Below are positions 1 through 64,000 of a stretch of 64,000 bases of DNA, in pieces. Source of the DNA: an uncultured Roseicyclus sp. (GTDB lineage: Bacteria; Pseudomonadota; Alphaproteobacteria; Rhodobacterales; Rhodobacteraceae). The stretch is from the NCBI GenBank assembly GCA_947494975.1, contig CANLXA010000002.1, positions 868,001 through 932,000 on the forward strand. Reading direction: 5' to 3'. Under the pieces are notes generated by a model, which ran no database searches, was not told the DNA's origin, and saw nothing but the letters and a program-made list of their open reading frames with translations. Numbering within the stretch: the first letter of the stretch is position 1; each line of letters begins with the position of its first letter. Both the position numbers and the translations under genes were made by a program.

Positions 1-46
1 AGCTGATTTGGGCGATCGAGCGGGTCGCCCCAACCGGAGGCGCGGC

Positions 47-2254
47 ATGACGACCGGGGGCAGCGACGACTTCCGCGCGTCCTTTTTCGAGGAATGCGAT
101 GAGTTGCTGGAGGCGATGCATGACGGCCTTGGCCTGATGCAAGATGGCGCAGGCGACGGCGAAACGGTTCATGTCATCTTCCGCGCCGTGCATTCGATCA
201 AGGGCGGCGCTGGGGCCTTCGGCCTCGATGCGCTCGTGTCCTTTGCCCATCAACTCGAAACCGTGTTGGAGCGGTTGCGCTCCGGCAAGATCGAGGCCAC
301 GCCGGATTTGCTGACCCTGTTCCAGCAATGTGGAGATTACCTCTCCGATCTTGTGACGGCGGCGCGGGCGGATGCCGCGGTCGATCCCGGCCCGGCGGAC
401 GCACTGGGCAGGCGGCTCGATGCGGCTTCGGGGCCGGATTGCGATACGTCCGAGGCGGTGTCACAGGCCGCGGACGACTTCGTGCCGCTGGCGTTGGATC
501 TTGATGCCTTGGAAGATCCCCAAGAATCCGATGCCGATGATCCGATGTCTTCCGGGATCGGTCATCACATCACCTTCACGGCTGAGCCTGAATTGTTTTC
601 CAGCGGCAACGAACCCGCCTTGCTGTTTCGCGCCCTCGCCACACTTGGGCCGACAAGGGTTGGTGCGGATGTCTCGGATGTCCCACCGCTCTCGTTGCTG
701 GATCCAACGATGTCTCACCTGTCTTGGGAGATCGAGCTGGATGGCGATTGCCCGGCCGACATCGTGCTCGATGTCTTCGATTTCGTATCGGATTGCGCAA
801 GTGTTGAGATCGCCCCCTTGGAGCATATTGCCGCCCCTCCTGATCGGTCCACCGTTCCGGCCTCCGATGACATCGCGCCCGCGGCCGGGGCTGATGCCGC
901 AGCGCCCGCTGAGGGCCAGCCACCAAATTCCGAAACGGTGGGGTGGGGGCATGAGCCTGCGCGCGCCGCTCTGCCCGAGCCCGCGGTTGCACCCCCACAG
1001 CTCTCCGCCAGGATTGCCGCGCCCCAGACCATCCGTGTCGATTTCGAGCGGGTCGACAAGCTTATCAACCTGGTCGGCGAACTGGTCATCAAGGAGGCCA
1101 TGCTGTCGCAGGCAGTGGGCAAGCTCACCCTGAATACCGGCAACGAAGTGCTGCAGGAGCTTGATGGCCTTAAGCAACTGGCTGGTGAGATCCAGGAGGG
1201 CGTGATGGCCATCCGGGCGCAGCCGATCAAACCGTTGTTCCAGCGCATGGGGCGCACCATTCGCGAGGCGGCGGCGATGACGAACAAACGCGTGCGTCTC
1301 GTCATGAAGGGCGAGGCTGCTGAAGTCGACAAGACGGTCCTCGAACGGCTGGTGGATCCGCTCACCCATATGGTGCGAAACGCGGTCGATCATGGATTGG
1401 AAGACACCGAGACGCGCATGGCGGCCGGCAAACCGGCCGAGGGCAGTGTGACCTTGTCCGCCGCCCATCGATCTGGCCGCGTCGTGATCGAAATCTCCGA
1501 TGATGGGGGCGGGATCAACCGCGACAAGGTCCGCCAACTGGCCGAAAAAAAGGGCCTGATCGCACCGGACGCGCCGCTCATCTCGTCTGACATCGATGCG
1601 CTGCTTTTCATGCCGGGCTTCTCCTCGAAGGACGAGGTTTCGGAACTCTCGGGGCGCGGTGTCGGGCTCGATGTCGTGCGAAGCGAAATCACCGCCCTGG
1701 GCGGACGCATGTCCATCCAGTCGGAGCTCGGGGTTGGAACGGTCTTCTCCATCAGCCTCCCCCTGACTCTCGCGGTGCTGGAAGGTATGGTCGTGAACGT
1801 GGCGGGGCAGACCATGGTTGTGCCGATCACCGCGATCCAGGAAACCTTGCAACCTGCTTCTGCCAGGATCCACACGATCGGGCCCGGTACAAAGGTGTTG
1901 TCCATCCGGGAGACGTTGATGCCGGTGGCCGATCTTGGCGCCCATTTCGGGTTTCGGGAGCCACCGGAGGAGCTTGACGACCATGTCCTGCTGGTCATCG
2001 AAACCGACACTGATCGGCGGTGCGCGCTGATCGTCGATGCTCTGCAAGATCAGCGGCAGGTCGTCATCAAAAGCCTCGAGACGAATTACAGCCAGATCGA
2101 CGGAATCTCCGCGGCCACGATCCTTGGCGATGGCCGTATCGCGTTGATTGTCGACCCCGAAGGTGTCGCCGGTGGTGTTTCGCCCGTTCCCGCAACCCTC
2201 GTGGCCCCCGCCAATCCCGATATCGTGGAAGGAGACAGCCTTGTCACAGCCTGA
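47..2254 (+). CDS. cheA: Chemotaxis histidine kinase CheA
   Basis: Cytoplasmic sensor kinase that takes signals from chemoreceptor-CheW arrays and phosphorylates CheY. An N-terminal Hpt domain carries the phospho-acceptor motif HSIKGG (His49). The central part has the dimerisation helices and the HATPase domain (N-box HMVRNAVDHG, G-box DDGGG), and the C-terminal third is a CheW-like coupling domain. The ATG at 47 is preceded by CGGAGG at 35-40, so I prefer it to an in-frame upstream start. It is the first gene of a che operon in which each gene overlaps the next. About 735 residues, normal for the family. Whatever lies upstream is cut off by the window edge. Confidence 0.96.
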   Translation: MTTGGSDDFRASFFEECDELLEAMHDGLGLMQDGAGDGETVHVIFRAVHSIKGGAGAFGLDALVSFAHQLETVLERLRSGKIEATPDLLTLFQQCGDYLSDLVTAARADAAVDPGPADALGRRLDAASGPDCDTSEAVSQAADDFVPLALDLDALEDPQESDADDPMSSGIGHHITFTAEPELFSSGNEPALLFRALATLGPTRVGADVSDVPPLSLLDPTMSHLSWEIELDGDCPADIVLDVFDFVSDCASVEIAPLEHIAAPPDRSTVPASDDIAPAAGADAAAPAEGQPPNSETVGWGHEPARAALPEPAVAPPQLSARIAAPQTIRVDFERVDKLINLVGELVIKEAMLSQAVGKLTLNTGNEVLQELDGLKQLAGEIQEGVMAIRAQPIKPLFQRMGRTIREAAAMTNKRVRLVMKGEAAEVDKTVLERLVDPLTHMVRNAVDHGLEDTETRMAAGKPAEGSVTLSAAHRSGRVVIEISDDGGGINRDKVRQLAEKKGLIAPDAPLISSDIDALLFMPGFSSKDEVSELSGRGVGLDVVRSEITALGGRMSIQSELGVGTVFSISLPLTLAVLEGMVVNVAGQTMVVPITAIQETLQPASARIHTIGPGTKVLSIRETLMPVADLGAHFGFREPPEELDDHVLLVIETDTDRRCALIVDALQDQRQVVIKSLETNYSQIDGISAATILGDGRIALIVDPEGVAGGVSPVPATLVAPANPDIVEGDSLVTA

Positions 2255-2708
2255 TGATGATCCGAAGTCGCGCAACAACGAAGTCGTGGCCTTCCGCGTC
2301 GGGGGGCAGGATTTCTGTTTCGACATCATGTCGGTCCGGGAAATTCGCGGCTGGACCGAAACGACGACGCTGCCCCATGCCCAGAGTTACGTGAAAGGTG
2401 TCATCAACCTGCGCGGATCGGTGGTGCCGGTCTTGGATCTGTCCGATCGGTTGGGGTTGGGGGTGACGGAGACGAATGCCCGTCACGTCATTATCATCGC
2501 AGTTGTCAACGGGCAGACCATCGGACTCCTTGCCGACGTTGTGTCCGATATCCTCTCGATCCCCGATGACGCGCTGCACCCGATCCCGGACATGGTGGCC
2601 GACCAGGTCAAGGCGTTCATCTCGGGCGTTGTGCTGATCGATGAGCGTATGATCCGAAAACTGGATCTCAGCCGCGTGGTGCCGCCGTCGGGCCTGGAGG
2701 CGGCATGA
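2241..2708 (+). CDS. cheW: Chemotaxis coupling protein CheW
   Basis: Adaptor that links chemoreceptors to CheA. About 155 residues forming a single CheW domain, with the typical INLRGSVVPVLDLSDRLGL segment. I chose the TTG at 2241 because GGAAGGAG lies just upstream (2228-2235) and the protein then begins MSQPDDDP, directly before the domain; the longer reading frame would run deep into cheA. The start overlaps the end of cheA by 14 bp, which suggests translational coupling. Its own stop overlaps the cheR start (ATGA). Confidence 0.93.
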   Translation: MSQPDDDPKSRNNEVVAFRVGGQDFCFDIMSVREIRGWTETTTLPHAQSYVKGVINLRGSVVPVLDLSDRLGLGVTETNARHVIIIAVVNGQTIGLLADVVSDILSIPDDALHPIPDMVADQVKAFISGVVLIDERMIRKLDLSRVVPPSGLEAA

Positions 2709-3586
2709 GCCTTGCCCAGGAAAGAATCGCGCCGCCGCGCTGGTCCAACGCCGCCATCGGGGATGCCGCGTTCCGGACCCTGGCTGACTTGGTGGAGCGG
2801 GAAACCGGCATCGTTTTGTCGGAGGCCAAGAAGGCATTGGCGATCTCGCGCCTGTCGCCTCGATTGCGCCGGTTGGGCATGCGGAGCTTCGATGAATACT
2901 GCGCCGTCTTGCGTGGCTGCAACGGGCCGAGCGAATTGCAGGAGGCAATCCTGCTTCTGACCACCAATGTCACCCGGTTTTTCCGCGAGGCGCATCACTT
3001 CGATGTTTTGCGGACGGACGTCCTTCCGGATCTTGTGGCGCGGGCCCGGGCCGGTGGTCGCGTTCGGATCTGGTCAGCGGGGTCGTCCTCGGGCGAAGAG
3101 GCATACTCGATCGCCTTGACGTTGCTGTCGGCGTTCCCGGAGGCGCCGGAGACGGATTTCCGTATCCTCGCCAGCGATATCGACCGCAACATGTTGGCGA
3201 AGGGCCGATCCGGCCGATATCACCTGACGTCGGATGATCTTCAGGTGCATCCGCTGCTGGCCAGGGAAATGGCGCCCGTTCCGGGCGAAGCGGAGCTGTT
3301 CGACGTTCCGCAAAAGGCCCGTGATCTGGTGCAATTTGCGGAGCTCAACTTGCAGAATCCCTGGCCCATGAAGGGTAAATTCGACGTCATCTTCTGCCGC
3401 AATGTCGTCATCTACTTCTCGATGGTGACGCAACAATCGCTGTGGCCGCGGTTTGCCGATGCGCTGATGCCCGGCGGATACCTGTTCATCGGGCATTCCG
3501 AACGGGTCACGGGGCCCGCTCTGCCACGGCTTCGGTCTTGCGGCGTGACCCTCTACAAACACATCCAATCGGAAGAGATGAGATGA
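2705..3586 (+). CDS. cheR: Chemoreceptor glutamate methyltransferase CheR
   Basis: SAM-dependent methyltransferase that methylates glutamates on chemoreceptors for adaptation. 293 residues, the usual length. It has an N-terminal helical CheR domain followed by the Rossmann-like SAM domain with the motif SAGSSSGEEAYSIA and the later FCRNVVIYF segment. It overlaps cheW by ATGA at the start and cheY at the end. The methylesterase partner CheB is not visible in this window. Confidence 0.95.
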   Translation: MSLAQERIAPPRWSNAAIGDAAFRTLADLVERETGIVLSEAKKALAISRLSPRLRRLGMRSFDEYCAVLRGCNGPSELQEAILLLTTNVTRFFREAHHFDVLRTDVLPDLVARARAGGRVRIWSAGSSSGEEAYSIALTLLSAFPEAPETDFRILASDIDRNMLAKGRSGRYHLTSDDLQVHPLLAREMAPVPGEAELFDVPQKARDLVQFAELNLQNPWPMKGKFDVIFCRNVVIYFSMVTQQSLWPRFADALMPGGYLFIGHSERVTGPALPRLRSCGVTLYKHIQSEEMR

Positions 3587-3969
3587 GTACCAAAGACAAG
3601 CTACGCGTCCTTGTGGTGGACGATATGTCGACCAGCCGCGGCTTGATCGTCCAGGCCCTTGAATGGATGGGGATTGGCACGATCGACTATTGCGCCGATG
3701 GCCATGCTGCCTTGCAGAAAATATCCTCGGCGCCCGTGCATATGGTCATTTCGGACTATAACATGCCCGGCGTGGACGGCCTGAAACTCCTGGAGATGTT
3801 GCGATCGAACGAGAGAACCGCTCGCACGGGATTCATCCTGATCACCGGGACCACCGATCCGGCAATCATTGACCGGGGCAAGCGGCTGGGAATGAACAAC
3901 TTCCTTCAAAAGCCGTTTTCCCCAACTGCCTTGAAAGCCTGTATCGAGCGGGTGGTGGGCCCCCTTTGA
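3583..3969 (+). CDS. cheY: CheY-like response regulator
   Basis: Single receiver domain of 128 residues. The acidic pocket VVDD (Asp13, Asp14), the phospho-acceptor in VISDYNMPG (Asp58), the LITGTT segment and the conserved lysine in LQKPFSP are all present. The ATG at 3583 overlaps the cheR stop, and a longer in-frame extension would sit entirely inside cheR. It is probably phosphorylated by the CheA of this operon and acts on the flagellar motor or as a phosphate sink. Confidence 0.94.
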   Translation: MSTKDKLRVLVVDDMSTSRGLIVQALEWMGIGTIDYCADGHAALQKISSAPVHMVISDYNMPGVDGLKLLEMLRSNERTARTGFILITGTTDPAIIDRGKRLGMNNFLQKPFSPTALKACIERVVGPL

Positions 3970-4355
3970 TGGACATGGCGGATATTGACCGGCTTTCGGT
4001 CGGAACCCTGATGCGCAATACCGCGACCGAGTTGGACCGCCTGGCCGAAATCGCGGAGGGCATGGACCTGCTGATTGCAGATCTGGTGGCGCATCTTCCG
4101 TCGTCGGCACAACGCGCCAAGCTGCAGGACATCGATTATCTCCGCCAGGCTTTGCAGGCCATCGCCACCATTTACCGCAACGCCTCGCAGGACCTCGACT
4201 CGGAACAATCCGCCCGCGTTTCCGGGGCGAGACTGGCAAGGGGGGTCACGTTGGCCTCCGTCCTTGATGCATGTCTGAAGGGGGTACCACTCAACAGCGG
4301 CCATTCGGACCGTTCCGGCTCCGAACCGCCAGAAGACACCGCAATCCTGTTTTGA
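3969..4355 (+). CDS. Unknown protein of the che operon
   Basis: Protein of 128 residues, predicted mostly helical, with no family I recognise. The ATG at 3969 shares bases with the cheY stop (TGATG), so it is almost certainly co-translated with the chemotaxis genes. It has no signal peptide or membrane segment. The first two-thirds look like an amphipathic helical bundle and the tail is Ser/Pro-rich. A CheY- or CheA-associated helper role is possible from position alone; nothing in the residues proves it. Confidence 0.8.
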   Translation: MDMADIDRLSVGTLMRNTATELDRLAEIAEGMDLLIADLVAHLPSSAQRAKLQDIDYLRQALQAIATIYRNASQDLDSEQSARVSGARLARGVTLASVLDACLKGVPLNSGHSDRSGSEPPEDTAILF

Positions 4356-4411
4356 AGACCCGCGCTCAACCGCAAAGCGGCGCGGGTGACTGCATCGGTG
4401 GTGGGCGCAAT

Positions 4412-4906
4412 TCAGACCTTTCGGTCAGCGGGGCGCTCGGGCGTGGTCGCCTCGCCGGGGCCACCCGATGGCGCGCGCCCAAGGTGGGTCAGCACCGGGC
4501 GAACATCGGTCGCACGTCCGCTGGCCAGCATCACCTCGGTCAGGAGGGTGCGCAGATAGCTCACCTCCGGTGCCGCTTCGATGGCCATGACCAAGATCGC
4601 GCGGGCCGCGTGCATATCCCCGTCGGCCACCGCGATATGGGCCTTCGCGGCGGCAATTGTCGACGGAGCGATCGCTCCAGGCGTGGTTTCGGCCTCGGTT
4701 TCCGCCACAAGTTGCCGGGCCGCCCGAATATCGCCGCCGTCCAATGCGGCATGCAACCTGGCCTCGAAGCCCATGGCGACCGGCTGCTGCGCGCTTGTTG
4801 ATCCGTGGCGATCTGGCGCAGGCACGCGGCTATCGCCGCCATGCGTCGCTGGCGCGGATTGGCGCTCCGCACGCTGATCGATTTCGTTCGTACCCCTGAT
4901 AGCCAT
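4412..4906 (-). CDS. Unknown helical-repeat-like protein downstream of a CtrA site
   Basis: About 164 residues. The middle and C-terminal parts (Ala-rich helices such as ARQLVAETEAE and AARAILVMAIEAAP) look like degenerate TPR-like helical hairpins. The N-terminus is polar and probably disordered. I chose the ATG at 4906; a TTG at 4918 is an in-frame alternative. It converges on the che operon with a 56-bp gap. A perfect CtrA-type site oriented toward this gene lies about 100 bp upstream, so a motility or cell-cycle role is a reasonable inference. Confidence 0.65.
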   Translation of the reverse strand: MAIRGTNEIDQRAERQSAPATHGGDSRVPAPDRHGSTSAQQPVAMGFEARLHAALDGGDIRAARQLVAETEAETTPGAIAPSTIAAAKAHIAVADGDMHAARAILVMAIEAAPEVSYLRTLLTEVMLASGRATDVRPVLTHLGRAPSGGPGEATTPERPADRKV

Positions 4907-5224
4907 GCGATTCCCCAAATCTCACCGATTGAACCAGCCAATACCGCCCTTGAAAGCCAAGGATTTGAATGCTGCCCCTCCATGATCGTAACGGTGAGAG
5001 CAGTTAATACTTCGTTAATGGGAAAAGCCGGTTACTCTGTTCATCGTACTTCGGCGCGGCAGAACCTCAAGGCCTCGTTCTGCGGTGGCAATTTCCCGCC
5101 ATCGGATTCGCAATCACAAGTGCCACCGGCGGCGTTGCGTCACCTCTCGCTTTGTTGCAACATTGACAGCGAAAATATTCTTTCCCATCCGCATGCTGCC
5201 CTTTGCGCGGAGCCTTTTTGACCG
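4907..5224. other. 318-bp divergent intergenic region
   Basis: No convincing gene. It separates the reverse-strand gene at 4906 from the forward gene at 5225 and holds the CtrA-type site. A TTGACA hexamer at 5163-5168 could be a -35 box for the forward gene, but no good -10 follows at normal spacing. Small forward reading frames here lack ribosome-binding sites and domain signals. Confidence 0.6.
5004..5018 (-). promoter_or_regulatory. CtrA-type binding site
   Basis: The top strand has TTAA at 5004-5007, seven bases, then TTAA at 5015-5018. On the reverse strand it reads TTAACGAAGTATTAAC, which matches the TTAA-N7-TTAAC consensus known for the alphaproteobacterial regulator CtrA. It lies about 98 bp upstream of the reverse-strand gene at 4906 and about 207 bp upstream of the forward gene at 5225. 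Confidence 0.55.
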
Positions 5225-6952
5225 ATGGAGCCTGCCCCCGTGTTGCCCCCGTTTCGTATCTTTTCCCCAACTCCCCTGCTGGCTGCTGCAGCAGTCGCCC
5301 TAAGCGGTCCGTCTTTTGCGCAAGGTATCGATGTGCCGGAAGAGGACGTCGTGGAGGCGCAGCTTGCACAATTGGGCGCGAATGTGCCCGGGTCGATTTT
5401 TGCAATGCAGCCGTTCCGCAATGATCAGAGCCTTCAGGCCGATGATGGCACCACCTATACGCTGACCTCGCTGAACCCCCATGTGAATTCCTGGTTTATT
5501 CTGGAGATCACGCCCGCAAACGGCCGCTCGCGTTTTGCGCATTTCGAGAATGCGGCCCCAGAGATCTGGGATATCTCCCTGATCGACGAAGACGGCCCCG
5601 CGCTTCTGATCGAGGGCGATGGCGACAGTTTTGCCTGCGCGCCGTGGGATGATGGCGAATTGGCCGAGGCCCAGGACAGTTCCCTGCCATTCGCGCCGAT
5701 CTGCGATTGGAGCATCTTCGTGCGCAACCCCGTCAGCGGCAATCGCACGACGCGGGAGGCCGTGGCCGAATTCCTGCGCGACAACGTGATCTTCGGCGAA
5801 TCCATCGTGAACCTGATCAAAGGCGCGTTCTTTGAGGACGCGTTCATGATTTCGTCCGAAGGCGAGGAGGAGTTGGAGGAAATCGACGGTGTCGAACTCC
5901 TTGGCAATGCGCTTCTCGACAACACGCCCAACATGCGCCCCTATATGGGCTTCGAGTTGATCGGCACCGATGCCGGCGCCATGACCGCGGGCGCTTGGTA
6001 CGAGGTGGAGGACAGCCCCGGCATATACGCGTCCGTCATGCAGCCCGGCATGATCGCCAATGAGGTGTTTCAGGTGCCCGGTGCCAACGGCCTTGATGGG
6101 ATCGAGCGGCGCGCGGATGTCTATCTGGTGGCTTTCGACATGGCGCGATTCGATATCGGATATGAACTCGGCACCGAACATCCGCGGCTTGGCTGGTCAT
6201 CACGCCCTTCGAACCGGCACGGGCAGGGGCGGGGCCCCGATGGCTTCGACCGTCCCGACCCGGTGGTCCGCACCGGCATGTTGAACCCGGCCTTCGCCGA
6301 GCGGGTGGCCGCCACCTTTACCGGCGGGTTCAAACGCGACCACGGCGCGTGGCGCTTCGGTGATTACTCGACGTTCAATTACGGCCACCATTACGGCTTC
6401 ATGCAGAACGGTGTATTGATCTCTCGCCTCTGGCCCAATCTCGCGACGCTTTACCTGACGCAGGACGGCGAGGTCGCCATGCGCACCTGGCGGGAAGAGG
6501 ATGATGCGCTGCTGCCAGAGCTGACCTTCGCGCGCCAGAACGGTGTTGCCATCATCGAAGACGGCGTGCCCGGCCCGCGCGTGACGTCCTGGGGCGGTGG
6601 AAATTGGTCCGGCGACGCCAACGCGACCCTGCGCACCTTGCGCGGTGGCACCTGCATGCGGACGGTCGAAGACCGGCAATTCCTGATTTACGCTTACTTT
6701 TCAACGGCAACGCCGTCTGCGATGGCGCGCACGTTCCAAGCGTATCAGTGCGACTATGCCATGCTTCTGGACATGAACAGCCAGGAGCACACCTATATGG
6801 CGCTTTACGTGCATGACGAGGATGGCGGTGAGATGGACGTTCAGCACCTTGTCTCGGGCATGGCGGAAGCGGATCCGGATAACGGGCGGGTTCCGCGCTT
6901 TATCTCGGCGCCGGATAACCGCGACTTCTTCTATCTTTTGCGGAGGGAATGA
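5225..6952 (+). CDS. Large exported protein of unknown function
   Basis: 575 residues with an N-terminal signal peptide: a hydrophobic LLAAAAVALSG core ending in a FAQ-type cleavage site near residue 33. The mature part is acidic and rich in Trp, Asp and Gly, with only a few cysteines, and I recognise no family. It probably acts in the periplasm or outside the cell. Its TGA shares one base with the ATG of the next gene, and GGAGG lies just before that start, so the two are co-expressed and probably work together. Confidence 0.8.
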   Translation: MEPAPVLPPFRIFSPTPLLAAAAVALSGPSFAQGIDVPEEDVVEAQLAQLGANVPGSIFAMQPFRNDQSLQADDGTTYTLTSLNPHVNSWFILEITPANGRSRFAHFENAAPEIWDISLIDEDGPALLIEGDGDSFACAPWDDGELAEAQDSSLPFAPICDWSIFVRNPVSGNRTTREAVAEFLRDNVIFGESIVNLIKGAFFEDAFMISSEGEEELEEIDGVELLGNALLDNTPNMRPYMGFELIGTDAGAMTAGAWYEVEDSPGIYASVMQPGMIANEVFQVPGANGLDGIERRADVYLVAFDMARFDIGYELGTEHPRLGWSSRPSNRHGQGRGPDGFDRPDPVVRTGMLNPAFAERVAATFTGGFKRDHGAWRFGDYSTFNYGHHYGFMQNGVLISRLWPNLATLYLTQDGEVAMRTWREEDDALLPELTFARQNGVAIIEDGVPGPRVTSWGGGNWSGDANATLRTLRGGTCMRTVEDRQFLIYAYFSTATPSAMARTFQAYQCDYAMLLDMNSQEHTYMALYVHDEDGGEMDVQHLVSGMAEADPDNGRVPRFISAPDNRDFFYLLRRE

Positions 6953-7980
6953 TGGGCTTTGGAGTGACGTTGAAGGCGGCCGTTGCGGCGGCGGCCTTGG
7001 TGTGTGGCGGCGGGGCCGCGACGGCCCAATCGCTGGCCGAGCGAAACGAACTGCTGTTCCAGCAGTTGCAACAGATCCGGGGGCTGTCGAATTCCGAGAT
7101 CAACCGCGTGCGCACGATCTTTGCCAATTCGCCGAATGGCTGGATGGGGCAGGGCAACCCCGCTGTCACCCAACACCCGTTGACGCCCGAAGAGGCCGCC
7201 GCGCGCCTTGGCGGGTCGGTGGAGCAGGTGCGCGCCAGCTACCGCAACCGCGAATATGAGCGGATCTGCGGTGGGCCCTTCATGGTGCCGCTGTATGATC
7301 CCGCAACCCAAACCGCGCGCGACGCGACGGTCTGCGCGGACATGTTCGAATACCCCAACATTCCAATGGTTTACCCGGTGGTCTGGGTGCGTGCAAACGA
7401 AGCCGCAGCGCTCTGCGCGGCGGAGGGCGGGCGCATCGGCGATGCCCATGAATGGGAAGGGGCCGCTGCGGGCCAGTTGCTGCCACCCGACTACCCGTTC
7501 GACATGATCCGCGGCATGGGTGCGTCGGCTGCCGTCAACACGATGCGGAATTGGCATAATAACCAGTATTCCAGCACCAGTGGCACCTATTCGATCGGGG
7601 CCTGGCAATCCGGCGTCTGTGCCACGGGATCGTTCAAGAACGCCTCGTGCAATGGCGGCAGCTTCACGGGCTGCGGGTCCAACACATATCCGGCGGGCAG
7701 CTTCCCGCAATGCCAATCGCCTTTGGGTGTGTTCGATATCGACGGCAACGCGGCGGAGCACATGAACTTGCCATTGGCCGAGGATCAGATGGCGTCCCGT
7801 GGCTCCACCACCCTTGGTGTAACGGAGATGAAGGGCTCGTGGTTCATCTGGGATACGATCCGCGCCCATGAGCATTGGGCCCGCTGGCGCGCGCCGTTCT
7901 GGCATGGCTCCCGCGTGCTGAGCGAGGGCAGCCACCGGAACTACCACCTTGGCTTCCGCTGCTTCCGCGACGTGCGATAG
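6952..7980 (+). CDS. Exported FGE-sulfatase (SUMF1)-like protein
   Basis: About 342 residues with a signal peptide ending in AATAQS. The mature part carries hallmarks of the formylglycine-generating-enzyme fold: a VWVRANEAAALCAAEGG segment, GVFDIDGNAAEH in place of the usual GNVWEW, and a terminal HLGFRCFRDVR. It is rich in Cys and Gly. The changed core motif suggests a structural or binding role, not true formylglycine formation. The ATG at 6952 is better spaced from GGAGG (6942-6946) than the one at 6949. It is coupled to the upstream exported protein and followed by a terminator. Confidence 0.8.
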   Translation: MGFGVTLKAAVAAAALVCGGGAATAQSLAERNELLFQQLQQIRGLSNSEINRVRTIFANSPNGWMGQGNPAVTQHPLTPEEAAARLGGSVEQVRASYRNREYERICGGPFMVPLYDPATQTARDATVCADMFEYPNIPMVYPVVWVRANEAAALCAAEGGRIGDAHEWEGAAAGQLLPPDYPFDMIRGMGASAAVNTMRNWHNNQYSSTSGTYSIGAWQSGVCATGSFKNASCNGGSFTGCGSNTYPAGSFPQCQSPLGVFDIDGNAAEHMNLPLAEDQMASRGSTTLGVTEMKGSWFIWDTIRAHEHWARWRAPFWHGSRVLSEGSHRNYHLGFRCFRDVR

Positions 7981-7997
7981 GCGAGATCATCAACAAG

Positions 7998-8028
7998 AAA
8001 AGGCGCGCCCAAGTGGTGCGCCTTTTTC
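7998..8028. terminator. Bidirectional intrinsic terminator
   Basis: AAAAGGCGC (7998-8006) pairs with GCGCCTTTT (8018-8026) around an 11-nt loop. There is a T-run on the top strand and, because of the A-run on the left arm, also on the bottom strand. It sits between the converging genes ending at 7980 and 8058. Confidence 0.85.
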
Positions 8029-8057
8029 GTTTCAGGACAGTCAGTTGTGCCGTGAGG

Positions 8058-9590
8058 TTAAAGTGATGCGAGCCGCACGGTCGCGCCGCTGAGCACGCCA
8101 TCTCCATTCAGGAAACCCGCATAGCGCTCGTCGGTCAGAAGGTCACGAAGATCGACGGCTTGACCATTCACATAGGCCGTGCGGCTGACCAGCCGGATGC
8201 CGTGGCTGTAATCGGCGTAGTAGGCGCCGTGGACGGTGGAGAGCGGCTGGATCGCCGCGCCATTGGTGCGGTGCCAACCGTAAATCGCGACGCGGCCGGG
8301 ATTGCGGCTGAGCCGGTTGGTCATGACGAGGTCCTTCTTGTGACCGGCCACCAACATGCCCGGGCGGGCCCCGGCCCGGGCGAATTGTGCATCCAGCGTC
8401 TCGTCATGGCGCACAAAATAGTTGGTCGAGGACATGGAGGAGCCGGGCGTCATCGGCGACGGCGCGATCCGCACATCGGCCTGACGGTAGATCGCATCGA
8501 CCATCGTGGTCGTCGGCAGCATCATGTCGAACGCGTCCGCCACGCGCAGGGCGGCGGGCAGGCCAAGCGGCACGCGGACATGGTCGGTATCCGAGCCGAT
8601 GGCGAGATAATCGGGCGTCACGCAGATCGTGACATCAACGGAGCGTCCACCAACCGTGCCGTTGAAAGTGACGGGCTGCAGATCGCGGATGAAATCGGGT
8701 ACGTTTCCGTTGAGCGCCTCTTGCACCAGCCGGTTGTCGCGTGCGGAGCCTGAGCCGTTGCCAACGGCGGCCATGACGGCGGAGCCGCTGGCTGCGCTTC
8801 CAGGACGCCGCGGGATGTCACGAGACAGGCGTGCGGAGCAGTCGCCGTTGCCGCCGCGCCCGCCAAAGAGCGTGCCGCGCGGGCTCTCCCCAACGCCGCC
8901 AAGCACTTCGGGCGCTTCGGCGCGGGCCACTTCGATGCTGAGATCCGCGGCGTCGGCTGCGACGCGCCGGACCAGCGCTTGCGGGCGCGCGGTTGGGCGC
9001 GGGCTGGCTGCGGCGAGAAGGGCAGAGGTTTGCGGCCCGGTCTCGGGATCGGGCCAGGCCGGTGTGGTTGTGCCGGGCCGTGCGGTGGGGCGCGGCATGG
9101 TCAGCGCACGTGCGGGCGTCATGCCACGGGCCATGGCCACGACTTCCAGTTCAGCGGCGGGGCGACGCACCGGCATCACAGGCGGGCTGCCCAGAACAAG
9201 CGTGAATGTACCCTCCCGGCGATCAGGGCCGGATATGGTGGAAGGGGCGGCGGCGATATCTGCGGTTTGAGGGGCCAGGGACGGGGCTGCGCGCACGCGC
9301 GGCCCATTATCGACAACGACGGATACGGTGGTATCGAACACCTCCGGACGGGGGTAGATGCGCCCGGCCGCCGGTTGCGGCGCCGGATCGGCGGCGGCCA
9401 GTTCATCTTGTGTGCCACGTTGCGCATCCATCACATTGGATGCCACGACATAGGTGCAGACCGACGATATCACGGACGAGGCCAACACCATCGCCAGCAC
9501 CCCGTTGGGTCGTTCGAAAAAGCCCAGACCCGTCCGGGCCTTACCCATGGAAAACTGCGCAATACCCTGCGCAAAACTTGTCCCGTTCAT
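8058..9590 (-). CDS. Membrane-anchored protein of unknown function
   Basis: About 510 residues. A short cytoplasmic N-terminus is followed by one transmembrane helix (LAMVLASSVISSVCTYVVA, near residues 33-51) and a long Pro/Ala/Thr-rich linker. A C-terminal globular domain of about 200 residues contains ICVTPDYLAIG, FVRHDETLDAQFARAG and a final TAYVNGQAVDLRDLL region. The topology suggests a periplasmic domain on a flexible tether. I recognise no family. The ATG at 9590 leads most directly to the helix; an in-frame ATG at 9620 is possible. Confidence 0.75.
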   Translation of the reverse strand: MNGTSFAQGIAQFSMGKARTGLGFFERPNGVLAMVLASSVISSVCTYVVASNVMDAQRGTQDELAAADPAPQPAAGRIYPRPEVFDTTVSVVVDNGPRVRAAPSLAPQTADIAAAPSTISGPDRREGTFTLVLGSPPVMPVRRPAAELEVVAMARGMTPARALTMPRPTARPGTTTPAWPDPETGPQTSALLAAASPRPTARPQALVRRVAADAADLSIEVARAEAPEVLGGVGESPRGTLFGGRGGNGDCSARLSRDIPRRPGSAASGSAVMAAVGNGSGSARDNRLVQEALNGNVPDFIRDLQPVTFNGTVGGRSVDVTICVTPDYLAIGSDTDHVRVPLGLPAALRVADAFDMMLPTTTMVDAIYRQADVRIAPSPMTPGSSMSSTNYFVRHDETLDAQFARAGARPGMLVAGHKKDLVMTNRLSRNPGRVAIYGWHRTNGAAIQPLSTVHGAYYADYSHGIRLVSRTAYVNGQAVDLRDLLTDERYAGFLNGDGVLSGATVRLASL

Positions 9591-9773
9591 GAGAACGCAC
9601 TGCCCCTTTGCGGCCGTCACGCGGTGCCCGCCGCGCTTAGTTGTCCCTCGTGGTCCATCAGCCCTATTGTGGAAGTGTTAAATTGGCAACAACACCACTT
9701 TCGATTTCTCGAATCTGTTGCAAGTTGCGCGGATTCTTGCCAGCCGAGCGTGTCGTCTCGGCGGCAATCCGTT

Positions 9774-10505
9774 CTACAACGATGTTTTCTTGAAGATCGG
9801 TTCCGGAATGTTCCGGATCACCGCCATCACGACCCGCCAGATCGGCCGGGTGTAGATGATGTTTTTCTGTTTTTCGACGGCTTTGAGAATCGCTGTGCCC
9901 ACCTCTTCGGGGTCGGCGGTGAGCGGCCCGGGCAGGTCCATGCCGTCCGTCATGGCGGTGCGCACGAAGCCGGGCAGCACCGTCACTACATGCACGCCCT
10001 TCCGAGCCAGCCGATTGCGCAGGCCCGACAGAAACGCGGTGAACCCGGCCTTGGCGGAGCCATAGACGTAGTTCGAGGCGCGCCCCCGGTCACCGGCGAC
10101 CGATGAGATGCCGACCAACGTGCCGGAGCCGCGGGCCTCCATCGCGTTGGCCAGGTGGGCGAGGATCGAGGCGGGGCCTTCGAAATTGGAACGGATCACC
10201 ATGGCCGCTCCCAAAGGGTCCGCCGCGCTTTGATCCTGGTCGCCCATGGCGCCCACGGCGCAGATGGCGATTTGCGGAAGGTCGAGCCCCTCGACAAAGG
10301 CGGCATGGGTGTCGGTGGCCAGCGCGTCGAAGGCGTGCAGCGTCACGTCGACGCCGTAGCGCGTACGCAGATCGTCGGCGTCATCGTCGAGCCGGTTGAT
10401 GTCGCGGGCGGCCAGTTGAATGGGATGCCCGGCCTCCGCAAAGCTGCGCGCGACGGCGCGGGCCATGCCCGATGTGGCACCAAGGATGAGGACGGGACCG
10501 CTCAT
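9774..10505 (-). CDS. Short-chain dehydrogenase, DprE2-like
   Basis: NAD(P)-dependent SDR oxidoreductase of 243 residues. It has the GATSGMARAVA nucleotide-binding motif, the catalytic serine in GISSVAGDRG and the YGSAK (Tyr-x-x-x-Lys) pair. It is the last gene of a coupled operon with a DprE1-like oxidase, GtrA and a UbiA-type prenyltransferase. In the mycobacterial pathway DprE2 reduces the 2'-keto intermediate made by DprE1 to yield polyprenyl-phosphoryl-arabinose; the same role is inferred here from context. The start overlaps the upstream stop by 4 bp. Confidence 0.88.
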   Translation of the reverse strand: MSGPVLILGATSGMARAVARSFAEAGHPIQLAARDINRLDDDADDLRTRYGVDVTLHAFDALATDTHAAFVEGLDLPQIAICAVGAMGDQDQSAADPLGAAMVIRSNFEGPASILAHLANAMEARGSGTLVGISSVAGDRGRASNYVYGSAKAGFTAFLSGLRNRLARKGVHVVTVLPGFVRTAMTDGMDLPGPLTADPEEVGTAILKAVEKQKNIIYTRPIWRVVMAVIRNIPEPIFKKTSL

Positions 10506-11803
10506 AAGCCCAACCTTTCGGATTGCAGAGACGTGAATTTTTCGGTGAGGCCCGCCTGCTTGCGCATCGCGGCAAAGGCCTCGGCGCGCGGATCGGCCTT
10601 GGCCACGGCCTCGGGCATCCGTGCATCCTTGGCGAGGTAGAATCGCCCGCCATGGGCCAGTGTGATCTGGTCGAGGGTCTGCATCAGGGCAAGGCTCCGT
10701 TCATTGGCCGGGAAGTCGAGGGCCAGCGTATAGCCGGGCATTGGGAAGGAAACATGGCCCGATTGCGGCCCGAAGCGTTTCAGCACCGACAGGACCGATC
10801 CGGTTTGCGCAGCCGCAATCGTGTCCATCAGCTCTTTCAGGCCCGCCGCGGCGGTTTCTTCGGGCAGGGCGCATTGGAACTGCACGAAGCCGTTGCGCCC
10901 GTAAAGCCGGTTCCAGTTGGCCAGCGCATCGAGCGGATAGAAGTAGCTGTCCCAATTCACCAGGCTGGTGCCTGCGCGTTTGGCACCGCGTCGCCAGTAG
11001 ATGCCGTTCATCGCCCTGAGCCACAGGCCCCGGAAGATGAAGGGCGGCGCACCGAAGGGGACGGGCAGCTTGCCTTTGCGGCGCACCTCAAGCGGGCGCC
11101 GATGCTCCGGCAATTCATCGGCGCGGGCATGCCGCCCCAGAAGCAGCAGGGAATGGCCGTGATGCGGTCCGTCGGAGCAATCGATCCAGGCGACGGAATA
11201 GGGGACGTCTTGCGTCTCCTCAAAGGCGTCCAAGGTCTCTTGCACCGATGTCAGCGCGCGGGTTTCCTGACTGATCCACGCCGTTTCCACCTGTCTTAAC
11301 CGGATCTGCGCGCGCAGGATCACGCCGGTCAGCCCCATGCCGCCGATGGTCCAATCATAAAGGTCATCGGAGGGCGTGACCCGTGTCACAGAGCCATCCG
11401 GCCCCATCAGGTCGATCCAGTCGACGCAGGAGCGGAACGAGCCGTCCAGGTGGTGGTTCTTGCCGTGCACATCGGCGGCGATCGCCCCGCCGAGGCTGAC
11501 ATATTTGGTGCCCGGCGTGACCCAGGGAAACCAGCCGCGCGGCAGGAACGTGTGAATGATGTCGCCCAGAAGCACCCCGGCCTCTGCCACCAGCACGCCG
11601 CCGTCGAAGGACAACATCCGGTCCATCCCGGTCATGTCCAATGTCTGGCCGGTATTCAGCGCCGCATCGCCATAGGCGCGCCCGTTGCCCCGCGCGATCA
11701 GCGGCGCGGCCTTAATGGCGGCGCGCACATCGGCCTCGGACCGGGCCGTCACGACCTTGCATTCCGCAAGCGGAAACCGGCCCCAACCGCCCAGACGCGT
11801 CAT
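10502..11803 (-). CDS. FAD-dependent oxidase, DprE1-like
   Basis: About 433 residues. An N-terminal PCMH-type FAD domain (IARGNGRAYGDAALN, then GTKYVSLGGAIAADVHGKNHH) is followed by an ALO/DprE1-like C-terminal domain. DprE1 oxidises the 2'-OH of decaprenyl-phosphoryl-ribose. The ATG at 11803 is preferred: the longer open frame upstream lies wholly inside the GtrA gene, and this start overlaps the GtrA stop (ATGA). Together with the SDR downstream it could epimerise a polyprenyl-phosphoryl sugar. Substrate identity is inferred, not shown. Confidence 0.88.
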   Translation of the reverse strand: MTRLGGWGRFPLAECKVVTARSEADVRAAIKAAPLIARGNGRAYGDAALNTGQTLDMTGMDRMLSFDGGVLVAEAGVLLGDIIHTFLPRGWFPWVTPGTKYVSLGGAIAADVHGKNHHLDGSFRSCVDWIDLMGPDGSVTRVTPSDDLYDWTIGGMGLTGVILRAQIRLRQVETAWISQETRALTSVQETLDAFEETQDVPYSVAWIDCSDGPHHGHSLLLLGRHARADELPEHRRPLEVRRKGKLPVPFGAPPFIFRGLWLRAMNGIYWRRGAKRAGTSLVNWDSYFYPLDALANWNRLYGRNGFVQFQCALPEETAAAGLKELMDTIAAAQTGSVLSVLKRFGPQSGHVSFPMPGYTLALDFPANERSLALMQTLDQITLAHGGRFYLAKDARMPEAVAKADPRAEAFAAMRKQAGLTEKFTSLQSERLGL

Positions 11804-12210
11804 GTGGCGCGCTCCGTGAAGACGAAGCGGCGGTCGAGCTGATACTTGGTGATGTAACCGATGCTCAGGCCGATAATGGCCCCAAGCTCCCGCGCGAAAT
11901 CGGTGTTCCAGATCAGCCAGAAGGCGGTTTCCGTTACCCAGAAGATTGCCGTCGTGACCACGCCCATCAGCGAATAGAGCCCGAATTGCCGCCCCTGCGC
12001 CGCCGTGCCCGCCGTCCGGTCGTAGAAAATCCATCTCTTGTCGAGGACGTATTTCACGACCAGCCCCGCCAGCGTTCCGACGCCAAGCGCGAGAGTGAAC
12101 CACAGCGCGGTCTCACCGCCCAGAAGAACCACCCGCTGCACCGCAAGGTTCACCACCACGGCGACAATCGCGAAGGCAACATAACGCGTGATCAACGTGG
12201 CACGGCTCAC
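11800..12210 (-). CDS. GtrA-family membrane protein (putative lipid-sugar flippase)
   Basis: About 136 residues with four hydrophobic segments and the family features KYVLDKRWIF and TKYQLDRRFVF (each Lys-Tyr with a basic-aromatic tail after a helix). The GTG at 12210 overlaps the upstream TGA, favouring coupling over a start at 12243. GtrA proteins are thought to move polyprenyl-phosphate-linked sugars across the inner membrane. Here it would fit flipping of the lipid-linked pentose made by its operon partners. Confidence 0.85.
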   Translation of the reverse strand: MSRATLITRYVAFAIVAVVVNLAVQRVVLLGGETALWFTLALGVGTLAGLVVKYVLDKRWIFYDRTAGTAAQGRQFGLYSLMGVVTTAIFWVTETAFWLIWNTDFARELGAIIGLSIGYITKYQLDRRFVFTERAT

Positions 12211-13784
12211 AGGACCATCGCTCCGGCCATGACGATCCCGCAAAACACGATGACGAGGCGCGAGGTGGAATTGGTAATCGAATACACCATGGGGTCGTCA
12301 TGCATCTCACCGCGATCGGCGACAAGCACCATTCGACTGATCCAGAAGATCAGAAGCGGGCAGATCCCCCACAGAAGCCACGGGGTGGAGAACTTCTCCT
12401 GCGTCGTCGGTTCATCCACGTAGAGCGCGAGGACCAGCACCGCGAGATAGCCCGAGGTGATCGCCATCTGGCTGATGATCCGGCGATCCGAAGGCAGGTA
12501 TCCGCGCCGCGACGTCTCGCGCCCGGCGGTTTCGGTATCGGTCAGTTCGGCCAGGCGCTTCACGGCAGCCAGCGCATAGAAGATGAACATCGAAAATGCC
12601 AGCAGCCAGACCGACAGGCCGGAGCCGATGGCCACGCCGCCCGCGATGATCCTGAGCGTGAAGAGAAACGCCAGAAGGCAGATATCAAGCATCGTGTGCT
12701 GCTTGAGCTTTACGGAATAAGCCACTGTCGCAGCGAAATAAAGTACGACCACCGCCAAGAGCGCGGGTGAAACCAGCACGGCCAGGATCAGCGCCGCCAA
12801 CAGCAAGATCGGGATCGCCAGGGTGCCGTGGGCCGTTGACAGGGCACCGGACGCGAAGGGCCGGTCGCGTTTGCGCGGATGGCTGCGATCATCCCGCAGG
12901 TCGAGCAGATCGTTGATCAGATAACCCGCCGATGCCGCGAGGCTGAGCGCGAAGAACGCGGCGATAATCGCGGCGAGGGCAAAAATTCCGCTGCCCGGCG
13001 CGGCGATCAGGGGAACAAGAACCAGCAGGTTCTTCAGCCATTGCTGCGGGCGGATGGCGCGAAGAAAGGCGCTGATCTCCCCCTCGCGATCGATATGCTC
13101 CGCCGGGATGGGGCCTGCGTCGAGCTTGCTTCGAACGTTTGCGCTGGCCCCCACGCTGATGGCCCGGCTCGCCCCGGCCCAAACCTCAAGATCCGCGGCG
13201 CTGGTGCCGATATAGGCGTATCCGCCGCGACCAAATTGTTCATCAAGCAGTTGAGCCTTGCCGCGCGCATCCAGATGGCGCGCCGCGTCCGAGCCGTGGA
13301 CCTCATCGAACAGGTCAAGATGGGCCGCCACCGCCTCCGCCACGGACTGGTCCGACACCGTCACCAGGGCGGTGCGCCCACCCTCGGCGCGCCAGCGGGC
13401 AAGGCGGTCCCGGATGGCTGCATCATAAGGTAATGTCGCCATATCCACCTGTGCGTACTCGGCCAGGCGTGCCTGAAGTGCAGCGCGGCCCTCCGGCAAA
13501 GACCTGATCGCGCGCAGGGTGCCCCACCCGTTCTGTGCCAACGCCGACCAAAGGCGTTCATGGAGCATGTCGGACTTCAGCAACGTGCCGTTCAGGCCCA
13601 CGACCAGAACGGGGCGCGTGGCCGGTGCCGCATCGGCGATATCGTCGGGCGTGTGGGTCAGGGTTCGGGCTCCGTGGAAATGCGTGGCAGAAGGTGCCTC
13701 AGCCCAAGGGGTTTTGGCCAGTGCTTTCTGATTTGCCCGCACCGGATCGCTATCGACAGGTCCGGACTTGCTGGCTATCGTCAT
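12207..13784 (-). CDS. HAD-like/UbiA fusion prenyltransferase, DPPR-synthase-like
   Basis: About 525 residues. The N-terminal third looks like a HAD hydrolase, but its first motif reads VVGLNGTL, so both catalytic aspartates of DxDGT are gone and it is probably inactive. The rest is a multi-pass UbiA domain with NDLLDLRDDRSHPRKRDRP, the metal and diphosphate-binding signature (NDxxDxxxD). In mycobacteria the related UbiA enzyme joins phosphoribosyl diphosphate to decaprenyl phosphate. It is first in a four-gene reverse operon. The ATG at 13784 lacks a clear ribosome-binding site and lies only 32 bp from the divergent forward gene. Confidence 0.85.
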   Translation of the reverse strand: MTIASKSGPVDSDPVRANQKALAKTPWAEAPSATHFHGARTLTHTPDDIADAAPATRPVLVVGLNGTLLKSDMLHERLWSALAQNGWGTLRAIRSLPEGRAALQARLAEYAQVDMATLPYDAAIRDRLARWRAEGGRTALVTVSDQSVAEAVAAHLDLFDEVHGSDAARHLDARGKAQLLDEQFGRGGYAYIGTSAADLEVWAGASRAISVGASANVRSKLDAGPIPAEHIDREGEISAFLRAIRPQQWLKNLLVLVPLIAAPGSGIFALAAIIAAFFALSLAASAGYLINDLLDLRDDRSHPRKRDRPFASGALSTAHGTLAIPILLLAALILAVLVSPALLAVVVLYFAATVAYSVKLKQHTMLDICLLAFLFTLRIIAGGVAIGSGLSVWLLAFSMFIFYALAAVKRLAELTDTETAGRETSRRGYLPSDRRIISQMAITSGYLAVLVLALYVDEPTTQEKFSTPWLLWGICPLLIFWISRMVLVADRGEMHDDPMVYSITNSTSRLVIVFCGIVMAGAMVL

Positions 13785-13816
13785 AGCGGTTGTTTTTGCT
13801 TGAGGATTTCCGCGAT

Positions 13817-15448
13817 ATGCCGCTGCCCATTGCTCTCCGTCCGTTCTGTGTGATCTCGGTTCTGGCGCTTTGCGCAAGTGGGGCCATTGCACAATCCGAT
13901 GACGGTGCAGCCGAGCGGGCCGCCGCCGCGGAAGAGGCGATTGCCGCGCTTCAGGCCCTGTCCAGTCCAGCGGAGACCGAAGAGGATGTGGCCGCGGAAC
14001 GTAGTGCCGCCGTGCAGGAGGCGCGCGCCGCGTTTGAGGCGCTTGCAGAGGCGTCGCTGGCCGAGGCTATTGCAGCAGCTGAGGCGGGGCCGTCCGAGGA
14101 AGAGTTGGCCGCTGGCCGCGCCGCGGCCGTTGCGGATGCCCGCGCGGCGTTTGCGGCTTTGACAGCGGAAGCCACTGCCCGTGCGGAACAAGAGGCCGCC
14201 GCAGCCCGCACGGCTGCTGTCGATGATGCCCGTGCCGCGTTCGAGGCATTGGCCGCCGAAGCCGCCGCCCGTGCTGAGGAAGAGGCCGCCGCCGCCCGGA
14301 CCGCCGCGGTTGATGATGCCCGCGCGGCGTTCGAGGCTCTGGCCGCCGAAGCCGCCGCCCGCGCGGAGGAAGAGGCCGCCGCCGCCCGCGCTGCAGCAGT
14401 TGCCGAGGCGCAATCCGCGTTTGCGGCGGTTGCCGCCGAGGCGGAGGCCCGCGCGGCAGCGCAGGCGGCCCTTGCGCAATGCATTGATCTGGCAGGAGAA
14501 CCCTCCGCCGAAAACTACCCGACAGAGGAGGCGCAGCGTGCGGCTTTGTCGGCGCTCCGCGATGCCTTGCCCGCCTGTCGCGCGGCGGCCGAGGCCCTGC
14601 CCGAGGAGGGCGCGCCGTTCTTCCATCTGGCTACCGCAGCCCAGGCCGCCGGGCGGCACCGCCGGGCGGTTCCGCTTTACGAGCAGGCCGCTGAAAACGG
14701 CGTCGCAGCGGCCCTGACGCGCTTGGGCGACTACCACAATTTCGGCCTGCGCCCGGTGCGGGAGGATGTGGAGGAAGCGGCGCGCCTCTACCGTGAGGCG
14801 GCCGAGGCAGGCGATCCCGCGGGCATGGCCACGCTGGGGTTCATGTACCGCCTTGGGCGCGGGGTGCCGCGTGATGCGGGCGAAATGGTGCGCCTGATGA
14901 CCATGGCCGCCGATGCAGGCTATCCGTTTGCGCAATTCAATCTCGGCCGCACCTTGTTGAACGGCGATGGAATCGCCGGTGGCTCCGACGAGGCGCTTGG
15001 CATTCCCGATCCTCGCCGCGCCGTGCCCTATCTGGTCGCCGCCGCGAATTCGGGAAATATGGAGGCTGTTCAGGATCTTATCAGCCTCTATTCAGATGGA
15101 GCAGAGGGTGTGCCCGCAAGCGATTTCCTGCGCGGGGGGTGGGTTGAACTGCTCGCCGAAGACGGTAATCCCGAGGGTATCGCGGCGCGCGCGTTCCTTT
15201 ATGAGCAGGGGATCGGGCGCGGGCGAAACCCGGAGCGGGCCGCTGCGGATTACGTTGCCGCGCTTGAAACCGGCGAGGTCGATGTGGACACGATGCGCGG
15301 CACGATCAATGGTCAGACGCCGCCCTGGGATCCCGAAACGGCAATCGCATTCCAGGAGATCCTTGCCGAACGGGGCCTCTACACCGCCGCGATTGACGGC
15401 GATATCGGCCCGCGGACCCGCGCCGCCGCCCGCGCCTTGGCCGAATGA
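13817..15448 (+). CDS. Exported Sel1-repeat protein with Ala-rich coiled coil
   Basis: About 543 residues. The start ATG at 13817 has GAGGA at 13802-13806. The signal peptide ends in GAIAQS. Residues ~30-220 are an Ala/Glu/Arg coiled coil with four 30-residue repeats (such as ARTAAVDDARAAFEALAAE). Residues ~260-460 contain Sel1-type repeats (AARLYREAAEAGDPAGMATLG). The C-terminus (FQEILAERGLYTAAIDGDIGPRTRAA) is a peptidoglycan-binding-1-like motif. It is probably a periplasmic scaffold that touches the cell wall. It is transcribed divergently from the prenyltransferase operon. Confidence 0.85.
   Translation: MPLPIALRPFCVISVLALCASGAIAQSDDGAAERAAAAEEAIAALQALSSPAETEEDVAAERSAAVQEARAAFEALAEASLAEAIAAAEAGPSEEELAAGRAAAVADARAAFAALTAEATARAEQEAAAARTAAVDDARAAFEALAAEAAARAEEEAAAARTAAVDDARAAFEALAAEAAARAEEEAAAARAAAVAEAQSAFAAVAAEAEARAAAQAALAQCIDLAGEPSAENYPTEEAQRAALSALRDALPACRAAAEALPEEGAPFFHLATAAQAAGRHRRAVPLYEQAAENGVAAALTRLGDYHNFGLRPVREDVEEAARLYREAAEAGDPAGMATLGFMYRLGRGVPRDAGEMVRLMTMAADAGYPFAQFNLGRTLLNGDGIAGGSDEALGIPDPRRAVPYLVAAANSGNMEAVQDLISLYSDGAEGVPASDFLRGGWVELLAEDGNPEGIAARAFLYEQGIGRGRNPERAAADYVAALETGEVDVDTMRGTINGQTPPWDPETAIAFQEILAERGLYTAAIDGDIGPRTRAAARALAE
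14102..14461 (+). repeat. Four tandem 90-bp units inside the Sel1 protein gene
   Basis: Units begin at 14102, 14192, 14282 and 14372, each 90 bp and coding 30 residues of the Ala/Glu/Arg coiled coil. The units at 14192 and 14282 are nearly identical in DNA and the outer two have diverged. Recent in-frame duplication is the likely origin, and copy number may vary between strains. Confidence 0.85.
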
Positions 15449-15481
15449 TCCGAATGAACGTCAGGCTGTAAGGCGCTGATA

Positions 15482-16066
15482 TTATTCAAGTTCGCCACGG
15501 TCCATCGCGTGGTAGTCGGCGTTCGGCATCATGTCCGACGCGATGGCGAAGCGGTTCGACATATTGAAGAAGGCGACGACGTCGGCGAGGTCGAAAATCT
15601 CGTCCTGCGACAGGCCGGCCTCGCGCAGGGCCGCGCGATCGGGCTCATCCACTTCCCAAGGTGTCGTGGTCAATTTCCACGCGAAATCGAGCATCGCCCG
15701 TTGCCGGGGCTCCAATTGCGCCACCCGGTAATTCATCACCAGCATCTCGCCCAGTTGCGGATCGCCCGACAGCGCCCGAACCGCCTGCCCATGGGCAACA
15801 AGGCAGTAGAAACAACGGTTTGCCGATGAGACGACCACGGCAACCATCTCCCGTTCCAGCTTGCTGAGGCCGGAGGGGGCGAGCATGAGCGTGTTGTAAT
15901 ACTGCCCAAACGCGCGAAGCTTGTCCTGATTGGCGGAGAAGGTGCGCAAGACGTTCGGGACCATGCCGAGCTTCTCCTGGCAGACCTCGAAATACCGCTT
16001 GGTATCTTCATCGAGGTTGTCGAAATCCGGCAGATCGTAAGTCGAAACATGGTCGGGCTGTGGCAT
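15482..16066 (-). CDS. Peroxidase-related enzyme (AhpD/CMD family)
   Basis: 194 residues, all helical, with the redox motif CFYC followed by LVAHG (about residues 86-94). This is the hallmark of AhpD-like alkylhydroperoxidase and carboxymuconolactone-decarboxylase proteins. Such proteins reduce peroxides through the two cysteines. It stands alone, converging on the Sel1 protein gene with a 33-bp gap. Confidence 0.88.
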   Translation of the reverse strand: MPQPDHVSTYDLPDFDNLDEDTKRYFEVCQEKLGMVPNVLRTFSANQDKLRAFGQYYNTLMLAPSGLSKLEREMVAVVVSSANRCFYCLVAHGQAVRALSGDPQLGEMLVMNYRVAQLEPRQRAMLDFAWKLTTTPWEVDEPDRAALREAGLSQDEIFDLADVVAFFNMSNRFAIASDMMPNADYHAMDRGELE

Positions 16067-16118
16067 GGGATCCTCCGCTATCGGCCCGAACGTGCCCGCT
16101 CGGGATGCCGATGTCCAC

Positions 16119-16982
16119 TCAGATCGGGGCGTCGATAGGGGCAGATTTCGCGTGGCGCTGCCGGTATCCGCGTGGAGTCGTTCCGTATTGTTCGCGGAAT
16201 AACTTATGGAAATAACTTAGGTTTTCGAAGCCGCAATCCTCGGCGACATTGGCGATGGGCTGGCTTGTGCCCGACAGCATCATGGCGGCGTGCTGGATGC
16301 GGATGCGGTTCACGTATTGGGTGGGAGAGAGGCCCAGATGGCGCCGGGCTTCGCGGCAGACATGGGCCTGCGAGCGGCCGGCGGCGGCGATCAGGCCCTC
16401 GGCGCCCTGGCGGAACACACGCGGCTCCCGCGCGGCATGGGCGGCGTGGATCAGCCAGGCCGGCGCCCGATCCTGGGCGCGGGCCGTGGCGTCGAGCACA
16501 TGGGTCATCATCGACAGGAGGAAATGCTCGATCATGGCGAGGCTTCGATGGCTCGATTGCAGGGCCAACATCGCGTTCACCGCCCGCTCTTTCTGAGGGC
16601 CGGCGAGGCGGATCGATGCGGGGAATTCCGCCTTGGTCCAGAAAAACTTTCCCTCCATATCAGCGGCGTACCGCTGAACAAGGTGATCTGCGGTTGGTTT
16701 GCGAAACATCACGTTCAGGATGCGGCCACCGGTGCCGGGGGCGGCTTGCAATGCGTGACGGTCGTGGGGGCGGATGAAGGCAAGGTGGCCGGGTTCCAGC
16801 AGTTCCTCCAACCCGTTGATCCAGTGATGGACTTGCCCCTGCTCCACCAGAAACAGCTCATAATAATCGTGGCTGTGTTCCAGAACCGGCGGCGTTTCAG
16901 GCAGGGTTTTTCGAATGAAATGAAAGGCATCGCCCGGCGGGAGATACGTATCAATTTTGAACACCTTCTGCGGTAAACGCAT
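16119..16982 (-). CDS. AraC-family transcriptional regulator
   Basis: 287 residues. The N-terminal cupin-like sensor (HSHDYYELFLVEQGQVHHWING) precedes a C-terminal double helix-turn-helix ending in the AraC signature (FENLSYFHKLFREQYGTTPRGYRQRH). It is divergent from the PhyH/ABC-importer/mannosidase cluster that starts at 17113. Regulators of this type often sense a sugar or small metabolite, so it is a good candidate controller of that cluster. Confidence 0.9.
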   Translation of the reverse strand: MRLPQKVFKIDTYLPPGDAFHFIRKTLPETPPVLEHSHDYYELFLVEQGQVHHWINGLEELLEPGHLAFIRPHDRHALQAAPGTGGRILNVMFRKPTADHLVQRYAADMEGKFFWTKAEFPASIRLAGPQKERAVNAMLALQSSHRSLAMIEHFLLSMMTHVLDATARAQDRAPAWLIHAAHAAREPRVFRQGAEGLIAAAGRSQAHVCREARRHLGLSPTQYVNRIRIQHAAMMLSGTSQPIANVAEDCGFENLSYFHKLFREQYGTTPRGYRQRHAKSAPIDAPI

Positions 16983-17112
16983 GGGAATAAGGGCTTTTCT
17001 GCACGTGCAAAGAGGCCATCATTATCAAGATAGTACATGTTTTCGTCAAGTCCGGGTCTGCCAAAGCCCTGAATGCCTGATCTATGGTTAACGGGTGACG
17101 GGGAGGGATGAG

Positions 17113-17949
17113 ATGTCTTTGGTGCATGCGCCGTTGGATTTGCGCTTCAAACCAGCTCTGGCAGCGGCCGCGCGGCGGTTGAGCCCGGCAGATATCGAGT
17201 ATTACAACACGCACGGATTTGTGCAGCCGTTTCAGGTGTTTGACGATGCCGAGATCGGAGCGATCCGGGCCTATTTCGACCGATTGATGGACGATATGGG
17301 CGAGGGCGGCGCCTATGGCATCAATTGTTACCAGGCGCGTATGGCGGGGATCTGGGATATCGCGACGAATGGGCGGATTCTGGACCTGGTTCAGGATATC
17401 ATCGGGCCGGATATCATTTGTTGGGCCAGCGCGATTTTGTCAAAGAAGCCAGAGGGATCGCGGAAGGTGCCGTGGCATCAGGATGCCTCGTTCTGGAAGC
17501 TGTCACCGGCCCGGACCGTGACGGTCTGGCTGGCCATTGATGATGCGGATGAGGGCAATGCCGCGATGCGGTTCATTCCCGGGACCCACGACAAGGGTGA
17601 GATCGAGACCTCGGACATGGGCGCGGACAGCGTGTTTCACAAGGGCATCGCGGAGGCGGAACGCTATGGCGCGCCCTTCGTTAACGCGTTGAAAGCAGGA
17701 CAAATTTCGCTACATGCGGATATGCTCGTCCATGGGTCGGAGATCAACAGATCGACCCGCCGCCGCTGCGGCCTGACGCTGCGCTACTGCGCGCCGGAAA
17801 GCCGGATCACCGATCCGGACTGGGCCAAGGGGGTGGAGGCCATTATCGCGCGCGGCGATGATCCAACCGGCCATTGGCGGCACCATCCGCGGCCCGAAAA
17901 CGACGATATCCGGGCCACGTCGAGCCCCCATGTGGTGGGGAACAATTGA
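17113..17949 (+). CDS. Phytanoyl-CoA dioxygenase (PhyH) family protein
   Basis: Fe(II)/2-oxoglutarate oxygenase fold, 278 residues. The HxD iron-binding pair is in WHQDASFW, the distal histidine in LVHGSEIN, and the nearby arginines can bind the 2-oxoglutarate carboxylate. The ATG at 17113 has GGGAGGG at 17100-17106; an in-frame GTG at 17095 is less well placed. Its substrate cannot be read from sequence. It heads a forward run that continues to an importer and a mannosidase. Confidence 0.88.
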   Translation: MSLVHAPLDLRFKPALAAAARRLSPADIEYYNTHGFVQPFQVFDDAEIGAIRAYFDRLMDDMGEGGAYGINCYQARMAGIWDIATNGRILDLVQDIIGPDIICWASAILSKKPEGSRKVPWHQDASFWKLSPARTVTVWLAIDDADEGNAAMRFIPGTHDKGEIETSDMGADSVFHKGIAEAERYGAPFVNALKAGQISLHADMLVHGSEINRSTRRRCGLTLRYCAPESRITDPDWAKGVEAIIARGDDPTGHWRHHPRPENDDIRATSSPHVVGNN

Positions 17950-17983
17950 TGCGCCGGGCCGTGGATTCCAGCCATATAGAACT

Positions 17984-18014
17984 GGTATATCTGAAGGATA
18001 TCTCCGGTATATCC
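17984..18014. promoter_or_regulatory. Iterated GGTATATC motif
   Basis: GGTATATC occurs at 17984-17991 and 18006-18013, 22 bp apart or about two helical turns, with a variant GGATATC at 17996-18002 between them. GGATAT (17996-18001) and ATATCC (18009-18014) also form an inverted repeat. The block lies 15 bp upstream of the ATG at 18029 and is AT-rich against its surroundings. It looks like an operator, but no regulator can be assigned. Confidence 0.4.
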
Positions 18015-18028
18015 GGGAATGATCGCCG

Positions 18029-18709
18029 ATGAAGATCACCTGGTTCGGACATGCGGCATTCAAGCTGGAGGACGCCGGGGGCTTTTCGGTCATCACCGAT
18101 CCCTACACGCCGGAGGGCGTGGGATATGCGCCGATCCGTGAGACCGCGGACGTCGTCCTCATCTCATCGGATGACGACAGCGCCCATTGCCGCCACGATC
18201 TGATCCCCGGCGACCCGAAAGTGTTAAACGCGTTGACCATTGCGCAGGCGGGCGGGGCCGGTGAGGCCGGGGGCCTCGCGGTGCAGGCCATCGAGGCCGC
18301 GGAATGGGACCATCATCCGGAACACGCGGTGCCGGGCCAGAACGGGATGTACCGGTTTGACCTCGACGGGATCAGGATCGCCCATATGGGGGATGTCGGG
18401 AACCCGCTGACCGAGGCGCAGCAGGACTTCTTTCAAGAGACCGATGTGCTTCTGGCACTGGCGGGCGGCTACCTGACGATTGAACTGCCCGACCTGATGG
18501 AGATGATCCACCGGGTGAAGCCCCGGCTGATCATCCCGATGCATTTCCGCACGCTTACCTACAAACCGCGCAACACGATGTGGATCGAGAGCTTCCTGGC
18601 GCATTTCCGTGATGACGCGGTCGATTTCGCCTCGGCCCATACCATCGAATTGAGCAAGGGCGATCTGCCTGATCAGACCCGGGTGATGGTGATGGATTAC
18701 ATGCGATAG
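18029..18709 (+). CDS. Metallo-beta-lactamase-fold hydrolase (UlaG/UPF0173-like)
   Basis: 226 residues opening with ITWFGHAAFKLED and an ITDPYTP turn, typical of the L-ascorbate-lactonase/UPF0173 branch of the metallo-beta-lactamase fold. Metal-site candidates are HCRHD, DHHPEH, HMGD and IIPMHF. The classical HxHxDH motif is absent, as in some members of this branch. It is located between the PhyH gene and the ABC importer. The substrate is unknown. Confidence 0.82.
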   Translation: MKITWFGHAAFKLEDAGGFSVITDPYTPEGVGYAPIRETADVVLISSDDDSAHCRHDLIPGDPKVLNALTIAQAGGAGEAGGLAVQAIEAAEWDHHPEHAVPGQNGMYRFDLDGIRIAHMGDVGNPLTEAQQDFFQETDVLLALAGGYLTIELPDLMEMIHRVKPRLIIPMHFRTLTYKPRNTMWIESFLAHFRDDAVDFASAHTIELSKGDLPDQTRVMVMDYMR

Positions 18710-18713
18710 CCGT

Positions 18714-18735
18714 GGCCGCCCAAGGAGGGGCGGCC
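18714..18735. repeat. Intergenic hairpin
   Basis: GGCCGCCC (18714-18721) pairs with GGGCGGCC (18728-18735) around a 6-nt loop. It falls just after the stop of the metallo-hydrolase gene and before the binding-protein gene. There is no T-run, so it may attenuate transcription or protect mRNA ends instead of terminating outright. Confidence 0.5.
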
Positions 18736-18799
18736 GGGACCAAGGACGATCGCGGAACGCCGCGACATGAGGACGACAAGACCCTAGGGAGGACTTTGA

Positions 18800-20539
18800 A
18801 TGAAAAAGACAACTCAGATGCTGCTTGGATCGGTTGCGATGACGCTGGCCCTGACCGGCGGCGCCTTCGCCCAGGATGTGGCGCGCGAAGACACGGTGAT
18901 CTTCGATCTCGACCGGACGATCCGGGACCCCGAGAACTTCAACTGGATGACCGACGGCACCGGCATCCGGCGCATGCACGGCGCGCATCAGGCGATGTGG
19001 GAGCCGCTGTTCATCCTGAATTACAATACCGGCGAGCTGGACCCGTGGCTGGCCACAGGGGCCGAGGGCAATGACGACAGCACCGAATTCACCATCACTT
19101 TGCGCGAGGGCGTGACATGGTCGGACGGGGAAGCGTTCAACGCCGATGACGTGGTGTTCACCGTCAACATGGCGCTTGAAAACGAAGAGCTGACGGCGCG
19201 CGAAGTGGCGACGTTGCGCGGCCAGGTGGCCAGCGTGGAGGCGGTAGATGACCTGACGGTGCGCTTCACGCTTAACGAGCCAAATCCGCGTTTCGTGGTC
19301 GAAAATTTCGGCGTGCGCATCTTCGGCAGTTTCCTGATCATGCCGGAACATATCTGGGCGGACGTGGAAGATCCTGCGACCTTCGCCTTCTACCCGCCGA
19401 TTGGCACCGGGCCTTACGTGTACGAATCGAGCGCGTCCAACCGGGCGATCTGGGACCGGGCCGACAGCTGGTGGGGCGCCGAGACGGGCTTCATGGATAT
19501 GCCGGAGCCCCAGCGCGTGGTGTTCCTTGAATCGGGCGGCGAGGAAAGCCGGGCGCAGCTGATGATCGCGGGTGATCTGGATGCGGCGCAGAACCTGAGC
19601 GTTGGCACGTTCGAAGCCATCCGGGCCCAGAATGACGATGCGATCGCCTGGTATGCCGATTATCCCTATGCGGTGGCCGATCCCTGTGCCCGCCAGATGG
19701 AGATCAACACAACCGTCGCGCCGTGGGACAACGCCAATATGCGCCGCGCGGTGAGCATGATCATCGACCGCACCCAGATCGTGAATATCGCGGCGGAGGG
19801 CGCCACCACGGCGTCATCCACGATGTTCGCGCAATATGGGGCCATGTCGCCGTTCATCGATGCGGTGGTGGAGGCCGGTCACGGCCTGTCGGCCACGGCG
19901 GATGTGGAAGGGGCGCAGGCGCTGATCGAAGGCGAAGGCTGGGTCCGCGAGGGCGACTATTACATGAAGGATGGCGAGACGCTGTCGGTCGAGATCCACG
20001 TCAATTCGGCCTCTACCGAATATACGCGGACCATCGACATGGTGGTGGAGCAGTTGCAGCGGGCGGGCGTGGATGCACGGTCGGTTCCGGTTGAAAACTC
20101 CGTCTTCTGGGGCGAGGTCCTGCCGTTCGGGGCGTTCACGATGTCCTATTCGTGGCTGTCTTGCGGATCGGTGAATGAGCCTTGGGCGTCCATGGGCCGC
20201 TACACGGTGGCCGATGTGGTGCCGGTGGGCGAACGCAGCCCCGGCTTCAACAACACGCCGCGCTGGGACACCGAGGCGGCCGAGGCCTATTCCGCGATTG
20301 TGGACGAGATGGCAACGATGCCCCTGGGCGATGACGCGATCCCGGGCATGGTGGCGGAGGCCTACCAGTATCTGGATGCCGAGATGCCGTTCATCCCGCT
20401 GGTTCAGGCCTACAAGCTGATGCCGTTTTCCACGACCTATTGGGAGGGCTGGCCGTCGGCGGACAATTACTACAACCATCCGTTCTTCCACTGGAACAGC
20501 GGCCATCAGATCATTCACAACCTGACGCGGGCCGAGTGA
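18800..20539 (+). CDS. ABC transporter substrate-binding protein, family 5
   Basis: 579 residues. The signal peptide (MLLGSVAMTLALTGGAFAQ) is followed by the SBP family-5 fold, with typical segments LREGVTWSDGEAFNADDVVFT and GTGPYVYES. GGGAGGA precedes the ATG. It captures a solute in the periplasm and delivers it to the two permeases and the ATPase that follow. Family-5 proteins bind peptides but also several oligosaccharides. The alpha-mannosidase at the end of the operon suggests a mannose-containing ligand. Confidence 0.93.
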   Translation: MKKTTQMLLGSVAMTLALTGGAFAQDVAREDTVIFDLDRTIRDPENFNWMTDGTGIRRMHGAHQAMWEPLFILNYNTGELDPWLATGAEGNDDSTEFTITLREGVTWSDGEAFNADDVVFTVNMALENEELTAREVATLRGQVASVEAVDDLTVRFTLNEPNPRFVVENFGVRIFGSFLIMPEHIWADVEDPATFAFYPPIGTGPYVYESSASNRAIWDRADSWWGAETGFMDMPEPQRVVFLESGGEESRAQLMIAGDLDAAQNLSVGTFEAIRAQNDDAIAWYADYPYAVADPCARQMEINTTVAPWDNANMRRAVSMIIDRTQIVNIAAEGATTASSTMFAQYGAMSPFIDAVVEAGHGLSATADVEGAQALIEGEGWVREGDYYMKDGETLSVEIHVNSASTEYTRTIDMVVEQLQRAGVDARSVPVENSVFWGEVLPFGAFTMSYSWLSCGSVNEPWASMGRYTVADVVPVGERSPGFNNTPRWDTEAAEAYSAIVDEMATMPLGDDAIPGMVAEAYQYLDAEMPFIPLVQAYKLMPFSTTYWEGWPSADNYYNHPFFHWNSGHQIIHNLTRAE

Positions 20540-20607
20540 CCTGATCGAGCGATTGGCCGGGGCGCGCGGTGCGTCCCGGTTCCAGCCCGCCGGGGAGGAT
20601 CTGGGCC

Positions 20608-21615
20608 ATGGGACGTATCCCGCTTTCCTATCTGCTGAACCGTCTGTTCACGCTGTTTCTGACGGTGTTCATCGCCGCCACGCTGATCTGGATCATCCCG
20701 CGCCTGTCGCCGGTGAATCCGGTCGACGTGATGTTGGGGCGGATGGCGTCGGGCGGTGGGTCGGTTGAGAATTCCGGCGCGATCCTGGCGCAACTGACAG
20801 AGCGGTTCGGCCTGAACGACCCGTGGTACGTGCAGTTCTGGCTCTATATCAAGAACACGCTGACCTTCGATTTCGGCATTTCGACGGCGAGTTTCCCGAC
20901 GCCCGTTGCCTCGATGATCGCCGCCGCCTTGCCCTGGACCCTGGGCCTGATGATCGTGTCGCTGATCATCACGTTCATCATCGGCAACCTGCTGGGCGCG
21001 TTGATGGTGTGGGAACACACGCCGCGCCTGTGGAAGGTCGCGATCCCGGCGGCGATGGTTTTTACGTCGATCCCGCCGATCCTGTCGGGGCTTTTGCTGA
21101 TGTATATCTTTTCCAGCCAGTTGGGCTGGTTTCCCCTGAACGGCGCCTATGGGCTTAACACGGAGCCGGGCTGGAGTTTGGATTTCGCGGGATCCGTTCT
21201 GTACCACGGGTTCCTGCCGGCCATGTCGATTGTGGTGGTGACCTTCGGCTTCTGGGCGCTGGGGATGCGCGGCCTGATGATCACCGTGCAGGGGGAGGAT
21301 TACACGATCCTTGCCAAGGCCAAGGGGTTGCGAAAACGCTACATCCTCTACCGCTACATGATCCGCAATGCGATCCTGCCGCAGATCACCGCATTCGCGC
21401 TCAAGATCGGGATGCTGGTGGCGGGGCAGGTGCTGGTGGAACGGATCTTCGCCTATAACGGGATGGGCAAGCTGCTCTACGACGCGATCCTGGATCAGGA
21501 TTTCCCGGTGATCCAGGGCGTGTCGTTCGTGATCATCCTGATGACGGCGGTGGCCGTCTTTCTGGTCGATCTGATCTACCCCTTCATCGATCCCCGTATT
21601 CGGCATGGAGCGTGA
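20608..21615 (+). CDS. ABC transporter permease, DppB/OppB type
   Basis: About 335 residues with six membrane segments and the EAA-type cytoplasmic loop (DYTILAKAKGLRKRYILYRYMIRNA). The ATG at 20608 has GGGGAGGA at 20592-20599. It forms the inner-membrane channel with the next gene. Confidence 0.92.
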   Translation: MGRIPLSYLLNRLFTLFLTVFIAATLIWIIPRLSPVNPVDVMLGRMASGGGSVENSGAILAQLTERFGLNDPWYVQFWLYIKNTLTFDFGISTASFPTPVASMIAAALPWTLGLMIVSLIITFIIGNLLGALMVWEHTPRLWKVAIPAAMVFTSIPPILSGLLLMYIFSSQLGWFPLNGAYGLNTEPGWSLDFAGSVLYHGFLPAMSIVVVTFGFWALGMRGLMITVQGEDYTILAKAKGLRKRYILYRYMIRNAILPQITAFALKIGMLVAGQVLVERIFAYNGMGKLLYDAILDQDFPVIQGVSFVIILMTAVAVFLVDLIYPFIDPRIRHGA

Positions 21616-21619
21616 CGCC

Positions 21620-22570
21620 ATGAGCCATGACAACGCAGCCGCCCCCGAGACCGCCGCCCCGGACATGACCGGGATCACCAGGAAACAGCTCAAGCGCATG
21701 AGGCGCTTCGACAATCCGTGGAACAACCCCAAGCTGATCTGGGGCATCGGTTTGCTGCTCGGCATCGTGTTGCTGGGCGTTCTGGGCCGGTTCTTCTGGG
21801 ATCCGGAGCTGGTCTTTACCGGTGCGGGGATGCCGCGCCAGGGTCCGGTGGGCATCGAGAACCTGCGCGGGCAGGTCGGCACCTGGGCGCATCCGCTGGG
21901 CACGGATGTGTCGGGCAAGGATATTCTGGCGCTGCTGATCGTGGGGGCGCCCAACTCGCTCTACGTGGGCGTGTTGGCGAGCCTGATCGGGATGTCGATC
22001 GGCATCTTCCTGGGGTTCTCCGCCGGGTATACCGGGGGCCGCGTCGATGACGTGATCCGCGTCAGCTCGGACGTGATGATCACGATCCCGCCTTTGCTGA
22101 TCCTTGTGGTCGTGCAGGCGAGTTTCGGGGATATCACGCTGACCATGATGGCGATCCTGATCGCCGCCTTCGTCTGGCAATCGCCCACCCGCCTGATCCG
22201 CGCGCAGGTCCTGTCGATGCGGGAAAGCGGGTATGTGCAGATGGCGCGCCTGTCGGGTGCGTCGAACATGCACATCATGTTCCGGGAGATGTTGCCGAAC
22301 CTGGTGCCGTATCTGTTCGGTTCGTTCATCGCGAACGTCACGACATCCATCGTGACGGCGGTGGGGTTGGAGGTTCTGGGCCTTGGCCCGCAACGGGTGC
22401 CGACGCTGGGCCGGGTGATCTATGACGCGATCTCGTCGGCCGCGCTGACCCAGAACATGTGGTGGTGGTGGGGCTTCCCGACGATCTTGCTGGGGGTCAT
22501 GTTCATCGGCTTGCTGCTGATCAACCTCGGCCTTGATGAGGTGTCCAACCCGCGGTTGAGGAAGTTGTGA
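21620..22570 (+). CDS. ABC transporter permease, DppC/OppC type
   Basis: About 316 residues. A long hydrophilic N-terminus and a first membrane segment are followed by the OppC-like domain with its EAA loop (ESGYVQMARLSGASNMHIMFREMLPN). I prefer the ATG at 21620, spaced from GGAG at 21607-21610, to the ATG at 21605. It pairs with the upstream permease. Confidence 0.92.
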   Translation: MSHDNAAAPETAAPDMTGITRKQLKRMRRFDNPWNNPKLIWGIGLLLGIVLLGVLGRFFWDPELVFTGAGMPRQGPVGIENLRGQVGTWAHPLGTDVSGKDILALLIVGAPNSLYVGVLASLIGMSIGIFLGFSAGYTGGRVDDVIRVSSDVMITIPPLLILVVVQASFGDITLTMMAILIAAFVWQSPTRLIRAQVLSMRESGYVQMARLSGASNMHIMFREMLPNLVPYLFGSFIANVTTSIVTAVGLEVLGLGPQRVPTLGRVIYDAISSAALTQNMWWWWGFPTILLGVMFIGLLLINLGLDEVSNPRLRKL

Positions 22571-22584
22571 TGGCACGATGCAGA

Positions 22585-22717
22585 GGGCAGCGCCCGACCC
22601 TGGGGGTGCGGATCGGAACGGGAGATCGGGGCACTTTATGGTGCGATCCACATCCGACCGATATGGGCAGTCAAACGGTGCAAAGGCGCCCTCCCGGGGG
22701 AGGGTCGGGCGCTGCCC
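22585..22717. repeat. Perfect 17-bp inverted repeat within the importer operon
   Basis: GGGCAGCGCCCGACCCT (22585-22601) and its exact reverse complement (22701-22717) bracket a 99-bp interior. Inside the right part is a local hairpin, CCCTCCCGGGGGAGGG, and GCCCGGGC occurs twice just beyond (22714-22721, 22728-22734). The 193-bp gap between permease and ATPase has no gene; a reading frame crosses it only because stops are rare. It could be a REP-like palindromic element or an mRNA structure that tunes expression. Confidence 0.6.
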
Positions 22718-22763
22718 GGGCTGGTCGCCCGGGCGGGACACGGCAGTTGGCGGAGGACGACAG

Positions 22764-24491
22764 ATGAGCGTTCTCGACATCAAGAACATCCATATCGATT
22801 TCCCCACCTCCAAGGGCGTGGTCCACGCGGTCACCGACGTGACACTGTCGATCGAAAAGGGGCGGCGCATCGGGTTCATCGGCGAAAGCGGGTCGGGCAA
22901 GACGACGACGGCACTGGCCGCGATGCGGATGCTGGCCAATCCCGGCTTCGTGGCGGGCGGCGAAGTGCATCTGAACTCGCTCGACGGGGATACCAACGTC
23001 CTGCATCTCGATGACGAGCAGATGCGCCGGGTGCGCCTGCGCAAGATCAGTTATATCCCGCAGGGCGCTATGAATTCGCTGAACCCGGTGATGCGGGTGG
23101 ATGCGCAGATCTGGGATGCGGTGGTGGCCCATGAAGGGGGGCTATCGCAGGCCGATCTGCAGGCGCGCAGCGACACGGCGCTGGACGGCGTGGGGCTTGA
23201 CCCGAAGGTTGTCGGGCGGCTGTTCCCCCATGAGCTGAGCGGGGGGATGAAACAGCGGGTGTGCATCGCCATCGGCACCTGCCTGACGCCCGATCTGATC
23301 ATCGCGGATGAGCCCACCAGCGCGCTGGATGTGATCACCCAGCGCCATGTGATGCAGACCCTGCGCGAGATGCAGGAGAAGATCGGCGCGGGGCTGATCC
23401 TGATCGGGCACGATATGGGGCTGATGGCGCAATCGGTCGACGATATCGCAGTGCTGAAAAAGGGCGTGCTGGTGGAATTCGGCCCGGTGCGCAAGATCAT
23501 CGAGGATGCCGAACATCCCTATACGCGGGAATTGATCGCCTCCGTCCCGCTGGTGGGCGGCGACAGCTTCCTGTCGGCGCAGGCCAGCCCGCCCAAGGGC
23601 GAGAGGCTGGACAAACCCCTGTTGGAACTGGACGGCGTCAGCAAGCAATACGGCGCGGTTACGGCGCTGCACCCGATGTCGTTCGCGCTGGACGGGGAGG
23701 AGCCCAAGATCATCTCGATTGTCGGGCAATCGGGCAGTGGCAAATCGACGATGGGCAGCCTGATGCTGGGGTTCAATGACCCAAGTGCGGGGCAGGTACG
23801 CTTCAAGGGGGATGATATCAACGCCATGTCGGCGGGGGCGAAACTGGCGTTTCGCAAGCAGGTTCAGGCGGTGTTTCAGGACCCCTATGCCTGTTTCAAC
23901 CCGTTCTACCGGGTGAACCACGCCCTGAAATTCCCCTATGAGAATTTCGGCATGGGCGGCGATGTTCAGACCGCGATGGAAGAGGCCTGCACAGCCGTGG
24001 GCCTTGATCCGTCTTTGGTGCTGGGGCGCTACCCGCACCAGCTTTCGGGCGGGCAGAGGCAGCGGTTGATCGTGGCGCGCGCGCTGATGCTGTCGCCCAA
24101 ATTGCTGATCGCGGACGAGCCCGTCTCGATGGTGGATGCGTCGCTGCGCGCGACGATCCTTGCGAATATCCACGACCTGAAGGATAAGCACGGGATTTCA
24201 ATTATTTACATCACCCATGACCTGGCCACGGCCTATCATGTGAGCGACTATGTGATGGTGCTTTACCACGGCCACGTGGTCGAGGCCGGGCCGCCCAAGG
24301 AGGTGATCGGCGATCCGCAGCACGCCTATACCCGCCTGCTGATCGACTCGATCCCGTGGCCGGATCTGGACCGCGATTGGGGCGATGCCGACGATGCGCG
24401 CGCGGCCCTGGACGAGCTTGCGCGGATCGGGGGAACGCCGGAGACCGTCTATCGGGGGGACATCCCCGGATTCACCTTGGGGCAGGGCTGA
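22764..24491 (+). CDS. ABC transporter ATPase with two nucleotide-binding domains
   Basis: About 575 residues, a DppD-DppF type fusion. Domain 1 has Walker A GESGSGKTT, signature LSGGMKQR and Walker B LIIADEPTSALD. Domain 2 has GQSGSGKST, LSGGQRQR and LLIADEPVSMVD. GGAGGA at 22752-22757 fixes the ATG at 22764. It powers the importer formed with the two permeases and binding protein upstream. The mannosidase follows after 1 bp. Confidence 0.93.
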   Translation: MSVLDIKNIHIDFPTSKGVVHAVTDVTLSIEKGRRIGFIGESGSGKTTTALAAMRMLANPGFVAGGEVHLNSLDGDTNVLHLDDEQMRRVRLRKISYIPQGAMNSLNPVMRVDAQIWDAVVAHEGGLSQADLQARSDTALDGVGLDPKVVGRLFPHELSGGMKQRVCIAIGTCLTPDLIIADEPTSALDVITQRHVMQTLREMQEKIGAGLILIGHDMGLMAQSVDDIAVLKKGVLVEFGPVRKIIEDAEHPYTRELIASVPLVGGDSFLSAQASPPKGERLDKPLLELDGVSKQYGAVTALHPMSFALDGEEPKIISIVGQSGSGKSTMGSLMLGFNDPSAGQVRFKGDDINAMSAGAKLAFRKQVQAVFQDPYACFNPFYRVNHALKFPYENFGMGGDVQTAMEEACTAVGLDPSLVLGRYPHQLSGGQRQRLIVARALMLSPKLLIADEPVSMVDASLRATILANIHDLKDKHGISIIYITHDLATAYHVSDYVMVLYHGHVVEAGPPKEVIGDPQHAYTRLLIDSIPWPDLDRDWGDADDARAALDELARIGGTPETVYRGDIPGFTLGQG

Positions 24492-24492
24492 C

Positions 24493-27400
24493 ATGGTCTC
24501 CCACCGGATGCGATTGACCGCGGAAAAGGTCGCGCAGCGGCTGCGGTTGATCGCGCCGGAGGTGGCCTTGCGGCGCGGGCCGATTGACCGGTTCGTGCTG
24601 GAGGATCTGGGCAGCGCCGAGGCGGTGCCGGATCTGGGCCTGTTTGCCTGCAATGCCGGGGGGCCGGTGCTGGAATGGGACGCTTATTGGGGCGGGCAGG
24701 ATCTGCATTTTGCCCTGCGCTCGCGGTTCACGGTGCCCAAGGGCTGGAAGAACCCGGCGCTGCATCTGCCGCTTGGCGTGGCGGGCGACATATTCACCCA
24801 TCCCGAGGCGCTGCTCTATATCGACGGGCAGGCCGTGGCGTCGGCCGATCGCTATCATCACACGATCGAAGTGCCCGAACGCTTTGCCGACGGGCTGCCC
24901 CATGACCTGCTGCTGCATGGCTGGACCGGGCTGACGGGGTGGCCGCCGGACCCGTCGAACAAGACCCGCCTTTTGATGCGGGAATGCGCCGTCATCGACA
25001 TCGATCGGGAGCTTCAGGGCTTCCTGACGATGGCCGAGGTGGCGCTGGATCTGTGTGCGGAGCTGAACGACAACCGGCCCGAGAAACACGGGATCCTGAC
25101 GGCGCTCGACGGCGCGTTCCTGACCCTCGATACACGCGATCCGATGGGCGAGGCGTTTCGCCGCTCGGTCGCGCCCGCCACGGCGCGGCTGTTGGAGGGG
25201 TTGGAAAAGGCGGGGCCGTCGCTTGATATCCAGCTTCATGCCGCGGGCCATGCGCATATGGATGTGGCCTATCTGTGGCCCATCGCGCAGATCCGCCAGA
25301 AGAACGCCCGGACCTATTCCAACGTGCTGCGCCTGATGGAGCGGCACCCGGAGTTCCATTTCTCGCATTCCCAGCCGCAGCTCTACCAATGGACGGAGGC
25401 AGATTTCCCCGAGATTTTCGAAGGGATAAAGGCGCGCGTGGCCCAGGGGCGGTGGGAGGTTCTGGGCGGCATGTGGGTGGAGCCCGATGCCAATATGCCG
25501 GGGCCCGAGGCGCTGGTGCGGCAGATCGCGCTGGCCCGGTCCTATTGCGTCGAGACGTTCGGGGAGGGCGCGGAAACGCCCGTGCTATGGCTGCCCGATA
25601 CGTTCGGGTTTCCCGGCTGTCTGCCGCAATTGATGAAGCAGGCGGGGCTGGATTGGTTCGTGACCAACAAGGTGAACTGGAACCAGTATAACCAGATGCC
25701 CGCGTCGACGACGTGGTGGGAGGGGATCGATGGGAGCCGCGTGCTGGCGCAGTTCCTGACGACGCCCCGTGATGTGCAGCATCTGCCGTTTCCGACCAAT
25801 TACAAATCCGACCTGACGGCGGAGGAGGTGGTGGGAACCTGGGGGCGCAACACGGTCAAGGATCGGGTGCGCGACCTGCTGATTTGTTACGGTTATGGCG
25901 ATGGCGGCGGCGGGCCGACCGATGAGTTGATCCGCAAGGCCAAGACCTGGGCCGCGATGCCCGGCGCGCCGGAACTGACGCCCTCCACCGTGCGGCGGTT
26001 TTTTGAGGCGCTGGAGCGGAACGCGCAGGATCTGCCGGTCTGGGCGGGGGAGTTCTATCTGGAGGGCCATCGCGGCGTTCTGACCTCGCAGGGCTGGATC
26101 AAACGCGCCAATCGCAAGGCCGAGGTGGCGCTCCACGATGCGGAGCTGGCCATGGCGCTGGCGATGGGCGCGGGCCAGGCGCCGACCGATCTGACGCCTG
26201 TCTGGCAGCGTCTGTGCATGAACCAGTTCCACGACATCCTGACGGGCACCTCGATTGGCGCGGTGTTCGAGGATGCGCGGGCGGATTTCGACTGGATCAT
26301 GGGGGAGGTCGGGGGCGCGTTGGACCGCGCGGCGGAGGCGCTGATGCCCGAAGGCGCGGACTGGCTGGTGCTGGATGGCGGGCAATTGCCGGGGCGGCGG
26401 CTGGTGGCATTGCCGGAGGGCGCGGGGCCGGTGGCCGAGGATGGTGCAGCCCTGCCGATGCAGGCGGTGGCAGGCGGGGTTCTGGTGGAATTGCCGGAAG
26501 GCGCCCCGCTGTCACCGCGGGTCCTGGAGGCGGCCGCCGCGCCGGCGGAGGTATCACGTGGTGCATGGGCCGAACCGGCCGACGGCGGCGCGGTTCTGGA
26601 AAACGAGGCGCTGCGGGTGGTGATTGGCGATCACGGGATGCTGCACAGCGTCCATGACAAACGGGCGGGGCGAGACGTGCTGCAGCCTGGCACGCTTGGC
26701 AACCGGTTGGAATTGTTCGAGGATCGCCCCGTGTCCTGGGATGCGTGGGACATCGACATCTTCTTCGAGGATCGCGGAGAGGTGGTCGGCGGGTTGACGC
26801 GGATCGAGGTGGTGGAAACCGGCCCCCTGCGCGCAACGGTGGAGATCGAGCGCGCGTTTCGGCAGAGCCGTATCGTGCAGCGGATATCCTTGACCCGGGC
26901 CTCGGCGCGGCTGGATTTCGACACGTTCGTGGATTGGCACGAAACCCATCTGCTGCTGAAAGCGGCGTTCCCGGTGGATATCCGCGCCTCCCGCGCGACG
27001 TTCGATATTCAATGGGGCCAGATCGACCGGCCCACCCATCGCAACACCAGCTGGGACGCGGCGCAATTCGAGGTTCCGGCGCAGAAATGGGCGGATCTGA
27101 GCGAAGGCGATTATGGCGTCGCGCTGCTGAACGATTGCAAATACGGCTACGATATTCGCGGCCATATGATGCGCCTGTCGCTGATCAAATCGGCGACGAT
27201 GCCCGACCCCGGCGCGGACCAGGGCGCGCATCACTTTACTTATGCGCTGCTGCCCCATCTGGGCGATACGCGTGTAGATGTGCGGGCAGAGGCCTATGCG
27301 CTGAATTACCCGCCGCGCGTTTTTGCGGGGCCGGGGCGCGGCGAAGGTGTCGGCGGGCCGCTGGTGCAGTGCCTGAGCAACCGCGCGGTGATCGAGACGG

Positions 27401-27618
27401 TGAAGCCGGCGGATAACGGCGACGGTGTGATCGTGCGGCTGTTCGAGGCGCATAACACGCGGGGGCCGGTGGATTTGGCGCTTGCCGACAATGTGGGTGT
27501 GGTGGAACGCGTCGGGCTGCTGGAAGAGGGCGGCACGGCGCTGGACCTGCGCGATCACCGTGTCTCGGTGCCCTTGGCGCCCTATGAAATCGCGACGCTG
27601 CGGCTGCGCCTGACCTGA
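24493..27618 (+). CDS. Glycoside hydrolase family 38 alpha-mannosidase
   Basis: About 1041 residues, the usual length. The zinc-site motif HMDVAYLW (His255, Asp257) and the nucleophile in LWLPDTFGF (Asp369) are both present. The long C-terminal part is the beta-sandwich region of GH38 enzymes. It has no signal peptide, so it acts in the cytosol on imported oligosaccharides. The ATG at 24493 follows the ATPase stop after 1 bp, so it is the last gene of the importer operon. This is the strongest clue that the transporter brings in mannosides. Confidence 0.93.
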   Translation: MVSHRMRLTAEKVAQRLRLIAPEVALRRGPIDRFVLEDLGSAEAVPDLGLFACNAGGPVLEWDAYWGGQDLHFALRSRFTVPKGWKNPALHLPLGVAGDIFTHPEALLYIDGQAVASADRYHHTIEVPERFADGLPHDLLLHGWTGLTGWPPDPSNKTRLLMRECAVIDIDRELQGFLTMAEVALDLCAELNDNRPEKHGILTALDGAFLTLDTRDPMGEAFRRSVAPATARLLEGLEKAGPSLDIQLHAAGHAHMDVAYLWPIAQIRQKNARTYSNVLRLMERHPEFHFSHSQPQLYQWTEADFPEIFEGIKARVAQGRWEVLGGMWVEPDANMPGPEALVRQIALARSYCVETFGEGAETPVLWLPDTFGFPGCLPQLMKQAGLDWFVTNKVNWNQYNQMPASTTWWEGIDGSRVLAQFLTTPRDVQHLPFPTNYKSDLTAEEVVGTWGRNTVKDRVRDLLICYGYGDGGGGPTDELIRKAKTWAAMPGAPELTPSTVRRFFEALERNAQDLPVWAGEFYLEGHRGVLTSQGWIKRANRKAEVALHDAELAMALAMGAGQAPTDLTPVWQRLCMNQFHDILTGTSIGAVFEDARADFDWIMGEVGGALDRAAEALMPEGADWLVLDGGQLPGRRLVALPEGAGPVAEDGAALPMQAVAGGVLVELPEGAPLSPRVLEAAAAPAEVSRGAWAEPADGGAVLENEALRVVIGDHGMLHSVHDKRAGRDVLQPGTLGNRLELFEDRPVSWDAWDIDIFFEDRGEVVGGLTRIEVVETGPLRATVEIERAFRQSRIVQRISLTRASARLDFDTFVDWHETHLLLKAAFPVDIRASRATFDIQWGQIDRPTHRNTSWDAAQFEVPAQKWADLSEGDYGVALLNDCKYGYDIRGHMMRLSLIKSATMPDPGADQGAHHFTYALLPHLGDTRVDVRAEAYALNYPPRVFAGPGRGEGVGGPLVQCLSNRAVIETVKPADNGDGVIVRLFEAHNTRGPVDLALADNVGVVERVGLLEEGGTALDLRDHRVSVPLAPYEIATLRLRLT

Positions 27619-27781
27619 ACCCGCGCCCGCCTGGATCGGCGGCATTCCACCCATGGCGGCATGCCGGCATCGGTGGAACCTGCCGCATATGGTAGACTGT
27701 GTGTGCTGCATTTTTCGCAGACATACTGTCTTTTTTTCCTGTTCCACATTTTTTGATTTCATTTTCAATAGGATATTTCCG

Positions 27782-29665
27782 ATGCCTGACATCTGTTCCC
27801 TGCTTACACCCGAACTTGCCCCGCAATACGCCGTTCGGTTCCGCAAATTGTTATCACTCCGGCGGTATGTTTATGCCGATGCCAGCGAGGAGGATCCCAA
27901 CGTCGCCCTGGGCGAGGCGACCCTGCGCCGGGCGACCGCGCATATCGCGCTTGATCTGCCGCTGGACCAGATCTGGACCCAGCAAGAGGTGGTCCTGAAC
28001 GATCTGGTCAACGCCTATGGGCTGGCCCCGGGGGAGAAGGCCACGTTCTCGGTGAAACGCAGCCAGCGGCGCCAGATCGACCGAAAGACCGTGGAGGAAA
28101 AGGCCCAGATCCGGTCCGAAGAAAGCAAGATCGTTGACAAGGACGTGCTGTCGCTGGCCCGGACGTTTGTGGCCAACACCAACGCGAAGGTGACGTCGTC
28201 GGGCAAGATTTCCCTCAGCGGGCTGGATCTGGGCGGAACCAATGAGTTCACGACCGCTTTTGGCAACACGATTGCGGCAACCAGCGAAAGCCTGCGTGAG
28301 GCGATGCTGAACGCGTCGGAGCAATTGAAGCTCACCTACAAGGTGGAGATCAGCGAAGAGGTTGAAACCACCGAGGAGCGCACCGAGAAGCGCGAGGTAA
28401 AGAATCCCTACAAGGACCGCGCCTGCCAGATCCATTTCTTCGACATGCTCAAGCGTTACCGCGTCTCCAGCCAGTTTTCTTCGACCGCCACGAATGTGGG
28501 TGTCGCGCTGGTGCTGGATTTCGAGGATCTGTATTTTTCAGTGCATTTCGTGCGCCGGAACACGGCCTTCTTGCTGGAACATCTGGTGGAGCGGACGTTG
28601 ATGGACGAATATTCCGCGCTTCTGTCGAATACCGAGGCCAGCTTTGACCTGGAATATGGCAGTGAGACCGAGCGGGTGGCCGAGGTTGCGCTGGATTTCC
28701 TGTTCCGTGTCGATGATCTGTTTGGTCTGCCGGACGATAATGGCCGCCACCTGGTCCATAACAGCTTTGTCACGCAAGGCAGCAATCGGCCCTTCGACCA
28801 GTCCGCGCTGAGCGATGCGCTGCTGGAAAATGCCGAGATGACAAAGCTTTATACCGGGCTTGCCTATTTCTATAACATCTATCTCCAATTGGTCCGCAAC
28901 GAGGTGGCCGGTGGCATTGGCTACACGACTATCGATAGCGACACGTTGGACGGCCTGAAACTTGTTCAGTTTGGCGATCCAAGCGAGATCAGCCAATTCA
29001 AGGCCGATCTAGCGGTGGCGATTGCAGATTTCCTGTCGGAGCATCTGGGTGCCGTGGAGGAGGCGCAGATGCGACTGGTCACGGACCTCAACAACCGCAC
29101 GGAGATCTTCCGCCGGCTTGTCGGGTTTCGCGCCATGGTGCTGAGCATGGTTGCCGACCGGCGCGCGGGCGACGCCCCGGCGCGGGCCCGTGATCGCCGC
29201 CTGTCCGCCCTTGAGGCACGTCTGGCGGAGCATTTGCAGGCCTATGACGGGCATTATCGCGAGCGTTACGTCGAGTTCATCGCCGAGCGCCTGTCGCAGG
29301 TGGAATTCAGCGACACGTTACGCAGCCTGATGCCCACCTTCGTGGCGCAGGGCCTGCCGCCGCTGGCGAGTTTGGCCGAGAACTTCGCCTTTGAACGGGG
29401 TTATGTGGAGGACAGCAAATATGTTGTGCCGTCCAACATCAGCGGCAATCTGGGCGACGTGGTGGAGGAGTTGGATGATCTGGTTCCCGGCTTTGGAATG
29501 GATGTGCCGGACGAGTTGACCTTCGAATCCAATTTCGAGGCCGAGATCCCCGTGGATGGCGTTCATATCGAGGCCGTGCCGGGGTTCTGCCGCCTGCCCG
29601 ATCTGGATGGAGATGGGGATAACGGTGTGGATCTTGACGTGTCGATCACCGGCAAGATTTCGTAG
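27782..29665 (+). CDS. Large cytoplasmic protein of unknown function
   Basis: About 627 residues with no signal peptide or membrane segment. The N-terminal half has charged coiled-coil stretches (QIRSEESKIVDKD; EEVETTEERTEKREVKNP) followed by CQIHFFDMLKRYRVSS. The middle is helical with a second amphipathic region. The C-terminus ends with an acidic DLDGDGDNGVDLD loop resembling a calcium-binding repeat. I recognise no family. The upstream 80 bp are strikingly AT-rich and probably hold its promoter. It may be a structural or scaffold protein; nothing proves this. Confidence 0.75.
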   Translation: MPDICSLLTPELAPQYAVRFRKLLSLRRYVYADASEEDPNVALGEATLRRATAHIALDLPLDQIWTQQEVVLNDLVNAYGLAPGEKATFSVKRSQRRQIDRKTVEEKAQIRSEESKIVDKDVLSLARTFVANTNAKVTSSGKISLSGLDLGGTNEFTTAFGNTIAATSESLREAMLNASEQLKLTYKVEISEEVETTEERTEKREVKNPYKDRACQIHFFDMLKRYRVSSQFSSTATNVGVALVLDFEDLYFSVHFVRRNTAFLLEHLVERTLMDEYSALLSNTEASFDLEYGSETERVAEVALDFLFRVDDLFGLPDDNGRHLVHNSFVTQGSNRPFDQSALSDALLENAEMTKLYTGLAYFYNIYLQLVRNEVAGGIGYTTIDSDTLDGLKLVQFGDPSEISQFKADLAVAIADFLSEHLGAVEEAQMRLVTDLNNRTEIFRRLVGFRAMVLSMVADRRAGDAPARARDRRLSALEARLAEHLQAYDGHYRERYVEFIAERLSQVEFSDTLRSLMPTFVAQGLPPLASLAENFAFERGYVEDSKYVVPSNISGNLGDVVEELDDLVPGFGMDVPDELTFESNFEAEIPVDGVHIEAVPGFCRLPDLDGDGDNGVDLDVSITGKIS

Positions 29666-29834
29666 GGCCGAGAGGATTGGCGGGATCGGTTTGATCCGGT
29701 TCCGCGATCCATCCGGTTTGGCAGGCAGTCACGCCTGAACGGCCGTTGGTGCGGCGAAGAATGAGTGTATGGCGATAAGCGTAGCGGCCAGGCGACGCGG
29801 CGGGCTTACCTGTGCGGTATCAGATCAGGGCCAA

Positions 29835-30023
29835 TCAGCCCCGGTCGGAGGTTCTGATATTGTCCAGCCGGTGATAGGGTGCCGTGTCCAGAAGGGCGCG
29901 CACGGCGACCTCATCATGGGGGCGGGCCCGCCCGGAGGTTTTCAACGCGTAGACATACACACCGGCACCGACCACCGAGAGGACGATGGCGCCAACCTGA
30001 AGCGTTGCGATCGGATCAAACAT
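29835..30023 (-). CDS. Small single-pass membrane protein
   Basis: 62 residues. A transmembrane helix (LQVGAIVLSVVGAGVYVYAL) near residues 8-27 is followed by a basic, polar tail. AGGAG seven bases upstream supports the ATG at 30023. The function is unknown. It lies downstream of another membrane protein gene on the same strand. Confidence 0.65.
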   Translation of the reverse strand: MFDPIATLQVGAIVLSVVGAGVYVYALKTSGRARPHDEVAVRALLDTAPYHRLDNIRTSDRG

Positions 30024-30092
30024 ACATGATCTCCTATTTCCCCCAACATTGGGGGCACGTACCGTCAATATAGGGGCAAATCGTGAAGATTC

Positions 30093-30617
30093 CTACCCAC
30101 CACGTATTTGGCGCACGTCCCGGTCTTCGCGGCAGATATCGGCGAGCCGGGTGAGCACGTCCCGGTCAAAGGCTGCCTCATCGGCGTTCTTGCGCAGTTT
30201 GTGGCCGGTATAGATGCCCCCGCCGGTCAGCACGAGGCCGGCCCCGATGAGGGGCAGGGCCACGCCCAGGGCGGCGGTGCCGAGCAGGACCACGGCGATG
30301 CCGGAGGCACCGAAGCCATAGCCGAAGCGCTTGAGCGGCATCACAAGTTCCTCGGCGTTGCGTTGGGAGGCGCGGGCGTCACGGTCCCGTTCACGGGCGG
30401 CGCGGGTGAGCCAGTCCTCCAGGGTCTGCACCACGGTGACATCGTTGATCAGCGGCAGGAACCGGCGCAGGTCGCGGTCGGCGACGGGGTTGCGGACAAG
30501 CTCCATCAGGGCGGGTTCGACTTTGGTCCAGTAGACCTGTTCCCCCAACCCGTCCTGCGCGGCCAGCGACACAAGGGCATCGAGCAGGCGTTGGCGATCT
30601 TCTGGCGTAAAGCTCAT
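30093..30617 (-). CDS. Membrane protein of unknown function
   Basis: 174 residues. The N-terminal 100 residues are helical and charged. Then come two adjacent hydrophobic stretches (FGASGIAVVLLGTAALG and LIGAGLVLTGGGIY) and a short charged tail. The family is not recognised. It sits 26 bp downstream of the dual ATPase of an ABC importer and may be read with it. Confidence 0.7.
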   Translation of the reverse strand: MSFTPEDRQRLLDALVSLAAQDGLGEQVYWTKVEPALMELVRNPVADRDLRRFLPLINDVTVVQTLEDWLTRAARERDRDARASQRNAEELVMPLKRFGYGFGASGIAVVLLGTAALGVALPLIGAGLVLTGGGIYTGHKLRKNADEAAFDRDVLTRLADICREDRDVRQIRGG

Positions 30618-30643
30618 CAGGGGCCGGGTCCGGGACGTGGGGC

Positions 30644-32347
30644 CTAGGCCACGGCCAGCCCCTCATCGCTGAGCCCGTCAAGGCGCGGCATCAGGGACAG
30701 AAGCTGCTGGGTATAGGGGTGCTGCGGGCTGGCGAAGAGGGCTTCGGTTTCCGCCACCTCCACCAGTTGGCCGTTCTTCATGACCCCCACGCGGTCGCAC
30801 ATCTGGCGGACAACCGGCAGGTCGTGGGAGATGAACAGCATCGTCAGGCCCAGATGCTCCTGCAGATCCTTCAGGATGTTCAGGATCTGCGCCTGGATCG
30901 AGACGTCGAGCGCGGATGTCGGCTCGTCACAAATCAGGAAGCGGGGCTGGGTGGCAAGCGCGCGGGCGATGGAAATGCGCTGCCGCTGACCGCCGGAGAA
31001 TTCATGCGGGTATTTCAGACCGGCCTCGGCGCCCAGGCCCACACGGTCCAGCAATTCGCTGACGCGGGCTTTCAGAGGTTCGCCTTGCAGCAGCCCGTGA
31101 TGGCGGGCGGGTTCGGCGACAATCTCGTCCACGCGCATCCGCGGGTTGAGCGACGAATAGGGATCCTGAAAGATCATCTGGATCTGCTTGCGGTAGCTGT
31201 CGGGCACACCGCCGGGCAGGGGGGCGACATCGGCGCTGTCGAAGCGGACCGAGCCGCCATCGACGGAATAGAGGCCCGCAATCATGCGCGCGATGGTGGA
31301 TTTGCCGGAGCCGGATTCACCGACAAGGCCGAACACTTCGCCCTCGCGGATATCGAACGTGGCCTGATCGACGGCGGTGAAAAACTCGCGGTTGCGGGGC
31401 AGGAGCGCGCGTTTCTGCACGAAGCGTTTTGTCAGGCCCTCGCATTCGACCAACGCCTTGCCGCGGTCGATCTGCACCTCGGGCCAGTTGCGCTTGAGGT
31501 CTTCGATGGCGAATTCCGTGACGCGGCCCCCATAGGAGATCAGCGGGAAGCGGTGCAGCTTGACCTTCGGGCGCGGCACGGCGGCGATGAGTGACTTGGT
31601 ATAGGGGTGGTTGGGTTGGCCCAGCACCTGCGCGGTGGTGCCGGATTCCACCACCTCCCCCATATACATCACCGTCACCTTGTCGGTCGTGTCGGCAATC
31701 ACACCCATATCGTGGGTGATCAGGATCACGCCCACCTGCCGTTCGCGGGCCAGTTCCTTGATCAGCTCAAGGATCTGCGCCTGGATCGAGACGTCGAGGG
31801 CTGTGGTTGGTTCGTCCGCGATGATGACATCGGGTTCCGAGCAGAGGGCAAGCGCAATCACCACCCGCTGCCGCATCCCGCCGGAGAATTGGTGCGGGTA
31901 CTGGTCAAGCCGGGTTTCGGGATCGGGGATGCCGACCCGGTCGATCAGGGCGCGGGCGCGCTCGTTGGCCTCACTCTCGTTGACGTCGAGATGTTCTAGG
32001 ATCGTTTCCACCAACTGCTGGCGCACGGTGAAAAGCGGGTTCAGGGAGGTCAGCGGGTCCTGAAAGATCATCGAGATCTTCTTGCCCCTGAGGCTCGCCA
32101 TAGCGGCGGCGTCAAGGCCCGAGATTTCGTCGCCCTTATAGCGGATGATGCCGCCCGCAATGCGCCCGGGACGGTCCAAGAGGCCCATGACCGCCGCCCC
32201 GATGGTGGATTTCCCCGCGCCGGATTCGCCGACAAGCCCGTGGATTTCGCCGGGTTCGACGCTCAGATGCGCGTTCTTCACGGCGGTGAAAAGGGCGCGG
32301 CGGGTCGGGAATTCGACGGTGAGGTTTTCGATTTCGAGGAGGGGCAT
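30644..32347 (-). CDS. Peptide/nickel-type ABC ATPase, two domains
   Basis: 567 residues. Domain 1 has Walker A GESGAGKST, signature FSGGMRQR and Walker B VIIADEPTTALD. Domain 2 has GESGSGKST, FSGGQRQR and FLICDEPTSALD, each with an oligopeptide-transporter C-terminal zone. It is the last of a reverse-strand set with two permeases (32877-34858), separated from them by one unrelated-looking gene. No binding protein is adjacent; paralogous ones lie at 37973 and 41775. Confidence 0.93.
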   Translation of the reverse strand: MPLLEIENLTVEFPTRRALFTAVKNAHLSVEPGEIHGLVGESGAGKSTIGAAVMGLLDRPGRIAGGIIRYKGDEISGLDAAAMASLRGKKISMIFQDPLTSLNPLFTVRQQLVETILEHLDVNESEANERARALIDRVGIPDPETRLDQYPHQFSGGMRQRVVIALALCSEPDVIIADEPTTALDVSIQAQILELIKELARERQVGVILITHDMGVIADTTDKVTVMYMGEVVESGTTAQVLGQPNHPYTKSLIAAVPRPKVKLHRFPLISYGGRVTEFAIEDLKRNWPEVQIDRGKALVECEGLTKRFVQKRALLPRNREFFTAVDQATFDIREGEVFGLVGESGSGKSTIARMIAGLYSVDGGSVRFDSADVAPLPGGVPDSYRKQIQMIFQDPYSSLNPRMRVDEIVAEPARHHGLLQGEPLKARVSELLDRVGLGAEAGLKYPHEFSGGQRQRISIARALATQPRFLICDEPTSALDVSIQAQILNILKDLQEHLGLTMLFISHDLPVVRQMCDRVGVMKNGQLVEVAETEALFASPQHPYTQQLLSLMPRLDGLSDEGLAVA

Positions 32348-32367
32348 TGGGGGTGCGATACCTGTGA

Positions 32368-32877
32368 TTAATCGTCGCCGCGGGACTCGATGCAGGAAGG
32401 GCTCAAACAGAAGTGCGTCAAAAGATCAGGATCGCTGACTTGATGCCTCTCGATGGGCCAAACTTCGGGAACAGAGGTAAAAAAACGGCTCGAAGAGCCA
32501 ATGGCATAGTTCACAATCGACTCAAGGGTCTCAAGGTCGTGTTGACGGCAGTAGTCTCCGAGGGATCCGGCTGACCCTACAGGGTCAATAGAAAGCAGAA
32601 CGGTGAGCATTTCTTCGCCAAAAGCCAGATTGACGTAATCCAGAAATTCCTGATGGAGAAACTCTGCGCGTATGACATATTCTGGAAACCGTTCTTCACA
32701 GTAGCGCGCGAAACGCACTGCGCTGAGCAAATAGTAGCGAAGGGAGGTTAGATTTCCGCGCGCGCAGTCAGGGAAATCCTCGCAAGCGCTTGGCGCTTCA
32801 AAAGGGAACAGCCGTATGTCCGCGGCAGCGGGTGCGGGCGCTAACGCCACGGCCATGAGAAACGCAAACGTGCGCAT
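32368..32877 (-). CDS. Small exported protein of unknown function
   Basis: About 169 residues with a clear signal peptide (AFLMAVALAPAPAAAD). The mature part is acidic and has five cysteines (CEDFPDC, ARYCEERF, DYCRQHD, HFCLSPSC region), which suggests disulfides. Its base composition is visibly lower in GC than the transporter genes on either side. Its ATG shares bases with the permease stop (TGATG). No family is recognised. Confidence 0.72.
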   Translation of the reverse strand: MRTFAFLMAVALAPAPAAADIRLFPFEAPSACEDFPDCARGNLTSLRYYLLSAVRFARYCEERFPEYVIRAEFLHQEFLDYVNLAFGEEMLTVLLSIDPVGSAGSLGDYCRQHDLETLESIVNYAIGSSSRFFTSVPEVWPIERHQVSDPDLLTHFCLSPSCIESRGDD

Positions 32878-33845
32878 CACCGCAGCCTCGGGTTAAGCGC
32901 ATCGCGCAGCCAATCCCCCAGCAGGTTCACGCTAAGCGCCAGCACCAGCAGCGTTGCCGCAGGGAAGACCAGAATCCACCAGTTGCCGGAGAACAGGAAC
33001 GTCTGGCCGATGCGGATCAGCGTGCCGAGGGATGGTTGGGTGGGCGGGGCGCCGACGCCGAGGAAGCTGAGGGTGGCCTCGGCGATGATGGCGAGCGCCA
33101 GCGAGATCGTGGCGATGACCAGAACGGGCGACAGAACGTTGGGCAGGATGTGGCGGCCCATGATCACAAAGGACGAGCGCCCGATCAGGCGGGCGGCCTG
33201 CACGTATTCCTTGTTCTTCTCGACCAGTGTGGCGCCTCGGACGACCCTCGCGAATTGCACCCAATCGGAAAGCCCGATGGCGAGGATCAGGACGGCGATG
33301 GCGACCTGATCGCGGTATTCGATGGGGGTGATGCCCTTGGCGATGCCGAAGATCAGCATGGCCACAAGGATCGACGGAAAGGTGAGCTGGATATCGGCAA
33401 TGCGCATGATGATGGTCTCGGTCCAGCCGCCCACATAGGCCGCGATCAGGCCAAGGGTGACGCCGAGGACCAGCGCGAAGGTGACGGCGGCAAAGCCCAC
33501 GAAGAGGGAAATGCGCAGGCCGTAGAGGATGGTGGAGAAGATATCGCGGCCCTGATCGTCGGTGCCGAGGATGAAGGTGTCGCCGGTGAAGGCGGACGGT
33601 ACGCCGGGCGCGGTCAGGCCGTTCAGCAGGTTCAGCGTGGCCGGGTTGAACGGATCGTGGGGCGCGATGAGCGGGGCGAAGATCGCGGCCAGCACCATGA
33701 TCACGGTGACGGCGGAGGAAATGATCGCCACGGGCGAGCGGCGGAAGGCATAGCCCACATCGCTGTCCATCGCGCGGGCGAAGCGGCCCATCGGGCGTGG
33801 CGCGGGGGCGGCGGGTTTGACGGGGGTTTCGGGTGTATCGGTCAT
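32877..33845 (-). CDS. ABC transporter permease, DppC type
   Basis: 322 residues. The proline-rich cytoplasmic N-terminus is followed by membrane helices and the EAA loop (EKNKEYVQAARLIGRSSFVIMGRHILPN). It partners the upstream DppB-type permease, whose stop overlaps its start. Confidence 0.93.
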   Translation of the reverse strand: MTDTPETPVKPAAPAPRPMGRFARAMDSDVGYAFRRSPVAIISSAVTVIMVLAAIFAPLIAPHDPFNPATLNLLNGLTAPGVPSAFTGDTFILGTDDQGRDIFSTILYGLRISLFVGFAAVTFALVLGVTLGLIAAYVGGWTETIIMRIADIQLTFPSILVAMLIFGIAKGITPIEYRDQVAIAVLILAIGLSDWVQFARVVRGATLVEKNKEYVQAARLIGRSSFVIMGRHILPNVLSPVLVIATISLALAIIAEATLSFLGVGAPPTQPSLGTLIRIGQTFLFSGNWWILVFPAATLLVLALSVNLLGDWLRDALNPRLR

Positions 33846-34858
33846 GCGGTTTTCCCATCCACGCGCAGGCGCGGATCAATCGCGACGTAGAGCAGATCCA
33901 CAATCAGGTTGATGCACACGAACATCACCGAGATCAGCATCAGATACGCGGCCATCACCGGGATATCGACGAACTGGATCGCGTTGATGAAGAGGAGCCC
34001 GACGCCGGGCCATTGGAACACCGTTTCGGTGATGATGGCGAAGGCGATGATGGAGCCCAGTTGCAGGCCCGTGACCGTGATCACCGGTACCATGGTGTTT
34101 TTCAGCGCGTGGCGGAAGTTGATCGCGCGATCCTTCAGGCCGCGGGCGCGGGCAAAGCGGATGTAGTCGGCGCGCAGAACCTCAAGCATCTCAGCCCGCA
34201 CCAGGCGCATGATCAGCGTCATCTGGTAGAGGCCCAGGGTGATCGCGGGCAGGATGATGGAGCGCAGGCCGTCGGTCGTCAGGAAACCGGTGGTCCACCA
34301 GCCCAGATCGACCGTATCGCCGCGCCCGAAGGTGGGCATGCCACCGGTGTTGATCGTGGCATCGGTGAAGGGCAGGGGGATTTCCAGCCCCACCCCGAAG
34401 CCGTAGATCAGCAGAACGCCGATCAGGAAGGTGGGCAGCGACACGCCGATCAGGCTGACGGTCATGATCGTATTGGCGGCCCATCCATCGCGGCGGATCG
34501 CGGTGAAGATCCCCAGAACGATCCCGGCGAAGAGGGCGATGAAGCCCGACACCAGCGCCAGTTCCAGCGTGGCCGGCAGGCGCTCGACGATGATCTCCGC
34601 CACCGGGCGGCCCTGGCGGTAGGAAATGCCCAGATCGCCTTGCACCGCCCGCACGAGGAAATCCCAATACTGGATGAAGAACGGTTTGTTGAGGCCGAGG
34701 ACCTCGCGCAGCCGGTCGATATCCTCCATCGTGCGTTCCTGCCCCAGCATCGTGTCGATGGGATCGCCCACGAAGCGGAACATGGCGAAGGCCACAAGGC
34801 CCACGACCAGAAGGACCAGGACCGATTGGAAGATGCGGCGGAGGATGAAGCTGAGCAT
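33842..34858 (-). CDS. ABC transporter permease, DppB type
   Basis: 338 residues with six membrane segments and the EAA loop (RADYIRFARARGLKDRAINFRHALKN). It is the first gene of the reverse-strand importer set and overlaps the next permease by 4 bp. With the ATPase at 30644-32347 it completes the membrane part of a family-5-dependent importer. Confidence 0.93.
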   Translation of the reverse strand: MLSFILRRIFQSVLVLLVVGLVAFAMFRFVGDPIDTMLGQERTMEDIDRLREVLGLNKPFFIQYWDFLVRAVQGDLGISYRQGRPVAEIIVERLPATLELALVSGFIALFAGIVLGIFTAIRRDGWAANTIMTVSLIGVSLPTFLIGVLLIYGFGVGLEIPLPFTDATINTGGMPTFGRGDTVDLGWWTTGFLTTDGLRSIILPAITLGLYQMTLIMRLVRAEMLEVLRADYIRFARARGLKDRAINFRHALKNTMVPVITVTGLQLGSIIAFAIITETVFQWPGVGLLFINAIQFVDIPVMAAYLMLISVMFVCINLIVDLLYVAIDPRLRVDGKTA

Positions 34859-34969
34859 CCAACGGTTGTGGGCCGCGCGGCAGGGCGGGTCAAGCCATCG
34901 CGCGGGGGGATATGCTGAAATGTGATGGCGTCCATCCTTTGGCGGATGGGGAAATGGGCGCCGTGCGTG

Positions 34970-35362
34970 TTAGCGTTGCGCGGAATGCAACCACGCCGCG
35001 ATCGCGCTGCGGCGGTTGAGCGACAGGCGGTCGAGGATAGCGTGGACGTGATCCTTGACGGTGGCGGGGCTGATCCCGAGGGCGCGGGCGATGTCCTTGT
35101 TGGTCAGGCCCTCGGCGACGGCGCGGGCGACCTCCGCCTGGCGCGGCGTCAGCGCCGTGAGGTCGCGTGCGGCGGGGCGGGCGATGATCACCGGTGTGCC
35201 GAGGGTGTGGCTGGTGGTCAGGTCGATGTGAAAGCTGTGGCCGGTCTCCGCCAGGGCCGCCAGATGCGGGAGGGCGGCGGGCGCCAGCGCCTGATCGGCG
35301 CGGGTCAACGCGGCGAGTGCGCTGGACAGCGTGTCGGTATCGGATTTTGAGAAGTGAGACAT
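34970..35362 (-). CDS. LuxR-type helix-turn-helix regulator
   Basis: About 130 residues. The C-terminal half is a GerE/LuxR DNA-binding domain (LTPRQAEVARAVAEGLTNKDIARALGIS, then TVKDHVHAILDRL). The N-terminus is short and has no receiver domain. The ATG at 35362 is only 15 bp from the divergent ATG at 35378, so it probably controls the neighbouring SnoaL-like gene. Confidence 0.88.
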   Translation of the reverse strand: MSHFSKSDTDTLSSALAALTRADQALAPAALPHLAALAETGHSFHIDLTTSHTLGTPVIIARPAARDLTALTPRQAEVARAVAEGLTNKDIARALGISPATVKDHVHAILDRLSLNRRSAIAAWLHSAQR

Positions 35363-35377
35363 GGAAGGCAGGATGCA

Positions 35378-35737
35378 ATGAATGAGATGCCCAGGGAAAT
35401 CACGAATTTCTTTCTGGCGATGCAGGCGGGCAAGATCGGGGCGGAGGCCCTGATGGCGTGTTTCGCCGAAGACGCCGTCTATGTGGAGCCGTTCACCGGA
35501 GAGACGCGCCGCCATGAGGGCAACGAGGCGATCCTGAAGGCGATGGCGCTGGGATGGGAGATGCCGATGGTCGACACAAGGCTGGAGGTCCTCTCCGCAT
35601 CGGTGGACGGAGCCGTGGTGGAACTAGCCTGGGCCTGCCATTCGCCGTCGATCCCCGGCGGGCGGGGCAGCGGGCGGAACCGGTTCGTGCTGCGCGACGG
35701 GCTGATCGTGGAACTGGTGACGGAGTTGGACCCATGA
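35378..35737 (+). CDS. SnoaL/NTF2-like protein
   Basis: 119 residues with the NTF2-like pattern: an N-terminal helix (EITNFFLAMQAGKIGAEALMACFAEDAVYVEP), then alternating strands ending in FVLRDGLIVELVTELDP. Such small cone-shaped folds serve as enzymes or ligand binders. It is divergent from the LuxR-type regulator and overlaps the next gene by ATGA. Confidence 0.8.
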   Translation: MNEMPREITNFFLAMQAGKIGAEALMACFAEDAVYVEPFTGETRRHEGNEAILKAMALGWEMPMVDTRLEVLSASVDGAVVELAWACHSPSIPGGRGSGRNRFVLRDGLIVELVTELDP

Positions 35738-36084
35738 GCGAGGTCGACGATTGGCTGGCGGGTTATGACAATCCGATGAAACCGGTGGTGCAGGCGGTGC
35801 GGCAGGTGATCCTCGATACCGATCCCCGGATAAGCGAGGCGATCAAGTGGCAGGCGCCGACCTTCATGTTTGAGGGCAATATCGCGTCGTTCTTTCCGAA
35901 GGCCAAGAAACACGCGAGCCTGATGTTTCACAAGGGCGCGGAGATCCCCGGCACGTTTCCGTCGCTGGAGGGTGACGGCAAGGAGGCGCGGAGCTTCAAG
36001 GTGGCGAGCCTGGAGGAGTTGGAGCAGAAGCGCGATGAATTGCAGGCCATCGTGCGGGCCTGGATTGCGATGAAGGGCGGCTGA
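35734..36084 (+). CDS. DUF1801-family protein
   Basis: 116 residues with the YdhG/DUF1801 pattern: ISEAIKWQAPTFMFEGNIASFFPKAKKHASLMFHKG and a C-terminal KVASLEELEQKRDELQAIVRAWI. The biochemical function of the family is not established. It is coupled to the SnoaL-like gene by a 4-bp overlap. Confidence 0.82.
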   Translation: MSEVDDWLAGYDNPMKPVVQAVRQVILDTDPRISEAIKWQAPTFMFEGNIASFFPKAKKHASLMFHKGAEIPGTFPSLEGDGKEARSFKVASLEELEQKRDELQAIVRAWIAMKGG

Positions 36085-36180
36085 GTACGCCTGCGGACGT
36101 CTCCAAAATATATCTGTCTGTCGCCCTTGCCTTGCGCGCCTATTCCCCCACTTCTGGAACAGATCCATTGGGGGCACATC

Positions 36181-36963
36181 ATGGCGCGTCGATTGAACGG
36201 AAAATGGCGGTTTGGGGCGACGTTGCTCGTCGCCTTCGGGATGCTGGCGCCGACACCCGGGCTGGCCGACGGCATCAGCCTGTCGCTGGGGTTTGGCGGG
36301 CAGGTTCGCCCGACCTATTCCGGCTCGGACAGCTACGATGTGTCGCCCTGGGGCTACTTTTCGCTCCACGAGATCGAATGGGGTCCAATCTCCCGCGGCG
36401 ATGTCGGGCCCCGCGAATTGCGGGAAGGCTTCACCTTCGGTGGCGCAGTGCGGCCCGTCCGGGGCCGGAGCGCCGATGACAATCCCGAACTGGCGGGTCT
36501 GGCCGATGTGGATTTCTCCATCGAGGCGGGGCTGCGCGCGCAATACGGCACCGGCGATTGGCGAGTGTTCGGCGATCTGCGCTATGGCGTGATCGGCCAT
36601 GAAAGCGTCGTGGCCGAACTGGGTGGTGACGCGATTTTCCACGCCGGTCCAGACACATACATCACACTTGGCCCGCGCCTGCTGTTCGGTTCGGATGCCT
36701 ATGCCGACACCTATTATGGCATCACCGCCGCCGAGGCCCTTGCCAGCTCATTCGCGGCTTATGACCCGCAAGGCGGGTTGGTGTCGGCCGGGCTGCAGAT
36801 GAACGTGATCCACGAGTTGAACGAGGATTGGTCGCTGCGGGGGCGTCTGGAAGTGTCGGAACTGGTCGGCGATGCGGCGGACAGCCCGATTGTTCAGGGC
36901 GGGACCACGACGCAGATGCGCGCCGGTGTCACGATCGTGCGGCGGTTCAATCTCGGGCGCTGA
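36181..36963 (+). CDS. MipA/OmpV-family outer membrane protein
   Basis: About 260 residues. The signal peptide ends in GLADG. The mature part is built of alternating beta-strands with aromatic girdles and ends in VTIVRRFNLGR, a short outer-membrane beta-barrel pattern. It has the MipA-like opening GFGGQVRPTYSGSDSY. The ATG at 36181 fits the signal peptide best. Confidence 0.82.
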   Translation: MARRLNGKWRFGATLLVAFGMLAPTPGLADGISLSLGFGGQVRPTYSGSDSYDVSPWGYFSLHEIEWGPISRGDVGPRELREGFTFGGAVRPVRGRSADDNPELAGLADVDFSIEAGLRAQYGTGDWRVFGDLRYGVIGHESVVAELGGDAIFHAGPDTYITLGPRLLFGSDAYADTYYGITAAEALASSFAAYDPQGGLVSAGLQMNVIHELNEDWSLRGRLEVSELVGDAADSPIVQGGTTTQMRAGVTIVRRFNLGR

Positions 36964-36969
36964 CGGCGC

Positions 36970-37890
36970 CTAGCCCCAGTCGATATCCGGGCCGGCCGGC
37001 ACGATTCCCAACGGGTTGCGCAGCGCGGAGGGTGAGAAATAGCCCTGCTTGTAGATGTCGAACTTCACCGTCTCCGCCACGCCCGGCATTGCGTAGATCG
37101 CCTTGGCGTAGGGCCAGAGATGGGCGTAATCGCTCAGTCTGCGGATGTTGCATTTGAACGCGTAGTGATAGGCCACGTCGAAGCGCGCCAGCGTCGGGAA
37201 CAGCCTCAGGTCGGCCTCGGTGAAGGTATCTCCTGCCAGCCATCTGTTTCGGCCCAGATGTGTGTCGATCTCATCCAGCGTTGCGAAAAGCCCCTGAACC
37301 GCGGCGTCATAGGCCTCTTGCGTGCGGGCGAACCCGGCGCGGTAGACGCCGTTGTTCACGTCCGCGTAGATCCGTGCGTTCCACGCGTCGATCTGAGGCC
37401 GGAGCGCCGCGGGCGCCAGATCCGTGCCGGGAAAGGCATCGCTGAGCATCCGCACGATATCGGCGCTTTCGTTGGAGACAGCGCGCGCGGCGACCTTGTC
37501 CCACAGAAGCGGCACGGTGATGCGCCCGGTATAGGGCGCCTTATCGCGGCCATAGGCCTCGTCCAGTGCCGCGATGCCCATGAGTGGATCGGAAAACGGG
37601 CCGTCGGCGTCGAACACCCAACCCGCCTCCGTCCGCCGGGGTTTGGCATAGGAAATGGAGATTGCCTTATCCAGCCCCTTGAGCCGTATCGCCAAAAGCG
37701 CGCGATGGGCCCAGGGGCAATTCCACGCGGCGTAGAGGTGATAGCGCCCCGCCTCCGCCGGAAACGGCGTGGATCCATCGGCACTGATCCAATGGCGGAT
37801 GGTGGATTTGGCACGCTCGAACGTGCCACCCAAGGCCGTCTGTGGCGCCGGATCCTCCGCGTGATACCGGCCTTCGATCATCACCCCCAC
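36970..37890 (-). CDS. Glutathionyl-hydroquinone reductase (YqjG/ECM4 family)
   Basis: 306 residues. The N-terminal thioredoxin-like domain has the reactive cysteine in YAAWNCPWAHRALL and the C-terminal domain is the helical GST fold. These enzymes reduce glutathionyl-hydroquinones to free hydroquinones. The start is ambiguous: a GTG at 37890 has GGGGAG seven bases upstream, and an ATG lies at 37881. Confidence 0.9.
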   Translation of the reverse strand: MGVMIEGRYHAEDPAPQTALGGTFERAKSTIRHWISADGSTPFPAEAGRYHLYAAWNCPWAHRALLAIRLKGLDKAISISYAKPRRTEAGWVFDADGPFSDPLMGIAALDEAYGRDKAPYTGRITVPLLWDKVAARAVSNESADIVRMLSDAFPGTDLAPAALRPQIDAWNARIYADVNNGVYRAGFARTQEAYDAAVQGLFATLDEIDTHLGRNRWLAGDTFTEADLRLFPTLARFDVAYHYAFKCNIRRLSDYAHLWPYAKAIYAMPGVAETVKFDIYKQGYFSPSALRNPLGIVPAGPDIDWG

Positions 37891-37972
37891 AGTGTCGCTC
37901 CCCCATGTCCATCGAAAAGGGCCGCAGCAGGCATCCCGCGCGGCCCCTTCCTCTTTTTCAGAAATACGCGCT

Positions 37973-39526
37973 TCAGTTCTCGGCGCCGACCGTCACCCAG
38001 CGCAGGATGAAGAAGTTGTCGGGCCGCTGGGTCAGCTCGATGCCGTTGCGCACGCCCCACAGGAGCGGTTGCACGTAAAGCGGCGTGTAGACCACATCTT
38101 CCTGAATGATCGCCGCCGCCTCATCGAGCATCGCCTGGCGGGTATCATCGTCGATCTCGGACTGGATCATCGGCAACAATTCATCGATGCGTGGGTTCGA
38201 GTATCCGCCGAAATTCCAGGTGCCCAGGCGCTCGCCATTGGTGTGGACAAGGAAGCGGATCGGGTGCTCGGCATCGAATGTGCCGGGCGACCAGCCAAGC
38301 AGGTACATGTCGAAATTGTCGGCCCGCAATTCCGGCCAGTAATTCGACACTGGCATCGCATCGAGCGTCGCGTTCAGGCCCACCTGCGCGAGCATGCCCA
38401 CCACGGCCTGACACACGGATTCGTCGTTGAGGTAGCGATCATTGGGGCAGGACAGGTTGAAGTTGGCGCCTTCGGCCCCGGCCTCGGCGATCAGTTGGCG
38501 CGCCAGATCGGGATTGTATTCGGGGCGTGCCGCGTTGGCCTGCGAGTAGCCGCGCATGGCGGGGCTGACGAGCTGGCTTTCCTCTTCCGCCGTGCCGCCC
38601 ATGATCGTCTGCAGGATCGCGGGCACGTTCACGGCATGGCCCACGGCCCGGCGCACGCGCACATCGGCAAAGATGTTGTCGCCGCCGTTTCGCAGCGTTT
38701 CGTGGTCATGGGCGTAGCCAAGCATGATCACGCGCGCCTCGATCCCGTCGAGCACATAGACGCCCTCGGCTTCGTTCACCCGCGCGGCATCCTGCACCGG
38801 CACCGGGTCGATCAGGTCGATATCGCCGCTGAGAAGCGCGGCCACGGCGGTGGCGGAGTTCTGGATCGGCGTGAAGATGGCTTCGGTGACGTTGTGCTCA
38901 ACCTCACCCCACCAGCCGTCGAACGGCACGAGGACGGTCTCGAGGTCCGGCTGGCGGCTTTGCAGCATGAACGCGCCGGTGCCATTGACGTTGCGCGTGG
39001 CGTAGTTCTCCGCATCGCGGGCGGGGCGTTCGGCGGCGTTGGCCTCGGCCCAACCGCTATCCATGATCATCCAGTTGGCGATGCTGTCGGGAAAGATCGG
39101 CTGCGGCGTGGCGGTCAGGATATCGATGGTGAACTCGTCGACGACCTCGACGCCGGAGACCGGCGCGAACCAGCTGGCCACGTCGCTGTCCTCCGATGAG
39201 GCGCGCTCGTACGAGAACAGCACATCTTCGGCGGTGAAGGCGGCGCCGTCATGGAACGTCACGCCCTGGCGCAGGTTGAAGCGCCAGCCCGCGCCATCGG
39301 GAAGCGGTTCCCAGCTTTCGGCCAGCGCGCCTTCGATTGCCATGTCACGGCCGCGGCGGACCAGGCCTTCATAGACGTTGTTGAGAAACCCGAGCACGGG
39401 CGCGGAGGACACGGCATGCGGGTCCATGGTTTGCGGATCGGTGGTGGCGGCCCAGCGGAAGGTTTCGGCCTGCGCGGGAAGCGCGGTGGCCAAGGCAATG
39501 ACGCTGGCGGTCAGTAGGCGATTCAT
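37973..39526 (-). CDS. ABC substrate-binding protein, family 5 (paralogue A)
   Basis: 517 residues with a signal peptide ending in PAQAET. The family-5 core includes LRQGVTFHDGAAFTAEDVLFSYERA and the late motif CPNDRYLNDESVCQAVVGMLAQVG. It has no adjacent transporter genes. It is closely similar to the binding protein at 41775-43364, and both could feed the permease-ATPase set at 30644-34858. Confidence 0.92.
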   Translation of the reverse strand: MNRLLTASVIALATALPAQAETFRWAATTDPQTMDPHAVSSAPVLGFLNNVYEGLVRRGRDMAIEGALAESWEPLPDGAGWRFNLRQGVTFHDGAAFTAEDVLFSYERASSEDSDVASWFAPVSGVEVVDEFTIDILTATPQPIFPDSIANWMIMDSGWAEANAAERPARDAENYATRNVNGTGAFMLQSRQPDLETVLVPFDGWWGEVEHNVTEAIFTPIQNSATAVAALLSGDIDLIDPVPVQDAARVNEAEGVYVLDGIEARVIMLGYAHDHETLRNGGDNIFADVRVRRAVGHAVNVPAILQTIMGGTAEEESQLVSPAMRGYSQANAARPEYNPDLARQLIAEAGAEGANFNLSCPNDRYLNDESVCQAVVGMLAQVGLNATLDAMPVSNYWPELRADNFDMYLLGWSPGTFDAEHPIRFLVHTNGERLGTWNFGGYSNPRIDELLPMIQSEIDDDTRQAMLDEAAAIIQEDVVYTPLYVQPLLWGVRNGIELTQRPDNFFILRWVTVGAEN

Positions 39527-39729
39527 CAGAAGTCTCTCCCCAGAGATATGTTTATTGGCGCGGCCCGGATGCGGCGCGCGATAAGCGCGGAGGGTGACGC
39601 ATTGCCACAGATAGGGCGAGGGGTCGCATGGTCACGAAACTGTGAACTGGCGCAGGGGGGATGTGCAAGGGGGCACGCAGGTGGCCGGTGTGGTGCTATA
39701 TCAGGGGCGCGGGTGTGGAGGAGCATGAA

Positions 39730-40140
39730 ATGAAGGTCGATGGCGGGTGTTTGTGCGGAGAGATTCGGTACGAGGCTGTCATTGACCCGGATCGCGTGGC
39801 GATCTGCCATTGCCGCGATTGCCAGATCAACGCGGCGACGGCGTTCGGCATGGTGGCCAGCGTCACGGACGGCCAATTCAACCTGCTCAGCGGTGAGTTG
39901 ACCGAGTTTGACAAGATCGCGGAGAGCGGACGGGTGCGCACCTTAAGCTTTTGCGGCATCTGCGGCACCCGCATTCATGCCCGTACCAAGGGGGATCCGG
40001 CGGCCTTCTTCGGCCTGCGATGGGGTACGATCCGACAGCGTGAGGCCTTGCCTCCGAAGATACAGGTCTGGTGCGGGTCCGCCGCCGATTGGGTATTTGA
40101 CCTTGGATCTGTCCCGCGCCGGGATCCGCAGAACGATTAG
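39730..40140 (+). CDS. GFA-family (glutathione-dependent formaldehyde-activating-like) protein
   Basis: 136 residues with the zinc-binding cysteines of the fold: GGCLCGEIRY, CHCRDCQ and FCGICGT. The ATG at 39730 follows GGAG. The family includes glutathione-dependent formaldehyde-activating enzymes, but most members, probably including this one, have unknown substrates. Confidence 0.88.
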   Translation: MKVDGGCLCGEIRYEAVIDPDRVAICHCRDCQINAATAFGMVASVTDGQFNLLSGELTEFDKIAESGRVRTLSFCGICGTRIHARTKGDPAAFFGLRWGTIRQREALPPKIQVWCGSAADWVFDLGSVPRRDPQND

Positions 40141-40152
40141 GCGCGCCCGGGA

Positions 40153-40740
40153 TCAGCGCCCCGGATCGGGGGTGGCGGGCTGGACGTTGTCCCGACGCCT
40201 CGGTGCGGCGGGTAGCCATTCCGCGATGCGATCGGCGGCGTCGGCAGCCGTCAGCCCCGTTGTGTCGAGCTTGAGCAGATGATCGGCGCCCCTGCTTGTC
40301 AGGGGCCGGGCCTGATCCTGGTTCCGCCGTGCCGTGGCTTCGTCGCGGAGCTTGCGCATGGCATTGCGGCCGGGATCCCCGATGCGTTTGATATTCTCAT
40401 CAAGCGTGCAGGACAGGTGCACGACGCAGAAAGGCGGCCGGAGGCGCCCCAGCTCTTGCAACCTGTCCCATTCGGTCTGCCCCCAATCGCTGGTGTCGTC
40501 GGTCAGCACATGGGTCAGCACGATAGGCACGTCTTCGGGCAGGGCCCGGATCAGATCATGGCCAATCGCCTCGACCTTCTCGACCGTCGATCGGAATTCC
40601 GGTGATTTGAACTCCGTCAGGGCAAAGGCCACGTTGTAGACGGAATGCACGTCCAAAAGGCGCCCGCCGATCCGCTCGATCAGCGCACGCCCGACCGTCA
40701 GTTTACCGACGCCGGGATATCCGTTCAGAACAACAATCAT
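40153..40740 (-). CDS. P-loop kinase-like protein
   Basis: 195 residues. Walker A is GYPGVGKLT at residues 7-15. A possible acidic Walker-B-like stretch (DVPIVLTHVLTDD) and an arginine-rich lid region (RKLRDEATARRNQ) follow. It resembles small AAA/shikimate-kinase-like phosphotransferases. The substrate is unknown. It runs just ahead of the DUF1330 gene's end on the same strand. Confidence 0.8.
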   Translation of the reverse strand: MIVVLNGYPGVGKLTVGRALIERIGGRLLDVHSVYNVAFALTEFKSPEFRSTVEKVEAIGHDLIRALPEDVPIVLTHVLTDDTSDWGQTEWDRLQELGRLRPPFCVVHLSCTLDENIKRIGDPGRNAMRKLRDEATARRNQDQARPLTSRGADHLLKLDTTGLTAADAADRIAEWLPAAPRRRDNVQPATPDPGR

Positions 40741-40746
40741 GACAGG

Positions 40747-41067
40747 TCAGAGCTTCGGGTCGGTGTTTTCGGTGTTCCCGCTGCCTTCCTGGAGCAGAAG
40801 GTAATTCATCGTCGACGCCGCGTGGCGGAAGGTCATCGCTTCTTCATAATCCGGGTCCTTGTACCAAGCCTCCACATGGGCTTTGGACGGAAATTCCAGG
40901 ATCACCAGCCGCCCGTCATAGGGTTGCCCTTCGACGCAGTCAAACGGCTGGCCACGGGTCAGGAACTTGCCGCCATGGCGTTTGACGATCTCCGGCGTTC
41001 GGTCGGTGTATTTGCGGTAGGTCTCCGGGTCCGTGATGTGCATCATGGAGACGATATAGGCGGGCAT
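40747..41067 (-). CDS. DUF1330 family protein
   Basis: 106 residues with the DUF1330 pattern: AYIVSMMHITDPETYRKYTD, then GGKFLTRG and LVILEFPSKAHVEAWYKDPDY. The fold is a ferredoxin-like dimeric barrel. AAAAGGAG precedes the ATG at 41067. Function is not established. Confidence 0.87.
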   Translation of the reverse strand: MPAYIVSMMHITDPETYRKYTDRTPEIVKRHGGKFLTRGQPFDCVEGQPYDGRLVILEFPSKAHVEAWYKDPDYEEAMTFRHAASTMNYLLLQEGSGNTENTDPKL

Positions 41068-41169
41068 TTGCAGGGCTCCTTTTCGTGGGAAGGCCGCCCG
41101 CATGGAACGCAGGCGACCCAAGGAAAGCCTAGCGGGCGACGATGCACAGCGTCCAGCAGCCGTCTTGCC

Positions 41170-41607
41170 CTAGTGGTGAACGGTCAGGCACGAACAGGTC
41201 GCGCCATGGCTGACCTTCTGGCTGACACTGCCGAGGAACAGGCTTGCGAGGGACCCCAACCCGCGCCGTCCCATCACGATCAGGTCCGCATCGTGCAATT
41301 TGGCCGTATTCAGGATGTCATCGGTTGCGTCCCCGGTGCCGATGGTGGAGCCGCTTGGCGTTACCCCCCGCTCCGTCGCGCGTTCGATGGCCTTGTCCAT
41401 GACCTTTTGGCCCGCTTCCCGGATGTGCTCGGGCGTGATCGGGATTTCCACGGCGGCATAGCCCACCGCGATGGTGGTCGTTTCCAGTTGCGGCGAATGC
41501 ACCAGATGAAGCTCCGCTCCGGACATCTTGGCGAGGTCACACGCCATCTCGAGCGCTTTTGCGGACGGATCGGACCCGTCGATTGCGGCGATGATGGTCT
41601 TGAACAT
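41170..41607 (-). CDS. Universal stress protein (UspA family)
   Basis: 145 residues forming one Usp domain. It starts IIAAIDGSDPSAKALEMA and has the ATP-binding signature GRRGLGSLASLFLGSVSQKV near the end. The GRRG form suggests an ATP-binding member. AAGGGGA upstream supports the ATG at 41607. Confidence 0.92.
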   Translation of the reverse strand: MFKTIIAAIDGSDPSAKALEMACDLAKMSGAELHLVHSPQLETTTIAVGYAAVEIPITPEHIREAGQKVMDKAIERATERGVTPSGSTIGTGDATDDILNTAKLHDADLIVMGRRGLGSLASLFLGSVSQKVSHGATCSCLTVHH

Positions 41608-41774
41608 ATGGATAGTCCCCTTGCTGGCTCGCGCGGTGTTGCGCCTGCAAGAGTGGCAGAGGGGCGGGCCAGGTGCCTTGATCTTGGTCAACACCTGAAA
41701 AATACCCAAGAAAAACGCGCCCGGACCGGATCCGGGCGCGCATCGATTGTCTCAGACTTGAGGCGGCTACGGCC

Positions 41775-43364
41775 TTAGTTCAGTTCGAAATACTTGAACT
41801 TCACCTGGTCGTCTGCATCCACCAGTGTCGACCATGCATCCGAGATGCCCCAGTTCAGCACTTGGTTGTGGATCGGCAGGTAGATCAGCTCTTCCTCGGC
41901 CATCGCCCAGAGATCGGCGATGGTGCCGTTGCGGGCGTCGAGGTCCGTTTCCGACGACAGCGAGACGATCATCTCGTCCATCTCGGCATTGGAGAACCCG
42001 GTGCCGTTCCAGCTGCCGCGCCCCTCGTTGCGGGTGTGGTAGAGGAAGTTGAAGATGTATTCGCTGTCATAGGTCGGAACGCCCCAGCCCAGCATGTAGA
42101 AATCCGTCTCGCCATTGGCGATCAGCGGGAAGTGCTGCGCGCGGGGCAGGGCCGACAGGTTCACGGTGATACCGATCTGCGCCATCATGCCGACGGCGGC
42201 CTGACAGATCGACTCATCGTTGACGTAGCGATCGTTCGGGCAGTCGAGCTGGATCGAGAAACCGTCGCCATACCCTGCCTCTTCCATCAGCGCCCGGGCG
42301 GCGGCGACGTCATAGGCCGGGTATTCATCAAGCTCCGCCGTCCATCCATTGACCGGCGGAGGAGAGACCACACCGGCAGGAGCGGATTGGCCGCGCATCA
42401 CGACCTCCTGGATCGCGTCCCGGTTGATTGCCATGTTCATCGCCTGGCGCACCAGCGGGTTGGCCAGCGGGTTTTCCCCATCCACATTGTCCCGCTCGAG
42501 ATCATCCGCGCCGACATTCAGGCCAAGGAAGATCACCCGGTTCTGCGGGCCGGTGCCGAGGCCGATCCCGTCGGTATCCACCACGCGTGCCAGATCCTGT
42601 ACCGGTACGTCCTGGATGAAATCCACTTCGCCGCCAAGGAACGCGGCCAGACGGGTGGCGGGGTTCTGAATGGGCGTGAAGATGATCTCGGTCACATCCA
42701 TCGGGAACTCGCCCATGCCCCAGTAATCCGCGTTCTGGGTCAGCACCGTCTGCACGTCCGCCTCGCGGCTTTGCAGCACGAACGCGCCGGTGCCGTTGAC
42801 GTTGCGCGCGGCGAACGTGTCTTCACCCGCGGCGTAATCCTGCACGTTCTCGGCGCCGTTTTCGACGGACCAGCCCTCATCCATCATCATGATGTTGGTG
42901 AGGTTGTTGGGCAGAAGCGGGTTGGGGCCCTCGGTCTCGATCTCGACAGTGAAGTCGCCGGTCGCCCGCACGTCAACGACACCCGAGAGCAGTTCCTTGA
43001 AGTTCGAGGTCTCCTGCATCGCGCGGTTCAGGCTGAACACCACGTCGGAGGCGTCAAAGGCTTCGCCGCCATGGAACGTCACACCCTCACGGATCTGGAA
43101 CACCCAGACATTGGGGTTGTCGGCCGATGGCTCCCAGCTGGTGGCGAGCGCGGGCTCCATTTCACCGGCCATGTTCCGAACGATCAGCGGATCATAGATC
43201 TGATGCATCAAGGTGGTGGTCGGGCCCTCGTTCTGCGAATGCGGATCGAGTGTCAGGGCCTCGGCTGCGCGGGCCCAGCGCAGGGTTTCAGCGCTCAGCG
43301 ATGTCGCTGTCAGCGCGGTTGTGGCCAGAAGGGCCGCCCCGAAGGCGGCAAAGCGGTTCATCAT
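41775..43364 (-). CDS. ABC substrate-binding protein, family 5 (paralogue B)
   Basis: About 529 residues. The signal peptide ends in SLSAET. The core has IREGVTFHGGEAFDASDVVFSLNRAM, GTGAFVLQSREADV and CPNDRYVNDESICQAAVGMMAQIG, mirrored in the paralogue at 37973-39526. GGGAGAAG supports the ATG at 43364. No permease is next to it. Confidence 0.92.
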   Translation of the reverse strand: MMNRFAAFGAALLATTALTATSLSAETLRWARAAEALTLDPHSQNEGPTTTLMHQIYDPLIVRNMAGEMEPALATSWEPSADNPNVWVFQIREGVTFHGGEAFDASDVVFSLNRAMQETSNFKELLSGVVDVRATGDFTVEIETEGPNPLLPNNLTNIMMMDEGWSVENGAENVQDYAAGEDTFAARNVNGTGAFVLQSREADVQTVLTQNADYWGMGEFPMDVTEIIFTPIQNPATRLAAFLGGEVDFIQDVPVQDLARVVDTDGIGLGTGPQNRVIFLGLNVGADDLERDNVDGENPLANPLVRQAMNMAINRDAIQEVVMRGQSAPAGVVSPPPVNGWTAELDEYPAYDVAAARALMEEAGYGDGFSIQLDCPNDRYVNDESICQAAVGMMAQIGITVNLSALPRAQHFPLIANGETDFYMLGWGVPTYDSEYIFNFLYHTRNEGRGSWNGTGFSNAEMDEMIVSLSSETDLDARNGTIADLWAMAEEELIYLPIHNQVLNWGISDAWSTLVDADDQVKFKYFELN

Positions 43365-43569
43365 GGTCTTCTCCCAATTGGTCCCCGTGTCTGGGGTCGG
43401 TCGTTGCCGATGGGCCGGAGTATTGGCGGTCTGCGCGGGACATGTCCAGCGCCGGGCGCGGGCGCGTGCAGTCAGGGAGTTCACGGGCGGCGCGTTCGAC
43501 TGTATCCTTGGCGCGCGCCGATCGTGGCGCATCCGTTGCCGCGCGACGGGATGAAAAGGGAGACAAGCG

Positions 43570-44451
43570 ATGTCCTATCCGGTCGAGATGAATGTGACCC
43601 CAAAGGTGACGGCGTTTTTTGACGAGGCCACGAACACGATCTCCTACGTGGTGCAGGAACCGGACGGCCCCGCCTGTGCCATTATCGATACGGTCCTCGA
43701 TATCGATTATGCCGCCGGTCGCATCACCCATGACAGCGCTGACAAGATCATCACCTTCGTGGAGGCCGAGGAGCTGGAGGTTGCCTGGCTGATCGAAACC
43801 CATGTCCATGCCGATCATCTGTCCGCCGCGCCCTATATCCAGGAGCGCCTGGGCGGAAAGATCGGCATCGGCGAGAAAATCACCGAGGTGCAGGAGGTCT
43901 TCGGCAAGGTCTTCAACGAAGGCACCGAGTTTCAGCGCGACGGCTCCCAATTCGATGCCCTGTTCACCGACGGCGACACCTATGCGGTCGGCGCGATGAC
44001 GGGCTTTGCCATGGCGACGCCCGGCCACACCCCCGCCTGCATGGTCCATGTCCTGGGCAATGCCGCGTTCGTCGGCGACACGCTTTTCATGCCCGATGGC
44101 GGCTCAGCCCGTTGCGATTTCCCCGGTGGGGATGCGGGGCAGCTCTACGATTCGATCCAGAAGGTCCTCAGCCTGCCCGATCAGATGCGGCTGTTCATCT
44201 GCCACGATTACGGCCCCGGCGGGCGGGCCATCGCATGGGAAACCACCGTCGCCGAACAGAAGGCCGCCAACATCCACCTGGCGGGCGGCACCAGCCGCGA
44301 GGAGTTCATCAGAACCCGCGAAAGCCGCGACGCGACGCTTGCCATGCCCAAGCTGATCATCCCGTCCCTGCAGGTGAACATGCGCGCGGGCGACATCCCC
44401 AAAGATGATGACGGCCGCCCGGTTCTGAAGGTTCCGCTCAACGGCCTCTAG
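43570..44451 (+). CDS. MBL-fold hydrolase, persulfide-dioxygenase/Blh-like
   Basis: 293 residues. The metal motif THVHADH gives His78, His80, Asp82 and His83. It is followed by GHTPACM, FVGDTLFMPDGGSARCDFPGG and CHDYGPGGR. The SARCDFPGG stretch is typical of ETHE1-type persulfide dioxygenases and bacterial relatives, which use one iron to oxidise glutathione persulfide. GGGAGA at 43559-43564 fixes the start. It probably acts in sulfide detoxification. Confidence 0.88.
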   Translation: MSYPVEMNVTPKVTAFFDEATNTISYVVQEPDGPACAIIDTVLDIDYAAGRITHDSADKIITFVEAEELEVAWLIETHVHADHLSAAPYIQERLGGKIGIGEKITEVQEVFGKVFNEGTEFQRDGSQFDALFTDGDTYAVGAMTGFAMATPGHTPACMVHVLGNAAFVGDTLFMPDGGSARCDFPGGDAGQLYDSIQKVLSLPDQMRLFICHDYGPGGRAIAWETTVAEQKAANIHLAGGTSREEFIRTRESRDATLAMPKLIIPSLQVNMRAGDIPKDDDGRPVLKVPLNGL

Positions 44452-44493
44452 GGCCGGCCTTCCCTTCCATTGGTCCCAAATACCCCGGGGGGT

Positions 44494-44515
44494 GCAGGGG
44501 GGCTGGCCCCCCTGC
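44494..44515. terminator. GC-rich hairpin between converging genes
   Basis: GCAGGGGGG (44494-44502) pairs with CCCCCCTGC (44507-44515) around a CTGG loop. It sits between the converging genes ending at 44451 and 44558. There is no T-run on either strand, so a termination role is inferred from position. It could also be a REP-like element. Confidence 0.5.
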
Positions 44516-44557
44516 CACGGTCGGTCCGGCAAAGCCGGAGCGAAAGCCACAATCTTG

Positions 44558-45340
44558 CTAGGCCGCCAGGTCGATCCAGACCGGGACATGGTCCGATGGC
44601 TTCTCGCGGCCCCGCACCTCCTTTTCGATCCAGCATTCCTGCAGCAGATCGGCGGCCTCCGCGCTCAACAGATGGTGATCGATGCGGATGCCGTCATTGC
44701 GGTTCCACGCGCCGGCCTGATAATCCCAGAACGAATACATGCCCGGCGCCTGATTGCGGGCGCGGAAGGCTTCGGTGAACCCTAGATTCAAGAGCCGCCG
44801 GAACGCGGCGCGGCTTTCCGGGCGGGCCAGCGCATCCTCTTGCCAGACTTCGGGGCGGGCGGCGTCCTCATCTTGTGGGATGATATTGTAATCCCCCGCG
44901 ATCACCACCGGCATCTCGCTGGCCCAAAGACCCGCGGCATGGGCCTGCAGGCGCTCCATCCAGGCCAGTTTGTAGTCGTATTTCGGCCCCGGCGCGGGAT
45001 TGCCGTTGGGCAGATACAGGCCACAGACCCGAACGGCATGGCTGTCGCCCATCACGGTGGCCTCGATCCACCGCGCCTGCTCGTCGCTGTCATCCCCGGG
45101 CAGGCCACGATTGACGTCCTCCAGCGGCAGCTTCGACAGGATCGCGACGCCGTTGAACCCCTTCTGGCCGTGGGTTTCGACACTGTAGCCGCGGTCCTCA
45201 AATAGATCCCGCGGGAAATTCTCATCAACCGATTTGATCTCTTGCAAAAGCGCGACGTCCGGCTTGGCGTCGTCCAGCCAATCGCCAAGTGCACCGATCC
45301 GTGCCTTCACCCCGTTGATGTTGAATGTCGCGATCCGCAT
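44558..45340 (-). CDS. xthA: Exodeoxyribonuclease III
   Basis: About 260 residues of the exonuclease-endonuclease-phosphatase fold. The motifs are IATFNINGVKAR, LLQEIKS, GLYLPNGN, GDYNIIP, NDGIRIDHHLLS and SDHVPVW, with the metal Asn/Glu and the catalytic Asp-His pair present. It removes 3'-blocking groups and cuts abasic sites in base-excision repair. The ATG at 45340 starts directly at the fold; the longer open frame upstream has no support. Confidence 0.94.
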   Translation of the reverse strand: MRIATFNINGVKARIGALGDWLDDAKPDVALLQEIKSVDENFPRDLFEDRGYSVETHGQKGFNGVAILSKLPLEDVNRGLPGDDSDEQARWIEATVMGDSHAVRVCGLYLPNGNPAPGPKYDYKLAWMERLQAHAAGLWASEMPVVIAGDYNIIPQDEDAARPEVWQEDALARPESRAAFRRLLNLGFTEAFRARNQAPGMYSFWDYQAGAWNRNDGIRIDHHLLSAEAADLLQECWIEKEVRGREKPSDHVPVWIDLAA

Positions 45341-45487
45341 GGCCCGTCCCCCATTTGCCCGCTGTTCTGCCCCGTCGCCGCCCGGTTGCCAAGCGTCACA
45401 GCGCCGATCGGCGCGGCGGGCCCCTTTTTCTGCACCGCCGCATGGCCTACATATCAAGTGGATCACGAGGCAGAGGCGGGAGCACAC

Positions 45488-45862
45488 ATGTTCAAATTTC
45501 TCTTTGGCGGCAAGAAAAACACCCCCGAAGTCACGATCGAAAGCGATCGGGATCGCTTTGCGCGCCTGACGCGGGAGCTCAACGAGATGATCGATGGCCT
45601 GTCCGACAAGCCGCGGGTCACCTTCGATCCCGCAACCGGCCACATTCTGCCCGAGACGCCGGAGCAATTCGCCGATGAGGCCCTGGCCTTGCCCGCACCC
45701 GATCCCGCCCCCGCGAAAGACACCGCCGCCGAGCCGCTTGCAAACCCGACCGCCAAGACCGCCATCACCGAGGGCGATGCGGTTGCCACAAAACCGGCGC
45801 CCCCGGTTTCCAATCCCCCCAAACCGACAGCGGCCCAGACAACGGGGAATGGCCGCGCCTAG
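45488..45862 (+). CDS. Small protein of unknown function with Pro/Ala-rich tail
   Basis: 124 residues. The first half is charged and helical (ESDRDRFARLTRELNEMIDGLS) and the C-terminal half is disordered and rich in Pro and Ala. GGGAG precedes the ATG at 45488. The family is not recognised. It is divergent from xthA. Its last 4 bases overlap the end of the converging next gene. Confidence 0.72.
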   Translation: MFKFLFGGKKNTPEVTIESDRDRFARLTRELNEMIDGLSDKPRVTFDPATGHILPETPEQFADEALALPAPDPAPAKDTAAEPLANPTAKTAITEGDAVATKPAPPVSNPPKPTAAQTTGNGRA

Positions 45863-46245
45863 GCCGTTTGCCGGGCCTCCTCCAACCATTCCTTGGCGCT
45901 GGCCTCATTGTCGAAGGACCGGATCTCATATCCCGGGATCAGCGCGCTTTCGAAGGCCGCGCCGGCCCGGAACAGCTGATTGTGGGTGACAAGGGCGCAA
46001 CGGTCGAGCTGATGCAGCATCGCCATCATCTGCGGCCAGTGGCGCAGCTCCACGCCAATCGCGCCCAGGCTCGGCCATTCCGCCCCCTGATCCACCATCA
46101 GCAGATCGCCATGGGCCATCCCGTCCATCTCGGTCGACATGGCCTGCAGCCCGACCTCCATGGTCGTCGCGTCCAGCGCCCCCGACAGCGCGACACGCAG
46201 GGAATTGGGGCCGATGCGGTCCACCGTGAAATGAGCCTCTGACAT
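45859..46245 (-). CDS. STAS/SpoIIAA-like protein
   Basis: 128 residues matching the SpoIIAA-like/STAS fold: VALSGALDATTMEVGLQAM, LLMVDQGAEWP and a final IRSFDNEASAKEWLEEA, a typical closing helix of that family. GGAGG supports the ATG at 46245. Its role and partner are unknown. Confidence 0.78.
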   Translation of the reverse strand: MSEAHFTVDRIGPNSLRVALSGALDATTMEVGLQAMSTEMDGMAHGDLLMVDQGAEWPSLGAIGVELRHWPQMMAMLHQLDRCALVTHNQLFRAGAAFESALIPGYEIRSFDNEASAKEWLEEARQTA

Positions 46246-46328
46246 CGTATTCCTCCCGTCGAAGACATGTGATGCCAGCACGCTAGCAAGGCGCCTTCGA
46301 TGGCGCCTTGATGCGCGTCAAACGGACG

Positions 46329-47543
46329 TCAGAAAAATGCCTGCAGCCCGGTTTGCGCCCGGCCCAGGATCAGGGCGTGCACATCGTGCGTGCCCTCGTA
46401 GGTATTGACTGTCTCCAGGTTCTGAGCGTGGCGCATGACGTGGTATTCGGCCATGATCCCGTTGCCCCCATGCATGTCGCGGGCATGGCGTGCAATTTCC
46501 AACGCCTTGCCGCAATTGTTGCGCTTGATCAGGGAGATCACCTCCGGTGCGCAGGTGCCCTCGTCCATCATTCGGCCGGCGCGCAGGGCGGCTTGCAACC
46601 CCAATGCAATCTCCGTCTGCATATCGGCGAGCTTCTTCTGGAACAGCTGGGTCTGAGCCAAGGGCTTGCCGAATTGCACCCGGTCCAGCCCGTATTGCCG
46701 CGCGCGGTGCCAGCAATCTTCCGCGGCCCCCATCGTGCCCCAGGCAATGCCGTAGCGCGCCCGGTTCAGGCAGCCGAACGGACCTTTGAGGCCTTCTACG
46801 CCGGGCAGAAGCGCGTCTTCTCCAACCTCGACATTGTCCATGACAATCTCACCGGTGACGCTGGCGCGCAGGCTCAGCTTGCCGCCGATCTTGGGCGCGG
46901 ACAGGCCCTTCATGCCTTTTTCCAGCACGAAGCCCCGGATCTTGCCGCCATGGGCGTCTGATTTTGCCCAGACCACGAAGACATCGGCAATGGGTGCGTT
47001 TGAGATCCACATCTTCGCACCGTTCAGGACATAGCCGCCCTCGGTCTTCTTGGCAGTCGTCTTCATGCCGGCCGGATCGCTGCCCGCATCTGGTTCTGTC
47101 AGGCCAAAGCACCCGATCAGCGTCCCCGCCGCGAGGCCGGGGAGGTATTTCTGGCGTTGCTCTTCGGTTCCATAGGCGTGGATCGGATACATCACGAGGC
47201 TGGATTGCACCGACATCATCGAGCGATAGCCGCTGTCGACCCGCTCCACCTCCCGCGCGACCAGGCCATAGGTCACGTACCCCGCGCCAAGGCCGCCATA
47301 TTCCTCGGGGATTGTGGTGCCGAGAAGGCCCATTTCGCCCATCTGGGCAAAGACCTCGGGCACGACCGTCTCATTCAGGTAGGCGTCATTCACACCCGGC
47401 AGCAGCTTGTCCTGCGCAAAGCTGCGCGCGCTGTCCGCGATCATGCGCTCGTCTTCGTGCAGCTGGTCGTTCAGGTGGAACGGATCGGTCCAGTCGAACG
47501 GGGCAAGGGACGGGCCGGTATGGCGGGTTTGACCGTCGGGCAT
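46329..47543 (-). CDS. gcdH: Glutaryl-CoA dehydrogenase
   Basis: Acyl-CoA dehydrogenase of 404 residues. The combination of [32 protein letters not shown] and the C-terminal [12 protein letters not shown]...[22 protein letters not shown] is typical of the glutaryl-CoA branch, which oxidises and decarboxylates glutaryl-CoA to crotonyl-CoA in lysine and tryptophan breakdown. GGAGG precedes the ATG at 47543. The longer frame upstream is unsupported. Confidence 0.92.
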
Positions 47544-47658
47544 GGGAACCTCCTGTTGGCTTTGGGCAATTTGGGCGCCCGGACGCGCCTTGGCAAGGGT
47601 GGTGGCTTGCCGCGCCCCGGCGGGCAGGTTAGCGTTCCGGAGCGGGGAGGCGTGCAGC

Positions 47659-48639
47659 GTGTCAGGACGGGAATTGCCGAATATTTTGAAGGGTTTGCGC
47701 TTGCCTGTCGTGGGTAGTCCGATGTTCATCGTGTCCGGCCCGGACCTGGTGATCGCGCAATGTTGTGCGGGAATCATCGGCTCGTTTCCCGCCCTGAACG
47801 CCCGCGAGGCCGAGGGCGACCCAGTGATGTTGGAGATTTGGCTGCAGCGGATTACCGAGGCGCTGGATGCCTGGAATCAGGCCAATCCCGATCGGCCCGC
47901 CGCGCCCTTCGCCGTGAACCAGATCGTCCATCGCTCCAACAGCAGGCTGGAGCGGGATCTTGAGATTTGCGCCAAATGGAAGGTGCCGATCTGGATCACC
48001 TCGCTTGGCGCGCGGGTCGAAGTGAACGAGGCCGCGCATTCCTGTGGCGGTATCGCCTTGCATGATGTGATCAACAACACTTTTGCGCGGAAGGCGATCT
48101 CCAAGGGCGCGGATGGCCTGATTGCGGTGGCTGCCGGGGCCGGGGGCCATGCGGGCCCGCAATCGCCCTTCGCACTGGTGCAGGAAATCAGGGAATGGTT
48201 CGACGGCCCGCTCTTGCTGAGTGGCTCCATCGCCACCGGTGGCGCGGTTCTGGCGGCGCAGGCCATGGGGGCGGATCTGGCCTATATCGGCTCCCCCTTC
48301 ATTGCCACGGAAGAGGCCAACGCCGTGGCGGATTACAAGCAGATGATCGTTGATGGCGGGGCGGAAGACATCGTGACATCTTCATTGTTTACAGGAGTTT
48401 CAGGCAATTACTTAAAGCCGTCCATCGCGGCGGCCGGGATGGATCCGGACACGTTGGACAGCGCTGATGCAACGTCGATGAATTTTGCCGGTGGGTCATC
48501 GAAACCCAAGGCATGGAGCGCGATTTGGGGGTCCGGGCAAGGCATCGGTGCGGTGAAGGCGGTAGAGCCCGTGGCCGCCTTGGTCGACCGGTTGGAGCGG
48601 GAATATGTGGCGGCGCGCGCCGCGATTGGGGGCAAGTGA
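47659..48639 (+). CDS. Nitronate monooxygenase / 2-nitropropane dioxygenase family
   Basis: FMN-dependent TIM barrel, 326 residues. It begins near [26 protein letters not shown] and has the FMN-phosphate motif [16 protein letters not shown] and a later [16 protein letters not shown] prefer the GTG at 47659, with GGGGAGG at 47644-47650, because it includes the first strand (PVVGSPMF) needed for the barrel. It is the first of four coupled genes reaching 51282; its stop overlaps the next ATG. Confidence 0.9.
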
Positions 48640-49874
48640 TGGATCTGGGTGTTTCGGATCGGGTGAAACCATTGGTGGAGGCCGTGCGCCGCATGGTGCG
48701 CGACGAGATTGCACCCCAGGACGCGGAGTACCACGCGGAGGTGGGACGACATCCGTCCGGCGACCGGTTCGCGATGACGGACCGTCAGATTGAGATCCTT
48801 ACATCTCTGAAAGAAAAGGCAAAAAAGGCTGAGCTTTGGAATTTCTGGCTGACGGATTCCGACAAGGGCTACGGCTTGTCGACGGTGGAATATGCCTATC
48901 TGGCGGAAGAGATGGGAGCCGTTTCCATCGCGCCCGAGATATTCAATTGCAACGCGCCCGATACCGGCAACATGGAGGTGTTGGAGCGCTATGGGACGGA
49001 CCCGCAACGCGCGCGCTGGCTGCCGGATTTGATGGAGGGCAAAACGCGGTCCGCGTATCTGATGACAGAGCCAGATGTCGCGTCGTCCGATGCGACCCAG
49101 ATTTCGCTAAAATGCGAACGACAGGGTGAAGGTTGGGTCCTAAACGGCGAGAAATACTGGGCAACCGGCGCCGGTGATCCGCGCTGTGCCCTCTACATCG
49201 TGATGGCGTGCACCGATCCAGACGGGCCGAAACACGCGCGGCACACGATGCTGCTGGTGCCGTCGGACGCGCCGGGGATCGAGAAGCTGCGCCCCATGGA
49301 AGTGTTCGGCCACGATGACGCCCCCCATGGCCACATGCATATCCGGTTCACGGATGTGCGCGTGGGGGGCGATGCGGTTGTATTGGGCGAGGCGCGCGGC
49401 TTCGAAGTGGCGCAAGGGCGCCTTGGGCCGGGGCGCATCCATCACTGCATGCGTGCCATCGGCCGCGCCGAATATGCCCTTGAATTGATGGTGAAACGGG
49501 GCCTCGGGCGCGAGGCATTTGGAAAACGCCTCGTCGATTTGGGGGCGAATTACGACATCATCGCCAATGCCCGCATCGAGATCGAGATGACGCGCCTGTT
49601 GTGCCTGAAAGCGGCGTGGATGATGGACCATGCCGGTGTGCGTGCGGCCCAGCCCTGGATCTCCAAGGTGAAGGTGCAGGCCCCGTTGATGGCCCTTAAG
49701 GTCGTGGACGAAGCGATGCAGATGTATGGCGCGACGGGGTTGAGCCAAGACACGCCCTTGGCGCGGCTTTGGGCGGACTTGCGGACGCTGCGGCTGGCCG
49801 ACGGGCCGGACGCTGTGCACCGGCGGCAGGTCGCGCGCACCGAGCTGCGCAAGTATTCCAACGACGCGCCATGA
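48639..49874 (+). CDS. Acyl-CoA dehydrogenase, ACAD10/11- and LvaC-like
   Basis: About 411 residues. FAD and substrate motifs include LMTEPDVASSDATQI, LNGEKYWATGAGDPRC, QMYGATGLSQDTPLAR and a final RLADGPDAVHRRQVAR. This branch is related to ACAD10/ACAD11. The ATG at 48639 overlaps the upstream stop, and the stop overlaps the phosphotransferase gene start. Pairing with that kinase suggests processing of 4-hydroxyacyl-CoAs; this is inference from gene order and family. Confidence 0.9.
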   Translation: MDLGVSDRVKPLVEAVRRMVRDEIAPQDAEYHAEVGRHPSGDRFAMTDRQIEILTSLKEKAKKAELWNFWLTDSDKGYGLSTVEYAYLAEEMGAVSIAPEIFNCNAPDTGNMEVLERYGTDPQRARWLPDLMEGKTRSAYLMTEPDVASSDATQISLKCERQGEGWVLNGEKYWATGAGDPRCALYIVMACTDPDGPKHARHTMLLVPSDAPGIEKLRPMEVFGHDDAPHGHMHIRFTDVRVGGDAVVLGEARGFEVAQGRLGPGRIHHCMRAIGRAEYALELMVKRGLGREAFGKRLVDLGANYDIIANARIEIEMTRLLCLKAAWMMDHAGVRAAQPWISKVKVQAPLMALKVVDEAMQMYGATGLSQDTPLARLWADLRTLRLADGPDAVHRRQVARTELRKYSNDAP

Positions 49875-50878
49875 GCCTGGATCTTGACCGTCTGACTCCC
49901 TGGTTGGAGGCGAATGTCGGGTGGCAAGGCCCTGTTTCCGCAACCAAAATTCAGGGCGGGCAATCGAACCCGACTTATCTGCTGAAGGGCGACGGGCGCA
50001 GGCTTGTGTTACGCCGAAAGCCGCCGGGCAAATTGCTGAAATCGGCCCATGCTGTGGATCGGGAGTTTCGCGTGCAACGCGCCCTGGCCGACAGCGCCGT
50101 GCCCGTGGCGCAGATGCTGGCCCTTTGTGAAGACGATGATGTGATCGGATCGAGTTTCTACGTGATGGGCCATGTCGCCGGACGTACCTTCGACGATCCA
50201 CGCCTCGACGAGCTGCCGTTGAATGAGAGGTCAAGTTATATCAATGAGATGGGGCGCGTTCTTGCAGCGGTGCATCAAGTTGATCTTGAGGCGACCGGCC
50301 TGTCGGATTACGGACCGACCGGCAACTATTTTCGCCGCCAGGTCGATCGCTGGTCGGGCCAGTACCGCGCCAGCGAAACCGACAAGATCGAACCAATGGA
50401 CCGGCTGATCGCCGCGATGGATTTGGCCTGTCCGGACGATGACGGCCGGGTGGCGCTGGTCCATGGCGATTACCGGATCGACAACCTGATGTTTGCCCCG
50501 GATCGGCCTCAAATCCTTGCCGTGCTGGATTGGGAATTATCGACGCTTGGCCACCCGTTTGCCGATCTCGCCGCGGTGATCATGCAATGGCAGATGCCGC
50601 CGGGGGACCAAGGGCGCGGCCTGCGCGGTATCGACCGGGTGGCTCAGGGGCTTCCGAGCGACGCGGACTTCGTGGCGGCCTATTGTGCGCGTATGGGGCT
50701 GAAGAAAATTGATAATTTTGGGTTCTACGTTGCGTTTTGCTTCTTTCGGATGGGGGCGATCTTGCAAGGGGTGATGAAACGCGCGCTGGATGGCAACGCC
50801 TCTGACCCCGAGCGCGGCCTGCGGCTCGGGGCCTTTGTTCCGCTCTATGCCGAAGCGGGTCTGGAGGCGTTGGGATGA
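49871..50878 (+). CDS. Aminoglycoside-phosphotransferase-like kinase, LvaA-like
   Basis: About 335 residues with the APH/ChoK kinase fold. The nucleotide loop is GGQSNPTYLL, LVLRRKPPG holds the lysine, the catalytic loop is LVHGDYRIDNLMF and the metal site is AVLDWELSTLGHPFADLA. Kinases of this type beside acyl-CoA dehydrogenases phosphorylate the 4-hydroxyl of 4-hydroxyacyl-CoAs. It overlaps the dehydrogenase by ATGA. Confidence 0.9.
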   Translation: MSLDLDRLTPWLEANVGWQGPVSATKIQGGQSNPTYLLKGDGRRLVLRRKPPGKLLKSAHAVDREFRVQRALADSAVPVAQMLALCEDDDVIGSSFYVMGHVAGRTFDDPRLDELPLNERSSYINEMGRVLAAVHQVDLEATGLSDYGPTGNYFRRQVDRWSGQYRASETDKIEPMDRLIAAMDLACPDDDGRVALVHGDYRIDNLMFAPDRPQILAVLDWELSTLGHPFADLAAVIMQWQMPPGDQGRGLRGIDRVAQGLPSDADFVAAYCARMGLKKIDNFGFYVAFCFFRMGAILQGVMKRALDGNASDPERGLRLGAFVPLYAEAGLEALG

Positions 50879-51282
50879 GCGGTTTGGACCCCCGGTTGAA
50901 GGAAACCGCCTATCCGTTGGAATTGCATCTTGGATACACGCTGACGGATTGGTCCAAGGATATCGCGGTGGTGGAACTGCCGTTGGCGGATCATGTGAAG
51001 AACCGGCTAGATCTGCCCCATGGCGGCGTTCACGCAACGCTTCTGGATACGGCGATGGGATATGCCGGTTGCTTCACCGGCGATCCGGACAATGCGCAGA
51101 TGGCGCTGACATTGTCCCTGACTGTCAATTACCTGTCCCGACCCAAGGGGAACCGGTTGATCGCGACGGCGCGACGTATAGGTGGGGGGCGTTCGACATT
51201 CTTCGCCGAAGGAGACGTGTGCGACGAGACAGGAGAGCTCATAGCCAGTGCGACCGGCGTGTTTCGATACCGAAAGGGATGA
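50875..51282 (+). CDS. PaaI-type thioesterase (hotdog fold)
   Basis: 135 residues. The hotdog motif NRLDLPHGGVHATLLDTAMGYA is followed by LSLTVNYLSRPKG. It probably hydrolyses acyl-CoA thioesters. Last gene of the coupled block, overlapping the kinase by ATGA. Confidence 0.88.
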   Translation: MSGLDPRLKETAYPLELHLGYTLTDWSKDIAVVELPLADHVKNRLDLPHGGVHATLLDTAMGYAGCFTGDPDNAQMALTLSLTVNYLSRPKGNRLIATARRIGGGRSTFFAEGDVCDETGELIASATGVFRYRKG

Positions 51283-51401
51283 GTTATCCACAGGAGAGCT
51301 ATCGATCGGTTAATCTTCTATAACCATTTCTGGATGAGATTCGCCACTATCCTCCGTCAACTGCACCCTGATCTTTACAATTTCCAACATTCTTCCACAC
51401 A

Positions 51402-52586
51402 TCACGTTAACGTCTCAAGCATATCTGGAATCCGGGCTTTGAAACGGAAGAAGCCGTGAGTGGCATGGGGCCAAGCGGTGGCATCCCAAGGCCGAATCCG
51501 CTGAACGAGACGGATATCGTCGGCCTCCAATGTCGTTCGCAACCGCCCCAGGGCGGAGGCCGTGGGGCCGACCGGGGCATAAGGGGTCACGACCTGTTCC
51601 AATCCCATCTCCCTGGCCCAGGTCGCGATGATATCGGGCGTTGCGGAGCATGGTCCGGCATCCCCCATCCGGCCACGCCATCGTGCTCGCGCGTCGTCCA
51701 ACGCGCCCTGCGTGAAGCGCGCCACATTGGGTGTCACGGGGCGGCGGGAGCGACCACCGGTTGCCACAAGAGCCGCGTGGGCCACCGGCCCGTCGATCTG
51801 GTCCAAAAGAAAGCCGGGCGACAGATCATCTTCGTGTAACAGGATGCCGGTGCGCAGGCCCGGTTGCACCTCATCGCCAATGGGTGAATCGCGCCAAACC
51901 GGGTGAGGCGGACCGGACAACGGCTCGGCCTGGATATTCAGCCGCCCTCCCGGATCGTGGCGCCCTTCGGTGTATTTCGAGATGTTGGAGGCGCGGGCGA
52001 TGTAGTGTTTGCCCTTGGTTTGCAGCCCCGCCACCCATCGCCAACTGAGCGTGTTCGATGCCGGATCCCCGTCCAGCAAATGCCGCAAGAAGAAATCCGC
52101 GCCGGCTTGCCACGGCAGGCCAAGGGTGAAAATCCAGATCGAGGCAAACCACATGCGGGCGTGGTTGTGCAGGTACCCGGTTTCGATCAGTTCGGCGGCC
52201 CAATCATTGAAAGCGGCGATGTCGGTCTGGCCCGCCTCGGCCTCCGCGAGCCCGGGAACGTCACCGAGACCGTCGAGATCCCTCAGGTAATCCGCCCAAA
52301 TCTGCGGGCGAAGCTCCAGCCAGCCCTTCCAATAGGTTCGCCAGAACACTTCCTGCACGAATTTCTCGGCCCCAGATGGAGAGAACCGCCCAAGCACGGC
52401 CTGCAAAACCTCCTCCTCGGTCAGCAGCCGATGGCGCAGGTATGGCGACAATTGCGAGACATGGGGATGCCCCTGATTGGGCAGGTCATAATTGCGTTTG
52501 GCCGCATAGTCGCGCCCGGCGCGGGGGACAAAAGCCGAGAGACGCTCAAGCGCTGCGGCGCGGGTTGCGGGAAAGTCTTTGTTCAT
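51402..52586 (-). CDS. Photolyase/cryptochrome-like FAD protein with possibly permuted domains
   Basis: 394 residues. Residues ~5-235 match the FAD-binding helical domain of photolyases (QLSPYLRHRLLTEEEVL, then HNHARMWFASIWIFTLG and DGDPASNTLSWRWVAGLQ). A normal photolyase has an alpha/beta antenna domain of about 200 residues before this, which is missing here. Instead the C-terminal ~150 residues look like an alpha/beta domain: an LLHEDDLSP strand near its start and WPHATHGFFRFKARIP near its end, typical of the end of the antenna domain. Whether it repairs DNA or senses light is unknown. Confidence 0.8.
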   Translation of the reverse strand: MNKDFPATRAAALERLSAFVPRAGRDYAAKRNYDLPNQGHPHVSQLSPYLRHRLLTEEEVLQAVLGRFSPSGAEKFVQEVFWRTYWKGWLELRPQIWADYLRDLDGLGDVPGLAEAEAGQTDIAAFNDWAAELIETGYLHNHARMWFASIWIFTLGLPWQAGADFFLRHLLDGDPASNTLSWRWVAGLQTKGKHYIARASNISKYTEGRHDPGGRLNIQAEPLSGPPHPVWRDSPIGDEVQPGLRTGILLHEDDLSPGFLLDQIDGPVAHAALVATGGRSRRPVTPNVARFTQGALDDARARWRGRMGDAGPCSATPDIIATWAREMGLEQVVTPYAPVGPTASALGRLRTTLEADDIRLVQRIRPWDATAWPHATHGFFRFKARIPDMLETLT

Positions 52587-52647
52587 CTTGCGCGAGGTAT
52601 TGTGCCGCCTGAAACCGTCAACCCATGAGAATTCGACGGGGCGTGCC

Positions 52648-52677
52648 CTTGCAGCCCCCCGGGGGCAGACATAAGAC
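52648..52677 (+). promoter_or_regulatory. Possible promoter of clpP
   Basis: CTTGCA at 52648-52653 and TAAGAC at 52672-52677 are suitably spaced for a promoter 35 bp upstream of the clpP start. The region between is a C-run then a G-run. A heat-shock sigma factor is plausible for clpP, but the match is weak. Confidence 0.25.
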
Positions 52678-52711
52678 TCAGGGGCAACGCTGAATTCGAG
52701 AGGCAGGCCCG

Positions 52712-53332
52712 ATGCAAGATCCCGCAGAATATTACATGAACACCCTGGTGCCCATGGTTGTCGAACAGACGAGCCGGGGGGAGCGGGCCTACGACATTTT
52801 CTCGCGCCTCCTGAAGGAGCGGATCATTTTCGTGTCCGGGCCGGTGCATGACGGCATGTCGAGCCTGATCGTGGCGCAGCTGCTGCACCTTGAGGCGGAA
52901 AACCCGTCCAAGGAGATCAGCATGTATATCAACTCCCCGGGCGGGGTGGTGACGTCCGGCCTCTCGATCTACGACACCATGCAGTACATCCGCCCCAAGA
53001 TCAGCACTTTGTGTGTGGGGCAGGCGGCATCGATGGGCTCGCTCCTGCTGCAGGCGGGCGAGAAGGGGATGCGCATGTCACTGCCCAATTCGCGCATCAT
53101 GGTGCACCAGCCCTCCGGTGGCTACCAGGGCCAGGCGACCGACATCATGATCCACGCGCAGGAAACCCAAAAGCTTAAAGACCGCCTTAACCAAATCTAT
53201 GTGAAGCATACCGGACAGACCTTTGAATCTGTTGTTGAGGCATTGGAGCGGGACAATTTCATGGATCCCGAACAGGCCAAGGACTGGGGCCTGATCGACG
53301 AGATCGTTGAAAGCCGTGGTGACGCGGAGTGA
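52712..53332 (+). CDS. clpP: ATP-dependent Clp protease proteolytic subunit
   Basis: 206 residues. The catalytic triad is intact: Ser107 in GQAASMGS, His132 in MVHQPSGG and Asp181 in ALERDNFM. It forms a tetradecameric barrel that degrades proteins unfolded by ClpX, encoded 157 bp downstream. GAGAGG lies just before the ATG. Confidence 0.97.
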
Positions 53333-53342
53333 TGATGCAGTG

Positions 53343-53363
53343 CGGCCCCACCTGACGGGGCCG
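53343..53363. terminator. Hairpin after clpP
   Basis: CGGCCCC (53343-53349) pairs with GGGGCCG (53357-53363) around a 7-nt loop, 10 bp after the clpP stop. There is no T-run, so it may only partly end transcription before clpX. Confidence 0.45.
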
Positions 53364-53489
53364 TGATCCTGCCTTGGGAATTTGCGATTGTGACCCGGGC
53401 AGGGGTCAATTAGGCTGAAGGAAATCCGGGCCGGTATCCGGCCCCCGGCGTGCCATTACGCATCGTCGGGCGCGCGTGAGGAAGACGAT

Positions 53490-54758
53490 ATGGCAAGTAA
53501 TTCCGGCAGCGATTCCAAGAATACGCTCTACTGCTCGTTCTGCGGCAAAAGCCAGCACGAGGTCCGCAAGTTGATCGCGGGTCCAACGGTGTTCATCTGT
53601 GATGAATGCGTCGAATTGTGCATGGATATCATCCGGGAAGAAACCAAATCCTCTGGTCTGAAAAGCGGTGAAGACGGTGTGCCGAACCCGCAGGAAATCT
53701 GCAGCGTGCTGGACGATTACGTGATCGGCCAGGCCCACGCCAAGCGGGTTCTGTCCGTGGCCGTCCATAACCATTACAAGCGCCTGAACCATTCCGGAAA
53801 ATCCGAGATCGAACTGGCGAAGTCGAACATCCTGCTGATCGGCCCCACGGGCTGTGGCAAGACGCTCCTCGCCCAGACATTGGCGCGTATTCTGGATGTG
53901 CCCTTCACGATGGCCGATGCCACCACGCTGACCGAAGCGGGCTATGTGGGGGAGGATGTCGAGAACATCATCCTGAAGCTCCTGCAGGCTTCCGAATACA
54001 ATGTCGACCGCGCACAGCGCGGGATCGTGTATATCGACGAGGTCGACAAGATCACGCGCAAGTCGGACAACCCCTCGATCACGCGCGACGTGTCGGGCGA
54101 GGGGGTCCAGCAAGCGCTTCTCAAGATCATGGAAGGCACTGTGGCGAGCGTTCCGCCGCAAGGTGGGCGCAAGCATCCGCAGCAGGAATTCCTGCAGGTC
54201 GACACCACGAACATCCTGTTCATCTGCGGCGGGGCCTTTGCGGGCCTCGACAAGATCATCGCGCAGCGTGGCAAGGGCTCGGCCATGGGCTTTGGCGCAG
54301 ATGTGCGGGATCCGGAAAGCAAGTCAGTGGGCGAGTATTTCAAGGATCTGGAGCCGGAGGATCTGTTGAAATTCGGCCTGATCCCGGAATTCGTAGGCCG
54401 CTTGCCGGTGATCGCGACGCTGGAAGACCTCGACGAAGACGCGCTTGTCACGATCCTGACGGCCCCGAAAAACGCGCTGGTCAAGCAGTACCAGCGTCTG
54501 TTCGAGCTGGAAGATGTGAAGCTGACCTTCACGGAGGACGCGCTGAGCGCGATTGCCAAACGCGCGATCCAGCGCAAGACCGGCGCTCGTGGCTTGCGGT
54601 CGATCATGGAAGATATCCTGCTCGACACGATGTTCGATATGCCGGGAACTGACAGCGTGGAAGAGGTTGTGGTGAACGAAGAGGCCGTCTCATCCGAGGC
54701 GCAGCCCCTGATGATCCATGCGGAACGCAAGAAGGAAGAGCCGGCGAGCGCGGGATGA
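53490..54758 (+). CDS. clpX: ATP-dependent Clp protease ATPase subunit
   Basis: 422 residues. The N-terminal zinc domain (YCSFCGK...ICDECVELC) is followed by an AAA+ module with Walker A GPTGCGKT and Walker [11 protein letters not shown], and by the IGF-type ClpP-docking region. It unfolds substrates and feeds them to ClpP. In alphaproteobacteria ClpXP drives CtrA turnover, consistent with the CtrA site seen earlier. It overlaps the next gene by ATGA. Confidence 0.97.
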
Positions 54759-55126
54759 TCCGACGCATCAGCTCCGGCAGCGCCTTTGAAGAGACGGCGG
54801 GCTATTGCAGGGCTGTCGTGGCCAACAACATGGTCTTCGTTGCCGGCACCTGCGCCCAAGGCGACGAGATCCCGGCGGACACGAAAACCCAATGCGCCTC
54901 TGCGCTCGCCGTGATCGACAAGGCGCTTCAGGAGGCAGGCACCAATTTCGCCCATGTCGTGCGTGTCGTGTACTACCTGACGGATATTCGCGACTTCGAC
55001 GAGTGCCTGCCCGTCATCAGGGCGACCTTCGGGAGCAACCCGCCGGCTGGAACGATCGTCGAGGCCAAGCTGATCGACCCTGCGGACCGGATCGAAATCG
55101 AGGTAACGGCCGTCTTGCCGGATTGA
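54755..55126 (+). CDS. RidA-family protein
   Basis: 123 residues of the YjgF/RidA fold: [31 protein letters not shown], then [21 protein letters not shown] and a closing [13 protein letters not shown]. Family members deaminate reactive enamines and imines. The usual arginine is not obvious in the last strand, so it may be a distinct subgroup. Coupled to clpX by a 4-bp overlap. Confidence 0.85.
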
Positions 55127-55144
55127 TCCGGGCGCGGGTTGAGC

Positions 55145-56146
55145 TTAGCGCAGCCAGAGGTTCTCCCGCTTCAGGGTGTTGCGGATGGCTTGCTCGCGGC
55201 GGGGCAGGTTGTCACGATCAAACAGCGCGCGCGCTTTGTCGCCCTTGCCCTGATAGATCATCCGCTTCATCGGCTCATAGCCCTTCAGCACCTTCTTGAT
55301 CTTGTTGGGGGCGGACACTGCCTCCAGAGTATCGACAACATGTTGCGGCTCGCGGGCATAGAGCAGCGGCAGCACCCTGTAATGGCAGCTTGTCTTGCCG
55401 TCGATCCAGCCCGGCGCCAGCGCGTCACGCCCGCCGCCCAGGGCGTGGATCACAAGCGGCAGGGCCACCTGATCGAGCCACGGATCGAAGGTCTGACAGA
55501 CCAATTCCGGCGGGCGATCGTCCCGGATGGCCGTGGCATAGGCCGTCAGCCGCTCCCCGAACACGTTGGGGCAGGTGTAGTAGAAAAAACCCGCGTTGAA
55601 ATAGAGATAGCGCCGCCAGTATTCATCCGGCTGCGTCAGGTCGAGCGAGCTTTCGAAATCGAGGCCGAATTGGTCGTAAAGCGAACGCCAGATCTGCGTG
55701 TAGCCCGGCCCGTACAACTCCAACCGCGGCCAGGTGCCTTCGACGCGGCGGGAGGCGGAGGGTTTCGCGAAATCGATGGGCACCTTCGTGAGGTCATCAA
55801 GCACCAGCGTATCGGTATCGAAGAACATGAACGGCTCGCCCTTGGGCAAGGCGCTCAGCGCTTCGATCTTGTTGCCATAGGGGTAGATCTCTCCGAAGTG
55901 TTTGCTCTCAAATGGAATAATCTCGGCACCCAAGTCTGACAACAGTGCGCGAGCGGCGGTATCGGCCATGCGCGGATCGCGTGACCAATTGGGGCCGGGC
56001 TGCGGCTCACACACAAGAAACCGGCCCGGAAAATCGGGATTGGTCGCGCGAAAAGAGGCCGCGAACAGTGCTGCCTCGTATTGCAGGCGCCCGTTCTGGC
56101 CCACGATCATGACGTTGAATGGGGCTGGTTTGGCTTTGCGCGCCAT
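55145..56146 (-). CDS. Glycosyltransferase-like (GT-A) protein
   Basis: 333 residues. The N-terminus (NVMIVGQNGRLQYEAALFAASF) and the DTD motif in FMFFDTDTLVLDDL fit a nucleotide-sugar-binding GT-A fold. The C-terminus is basic and helical. There is no membrane segment. No family name or substrate can be given with confidence. It converges on ridA. Confidence 0.7.
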   Translation of the reverse strand: MARKAKPAPFNVMIVGQNGRLQYEAALFAASFRATNPDFPGRFLVCEPQPGPNWSRDPRMADTAARALLSDLGAEIIPFESKHFGEIYPYGNKIEALSALPKGEPFMFFDTDTLVLDDLTKVPIDFAKPSASRRVEGTWPRLELYGPGYTQIWRSLYDQFGLDFESSLDLTQPDEYWRRYLYFNAGFFYYTCPNVFGERLTAYATAIRDDRPPELVCQTFDPWLDQVALPLVIHALGGGRDALAPGWIDGKTSCHYRVLPLLYAREPQHVVDTLEAVSAPNKIKKVLKGYEPMKRMIYQGKGDKARALFDRDNLPRREQAIRNTLKRENLWLR

Positions 56147-56216
56147 GTCCGGTTGTCCCGCTGCTCTTGCTCTTTTGCGCGGACTATAGCGGGATCATCG
56201 GGATCGTGCCACGGGG

Positions 56217-58652
56217 TTACTCGGCGGGTTCCGACATCGGTGCCCGGTCTCGCAGGCGCGCGCCGGTCGGGTCGAATGGCGGTTCGGCAAGGATGCGGGC
56301 GGTATGGGGCTGGCCAAGGATGGCGACATGGACGGTGTCTCCGGGGGCAGCGGTGCCGGATTTCACATAGGCCAGCGCAAGGGATTGATCGACAGTGTAC
56401 CCATAGCCACCGGACGAGACCTGTCCGATCGGCGTGCCGTCGGGCAGGAAGATCGGCTCGGACCCGCTGGCATCGGCTATGGTTGCGTCGACCGACAGCA
56501 AGACCAGTTGTTCGCGTGGCGCATGAGCTTTGATCTTCAACCAGCTGTCTTTGTTCAGGAATTTTTTCTCCGATTTGATCAAACCGGCAAGGCCGGATTC
56601 CTGTGGCCAGTATTCCGGCGAGTAGTCCCGGCCCCAGGAGCCATAGCCCTTTTCCAGCCGCAAAGACATCAAGGCGCGGCTTCCAACCGGGCCTGCGCCG
56701 ATGGCGCGGCCTGCCTGCAGCAACGCGGAGTAAAGCGTGGCCTGATCGGCCTCGCCGCAATGTAACTCCCAGCCCAGATCACCGGTGAAGGAGACACGAA
56801 TGGCGACACATTCGATGCCGGCAACCGTGATGCGCCGGGATCGAAAGAACGGGAAGGCATCATTGGACAGATCGGCATTTGTAAGCCGGGACAGCAGCTT
56901 CCGGGCCTGCGGGCCCGCAACGTTGAAGCCGCAGGTGGTGTCGGTAAGGCTTTCGAAGGTGGTGCCGCCCGGCAACGGGATTGCGTTGAAGAAGCGTCGG
57001 TGGAACCGTTCTGCTGCCCCGCCGCCGAGGATCCAGAATTCATCGTCGGCCAGGCGCGTGACGGTGAAATCCCCGGCCACGCCGCCACGTTTGCCAATCA
57101 GGGGGGTCAGGCAGGATCGCCCGACGGATGACGGCATGATGTTCGGAAAGAGCGCGTTGAGCCAACCCTCCGCGCCGGGGCCTTTCACCCGGTATTTGGC
57201 GAAGTTCGAGATGTCGATGATCCCGGCCTTTTCGCGCAGCATGCGGGCCTCACGCCCGACAACGTCCCACCATGGCTGCCGTTCGAATCCGGCGCTATCA
57301 GTTACAGATTCATCAAAGAAAAGAGGGTGTTCCCAGCCATAGTTCAACCCGAACCTAGCCCCCATCCCGGCCTGCATCTCGTAGGCGGGCCGTGTGCGGA
57401 CGGGGCGTCCGGCCTCGCGTTCCTCCCCGGGGAAGTGGATCTTGAAGCGATGAGCGTATTGATCGCCTACGCGCGCCTTGGTGAAAGCTTTGCCCGCCCA
57501 GTGGCCGTACCGAGCGATGTCCCATCCAAAGAGGTCCAGCGACGGTTCGCCCTCGACCATCCATTCCGCCGCCAACCGGCCAAGGCCGCCGTTTTGCGAG
57601 AAGCCGGGGATAATGCCGTTGCAGCAGAAATAGCCCGTCAGTTCCGGCACCGGGCCAAAGAGCGCGCTGGCATCGGGCGACCAGATCATCGGGCCGTTGA
57701 TGACGCGCTTGATGCCGGCCTGTCCCACGACCGGGACGCGGTCGATGGCGCGCATCATGTTGTCCTCGATCCGCTCCAGATCATCGGCAAACAGTTCATG
57801 TCCGAAGTCCGGCGGCGTGCCGTCTTCCGCCCAGAACCGCACATCCTTTTCGTAGGCGCCCACTAGCAGTCCCTGGCCCTCCTGGCGCAGGTAATACTCT
57901 CCATCCCGGTCGGCGACGGAAGGCAAGCGGGTGCTCATCGCGGCGATCTCGGCGATGGTTTCGGTCACGAAATACTGGTGTTCGGTGGGGATCAGCGGCA
58001 GGTCGACACCGGCCATCGCCGCAACTTCGCGGCCCCAGAGACCGGCGGCGTTTACGACCCATGGTGTGCGGATGTCGCCCTTTGCGGTGCGCACGATCCA
58101 TGTGCCATCGCGTTGTGCCTCGGTGCCGGTCACGGGGCAGAACCGGATAATCTCGGCCCCGCGTTGCCGCGCGCCGATGGCATAGGCGTTGGTGACGCCC
58201 GATGGATCCACGTTGCCGCCATCGGGCTCGAACATGATGCAGCGAATACCGTCGAAGTCGACCAGCGGATGCAGGCGCTCGGCCTCATCCCGGCTGACCT
58301 CGTGGAAATTCATGCCGTACCGCCGCGCCTTGGCCTCTTGCAGGCGCAATTGGTATTCGCGGTTCTGGGTCTGGGCGAGGTAGAGGGAGCCGGGCTGAAA
58401 TACCCCGCAGGATTGGCCGGTTTCCTCCTCCAGCTCCTTGTAAAGGTTCATCGTGTAGTGCTGGAGGCGCGAGATGTTGGTGCTGTCGTGGAGGCCGTGG
58501 ATATTGGCCGCGGCATGCCATGTGGAGCCCGATGTCAGCTCATCCCGCTCCAGGAGAACCACATCGCTCCAACCGGCCTTGGCGAGGTGGTAGAGGATCG
58601 AGCATCCAACAACGCCGCCGCCGATCACAACAGCCTGGGCATGGGTTTTCAT
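56217..58652 (-). CDS. Dimethylglycine/sarcosine dehydrogenase-like FAD enzyme
   Basis: 811 residues. The N-terminal FAD domain begins AVVIGGGVVGCSILYHLAKAG. The TWHAAANIHGLHD region is close to the covalent-FAD His region of DMGDH enzymes. The C-terminal half is GcvT-like (folate-binding), with FTGDLGWELHCG and RLEKGYGSWGRDYSPEY. Such enzymes oxidatively demethylate N-methylglycines and pass the C1 unit to tetrahydrofolate. GGGAG precedes the ATG. Related enzymes work in glycine-betaine or DMSP breakdown in marine bacteria. Confidence 0.92.
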   Translation of the reverse strand: MKTHAQAVVIGGGVVGCSILYHLAKAGWSDVVLLERDELTSGSTWHAAANIHGLHDSTNISRLQHYTMNLYKELEEETGQSCGVFQPGSLYLAQTQNREYQLRLQEAKARRYGMNFHEVSRDEAERLHPLVDFDGIRCIMFEPDGGNVDPSGVTNAYAIGARQRGAEIIRFCPVTGTEAQRDGTWIVRTAKGDIRTPWVVNAAGLWGREVAAMAGVDLPLIPTEHQYFVTETIAEIAAMSTRLPSVADRDGEYYLRQEGQGLLVGAYEKDVRFWAEDGTPPDFGHELFADDLERIEDNMMRAIDRVPVVGQAGIKRVINGPMIWSPDASALFGPVPELTGYFCCNGIIPGFSQNGGLGRLAAEWMVEGEPSLDLFGWDIARYGHWAGKAFTKARVGDQYAHRFKIHFPGEEREAGRPVRTRPAYEMQAGMGARFGLNYGWEHPLFFDESVTDSAGFERQPWWDVVGREARMLREKAGIIDISNFAKYRVKGPGAEGWLNALFPNIMPSSVGRSCLTPLIGKRGGVAGDFTVTRLADDEFWILGGGAAERFHRRFFNAIPLPGGTTFESLTDTTCGFNVAGPQARKLLSRLTNADLSNDAFPFFRSRRITVAGIECVAIRVSFTGDLGWELHCGEADQATLYSALLQAGRAIGAGPVGSRALMSLRLEKGYGSWGRDYSPEYWPQESGLAGLIKSEKKFLNKDSWLKIKAHAPREQLVLLSVDATIADASGSEPIFLPDGTPIGQVSSGGYGYTVDQSLALAYVKSGTAAPGDTVHVAILGQPHTARILAEPPFDPTGARLRDRAPMSEPAE

Positions 58653-59116
58653 CGTGTCGCTCCCTCAACGCTCTGCCCCAGCCTGCAAGCGGGCGTCGCG
58701 TGATTCTGGCCAAAGCGCGACAGGGACGGTCGCAAAAAGCCCCGTGGGCATAGGTGGGGTGGGGCGCGGAACCGGCTACGGGATGTGAGCCAGATGGTTG
58801 TCGGAGGTGCCACTGTGGCGAGCCCTGGCGCCTCAGCCATCGGAGCGGCTATTGGAGAGGAATGGTGGGCGACCCTGGATCGCCTATCAGACCGGTAAAC
58901 CATTGAACGTGCTATTACCGCGCGGCGGGCGATTTGCGATTTGTCCCACCTATGAGTCTCGTAGGTTGCCGCATGTCAAAGAAACACTCTGACGCCGGAC
59001 GTGGCGGGGAAGCCGACTTTCGCTGCGAGCAAAACAGATGTTCAACACATGCGAAAGAGCGGACATCCATTGCGCATCCGACCTGTGCTGCGGCCCGCGA
59101 CCTCAGTCAAAACGGA
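58653..59116. other. Intergenic region between the dehydrogenase and the CRISPR locus
   Basis: No well-supported gene in 464 bp. The left end should hold the promoter of the reverse-strand dehydrogenase. A 34-codon frame at 58794-58898 (MVVGGATVASPGAS..., ending EEWWATLDRLSDR) reads like the tail of a protein but has no ribosome-binding site. It may be a gene remnant at the edge of the accessory region. Confidence 0.5.
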
Positions 59117-59140
59117 AAACGCGGGCCGTGGCCCGCGTTT
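59117..59140 (-). terminator. Strong hairpin terminator, best on the reverse strand
   Basis: AAACGCGGGCC (59117-59127) pairs perfectly with GGCCCGCGTTT (59130-59140), an 11-bp stem. On the reverse strand the stem is followed by TTTTCCGTTTTG, so it should end reverse-strand transcripts that start near the repeat dyad. On the forward strand only three Ts follow. Confidence 0.65.
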
Positions 59141-59163
59141 CAATGTGGTGCAATCGAGTGCTT

Positions 59164-59235
59164 GTTAACGGCTCGACCACGAATTCTGAATGTATTCTTA
59201 AGATACACATTCTCATTTGAGCGTCCAGCGGCAAC
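59164..59235. repeat. Head-to-head dyad of two diverged 36-nt CRISPR repeats
   Basis: Positions 59164-59199 resemble the repeat in sense orientation (GTTAACGGCTCGACC..., about 24 of 28 bases matching the repeat read from 63829-63864, with one gap). Positions 59200-59235 resemble its reverse complement (CATTCTCATTTGAG...GTCCAGCGGCAAC, again about 24 of 28 with small gaps). The two meet with no spacer at a CTTAAG palindrome, and each arm is exactly 36 nt. The arms can also pair with each other imperfectly. Confidence 0.75.
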
Positions 59236-59325
59236 CAACATAGAGCCTCCGGGCGGAAAAATCGCACATCGCTCGTTTAGAGCAGCGGCAACCTTCGGAG
59301 ATGGAAACCGAAGGCTGTTCTCTTT
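59200..59325 (+). ncRNA. Candidate tracrRNA (possibly a natural single-guide-like RNA)
   Basis: The forward strand gives an anti-repeat at 59208-59235 that can pair with the repeat 5' part (GTTGC, one mismatch, then GCTGGAC). The tail has a small hairpin (GCC-TCCG-GGC near 59245) and a terminator-like hairpin at 59279-59325. If transcription starts left of 59164, the repeat-like and anti-repeat arms would be joined in one molecule. The reverse strand is a real alternative, because the other arm is then an anti-repeat followed by the terminator at 59117-59140. Direction is not settled. Confidence 0.45.
59279..59325 (+). terminator. Terminator-like hairpin at end of candidate tracrRNA
   Basis: CCTTCGG (59292-59298) pairs with CCGAAGG (59308-59314). 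The stem extends through CAG (59283-59285)/CTG (59315-59317) and AGAG (59279-59282)/CTCT (59320-59323), with bulges of 6 and 2 nt. Only TT follows. Confidence 0.5.
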
Positions 59326-59506
59326 ACCGTCGACGACGACGTCAATCGAAGTCAATGAGGCCTGCGATATGTTCGGGAATCAAACAGAGTTTGCCGCCCA
59401 ATGGGCTCGTAAGCGATGACATAGATTTACAATCCGTGACACAGAAAATCTTCTTATGGAGAGGGTCGTTTGGCCTTAGATCAATGGAGTTGGTAAGGAT
59501 CGCAGT

Positions 59507-62500
59507 ATGCACACCCGTCTCGGCCTCGACATCGGCACCAACTCCATCGGCTGGTGGCTATACGAGACCGATGGCGACCGGATCATAGGCTTGCTCGACG
59601 GCGGCGTTCGCATCTTCTCAGACGGGCGCGATCCGAAATCCGGCACGTCCCTTGCCGTGGATCGGCGCGCGGCACGATCGATGCGGCGGCGGCGGGACCG
59701 GTATCTGCGACGCCGCGCGGCGTTGATGCGAAAGCTGGCCGAGGCCGAGTTGATGCCTGACGAGCCATCGCAGGCAAAGGCGTTGGAGGCGCTTGACCCT
59801 CATGCGCTGCGCGCCGCCGGGCTCGACCAGCCGCTGCCGCTCCGCCATTTGGGCCGGGCTCTGTTCCACCTGAACCAGCGGCGCGGCTTCAAATCGAACC
59901 GCAAGACAGACCGGGGCGACAACGAGTCCGGCAAGATCAAGGACGCAACAGCGCGGCTGGACCAGGCCATGATGGCCAAGGGTGCGCGGACCTATGGAGA
60001 GTTCCTGCATATGCGCCGTGCGGCGGCGCCCGACCCCACGTCAGGTGCCGTCGGTCCGCACTCGGCTGACGGTGGCGCATCGGGACATGTCCGACAAGGC
60101 GGAGGCGGGGTATGATTTCTATCCGGACCGGCGCCATCTGGAGGAGGAGTTTCACAGGCTTTGGGAGGCGCAGGCCGCTCATCACCCCGACACCCTCACC
60201 GACGATCTGAAGGCGGCGCTCTACGAGACGATCTTTTTTCAGCGTCCCCTCAAGACGCCCGAGGTCGGTCTGTGCCTGTTTGCCGGCATCGGAGACGTGC
60301 CCGAGCGTGAGCGCCGCTTGCCGAAAGCGCATCCGCTGACGCAGCGGCGGACGCTGTATGAGACGGTCAACAATTTGCGCATCACTGCGGATGGTCGCGA
60401 ACGCCGACCGCTGACGCTGGAAGAGCGCGATCAGGTCATCGGTCTACTCGACACCAAGAAACCCACAAAATCGATGGCGTCGATGGCGATGAAGCTGCCC
60501 GCTTTGGCGAAAGCGATGAAGCTGCGTCCGGATGAGCGCTTTACGCTGGAAACCGCGAACCGGGACGCGATCGTCTGCGACCCGGTCAGAGCCAGCCTGA
60601 GCCATCCGGACCGCTTGGCCCGAACTGGTCCAAGCTGGACGTGGATCAGCAGTGGCAGGTCGTGCAGCGTCTCCGATCCGTCGAAAGCGACGCGGACCAT
60701 TCGGCGGTGGTGGAGTGGCTGAGGGAAACCTATGGGCTGGATCGCGCCCATGCCGAAAGAACCGCCAACGCGCCGTTGCCCAATGGATACGGTCGGCTTG
60801 GCGAGACCGCGACGCGACGCATTCTTGCGGCGCTCATGGACGACGTGCGCACCTATAGCGACGCGGTGGCGGCCTGCGGTTGGCACCATTCCGATCATCG
60901 CACGGGCGAGATGCTGGACGCCTTGCCGTATTATGGCGAAATCCTGGACCGGCACGTCATTCCCGGTACGGGCGACCGGGCGGATGATGACGTGAAGCGC
61001 TTTGGCCGGATCACCAACCCGACGGCGCATATCGGCCTGAATCAATTGCGGCGGCTGGTCAATCTGATCATCACGGTCCACGGAAGGCCCGATGAGGTCG
61101 TGGTGGAACTGGCCCGCGAGTTGAAGATGTCGGAGAAACAGAAAGCCGAGGTCAACCGCAAGAACCGCAATAACCGGGCGGCGGCGGAAAGGCGGAACGA
61201 AGAACTTACGCATCTCAATCAGCCGCAAACCGGTGCAAACCGGATGATGCTGCGGCTCTGGGAAGACTTGGGACCTGCAATCGGACCACGCTGCTGCCCG
61301 TATACAGGCGAGACCATCAGCCCAGCCATGATCTTCACTCATGGCGACGTCGATCACATCCTCCCCTATTCCCGCACGCTGGATGACAGTTTCGCCAACC
61401 GCACGCTGTGCCTGCGCGAGGCGAACCGCGAAAAGCGCAACCAGACGCCCTGGGAGGCCTGGGGCGGGACGGATCGCTGGCCGGTGATCGAGGCGAACCT
61501 CAAGAACCTGCCCGAAAACAAGTCATGGCGCTTTGCCCCCGACGCGATGGAACGGTTCGAAGGGGAAAATGATTTCCTCGACCGCGCGCTTGTCGACACG
61601 CAGTACCTCTCGCGCATCGCCAAGACCTATCTGGAGGCGCTGTTCACAAAGGGTGGCCATGTCTGGGTCGTCCCCGGAAAGTTGACGGAAATGCTGCGGC
61701 GCCACTGGGGGCTCAACTCTCTTCTGACGGATCGCGATGCGGGCGCGGGCAAGGTCAAGAACCGGACGGATCACCGCCATCACGCTATCGACGCCGCCAT
61801 GGACCGGGGCCTTGTCAATCGCATCAGCAAGGCCGCCGGTCGTGGGGAGGAGGATGGGCTGAGTGCGGAGCTTATCGCCCGCGACACCCCCGAGCCGTGG
61901 GCCGGCTTTCGGTCAGATATCCGGGTCCAGTTGGACAAGATCATTGTCAGCCATCGGCCCGATCATGGCCGAATTGATCGCGACGCCCGCAAGGAAGGAC
62001 GCGATAGCACCGCTGGCCGACTGCATAACGACACCGCCTACGGTATCGTCGACGACCAAACCGTGGTCAGCCGCGTACCGCTTCTGTCGCTGAAACCCGG
62101 AGATATCGAGATAACATCGCGCGGCAAGAATATCCGCGATCCCTTTCTGCAAAGACACCTGGCACGCGTGACACGCGGAAAGACGACCCCAAAGGAAATT
62201 GAAGCGACTCTCGTCGAATTTGCACAGGCCGAACGACTGCCCGACAATAGTCTGAACCCATATCGCGGGCTGAGGCATGTGCGCCTTGTCGAAAGCTTGC
62301 AGGCATCGGCCAGGGTTGAAATCACCGACGCTAACGGTACGCCGCTTAAAGCCTACAAGGGCGACAGCAACCACTGTTACGAGATCTGGCGAATGCCGGA
62401 TGGCAAGCCGAAAGCGCAGGTCATCACCACATTCGAGGCGCACGGAAATTCAATCCGCAAGCCGCATCCGGCGGCCAAGCGTCTCCTTCGTGTCTTCAAA

Positions 62501-62743
62501 CGGGATATGGTCGCAATCGACCGGAATGGAGAGCGTCTGATTTGCTACGTGCAGACCATGCATATCAGCAATGGCCTTTTCCTCGCGCCACATCACGAAG
62601 CCAATGCGGATGCCCGTGACAGAGATAAAGGCAATCCCTTTCGCTTCATTCAGATGGCGGCGGGTTCCCTTATCAAAGCGCAAATCCGCCGTGTTCATGT
62701 CGATGAAATGGGCCGTCTCCGAGACCGTGCTCCAATTCATTGA
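59507..62743 (+). pseudogene. cas9: Type II-C Cas9 with two compensating frameshifts
   Basis: RNA-guided nuclease, about 1078 residues if repaired, typical for II-C. Order: RuvC-I LGLDIGTNSIGW (Asp8), Arg-rich bridge helix, recognition lobe, RuvC-II VVVELARE (Glu534), HNH DVDHILPYS (His617) with SFANRTLC, RuvC-III HRHHAIDA (His759, Asp762), then the C-terminal PAM-interacting part. The reading frame shifts +1 near 60038 (an extra base in GACCCCACG) and back near 60617 (a base missing in TTGGCC), so the unrepaired product stops at 60115. AAGGAT sits before the ATG. All nuclease residues survive, so either the damage is recent or these are sequencing errors. Confidence 0.9.
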
Positions 62744-62804
62744 CGCCAAGCGCGCGGATCGGGAACATGTGACACACTTCATGCTTGATTGAGGTGTGTA
62801 ACCA

Positions 62805-63413
62805 GTGGATCAGATTATAGATATTGCGACGGACGGACGGCATCTCTCGCGGGATCGCGGATTTCTGAAGATCTCCGAAGACGGTCTTGAAATCGGGCGT
62901 ACACCGCTGGACCAAATCGCAGGTGTCCTTGTCCACGGGCATGGAACGACCTGGTCGACCTCACTTCTGACCGAACTTGCGGATCGCGGCGCCCCGGTGG
63001 TGCTGTGCGGAGGCAATCACGCGCCGCGTTCCGTGCTGATGCCCCTGGAAGGACACCACGCCCAGGGCGGACGGCTCCGCGCGCAATGGTAAGCCAAACC
63101 CCCCCTGACGAAACAAGCCTGGAAACAGGTCATCACCTGCAAGGTCACCATGCAGGCCGCGGCGCTGGAGGCTGTCGGACAGTCGCCTGCGCCGTTGCAG
63201 ATGATGATCCGCAAGATCACGTCAGGCGATAGCACGAACATCGAAGCACAAGCTGCCCGCCATTACTGGCCGCTTGATGACACGATGAGCCCCGTCTCGA
63301 TCGCCCTGACCAAACTTGCGACATCCCTCGGGCAAAGCTTCGAGACGGGCAAGCTCTCTCTCAGCCTGCCGAGACCGCCGGACGCCCTCACCCTCTCGAG
63401 TCTGGGAGCATGA
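62805..63413 (+). pseudogene. cas1: Cas1 remnant with in-frame stop and internal deletion
   Basis: Cas1 is the integrase that adds spacers. The GTG at 62805 (MDQIIDIATDGRHLSRDRGFL) has GAGGTG at 62791-62796. The frame hits TAA at 63090-63092 (after RAQW) yet continues in the same frame with clear Cas1 sequence (KQAWK, MQAAALEAVG, NIEAQAARHYWP). It then jumps to C-terminal sequence (MSPVSIALTKLATSLGQ). Only ~203 codons remain of about 300, and the metal-binding His/Asp region between YWP and the C-terminus is gone. It cannot be active. Its stop overlaps cas2. Confidence 0.9.
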
Positions 63414-63754
63414 CTGCGCACCCCGCCATTCTGTCAGGATATCGTCTCATGTGGATCCTCGTGATGTTCGATCTGCCGACCGACACCAAACCGCAGCGCA
63501 AGGCCGCCACGCAGTTCCGCAACTTCCTGTTGGATGAAGGCCTTGAACGCAGCCAGTTTTCCGTCTACGCCCGGTTCGTGAACGGGAAGGAGGCCTTTAA
63601 AACCCGCGTGAACGGAATCGAGCGGTGTTTGCCGCCCATGGGGGACGTACAGATCCTCAACTTCACGGACCGCCAGTACCGTGATATCGTGCATTTCTCG
63701 GATCAGGGGAGACGAGCGGCCCGGAAAAACCCCGAACAACTGGTGATGTTTTGA
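63410..63754 (+). CDS. cas2: CRISPR-associated endoribonuclease/adaptation protein Cas2
   Basis: 114 residues with the ferredoxin-like Cas2 fold: RLMWILVMFDLPTDTKPQRKAA (the conserved Asp of the first strand), then RSQFSVYARFVNGKEAF and a C-terminal VQILNFTDRQYRDI. It looks intact. It normally bridges Cas1 dimers during spacer capture, which cannot happen here with a broken Cas1. Its ATG overlaps the cas1 stop. Confidence 0.93.
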   Translation: MTAHPAILSGYRLMWILVMFDLPTDTKPQRKAATQFRNFLLDEGLERSQFSVYARFVNGKEAFKTRVNGIERCLPPMGDVQILNFTDRQYRDIVHFSDQGRRAARKNPEQLVMF

Positions 63755-63795
63755 CGCAAAGCAGTTGGAAATCCATGACGACCACCCCCCCAATA

Positions 63796-63813
63796 CCCTT
63801 GTGAAAACAAGGG
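63796..63813. repeat. Hairpin after cas2
   Basis: CCCTTG (63796-63801) pairs with CAAGGG (63808-63813) around a TGAAAA loop, between cas2 and the solitary repeat. There is no T-run, so termination is uncertain. Confidence 0.5.
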
Positions 63814-63828
63814 CATGCGGCGTAGTCG

Positions 63829-63864
63829 AGTTTAGCCATTCAGCATTCGAGGTCCAGCCGCAAC
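63829..63864 (-). CRISPR. Solitary 36-nt type II-C repeat
   Basis: Read on the reverse strand it begins GTTGCGGCTGGACC, contains CTGAATGG and ends CTAAACT, 36 nt long. The length, the GTTG start and the position after cas2 fit II-C repeats. The last bases (TAAACT) resemble a -10 box, as in the neisserial II-C repeats that carry their own promoters. No second copy follows at the expected ~66-nt spacing within the remaining 136 nt, nor between it and cas2. No array can be called inside the window. Confidence 0.7.
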
Positions 63865-64000
63865 TCAGTTGTGGTGCCGCCGAGACGCCAAGGTGGCGTC
63901 GTCCAGCGCTGCAACCGCTTTGCCCTCCAGAAAGGGCTCCACGTCTGCAACTTGAAGCAGGCCGTCCGGACTGAGCAGTTTGCAACCCGGTTGCCGGCGT
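63865..64000. other. Right edge after the repeat, with two short hairpins
   Basis: Contains GACGCC/GGCGTC (63884-63889 with 63895-63900) and GCCCT/AGGGC (63922-63926 with 63933-63937). Between them GTCCAGC (63901-63907) and GCAAC (63911-63915) can pair with the first bases of the repeat, leaving a 3-nt bulge. No gene is supported here; the window ends in this stretch. Confidence 0.4.

Follow-up and report, generated by a model that had tools for sequence, protein, structure and literature searches.

The segment upstream of cas9 in a decaying CRISPR-Cas locus at the end of the window (the whole 64,000-nucleotide stretch of DNA analysed here) probably consists of a type II-C tracrRNA gene, encoded on the minus strand and pointing away from cas9, and of the remains of a long, self-silencing form of the same RNA. 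Taken as a whole, the class to which it belongs very probably represents natural single-guide RNAs through which Cas9 represses its own gene in type II-C. The evidence for the class comes from relatives, in 14 of which the 11 nt located 5' of a repeat-like arm recur, with at least 10 of 11 identities, near the cas9 start and beside a PAM-like flank. We take the feature of the window to be a relic, because cas9 and cas1 are broken there; a single repeat is left, and the guide is without a target.

A type II-C locus in decay

The end of the window carries an alphaproteobacterial type II-C CRISPR-Cas locus, with the nearest Cas9 relatives found in Rhodobacterales. Its genes follow the order cas9-cas1-cas2, without csn2 or cas4, and end in a repeat remnant, a content that is that of type II-C and not of type II-A, the host system of the named tracr-L family of long tracrRNAs.

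59507-62743, plus strand: cas9 pseudogene in three reading frames, from comparison with relative L003
62805-63413, plus strand: cas1 pseudogene, interrupted by an in-frame stop at 63090 and short of about 100 residues
63410-63754, plus strand: cas2, open frame (Pfam CRISPR_Cas2)
63829-63864, minus strand: single CRISPR repeat remnant, 35/36 identical to the L003 repeat

Relative to L003, the cas9 frame shifts lie near 60035 and between 60569 and 60641, and the residues absent from cas1 correspond to L003 residues 158-257; where the frame could be read to the end, Cas9 measures about 1065-1111 codons. L003 has an array closely after cas2, and no CRISPR array was found in a 20-kb stretch beginning inside the window and running past its end. 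No intact copy of the locus turned up among 13 genomes of the genus: apart from the genome of the window itself, the search gave nothing but a match of 74 nt in G394, a genome with a Cas9-linked region (L094) of the short-spaced type described below.

A tracrRNA gene on the minus strand

The following features, all on the minus strand, make up the region ahead of cas9.

59169-59194, minus strand: tracrRNA anti-repeat core within the 5' arm (59164-59199), from its likeness to the L003 array repeat, kept in relatives
59141-59168, minus strand: tracrRNA nexus (TTAACAAGCACTCGATTGCACCACATTG), kept in relatives; the pattern that retrieved 85 distinct regions
59109-59140, minus strand: rho-independent tracrRNA terminator hairpin with T-runs, from sequence and minus-strand fold, the same in relatives
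59200-59235, minus strand: repeat-like arm preceding the anti-repeat in the 5' to 3' direction, identified from the duplex and the 41-nt distance
59200-59227, minus strand: possible short-form (tracr-S) promoter inside the repeat-like arm, TGGACG-N16-TATCTT, a sequence reading
59236-59246, minus strand: putative 11-nt guide GCTCTATGTTG, positioned by analogy with relatives

Judged by its layout, the minus-strand segment 59109-59199 is a tracrRNA gene oriented away from cas9. Over 24 nt (59169-59192) the 5' arm shares 22 identities with the array repeat of L003 (score 40), exceeding the maxima of 31 among 500 shuffles of the repeat and 29 among 500 shuffles of the upstream region. On the minus strand the anti-repeat is followed by TTAACAAGC..TCGATTGCACCACAT and then by a GC-rich hairpin with T-runs, giving the window the anti-repeat complementary to the array repeat, the nexus and the terminator of a type II tracrRNA. 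Counting that of the window, 85 distinct regions have this layout ahead of cas9, the conservation of the tails in relatives having been judged by eye. The anti-repeat segment was present in nearly all of the 41 relatives examined, tracking each relative's own array repeat (for example, GATTTCTGAATG in L031 and GAATTTTGAAC in L008). Folding of both strands, as proposed in the earlier note, gave a result for the minus strand, where 59100-59335 is more stable than its shuffles (z = -2.86), and none for the plus strand, where 59140-59335 is not (z = 0.09). No Rfam family matched positions 58700-64000 of the window up to E = 1, and the relatives L043, L091 and L016 yielded only two sub-threshold matches to a Brucella sRNA, far under its gathering score.

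The earlier note had described two fused copies of a CRISPR repeat and a snapshot of tracrRNA birth from an inverted repeat. The 5' arm proved instead to be the tracrRNA anti-repeat, which stands alone in the 60 short-spaced regions among the 85, and the idea of a birth does not agree with an old, conserved anti-repeat beside cas genes that are decaying.

A degenerate repeat-like arm and a putative orphan guide in the window

Compared as a reverse complement with the array repeat, the 3' arm scores 30, about equal to the shuffle maximum of 31, and is therefore weak by itself. Both arms lie ahead of cas9 as the earlier note had placed them, but the description of exactly 36 + 36 nt was idealised: aligned without gaps, they agree at 15/36 positions, with their strongest resemblance in the central GAATGTAT..TACACATTC, and the pair was absent from the output of an inverted-repeat finder set to a minimum of 18 nt. 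The predicted duplex between 3' arm and anti-repeat (-18.8 kcal/mol) nevertheless beats every other sampled intergenic stretch (shuffle p = 0.033), and the arm starts 41 nt from the anti-repeat, compared with 39-41 nt in the compact class of relatives with a matched guide. When the intergenic region was aligned with those of six relatives, four of the best local alignments landed on the relatives' repeat-like arms. Measured against their own shuffles, only the alignment with L004 scored above (24 versus a maximum of 22) and that with L052 tied (25/25), the alignments with L003, L095, L060 and L033 falling below. No further copy of the arm was found in the window's own genome (29-nt pattern, up to 3 mismatches). 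The putative short-form promoter occupies the place in the arm that TTGAC-N17-TANNNT holds in compact relatives. An 11-mer, GGTTGCCGCTG, lies at the arm start on the minus strand (59226-59236) and again 57 nt further upstream (59283-59293), beside a hairpin.

The putative guide finds at best 7/11 identities in its own cas9 promoter region, with the flank TCGCTTAC and no PAM. Nor did the genome search that the earlier note had suggested for the PAM-proximal part of the guide reveal a site: the guide at 59236-59246 has no match with an NGNNNT flank in the window's own genome. The pairing of a guide with its own cas promoter beside a PAM, which characterises tracr-L, is accordingly missing from the window. 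The guide has, by all appearance, lost its target, and the circuit there would be dead or dying. Taken alone, the window offers a tracrRNA with nexus and terminator, a degenerate arm at the compact place and a would-be 11-nt guide lacking a target.

Long- and short-spaced relatives

The cas9-upstream regions of relatives were collected from one scan of genome contigs, from 394, 390 and 385 genomes (family, order and class, respectively) and from plasmids. Nine loci were left out by name (copies from the window's own genome, a stretch of that genome and the four Bacteroidales-type loci L046-L049). Of the others, 12 were removed because no Cas9 start could be recognised, 7 because they did not contain the nexus pattern and 23 as duplicates, which left 85 distinct regions. 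Since the nexus pattern served as a selection filter, this number gives no measure of how common a tracrRNA is among the loci. Anti-repeat and cas9 start codon lie less than 150 nt apart in 60/85 regions and 150 nt or more apart in 25/85; all 60 short-spaced regions contain the anti-repeat alone, without a repeat-like arm. Two later genus searches added five distinct regions, three of them long.

The Rhodobacterales-type clade comprises 64 distinct regions, including 21 long-spaced ones, the window's among them. Most of the clade has short spacing and no repeat-like arm, which counts against the main reading. The earlier note had asked whether the repeat-like arm is random in relatives: it is absent from short-spaced regions and accompanied by a matched guide in 14/21 distinct long-spaced loci of the clade, in which the guide matches the locus's own cas promoter beside a PAM, as in tracr-L. 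The other seven (the window, L003, L004, L011, L033, L052 and L100) are without a guide match, which likewise counts against, and the six of these other than the window have an open cas9 frame of more than 1000 codons.

Two records stand apart from this division. L007, filed under Planctomycetaceae bacterium PLM2.Bin2, is a 5.9-kb contig with a Rhodobacterales-type cas9 region and probably reflects a binning error. In L039 (Eilatimonas milleporae), a diverged CRISPR repeat copy lies just upstream of cas9 (4779-4806, plus strand), in crRNA orientation and apart from arrays, where it may make a crRNA-like RNA.

An 11-nt match between guide and cas9 start

Anatomy, strand, guide-target match, co-variation, PAM-like flank and nearness to the predicted cas9 promoter can all be read in the sequences of the relatives. 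We compared the guide at the arm start with the cas9-proximal 120 nt of the same locus in 24 of the 25 long regions, L011 being left out because its best repeat-like match lies too near the cas9 start. The exact runs from the 3' seed end were 11 nt long in six loci and 6-9 nt long in six more (two of 9, one of 8, one of 7 and two of 6), with 5 or fewer in the remaining twelve, while 2016 cross-locus control pairs reached at most 8, twice. With the same arm starts, except for a shift of one base in L100, a rule of at least 10/11 identities was satisfied in 11/17 loci (L010, L016, L024, L031, L034, L035, L038, L043, L060, L091 and L095). Of these, L010 comes from Pseudohalocynthiibacter aestuariivivens RR4-35, L016 from Roseovarius sp. 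A-2, L031 from Fuscibacter oryzae and L043 from Pelagivirga sediminicola. None of 1428 cross-locus control pairs reached 11, and the three that reached 10 were all between the mutually similar guides of L024, L034 and L043; at 1335 other positions in the positive regions, nine reached 10 or more. The rule was re-applied to seven later loci, two of which proved to be copies (of L033 and L038) and two short-spaced. The three new long loci, L147, L149 and L150, all fitted it (10, 10 and 11 of 11), bringing the total to 14; as they belong to the same genus as L038 and L100, they are a test of the rule rather than independent lineages.

The 11-mers vary between loci (for example, AAAGCTGGTCA, GAAGTTTATTG, AGTGCTTTTGA and AAACCTTGCTA) and agree within each locus. 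This co-variation extends to single bases, with the guides of L024 and L043 differing by one base and their targets by the same base, and likewise for L031 and L150. Past the repeat boundary, identity drops to 22/112, that is, to chance. At the other end, guide position 12 differs from the target in 14/14 matched loci, for which the probability would be near 0.018 if each of unrelated loci had a one-in-four chance of agreement, a figure that is only suggestive because the loci are related. In L052, the GGGATTGA flank is kept at the usual place beside 7/11 matches, so that this looks like a site in transition. L095, which has a similar anti-repeat, combines a 10/11 match with a spacing of 40 nt and so comes near to being a compact, matched-guide counterpart of the window.

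PAM-like flanks

Position 2 of the flank is G in 14/14 matched loci. The flanks are GGAAA-like in L031, L038, L147, L149 and L150 and mostly NGGNTT-like in the rest, with L016, L034 and L035 departing. PAMs were also sought through spacers, by comparing the arrays of six loci with a phage collection. Spacers of the L141, L033 and L013 arrays had no match in that collection; the other three arrays led to ten phage records, four of which were examined, and two matches of L031 and one of L016 were used. An L015 spacer match was dropped, as it is of low complexity and runs into the repeat. One L031 spacer is near-perfect in two phages, with flanks GGAGATCA and GGACATCA that are close to the self-target flank GGAAATTA. 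One L016 spacer matches a phage at 30/30 positions with the flank TGGGCGTC, to be compared with the self-target flank GGAATTAT; these two agree only in the G at position 2 and in a purine at positions 3 and 4, which counts against the main reading.

Putative guide scaffold and predicted promoters

In 16/16 loci, the window included, the repeat-like arm located 5' of the anti-repeat pairs with it better than every sampled intergenic stretch. The distance from arm start to anti-repeat is 39-41 nt in seven positive loci, which form the compact class, and 63-76 nt in the other seven. In the compact class, the sequence inside the arm can be read as a short-form promoter resembling TTGAC-N17-TANNNT. 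In 10/12 loci (the exceptions being L031 and L091), the -10 box of the best predicted cas9 promoter ends 3-9 nt before the protospacer, so that the target site would cover the transcription start; the predicted cas9 promoters, however, beat their shuffles (p < 0.05) in only 4/12 loci, which, like the two exceptions, counts against the main reading.

Several further elements were observed in this region. Hairpins with a conserved GTCCACA loop, or nearly so, lie between the cas9 promoter and the guide on the minus strand, two each in L010, L024, L043, L052 and L095 and others in L004, L016, L034, L035, L060 and L091; their stems show compensatory changes, with G-U pairs appearing only when read on the minus strand. 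A GGTCCA-type box occurs in 14/21 distinct long loci of the clade, the window not among them, and in 0/60 short regions. L052 (genome G312) contains a second, better preserved repeat copy (GCTGGACCTCGAATTCTGAACGGCTAAACT) between the repeat-like arm and the anti-repeat, in the place of the short-form promoter. The array repeats of kin read TGGACC-N17-TACAAT or similar, a promoter-like layout by which each repeat might start its own crRNA. Repeats of the Neisseria type II-C systems carry promoters.

Distribution on the Cas9 tree

A quickly built Cas9 tree with 63 rows calls for no fewer than 11 changes of the matched-guide state and no fewer than 12 of the long spacing; it does not distinguish gain from loss of either. 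The window's Cas9 falls near L003, L004 and L052, a position based on 202 residues only and without strong support; all three of these relatives are long-spaced with an open cas9 frame but lack a matched guide. It is probable that a type II-C lineage made up of Rhodobacterales and the kin of Cohaesibacter keeps or regains, in a patchy manner, natural single-guide RNAs that silence cas9. The marks of these RNAs would be an 11-nt guide, a mismatch at position 12, a target at the cas9 start site and, in the compact form, a repeat-derived arm serving both as short-form promoter and as half of the guide scaffold; such RNAs would then not be a speciality of type II-A.

Proposed mechanism and alternative explanations

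A longer minus-strand transcript would run through guide, repeat, anti-repeat and tail in this order, since repeat-like arm and anti-repeat share a strand, with the arm on the 5' side. In functional relatives, this long transcript would fold into an 11-nt guide, a repeat-like arm paired with its own anti-repeat, the nexus and the terminator. Presumably it is made and binds Cas9, which it would lead to the 11-nt site, flanked by a PAM, where the cas9 transcript begins. Cas9 would bind there without cutting, since the match stops at 11, and would block cas9 transcription; we infer such Cas9-dependent repression without cleavage from the 11-nt match and the position-12 mismatch in all matched loci. 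A short transcript, starting between or inside the arms, would be the ordinary tracrRNA.

The promoter-like sequence of the arm allows a more modest reading, in which the 3' arm is only a tracrRNA promoter descended from a repeat, without guide function either in the window or in its nearest relatives. Kin repeats do resemble TGGACC-N17-TACAAT, the TGGACG-N16-TATCTT of the arm sits at the place expected of a short-form promoter, where compact relatives have TTGAC-N17-TANNNT, and a target match is missing from the window, L003, L004 and L052 alike. However, the promoter-like arms of the seven compact loci are preceded by a matched 11-nt guide, so that a promoter role does not exclude a guide role, and we regard the promoter-only reading as unlikely. 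Mere chance resemblance of the window's 3' arm, for which the alignment score at the shuffle maximum and the duplex p-value of 0.033 leave some room, is decidedly improbable, given that its place, orientation and 41-nt spacing are as in the intact relatives and that no other sampled stretch of the region pairs as well with the anti-repeat.

The paired 11-mers might alternatively be operators bound by an ordinary DNA-binding repressor of both promoters, as two copies near two predicted promoters could suggest. Yet the 11-mers differ widely between loci, whereas a fixed protein site would be conserved, and they are bounded precisely by the repeat-like arm on one side and the PAM-like flank on the other, making this explanation very improbable. 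The main proposal of the earlier note, a plus-strand single-guide RNA with its guide at 59144-59163, could point to the repeat orientation of the 5' arm on the plus strand. It was rejected and is almost certainly wrong: with nexus and terminator conserved on the minus strand, the supposed guide is the nexus of the tracrRNA in kin, part of a conserved minus-strand RNA (59109-59168), and the plus-strand fold is no better than shuffles. A natural single-guide RNA stands as the best reading of the class, on the strength of the relatives rather than of the window and with the main orientation reversed, and the second-choice guide of the earlier note, the reverse complement of 59236 onwards, was in the right place, as 11 nt (59236-59246).

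Implications

In the available passages of the literature, self-repression by a long tracrRNA is described so far as a type II-A trait. A type II-C counterpart with the 11-nt logic would, if real, mean that this autoregulation arose more than once or predates the split of types II-A and II-C. The alternation of long and short forms across one clade offers a natural experiment, and the loci could supply natural one-piece guide scaffolds for a little-used group of Cas9 proteins, and would allow PAM requirements to be deduced from genome sequences only. The window contributes an example of decay: its RNA locus can still be recognised even after the nuclease gene has broken.

Comparison with known systems

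According to the available passages, tracr-L is a long tracrRNA form described in type II-A (PMC11417352, PMC12216829) and present in many Streptococcus species (PMC8730458), the tracrRNA with its long and short promoters being placed upstream of cas9 (PMC12216829) and the guide being given as 11 nt (PMC8616872) or 9 bp (PMC8730458). A review passage states that tracr-L was not found outside type II-A. In type II-C, a likeness to single-guide RNAs has been suggested for the Neisseria meningitidis scaRNA, which has another target, the efeO mRNA (PMC13431127, in the passage available); in type II-B, the scaRNA of Francisella novicida targets lipoprotein genes and needs tracrRNA in trans (PMC8730458, likewise). 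A natural type II-C single-guide RNA aimed at cas9 was found neither in the literature covered, which is weak evidence as most subscription papers and preprints lay beyond it, nor in the available part of PMC10013973.

The present class shares anti-repeat, nexus and terminator on the minus strand with the ordinary type II-C tracrRNA, which in the short-spaced regions comes without repeat-like arm, guide or target. Like the scaRNAs of F. novicida and N. meningitidis, it is a putative small RNA near cas genes with repeat-like regulatory parts (PMC8730458, PMC13431127); both scaRNAs, as far as these passages describe them, differ in being separate RNAs without a tracrRNA anti-repeat and tail and in not being aimed at the cas9 promoter. 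With tracr-L as known from the type II-A system of Streptococcus pyogenes (Workman et al. 2021, as related in passages of PMC8616872, PMC11417352, PMC12216829 and PMC8730458), it has in common a tracrRNA upstream of cas9 with a short and, here putatively, a long form, a guide of about 11 nt that matches the cas promoter beside a PAM and a match whose shortness is taken to allow binding without cutting. Unlike the S. pyogenes RNA, the class belongs to type II-C, without csn2 and with another anti-repeat, nexus and PAM, and its member in the window lacks a target; the compact type II-C loci, moreover, have a putative short-form promoter inside the repeat-like arm, and many loci have covarying GTCCACA-loop hairpins upstream of the guide.
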